Notes under the pieces: generated by a model
The model's database searches: none
Seen by the model: only the letters and a program-made list of their open reading frames with translations
Told to the model about the DNA's origin: nothing
Source: Dunaliella salina
Lineage: Eukaryota; Chlorophyta; Chlorophyceae; Chlamydomonadales; Dunaliellaceae
NCBI GenBank assembly: GCA_002284615.2
Contig: MU069650.1
Coordinates: forward strand, 133,325-145,309
DNA: 11,985 nt
Direction: 5' to 3'
Shown here: positions 1 through 11,985 of the stretch, one piece after another
Layout of the letters: each line of letters starts with the position of its first letter
Numbering within the stretch: the stretch's first letter is position 1
Made by a program: the position numbers and the translations under genes

Positions 1-71
1 CTGTGGCAGCTGACCAGTTGGACACAAACAAGACAGCTGTGGCAGCTGACCAGTTGGACACCAACAAGACA
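1..71. repeat. 36-bp tandem duplication at the window edge
   Basis: CTGTGGCAGCTGACCAGTTG starts both units (1 and 37). The array may continue beyond the left edge. Confidence 0.9.
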
Positions 72-454
72 TCTCTACCACCCATGAGCACGCCCCAGGC
101 CAGCTCTGTAGTTCACAGCTGCGATGTTCTGGGGTCCAACCCTCTCTCGCGAGCGCAGATTCAGCACCTTCTACACCTCACCAGGCACACAACAGTGCCA
201 GGACGTCAAACGCATGTAACACATCTGAGAAGCAACCACTATTCACCGCCCTCACTGATCAGACCATCATGGTGCCAAGATGTTGAATCTACATGCCCCA
301 CCTGTCCAAAGAGGCCAACGATAAGGAAGTGGCTTGGGCGTTTACATGGGAATTTAAAGAGAAAGAGAGAAACAAAAAAACGCTCTTGAGTTCAAGATTG
401 ATCTCACACTTCACATAAATCCCAATTGACCATTTCATTTTCACAACTGCTAAC
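1..454 (-). other. Start of the intron after exon E (partial)
   Basis: No exon of the next MTR4 segment (the PGRLV-type region) is visible before the window ends. The only structure is a 36-bp direct repeat at 1-71, whose two units differ at few positions. If a later exon E donor is used, this intron starts at 430 or 407 instead. Confidence 0.65.
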
Positions 455-550
455 CTGAGAGCGTAGCTTGAGGTAGTCCCTGATTGCGTCCTCGCCCTCC
501 TTGCCCAGCGATGCCATTTGAGATTCCACTTCAGAAAGCTGGGCTTCCAC
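455..550 (-). CDS. MTR4: MTR4 exon E: stalk (arch) helix segment
   Basis: At least 96 nt (32 codons) encode [20 protein letters not shown] then [12 protein letters not shown], a charged helical segment with coiled-coil spacing. It fits the stalk leading into the MTR4 arch insertion, and it joins directly to the MPQ end of exon D as relatives do (compare 'AIP.LE..V..LE.E'). The acceptor is CACTCCCAG|GTG. The 3' end is less certain. CAG|GTTAGC at 455 is the donor used here, but the frame stays open and family-like for eight more codons (VSSCENEM). Donors at 431 (ATG|GTCAAT) or 408 (AGT|GTGAGA) are therefore possible. This is the most divergent exon in the window, so the assignment rests on position and helix pattern as well as sequence. 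Confidence 0.82.
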
Positions 551-3500
551 CTGGGAGTGCAGGGCATCCCCACTTTCATCGCTGGAGCAATCGCACACAA
601 GTATTGCGCAATTTCCAGACTGTTTCACCAGCAACGGCATAAATTTGCAAAAGGGAATGATGAAGACAGGAAAAAGGCAACTGCAAACAGCAAAGGTGGG
701 TTGGACACGCATGCAAAGGGATAAAGGACTGTTGATGGGTGCAACCTTCATGTATGACTACCAAGGTTGGGTCACAGGAAGCCTTGAAGAGCGCGAGGCT
801 CATTAAGACTCGGAGGGTCTATTTGGCAGGACAAGGGGCGGAAGTGTGGCGGGCATGACCCCCAAAATCCCAGCAAGAGACTGGGCAAGCTCGAGACTTG
901 TCGGGTCTGTGGGAGTCTACTTCAGACGGTGGGTGAGGCTATTTACCCATGGCTAATTATTGTGCATCTTTTCCCAGAAGTGAAGTCCTAATCCTTATTT
1001 TAGGCCAGCAAGGCCAGAGGAGCATGGCTGCTTTGTTTCATGCCATGCAAGAGATGCTTGTCAGATGAGCTGATAAGTCATGTGAGGATGTGCTGTTTCA
1101 AAGATACAATTTGTTGGGTGGGTCACATGAGCAACCTTGTTGGGTGGGTTGTGTGAGGAGTCTTGTTGGGTGGGTTATTCTGAAGGATGCCAGTCAAGTG
1201 ATCAATGCATGATTAATGAAATACCAATGGGGGTGATATGCAAAACAAAGTGAGATTTCAGTTGCAACTTGTGTATAAGCTGCAGCAAACAAGGACAAAG
1301 TTGGCAGGGTGAAAAATTGAGACGCGCAAAAGGAAAAAAACACGAATTGCAACACATTGCAAGAGCTGCAGCAAACAGCAATGGAGCCAATGCAAGAAAA
1401 GCCATTGCGACAAAGCCTGTGTTGCTTTGAGATAAGTCCATACAAGCTGGCAGTGCCAAAAATCTTGATGTGGATGCATTGCTGAATGTTTGAGCAGTTC
1501 TGGTCCACATCAGGCCTCACTATACTGTGTCCAGGATTTTGAAGGCAGGGGCATTGAAGAGCTGCAGACACCATGGATAGGGAGACAACAATTTTTTTTT
1601 CGGGCTTGCCCTCCCTGACGGCAGGCTCCGAAGGTCCTTGTTACAATGTTACCTTGTTTGCTCATCAATGGCGCTGAAAGAAAGAGGCTTTCTGTCAGGC
1701 GCCACAACCCTGTGTGGTATCCTGCCTTTTGCCAGCCAGGCCACCTCTGCCCATTCTGAGCACATCACCTTAAAGCTAGGAAAAAAAGCAATTTTTCAGC
1801 GCTGAGCTGGTCCCATTTGGTGAACCCTGCTGCGCGCTAGGTCTGCATGTTTGCGCGCTCAGCCAGCAAAATACACCCCCTGTGTGCCCTAACCCTCCAG
1901 CTGCACCCCCAAGCCTGCAGGTGGACCCTGGGATGTGCCCTGAGAGCACAGGTGGCCACCTGCTGCGAGCTGGCGGAGGGCTGTCCTGGGGGTGCTCCAA
2001 AGCCAGTCGGGAACGGCATTCTATTAATATTTAATGAAATTTAGGCACTTGAGCGGAATGTTGGGACGGGTCCCGGATTTCAAACGCTTGTACCTTTCAA
2101 ATCTCCGCTGGCAGGCAGGCATGCGAGATAAAAGGCGATGTTTTTATTTTATTTTCAAGGGACTAATGCCAAGGCTTTTCATGCAGGCTCAAAATTTTGA
2201 GAAATCCCGCACCTGGACTTGAATCCAATATTTGGCTCGCATTACATTGCTTAAAATATCATCAAAAGTACGTTGGTTCCGTTGGATGTGTGCAAAAAGC
2301 AAGAACTTTTGAGTAATAAGCTCCAGCAACTTTGCAGAGCCCAGCAGCTCCTCCCAGGCGCCCATCTTCACAGCCCGCGGCGTCAAAGTTGATGCTGACG
2401 ACCCCAGGCATCGGCCAGGACAGACAGCAGACGCGGAGGTGGCCTATCAGGGCTTTGCCAGACCTCCATGGCCATGTGTGCCTGTCCGTGCGATGAAAAT
2501 CCAACGAGCATCAGGGCTCCTCTCGACAACCAAAATCACTTGCAATGTTACCAGAAGGCTTCCCAAACGCTTGCTCGTGCAGTTTGGGCCTGAGCAGGGT
2601 CCCTCAAAAAATGGCCACTCCCAGGGGTGACCAAGAAGTGCAGGTGTGGGGCACACCTTATGTTCCTTAATTGCTTAAATGTTTATAGAAAAACACCGAT
2701 TGGCTTAAAACATGCACTGGCATGCCCAAATGAGAGAAATGCATGTTTTTGATGCACAGAACTCAACCTGAGCCACATCCAGGTACCACCAATAAGCCAG
2801 ACAAGTTTTCTGATCCAAAGAAGCATTTTCCCCCACTCAGAAGTGGGTTTGAAAGTGTCTGGCAGTATATCACCCAAATTTGGCATAGGTTGTGGCGGCT
2901 GACTTTCTGCTATGCCTGGTGCACTTGGCAACAGATAACTTGAAAAACCACCAACAATTGTGAGGAGTGCGCAGCGCTTTTGGTTACATCCCCCTCACTG
3001 TCATCTGTAGGATGTGACCTCTGACAACAACTGCCGGTAAGAGCAGAATGCTTTGTGTGCTTTCAACATTGGCTGACAACAACTGCCGGTAAGAGCAGAA
3101 TGCATAGTGTGCTTCCAACGTCGGCTGACAACAACTGCCGGTAAGAGCAGAATGCATAGTGTGCTTCCAACGTCGGCTGACAACAACTGCCGGTAAGAGC
3201 AGAATGCATAGTGTGCTTCCAACATCGACTTCGGTAAGAGCAGAATGCGTAGTGTGCTTCCAACATTAGCCTTATGAAGTGCCTGAAATAAGAATTCTCC
3301 TTGGACCCCCCGTGGCACCTGTGGCGTTGGCCTCTCATCCTGGAACTGCTTGTAAACTGCTTGCAAACTGCTGTAACGCCCCCATGCTTCGTGCCCACTG
3401 CACACAGCTTGCACACATTTGCGGGCATTTGCCTGTGTTGCTGGAACTGCTATAAGCTGGCCGCATATCGCTGTTACTCCTGCACACAGCTTGCACAAAC

Positions 3501-6500
3501 CTGGGGCATTTGCCTCTCCTGCTGGAACTGCTGGAAAGAGTGCTTGATGACGTATTCCATGCTAGAATCCCCCCCTTCAAGCCGCCGCAGCATATTGAGC
3601 ATGGTGTAGTAGGACAGACGGAAGGAGGACAGCAGAGGGCTTGGCTTGCCCTGCACAGACACAAGCTCAGCGATGATGAAAAGAATCAGATTATGATAAC
3701 ATAAGCAGCACCTTATGCTTGGTAGCAACAGTGTCCATGAGAGAGGGCAGAAGGAGGCCAGCAAATGACTTGGCTTGCCCTACACAGACACAAGCTCAGC
3801 AAGGATGAGTTGAATCAGAATGTGATAAAGCAAGCAACATCGTATGCTGCTTGTGGCAGCAACAGTAAAACAGGGCTTGGCTTGACCGGCACAAGCAAAA
3901 GAATAGCAGGCATTATGATGGTGGTAACACATGCTGCATGTTCTTAAGGCAGTATTTCAAGAGGGGGTGAATTGAGGAAAGCAGAGGGCTTGGCTTGCCC
4001 TGCAATAACAAAAGCACACCAAGCATGAATTTCAGCAGATGATGGCGACAAGCAACAATGCGTGTTCTTGCAGTAATAGTAAAATAGGGGGCAGAGAAGG
4101 ACAGCAGAGGGCCTGGCTTGCCCTGCACAGACACAAGCGCAGCTAGCATGGGCTTCACTAGATGACGGTAACACAAGCAGCAGTGTGTGTCCTTAACGCA
4201 GCAGAACAGGGTGAGAGGGAAAGAACAGCAGAGGGCTTGGCTTGCCCTGCAAAAACAAAAAGCACAAACGAGCATTGGTGGAACCAGGTGATAGTAAAGG
4301 CCAGGATGCGTGTTCCTGCAGCAAAAGAGGGGGCAGAAGGATGACAGCATAGAGCCTGGCTTGCCCTGCACAAACAGAAGCGCATCAAGCATGAGCCGAA
4401 TCAGAATGTGGTTAAGCAAGCAACACATCATGCTCTGGCAGCAACAGTGAAAAGAGGGAGAGAATCGAGGACAGAGGGGGCTTGGCTTGCCCGGCACAAG
4501 CAAAAGCACAGCAAGCATGGGGTGATCCGGAATTGGTAACAGAGTGTGGGGTCAGAGGGGGGTTACCAGTGTGTGGGACTTCGATTGCCCCAAGATGCTT
4601 TGCCCAGCTAGTGCCAGGATGATTGTTCTCCTGAAACATATAAATTGAAAAAATTTGGAATTCTGACCCAGGATTTTATTCAAAATTCTTTTGATAATAA
4701 AGATAACATCTCTAAACTTAAAATGCCAAAAGAATGCTCTGGAAAACGTCAGGACAGTTGAGTCGGTTAGACAGGCAGGTGACCAGAACGGGCTAGGAAA
4801 ACACTGGAAAATTTTTTAAACATAGTCAAAAAACTATATAATTAGCAACCATTAAGTCGGGTATTGGAATTTAACTGCCTTTGTGCGTCTAGAGGAATTT
4901 TTGAAGCTTTTTTTAAAGCCTAAACTCAACACAGACCAGAGGAGCACTCACCTACTCATTCTCCAGTGGTTCAAAAGTTTTCTCTATTAATCCCAACCGT
5001 TTTTTGAAATATATTAGCGAACCAAAACTTCAGAAACGTGGCCCAGGGTCAGGCGCCACAACCCTGTGTGATATCCTGCCTTTTGCCAGCCAGGCCACCT
5101 CTGCCAATTCTGAGCACACCACCAGAAAGCTCGTAAAAAAAGCAATTTTTCAGCGCTGAGCTGGTCCCAAATGGTGAACCCTGCTGCGCGCTAGGCCTGC
5201 ATGTTTGTGTGGTCAACCAGCAAAACTCACCCTCAGTGTGCCCTGACCCTCCAGCTGCACCCTCAAGCATGCAGGTGGACCCCAGGATGGTCCCTGAGTG
5301 CACTGGTGGCCACCTGCTGCAAGCTGGCGGGAAGCTGTCATGGAGGGTGCTCAAAAGGCAGTCGAGAGGAGTGACGACGATAGGGAACGGCTTTCTATTA
5401 ATATTTATTGAAATTTTGACGCTTGAGCGGAGTGCAGGGACGAGGTCCGGATTTCAAATCCGGACCTCGTCCAAATTTCCGCCGAAAGCAGGTCATCTGA
5501 GGGGAGAAATTTAACTTTTAATTAATTGAAACAAAGTTATACATTGGAAACCTTGGGGATGGCAGATTCATATACCTCCAATGTATAACTTTGCTCTTAA
5601 CGCCACAAAAATTGCATTGTCTCCCTCGCATGTGTGCCCACAAGCAAAAATTTGGCAGTTTTTAGCTCCAACGACTTTGCGGAGCCCAGCAGCTCCTCCC
5701 TGGCGCCCATCATGGCAGCCCGCGGCGTCAGTGTCGATGATGACAATCCCAGGCATCGGCCAGGCCAAACAGCGGGTGCGGAAGTGGCCTATCGGGGCCT
5801 GGCCAGGCCTCCCAGGTTATGCGTGCTTGTCCGTGCGATGAAAATCCGACGAGCATCAGGGGTCCTCCCGACAATCCAAAATCACTTGCAATATTACTAG
5901 CAGGCTGCACAAACACTCGCTGCTGCAGTTTGGGCCTGAGCAGGGTCCCTCAAAAAATAGCCATTCCCAGGGGTGACCAAGAAGTGCAGGTATGGGGCAC
6001 AACTGATGCTCCTTAATTACTAAAATATTAATAGAGGAACATCTATTGCCCTAAAACATGCACTGGTCTGCCCAAATGAGAGAAATGCATGTTTTTGATG
6101 CACAGAGCTCCACTTGAGCCACATCCAGATGCCACCAACATGTCATACAAGACCACTGACCTAAAGAAGCAAGCACCCCTGCTCAGAAGTGGGTTTGAAA
6201 GTTTCCGGCAGTATATCACCCAAATTTGGCATAGGTTGTGGCACCTGACCCAGGGAGTGTACTGTGGATTGAATTTGGGTAATTCTCGAAGTGCAAGAAA
6301 GCAGCCGTATTCTTCTCAATTATTTCCTTCTATATTGAAAATACTTTTCTTTTTTTTAATTTTTTGAAGTGCGATAGAAGGCCGTCAGCGGCTCAGGAGA
6401 ACTTCCAATCATTTCTGGCACACGCCGGCCCAGCCAGCCCTCTGATTGGACCTAATTCTTTTCCGATGACATTTATAATATTATTCAAGAATTGAGGCTT

Positions 6501-9010
6501 GTAGGGCCGCGATGGGGAAGGTAGTGTGGCTCCGTTTTTGACCCTAGGAGGGGGAGCCAGACCTCTCTACTGGGCATTTGCTAGTGCAAAACATACCCAT
6601 AATATGTTCGCATTACTTCAATATGCTCAGGGGCTCAAAAGGAAGCCAACAGGCGCACATTTGCAAGTACTCACCACCCTCCCCTCCCCTCTGCACACCA
6701 CTGCGCACACATGGGGGCACCTCCCCCCGAAAGTTTTGGCAGGGTAGTGATTTGTGAACATAGAACAGGGCTGCCTGAAAAGATTTGGGAATGGGGCAGT
6801 CAGGGAGGCCCAAGAAAAGTTCCCTGAAACAGACCCCCGCAAAACGGCTTGGTGATCCCCCTCTGGTGTGGGAAGTGGACTGTTTTGCAAAAGTAAAGAC
6901 ACAAAAATCACGAGAGAACCAAATGGTGAGGCACAGCCAACATTGGGTGATCTTATCAGGACTTTTGTTGCAGACAAGCAGGAGCATGCTCATGGAGGAC
7001 ATGGAGCAACAAGAAACAAAAGAAGGGATGACAAGGAAGTTGGACCGCAGGAGCAGAAGCATATTTTAATGAGACCATTGATTGGTTCGGCCTTTATCCT
7101 GGCCTGCAGCGCGCTCTTGGTAAATAAAAGCAAAGCTGACATTCCGAAACCTCCCTGTTGCAGAGATCAAGCAGGATGGACATGCCACATTCACGATCAG
7201 CACACGCTGACAAGCCGGCTTTCCTCTCCCATGGAGAACTCACCATGCACATTGCCCTTGCAGCTGTTTCATCGACGTCCTCAGTCACCATCATGATACA
7301 GATACCCTTGTCATCCTTGCCTCGTCTGCCAGCACGCCCGCTCATCTGCGCAGAGTGTTTCATTTTCATTGTCTGCATGTAAATGCGTATGTGAATGATT
7401 CCAAATACCCTTGTCATCCTTGCCCGCCTGCCAGCACGGCCGCTCATTTACGCAAAGACAGCTCCATGTTCACTGTCAGTGTTTCATTTTCATTGTCTGC
7501 ATGCAACTGCGTATGATTTCAGTACCCTTGTCCTCGCCTCGCTTGCCAGCACGGCTGCTCATCTTTGTAAGTACAGTGTCGTTTTCAAAGTCTTTCCAAG
7601 GAACTTGTTGCGTATGATTCCAAATACCCTTGTCCTCCTCGCCTCGCCTGCCAGCACGGCCGCTCATCTACGCAAAGACAGCTCCATGTTCACTGTCTGA
7701 TTGCTTGTAACTGCATGTGCATGATTCCAAATACCCTCGTCATCCTTGCCTTGCCTACGAGCACAACTACTCATCTGCACAGACAGTTTCATTTCCACTG
7801 TCTGTTTGTAACTGTGTGTGAATATTCCTGAATACCCTCACCATCCTTGCCTCGCCTGCCAGCAAGGCCGCACATTTGCTCAAAGATGATTTCATTTCAA
7901 CTGTCTGTTTGCATGAAACTTAATGCGTATGATTTCAAGTACCGTTGTCATCTTTGCCTGCCTGCCAGCACGACCGCTCACCTGCACTACAAGTTTCATG
8001 TTCACTGCCTATTAGCAAGGAACAAATTGCGCATGATTTCGAGTGCCCATGTAATCCCTGCCTTGCCCGCCAGCACTGACGCTCAAAGATAACTTCATTT
8101 CCGTCGTCTGTTTGCACGTAACTGTGTGAGCATGATTTCAAATACCCTCGCCATCCCTGCCTTGCCTGCTAGCAGGGCCGCTCATCTGCACCGAGATGAT
8201 TTCATTTCCTGTCTGTATGAAACCTTGTGAGCATGATTTTTCAATACCCTTGTCATCCTTGCCTCGCTTGCCAGCACGGCTATTCATCTGCATGGAGACA
8301 GACCGACGAATGTTCTGTATTCCTTAATTTGGTGTCATCAAGCTCTGCCTTTTCCTTCTCCAGTGCGTCTGAATTGTTCATCCATTTATGTGCATCTAAA
8401 CATGGTTGTTGCGTGCTTGTTGGTGACATGGCAGTTTGAAAAAAGCGTGCTCAATGGCCCCAGGATGATTAAGGAAGTCTTCACAATGGGATTTAAGCCT
8501 TCAGCCATGAGAGCTTGGCTGCTCGGCTCTCTCTTTAACAGGGAAAAATAACGCATAAGAAAGCCCAAGACAGGAGAAGCAGGGTTAGTCAACATGATAT
8601 CTGAGGAGTGGCAGTACCTGCTCGACAGGCACATTCAATGTGGCTCCAGGATCATAAAGAAGAGATTGCATGCAGCATGCAGCATCTGGCCTGCTTAGCC
8701 TTTCCCTTTTCTTTTTAACCGAGATGCCTTGTTGCTGCCTCTGCCAAGTTGATCAAGCGCATCGTTGGTGCTCATGCACATGCTGGCGCCAGGTGGATTT
8801 TGCATGCGTTGTTGATCTCTTTGTCACCCAGGTGCTACGCACAGAACATGTTTCCACCACCGGCTGCTGCTTGCCTTATCGTTCTACCTACAGTGAAATT
8901 AGCTATGTAATGAATATCCCACAATGCAATCCCACAATGCAAAGCATCCCAAAGCCCCACCCTTCCAGCGACTTGACCCATCCCAGCCAACTGAATGGAA
9001 AATGTTCCTT

Positions 9011-9099
<89 letters not shown>

Positions 9100-10487
9100 A
9101 CACACTGTTGTTCCCTCTATACACATAAAGCATGTGCCATATTCAGGCACACCTGAAAATGCAAGCAATCCTCACTTTACAACAAGCACACATCCCACAT
9201 CCCGCTCAAAGAGATCCCTTGTCCTAAGAATCACCCAAAACACAAATGAGCCTGTCAAACCCAGCACACAATACCCAGCATACAAACATCGCCCCCCGAA
9301 CATCCCAAGGACTAGCCTACAACTGAAAAGACACTTATATGGAATAAGACTACACTTTCAAGAGCGATATCCTCGAACCAACGTGCACAACTCATCCGCT
9401 CTGGCAGCGTTTACGCCACACATTCCATCGCATGCTACAATTTACCCTGTGCACATGGATGTACTGCCCACTCTACAACAAGCAATGCCATTCACTAGAA
9501 GTGCATGCCACAATCAAGCACGTCACATCCACTCATGTAAGGACTGCCTCCTCAACATGAAGACTGCACCATTTCCCACTGTGTGCCTCGCCAAATCAAG
9601 AGTACGTCACATTTATGCTTGGTCCACAACAGGACCTACACCACACTCAGCATCAAGATGTGCCATCACCATGTCCATCACATCCATACCAAGATGTGCT
9701 CTATAGCCGATATCAAGCAGCATCCATTTCGGGTGTACTCCCTCCTCAACATCAAGCAATTCTGGACGCCATCCCTTTTTTGAAGCGCAGTTAAAACATG
9801 TACATCACAACCATACCTGGATGTACTCCCCACTGGACATCAAGCGGTTCTGGATGCCATCCCACTTCCGAAGTGCAGTGAAAACGACAGTGCGCGCGGG
9901 CATGTTGAGGCCCATGGCAAAAGTCTCGGTGGCAAACAGCACCTGCAGCAATTTCATGAGACACAAAAGTGTGCGCAGGCATGTTGAGGCCCACGTCTCG
10001 GTTGCAAACAGCACTGCAAGTACTAAAGGCAGAAAAGTGTGCGCAGGCATGTTGAGGCCCATTGCTAAAATCTTGAGGCCCATCGAAAAAGTCTAGTGGC
10101 AAACAGCATCTGCAGCATCTTCATGCGGCATAAAAGTGCGCACAGGCATGTTGAGGCCCAAGTCCCGCTGGCAGACAGCACCTAAAGACTTGGGGCACAA
10201 AAGTGTGCGCAGATGTTTTGAGGCTCAAGTCTCGGTGGCAAATAGCACCTGTAGCAGTTCCATAGGGCAGAGAGAGGGTGTGTAGACTGTGTGCGCAAGG
10301 AGCAGTTTAATAGGACAGAATAGTGTGTGTGTGGACGGCGCACGCAGGCATGTTGAGGCCCATGGCAAAAGCCTTAGTGGCAAAGAGCACCTGCAGCGGT
10401 TGGGGTAGAAAGGTGAGCGCAGGCATGTCGAGGCCCATGGCAAAAGTCTCGGTGACGAACAGCACCCGCAGTAATTTCATGGGGCGG

Positions 10488-10586
<99 letters not shown>

Positions 10587-11895
10587 TGGCATGCACATTG
10601 ACGTGCTTAGATAAGGCCATTTCATATTTTGAAGAGGAGAAGAAGCAGAGGGAAGGAACCGTTGTGCTTGGGTAAAGCGATACCAAGCTTTGAAGAGGCA
10701 TTGATTTTTTCTGTTCAAATGAGAATAGGGGCTGACACTGTCAGTGACAGCTTGGCACTTGGCACAATTGGCTTATTGATTTAATGAAAATTTTCAGTCT
10801 CTTATGTGTCGCTAAATCAAGCTGTTGGCTGGCTATATTCACTGAACAAACCAGGATCCATTCACAAGATGCAATGTAATTGCAGGAACTGCACGTTCAC
10901 CAGGCCTGAGTCAAAGATGACGGTCAAAAGTTTCAGAGCTGGACAAATTCTCCCAAAATCTGGCATGCTTTACATGCTCCCAGCCGCAGTGTGAACCCTA
11001 CTTTTTGACCAACAAACCTCCATACCAGACTGCACACAACACCAATTGGGTGAAATTAAGTGAGTTCGATTTCTTGTAGCAAAAAATACCATTGCAAAAA
11101 GAAGGAGCGAAAAGACCTAGTGGCGGATTAGGTAGAGTTTCAGACCTAGTGGCAGGTCAGGTACAGAATTTACAGGTACAGAATTTAGAGGTACACAGTA
11201 TTCAGAATTCAGGTACAGAATTTAGGTACAGAATTTACAGGTACAGACCTAGTGCCAGATCAGGTACAGATGTTCAGCCTTTTCCCTTGGAGGAGATCCA
11301 GCACATGGGGTGCCAGAAAGGTCAACTTTTGACCTCCTCCTTTCCTATTCTTGAATTTGTAAGATGTTAGAATTGTGCATGGAGGTTATGAGTAAAAAAT
11401 TTGAGAGTGGAATGCCAAGTACCCAGACAGAGCTATGGGCCTGTTTAGGGTGATCTGGGGCCAAAAAAAGTGATCTGGGGTCCTCCAATTTTTGTGTTTA
11501 ACTGAAATGCAACGTGCTTTTTTGAAAAACAATGGTTGACACGGGCCATCTCGTTGGGTCGCTCCCAGGCAAAAAGCGGCCATTTACAGCTATTCAGCAA
11601 ATCTCAGCACACACTGCATTTCTTGACCTGAGCAGTGACACAAAAACATGTTTGGTTTGCTCAGGGCATGCACAGGCTTTGATTTAGAGGCTGAAAGTGC
11701 AGTTGGCCATAATTAGGTCGACCAGCCATGGGGACGACCCATGGTTAGAGGAGAGAACGGAATCCGAAGAGCGTGTTCAGCAACAGGGGGAGTTGTTCTC
11801 ATCCAAAAAAGCTCACCTTGATGAGACCCTCTTGAAACAGGATCTCGATGACCTCCTTCAATATTGGCAGCAATCCGGAGTGGTGGACACCAATG

Positions 11896-11896
<1 letters not shown>
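455..11896 (-). CDS. MTR4: Internal part of an MTR4/HEN2-type exosome RNA helicase gene, five exons
   Basis: Joined on the minus strand from 11896-11817, 9942-9817, 7345-7244, 3650-3501 and 550-455, giving one open frame of 184 complete codons plus two bases of a split codon. The encoded order matches the MTR4 family without gaps: the HHSGLLP segment, motif V ([12 protein letters not shown]), motif VI ([10 protein letters not shown]), the start of the winged-helix region, then a stalk helix. MTR4 is a 3'-5' DExH helicase that unwinds RNA for the nuclear exosome in TRAMP/NEXT-like complexes. The KDDKGI tail after motif VI favours MTR4/HEN2 over cytoplasmic Ski2, which typically reads AGRAGRRGLD. 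All introns seen are GT-AG, and no stop or frameshift interrupts the exons, so the gene appears intact. MTR4 and HEN2 cannot be told apart from this piece. DExH motifs I-III, the KOW/arch core and the C-terminus lie outside the window. Confidence 0.93.
1111..1176. repeat. 26-bp tandem repeat, three units
   Basis: TTGTTGGGTGGGT recurs at 1111, 1137 and 1163 with looser sequence between. The rest of 551-1688 shows no gene or recognised repeat. Confidence 0.85.
1694..2903. mobile_element. Non-autonomous TIR DNA transposon, copy 1
   Basis: The element is 1210 bp, opening GTCAGGCGCCACAACC and closing GGTTGTGGCGGCTGAC, which is the inverted complement with one mismatch. A perfect 5-bp target duplication, TTTCT, flanks it (1689-1693 and 2904-2908). 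It shares its outer ~350 bp and its right ~600 bp with 5048-6249. It encodes no recognisable transposase. It lies in intron D-E of the helicase gene, in the same orientation as copy 2. Confidence 0.92.
3022..3271. repeat. 52-bp near-perfect tandem array
   Basis: Copies start at 3022, 3074, 3126 and 3178, exactly 52 bp apart, followed by a 5'-truncated fifth copy from about 3230. The unit opens TGACAACAACTGCCGGTAAG. Copies two to four are almost identical, and this is far less diverged than the exon-derived arrays nearby. The minus strand stays open across it (reading ...[14 protein letters not shown]...), but nothing suggests a gene. Confidence 0.96.
3305..3466 (-). repeat. Two partial copies of exon D end (donor side)
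   Basis: The end of exon D plus intron start (3470-3545) is repeated at about 3386-3466 and 3305-3385. Read in the exon frame, the first copy encodes QFQQHRQMP and has lost the donor. The second encodes [10 protein letters not shown] and is followed by an intact GT (CAG|GTGCCA at 3318/3319). The second copy is also preceded by AG, so it has the outline of a 30-nt phase-0 micro-exon (3319-3348). Confidence 0.85.
3501..3650 (-). CDS. MTR4: MTR4 exon D: start of the winged-helix region
   Basis: This 150-nt exon (50 codons, phase 0 at both ends) begins [20 protein letters not shown] and ends [16 protein letters not shown]4 relatives have the equivalent 'LNSAFHLTYNM' and 'SFYQFQ..RAIP' after motif VI, where the winged-helix region begins that packs behind the RecA core. 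The acceptor is TCTGTGCAG|GGC with a fair pyrimidine tract, and the donor is CAG|GTTTGT. The exon is flanked on both sides by tandem copies of its own ends: the first ~10 codons upstream in the transcript (3739-4549) and the last ~10 codons downstream (3305-3466). Only this unit is complete. Confidence 0.92.
3739..4549 (-). repeat. Array of partial exon D copies (acceptor side)
   Basis: About seven tandem units of ~95-130 bp begin near 3739, 3868, 3961, 4086, 4209, 4328 and 4455. Each carries roughly 90 bases of the end of intron C-D, an acceptor-like site and the first ~10 codons of exon D ([10 protein letters not shown]; for example GKPGPLLSF in the 4086 unit). Acceptor AGs survive in some (GTGCAG in the 4086 unit) and are altered in others. 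The remainder of exon D is missing from all of them. The array runs into the real exon without a break. Confidence 0.9.
5438..5472. repeat. Perfect palindrome inside transposon copy 2
   Basis: Two 17-bp arms, GGACGAGGTCCGGATTT and its exact complement, flank a single C. The matching part of copy 1 (about 2075-2095) has the left arm in altered form and no right arm, so the palindrome is specific to this copy. Confidence 0.93.
5532..5593. repeat. Inverted repeat inside transposon copy 2
   Basis: 17-bp perfect arms (CAAAGTTATACATTGGA at 5532-5548 and its complement at 5577-5593) flank a 28-nt loop. Copy 1 has no counterpart in its middle section. It may be a small nested insertion or a fold-back duplication. 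Confidence 0.9.
7244..7345 (-). CDS. MTR4: MTR4 exon C: helicase motif VI
   Basis: This 102-nt exon (34 codons, phase 0 at both ends) encodes [20 protein letters not shown] and then [14 protein letters not shown]. It supplies motif VI, whose two arginines act as arginine-finger and nucleotide contacts; the leading Q comes from the end of exon B. The acceptor is CTGCGCAG|ATG and the donor is ATG|GTGAGT. Following family residues would be of the type 'MMLKG'. Here the sequence runs ...AMCM into GKPSPLL of exon D, which aligns without a gap. The first 15-16 codons are repeated about nine more times in intron B-C (7403-8315), but only this copy continues into the rest of the exon and a consensus donor. 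Confidence 0.94.
7403..8315 (-). repeat. Array of partial exon C copies carrying motif VI
   Basis: Nine tandem copies of about 100 bp begin near 7403, 7520, 7621, 7728, 7831, 7938, 8041, 8141 and 8242. Each holds the last ~50 bases of intron B-C, the acceptor region and the first 15-16 codons of exon C. Read on the minus strand, the best copies give [16 protein letters not shown] (7621 unit) and the last copies are more altered. Several have an AG before the ATG (for example TAG|ATG in the 7621 unit). They stop where the exon reads KGI and jump back to intron sequence, so they lack the rest of the exon and its donor. Confidence 0.92.
9012..9105. repeat. (CA)n microsatellite, UG in the transcript
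   Basis: A 94-nt CA run on the plus strand is broken once by a G at 9095. It lies in intron B-C, downstream of exon B in the transcript, and is complementary to the TG run at 10491-10584. Confidence 0.98.
9449..9797 (-). repeat. Decayed copies of exon B second half (donor side)
   Basis: The unit nearest the exon (9722-9797) repeats the exon's last ~60 bases and the donor region. It shares blocks such as TGTACTCCC, CAACATCAAGC and TTCTGGACGCCATCCC (plus strand) with 9811-9890. It carries an indel that shifts the frame and has lost the GT donor. Weaker copies start near 9449, 9522, 9606 and 9679. The first two are clear from shared blocks; the middle ones are marginal. Confidence 0.72.
9817..9942 (-). 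CDS. MTR4: MTR4 exon B: helicase motif V
   Basis: This 126-nt exon (42 codons, phase 0 at both ends) encodes [20 protein letters not shown] then FTALRKWDG and, at its end, [10 protein letters not shown]. The [12 protein letters not shown] block is helicase motif V of RecA2, which contacts RNA and couples ATP hydrolysis. The exon is bounded by CTGCAG|GTG and CAG|GTATGG. The final glutamine is the first residue of motif VI, which the intron splits from the rest. Partial copies of both halves of this exon lie in the flanking introns (9967-10490 and 9449-9797). This copy is the only one that joins both halves in frame with both splice sites, so it is taken as the functional exon. Confidence 0.94.
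9967..10490 (-). repeat. Array of partial exon B copies (acceptor side)
   Basis: About six or seven tandem copies, about 60-100 bp each, carry the end of intron A-B, the acceptor region and roughly the first 18 codons of exon B ([16 protein letters not shown]). The second half of the exon is absent from each. Copies near 10035, 10345 and 10412 keep the segment coding FAM (partly rearranged in the first). Copies near 9967, 10132 and 10200 share a deletion of about 7 nt there, so there are at least two subtypes. The two outermost copies (10335-10490) are the closest to the real exon and still read [16 protein letters not shown] and [16 protein letters not shown]. None has a recognisable donor of its own, so they look like pseudo-exon fragments. 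Confidence 0.88.
10491..10584. repeat. (TG)47 microsatellite, CA in the transcript
   Basis: A 94-nt uninterrupted TG run lies in intron A-B, upstream of exon B in the transcript. It directly abuts the outermost exon B partial copy. Together with the CA run at 9012-9105 it forms an inverted, complementary pair flanking exon B. Confidence 0.98.
11113..11270. repeat. Nested short tandem repeats
   Basis: Two interleaved motifs recur here. GACCTAGTGSC followed by GGTA or CAGGTA appears three times (about 11114, 11143 and 11247). AGGTACAGAATTTA or close variants appear four to five times (11158-11240). The spacing is irregular, so this is a local, compound minisatellite inside intron A-B with no coding signal. 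Confidence 0.8.
11817..11896 (-). CDS. MTR4: MTR4 exon A: RecA2 segment with HHSGLLP
   Basis: This 80-nt exon encodes 26 complete codons, [15 protein letters not shown] followed by [11 protein letters not shown]. In MTR4 proteins this stretch reads almost the same and lies in the second RecA domain between motifs IV and V. The exon opens with two bases (GC) of a split codon, which would make the conserved glycine (GGC) if the previous exon ends in G. The donor is AAG|GTGAGC, a strong match to consensus. The acceptor is CACACAG|GC, with a CA dinucleotide repeat in place of a pyrimidine tract. Next in the transcript is exon B, which continues the protein with no missing residues (LIK then VLFATE). 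Identification is firm. The exact acceptor is also firm, because the repeat ends where homology begins. Confidence 0.94.

Positions 11897-11897
<1 letters not shown>

Positions 11898-11985
<88 letters not shown>
11898..11985 (-). repeat. (CA)n microsatellite (TG on plus) fused to the exon A acceptor
   Basis: An uninterrupted TG dinucleotide run on the plus strand continues past the window edge. In the transcript it is (CA)n and its last unit supplies the AG of the exon A splice acceptor, with no separate pyrimidine tract visible. Confidence 0.97.

Follow-up and report, generated by a model that had tools for sequence, protein, structure and literature searches.

Tandem arrays of diverged splice-junction copies in introns of the MTR4/HEN2 RNA-helicase gene and other loci of Dunaliella salina

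Introns of Dunaliella salina contain tandem arrays of diverged copies of the adjoining splice junction. Single duplications across a junction are already known in other organisms, as rare accidents; what is new here is that arrays on the acceptor side hold many copies and those on the donor side mostly one. These arrays are probably best explained by tandem duplication of a general kind, together with tolerance of junction-spanning copies as long as splicing continues at the intact inner sites.

Results

The window, meaning the whole stretch of 11,985 nucleotides that was analyzed, contains part of the D. salina MTR4/HEN2 RNA-helicase gene on the minus strand. Exons A to E all map onto the D. 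salina HUA enhancer 2 protein, exon D with 100% identity across 50 residues, and MTR4/DOB1 structures match as well. Exon A (11817..11896) was placed by tblastn with P0241 from residue 404; its donor is GTGAGC, and its start was inferred at (CA)n CAG/GC. Exons B (9817..9942; 126 nt, phase 0), C (7244..7345; 102 nt), D (3501..3650; 150 nt), and E (455..550) were defined by protein mapping, all on the minus strand. The annotated protein joins exons B, C, D, and E directly with no array copy inside, and array copies are probably not spliced into mRNA. Intron gain in MTR4, in the form of a new intron between duplicated sites, was not seen, since exons B to E are contiguous in the annotated protein. 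An interspersed 1.2 kb repeat is present in the window twice. The 10 kb fetched on each side of the window reads N in this draft assembly, and a search of the flanking stretch for more MTR4 exons gave none.

All five junction arrays described in an earlier note on this DNA exist, almost exactly where it had placed them, and consist of same-strand copies of the neighboring exon's junction. Like the gene, they lie on the minus strand. Five copies of the exon B acceptor (10004..10496), each comprising the intron end and the first 11 to 59 nt of the exon, adjoin a (CA)47 run, and the acceptors of exons C (7411..8291) and D (3750..4541) are represented by nine and seven copies, respectively. The donor-side arrays are short, with three weak copies for exon B (9453..9771), one of which clearly crosses the donor, and two for exon D (3317..3434); a strict rule, which demands at least 10 nt of match on each flank of the junction, leaves one crossing copy per array. 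As had been claimed, all five arrays keep to one arrangement: along the transcript, copies of acceptors precede the exon and copies of donors follow it. Exons B, C, and D are indeed each flanked, exon C on its acceptor side only, so that five of the nine scored MTR4 junctions carry arrays, and the donors of A, C, and E and the acceptor of E are free of them.

The best scores were 68, 71, and 63 for the acceptor-side arrays of B, C, and D and 34 and 44 for the donor-side arrays of B and D, against maxima of 21 to 29 in 1000 dinucleotide-preserving shuffles per region; the observed score was reached in 0/1000 shuffles for every region. The match to the exon edges is therefore beyond chance, and its failure, which the earlier note had named as a ground for refutation, did not occur. 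Antisense scores of the five regions were only 10 to 17. Among sliding 60-mers in the window, 148 of 584 had a same-strand copy (score of at least 24) within 1.5 kb, as opposed to 1 of 584 in antisense. Being same-strand, nearby, and composed of intron and exon sequence of their own junction, the MTR4 copies have the makeup of tandem duplications across a junction. Copy spacing was 68 to 139 for the B acceptor, 95 to 124 for the C acceptor, and 108 to 129 for the D acceptor, with 88/39/245 for the B donor and 81/102 for the D donor. These differing units and a self-comparison in which no match links arrays of different exons bear out the proposal that the arrays arose as separate events. An unstranded tandem array of four 52-bp units (3021..3227; 96% matches) in the intron between exons D and E touches no known junction.

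The copies decay without visible codon constraint. When the three MTR4 acceptor arrays were pooled, mismatch between copy and exon was 0.117, 0.094, and 0.199 at codon positions 1 to 3 (P 0.0005), whereas mismatch between copies was 0.203, 0.156, and 0.183; as the latter shows no third-position excess, the excess belongs to the genuine exon and not to the copies. In the D array, it was not visible under a different alignment. The decoy AG is retained in 31 of 45 acceptor copies, with per-base values of 0.84 and 0.80 compared with 0.79 for neighboring bases. Exonic parts of the MTR4 copies are less diverged among themselves (mismatch 0.14–0.20) than intronic parts (0.28–0.31), a gap that three of four DDX52 arrays lack. 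Simultaneous duplication with even decay is therefore too simple an account. Inspection by eye showed no simple age gradient in which copies become older with distance from the exon.

Junction arrays also occur in other genes. In a survey of 26 other D. salina loci and DDX52, with MTR4 left out of the counts, nearby tandem copies crossed 15 of 102 junctions on the tolerated side. Background points matched by locus, which in partly modeled loci may contain unrecognized exons, gave an expectation of 9.1 (simulated P 0.03), a 1.6-fold excess of crossing copies. Crossing copies on the opposite side were absent downstream of acceptors (0/52) and upstream of donors (0/49), or 0/101 in total, presumably because such copies would add sequence to the message, and antisense crossing copies were likewise absent (0/102). 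The intact exon at the inner edge, which the earlier note had reported, is what tandem duplication with selection would produce.

The survey showed no clear preference for junctions. The excess outside MTR4 disappeared when the 60-mers were confined to one side of the junction: intron ends were copied in 9 of 97 cases (8.57 expected) and exon edges in 9 of 104 (9.25 expected), or 18/201 pooled versus 17.8 for other 60-mers. The recurrent process that had been proposed to act on the splice junctions of this gene is accordingly upheld in its recurrence but not in any targeting of junctions or of the gene. MTR4 alone gave 5/9 versus 2.0 expected (P 0.03) in the spanning test and, on the acceptor side of the 60-mer test, 3/4 versus 0.8 (P 0.025), in a gene picked because its arrays were striking. 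In DDX52, crossing copies were found at four of ten scored acceptors and one of nine scored donors, and further copy blocks lie away from known junctions (C269:274260-274479, 275980-276199, 276300-276539, and 278840-279219). The array-bearing genes are those with long introns. In two HSP70 genes, whose introns mostly measure 215 to 664 nt, arrays were present at 0/33 junctions, which is weak support, HSP70 introns being poor in arrays anyway (5/320 control points). Overall, tandem arrays with a period of at least 15 numbered 99 in 213,404 bases, some loci overlapping, and made up 7.9% of bases with a median of 86% matches.

The two sides of the exon differ in copy number. Two or more copies were present in 10 of 11 acceptor-side arrays and in one of nine donor-side arrays. 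Acceptor arrays were also richer than control arrays, of which 50% had at least two copies (P 0.006), and this surplus is not predicted by pure neutrality. Since donor arrays mostly hold one copy and acceptor arrays many, decoy donors may be under negative selection. Such a contrast, if genome-wide, would reveal which decoys cells can afford.

Discussion

We consider general duplication with tolerance to be the probable origin of the arrays. Tandem duplications of about 15 to 140 bp would arise throughout the noncoding DNA of D. salina, wherever they are tolerated, and the resulting arrays would then expand, contract, and decay. When a duplication spans a junction, the intact exon would persist only on the inner side, so that acceptor copies end up upstream and donor copies downstream, with the extras inside the intron. 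Such an event would be harmless only if the inner, intact splice sites remain in use, and their choice is what exon definition would lead one to expect for long introns. The copies would decay as intron sequence does in general, with changes to the genuine exon falling mostly on silent sites, and introns may lengthen through such duplications. Donor-side decoys would be held to about one copy and acceptor-side decoys would be unrestricted. A stronger version, in which intron growth is a one-way ratchet with a splicing-dependent filter, is possible but doubtful: acceptor duplications would multiply freely, since under exon definition the acceptor closest to the donor would invariably be chosen, and costly decoy donors would be kept to about one copy. 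If it were true, natural decoy-site experiments in this genome would number in the hundreds to thousands.

Junctions or splicing might themselves provoke duplication, for instance where paused exon edges incur breaks or undergo RNA-templated repair, as the density of arrays in MTR4, the excess of crossing copies elsewhere, and the copy-rich acceptor arrays might suggest. However, the copying rate of junction-flanking 60-mers in loci other than MTR4 matches the background, and arrays off known junctions are common, as with the 52-bp array and the four DDX52 blocks. The small excess may instead stem from old junction arrays staying detectable for longer because the exon half of the junction is conserved, and we regard a junction-directed process as unlikely. 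The copies might also be maintained by selection, either for an alternative, recursive, or buffering role in splicing or as a stock of micro-exons, which would fit the retained AGs, the lower divergence of exonic parts in MTR4, and the acceptor-side expansion. Such a function appears less likely still, as AG is barely better conserved than its neighbors, differences between MTR4 copies are about equal across codon positions, and the annotated protein lacks every copy.

An artifact of repeat assembly might be suspected from the draft state of the sequence and the N-filled flanks, but it is highly improbable: divergence among the MTR4 copies is 14 to 31%, which read collapse or misjoining could not produce, and the same pattern is found on other contigs. 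Equally slim is the chance of a spreading, introner-like mobile element bearing splice sites, for which the two 1.2 kb repeat copies might speak. When the genome was searched for the exon B junction, the one junction used as a query, four of four matches lay at the MTR4 locus (C215). No self-match connects the arrays of different exons, and each contains coding sequence of the local exon; neither the search nor the self-comparison revealed one unit inserted at many genes.

Tandem repetition of splice signals has parallels elsewhere. One human gene reportedly contains a minisatellite-type array of short units that repeats a usable splice donor; D. salina likewise repeats splice sites in tandem, but in many genes, mostly at acceptors, and as putative decoys. 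Zhuo is said to have described in 2007 human introns created from tandem arrays, where tandem duplication is again raw material of intron evolution; in D. salina, by contrast, existing introns seem to grow. In the potato RdRp gene, a single tandem genomic duplication across an intron–exon boundary created an intron by activating a cryptic donor (PMC4974935). As in D. salina, that duplicate runs from the 3' portion of an intron, including branch site, pyrimidine tract, and AG, into the 5' portion of the exon that follows, whereas in D. salina as many as nine diverged copies lie within introns that already existed, and no new intron was seen. A further report states that splice sites flanked by large introns pair with the closest site across the exon (PMC9225289), as the D. 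salina arrays would require.

Titles and abstract openings from a Dunaliella literature search contained no junction arrays, which is not proof of absence. The whole text of one genome paper (PMC5658486) leaves such arrays unmentioned, and in a term search of another, "intron" and "tandem repeat" each occur 0 times and "repeat" 19 times (PMC11140103). With decayed copies at about one in seven sampled junctions, a single genome may hold very many competitions between genuine and decoy sites at known distances. How a spliceosome chooses among several similar sites could thereby be put to a direct test with RNA data of types already available, and the duplications would be a simple way for introns to lengthen.

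Experimental procedures

DDX52 was modeled with ten introns from a D. tertiolecta protein; beyond MTR4 and DDX52, splice sites were placed by eye, from consensus and known protein homology rather than from transcripts. Several of the CCT loci are near one another on a single contig, with possible overlap between them. Locus L043 was dropped for an unusable match position. Where the site was unfixed or a flank was missing, we dropped the acceptors of L021, L023, L044, L047 exon 1, the first modeled DDX52 exon, and MTR4 exon A, as well as the donors of L029 exon 1, L037 (last exon), L046 exon 4, L047 exon 4, and the last modeled DDX52 exon. Two of 57 donors were unscorable owing to microsatellites. 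Copies are visible at two unscored DDX52 junctions (upstream of the first modeled exon and downstream of the donor at 13943), and dropping rows therefore does not inflate the counts. "Down" rows with a score of 57 for three exons reflect the query overlapping itself and have no meaning. A third HSP70 gene (L048-L049), fetched after a domain search hinted at a copy, serves as an exhibit and enters no count. A first survey based on domain-match edges gave 6/30 upstream of acceptors and 5/30 downstream of donors versus 11% of controls; it was too blunt and was replaced by exact junctions.

Junction arrays in the MTR4 gene

The D. salina genome assembly comprises 1,403 contigs and 285 Mb, and the published CCAP19/18 D. 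salina draft comprises 5,512 scaffolds and 343.7 Mb (PMC5658486). The window lies at 133325-145309 of contig MU069650.1 (C215). The 10 kb on either side (C215:123325-133324 and 145310-155309) are all N, leaving the window isolated. Its spliced minus-strand exons matched MTR4/DOB1 structures, and over 50 residues exon D matches the D. salina protein HUA enhancer 2 exactly. Mapping of the 984-residue D. salina HUA enhancer 2 protein placed five exons of this RNA-helicase gene (MTR4) on the minus strand, with exon A ending at 11817, followed by exons B (9817-9942), C (7244-7345), D (3501-3650), and E (455-550). The introns between them measure 1874, 2471, 3593, and 2950 nt and have GT..AG ends. 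A pure (CA)44 run (11897-11985) reaches the window end, and the acceptor of exon A, which has no pyrimidine tract, is apparently where this run stops.

When 60-base windows were slid along the gene, same-strand self-similarity was strong at 3305-3466, 3739-4549, 7403-8315, 9449-9797, and 9967-10490, and antisense similarity was nearly nil. The earlier note had described these five regions as junction fragments of the neighboring exon, and iterated local alignment, with each genuine junction as query and its flank as target, confirmed this, recovering five, nine, and seven acceptor copies for exons B, C, and D and three and two donor copies for exons B and D, respectively. The queries held 45 to 62 nt of exon and 45 to 75 nt of intron, and within these limits the exonic part of a copy reaches at most 60 nt and the intronic part joined to it at most 75 nt. 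Chance matching, which the same note had named as grounds for refutation, was checked with 1000 dinucleotide-preserving shuffles per region, none of which reached the observed best score. Genome-wide, the exon B junction gave four matches, all at the MTR4 locus.

Junction copies in other genes

Other exons of the same genome were found by domain searches for helicases, CCT chaperonins, and HSP70, and ten introns of DDX52 were fixed with a D. tertiolecta DDX52 protein. In all, with MTR4, 56 acceptors and 57 donors were set. In DDX52, partial exon repeats are visible in translation, upstream for the exons encoding residues 101-123, 316-338, and 362-391 and downstream for the one encoding 426-456. 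We scored as crossing any same-strand copy within 1.5 kb that extended 10 nt or more beyond the junction in both directions. With MTR4 left out, crossing copies lay upstream of 8/52 acceptors and downstream of 7/50 donors, which does not support a process acting on MTR4 in particular. On the opposite sides, within 1.5 kb, they were found downstream of 0/52 acceptors and upstream of 0/49 donors, and antisense crossing copies were found at 0/102 junctions. Exon centers had copies in 2 of 94 cases, and background points of the same loci, which are intronic for DDX52 and HSP70 and may include unknown exons in partly modelled loci, in 737 of 5,875 (DDX52, 227/1,118; HSP70, 5/320; CCT, 62/787; other helicases, 443/3,650). 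A third HSP70 gene, chosen because a copy was already suspected, has one exon flanked by several copies on its acceptor side and a single copy on its donor side.

Outside MTR4, copying of exon edges on the tolerated side (upstream of acceptors, downstream of donors) is about as frequent as that of any background stretch, since 60-base windows not spanning the junction gave counts matching expectation both for intron ends (9/97 versus 8.57) and for exon edges (9/104 versus 9.25). A recurrent process acting on splice junctions, as first suggested, is thus not borne out there. The spanning test gave 15 crossings versus 9.1 expected from each locus's own background (simulated P = 0.03); this slight excess may be a detection effect, because the exon half of the comparison does not decay. 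For MTR4, a gene selected for its arrays, the spanning test gave 5/9 versus 2.0 (P = 0.03), and the acceptor side was still high in the non-spanning test (3/4 versus 0.78, P = 0.025). Across 213,404 bases, window included and some loci overlapping, 99 arrays with a period of at least 15 occupy 7.9%; their match levels range between the 60s and 100 per cent, and this background looks like continuing birth and decay.

Copy number at acceptors and donors

With MTR4 included, array-bearing acceptors carry 1, 2, 2, 2, 2, 5, 5, 6, 6, 6, and 8 crossing copies, whereas donors carry 1, 1, 1, 1, 1, 1, 1, 1, and 2 (P = 0.0007; P = 0.007 without MTR4), although the numbers are small and adjoining junctions of one gene may be non-independent. 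The asymmetry persisted under four alternative parameter sets (P = 0.004 to 0.012), in which 3/10, 0/5, 2/7, and 2/7 donors had at least two copies. About half of the control arrays have at least two copies on either side, compared with 10/11 acceptors (P = 0.006) and 1/9 donors (P = 0.017), or 7/8 (P = 0.03) and 1/7 (P = 0.06) without MTR4. Such an asymmetry would follow if decoy donors were costly and decoy acceptors were not.

Divergence of the copies

When the three MTR4 acceptor arrays were pooled, copy-to-exon mismatch at codon positions 1, 2, and 3 was 0.117, 0.094, and 0.199 (P = 0.0005), but copy-to-copy mismatch was about equal (0.203, 0.156, and 0.183). This combination is expected of drifting copies and a genuine exon that has accumulated mostly silent changes. 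Under another alignment, the third-position excess was present in arrays B and C but absent in D. The decoy AG is retained in 31/45 acceptor copies, about the level of neighboring bases, and the decoy GT in 4/10 donor copies, with no significant difference between the two rates (P = 0.14). A simple clock is disfavored because among MTR4 copies the exonic parts have diverged less than the intronic parts, which is untrue of 3/4 DDX52 arrays, and because no divergence gradient with distance from the exon was seen in the MTR4 and DDX52 arrays compared. The MTR4 pattern would be compatible with recurrent duplication of the genuine junction or with exchange among the copies of an array.

Proposed origin of the arrays

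By geometry, a tandem duplication spanning a junction keeps the exon intact on its inner side. On the opposite side the extra sequence would become part of the message, and selection would eliminate it; a spanning duplication would be tolerated only where the inner sites remain chosen. MTR4 and DDX52 have exons of 60 to 172 nt and introns of 0.5 to 3.6 kb, and with short exons and long introns the sites closest across the exon are reported to be preferentially paired (PMC9225289). Such pairing predicts that arrays are rare at short introns; two HSP70 genes had arrays at 0/33 junctions, in agreement, but few arrays of any kind occur there. A junction duplication of the acceptor-side kind has been reported in a potato gene, with a new intron as the outcome there (PMC4974935). 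Our literature search found no genome with frequent junction arrays, nor any acceptor/donor difference in copy number. A minisatellite with multiple splice donors has reportedly been described.

Other sequence features

Long GT/CA microsatellites adjoin splice sites in a fixed sense-strand orientation, in the window (11898-11985, 10490-10584, and 9012-9105) and at other loci. Within 60 nt, the 57 donors had five GT runs and no CA runs, and the 56 acceptors three CA and no GT (P = 0.018); within 200 nt the counts were six GT and one CA for donors and four CA and one GT for acceptors (P = 0.07). These runs are reminiscent of the complementary AC/GU repeats reportedly found at intron ends in fish. 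Moreover, two copies of a roughly 1.2-kb interspersed repeat, 79% identical, lie in neighboring introns (1694-2903 and 5048-6249), the second enclosing a near-perfect 35-base inverted repeat (5438-5472). Elsewhere, among 40 candidates scored of 791 candidate places, 32 were near-full-length copies with 81-89% identity. In addition, a CCT exon (locus L040, position 1611) has an apparent GC donor (GAG|GCAAGT).
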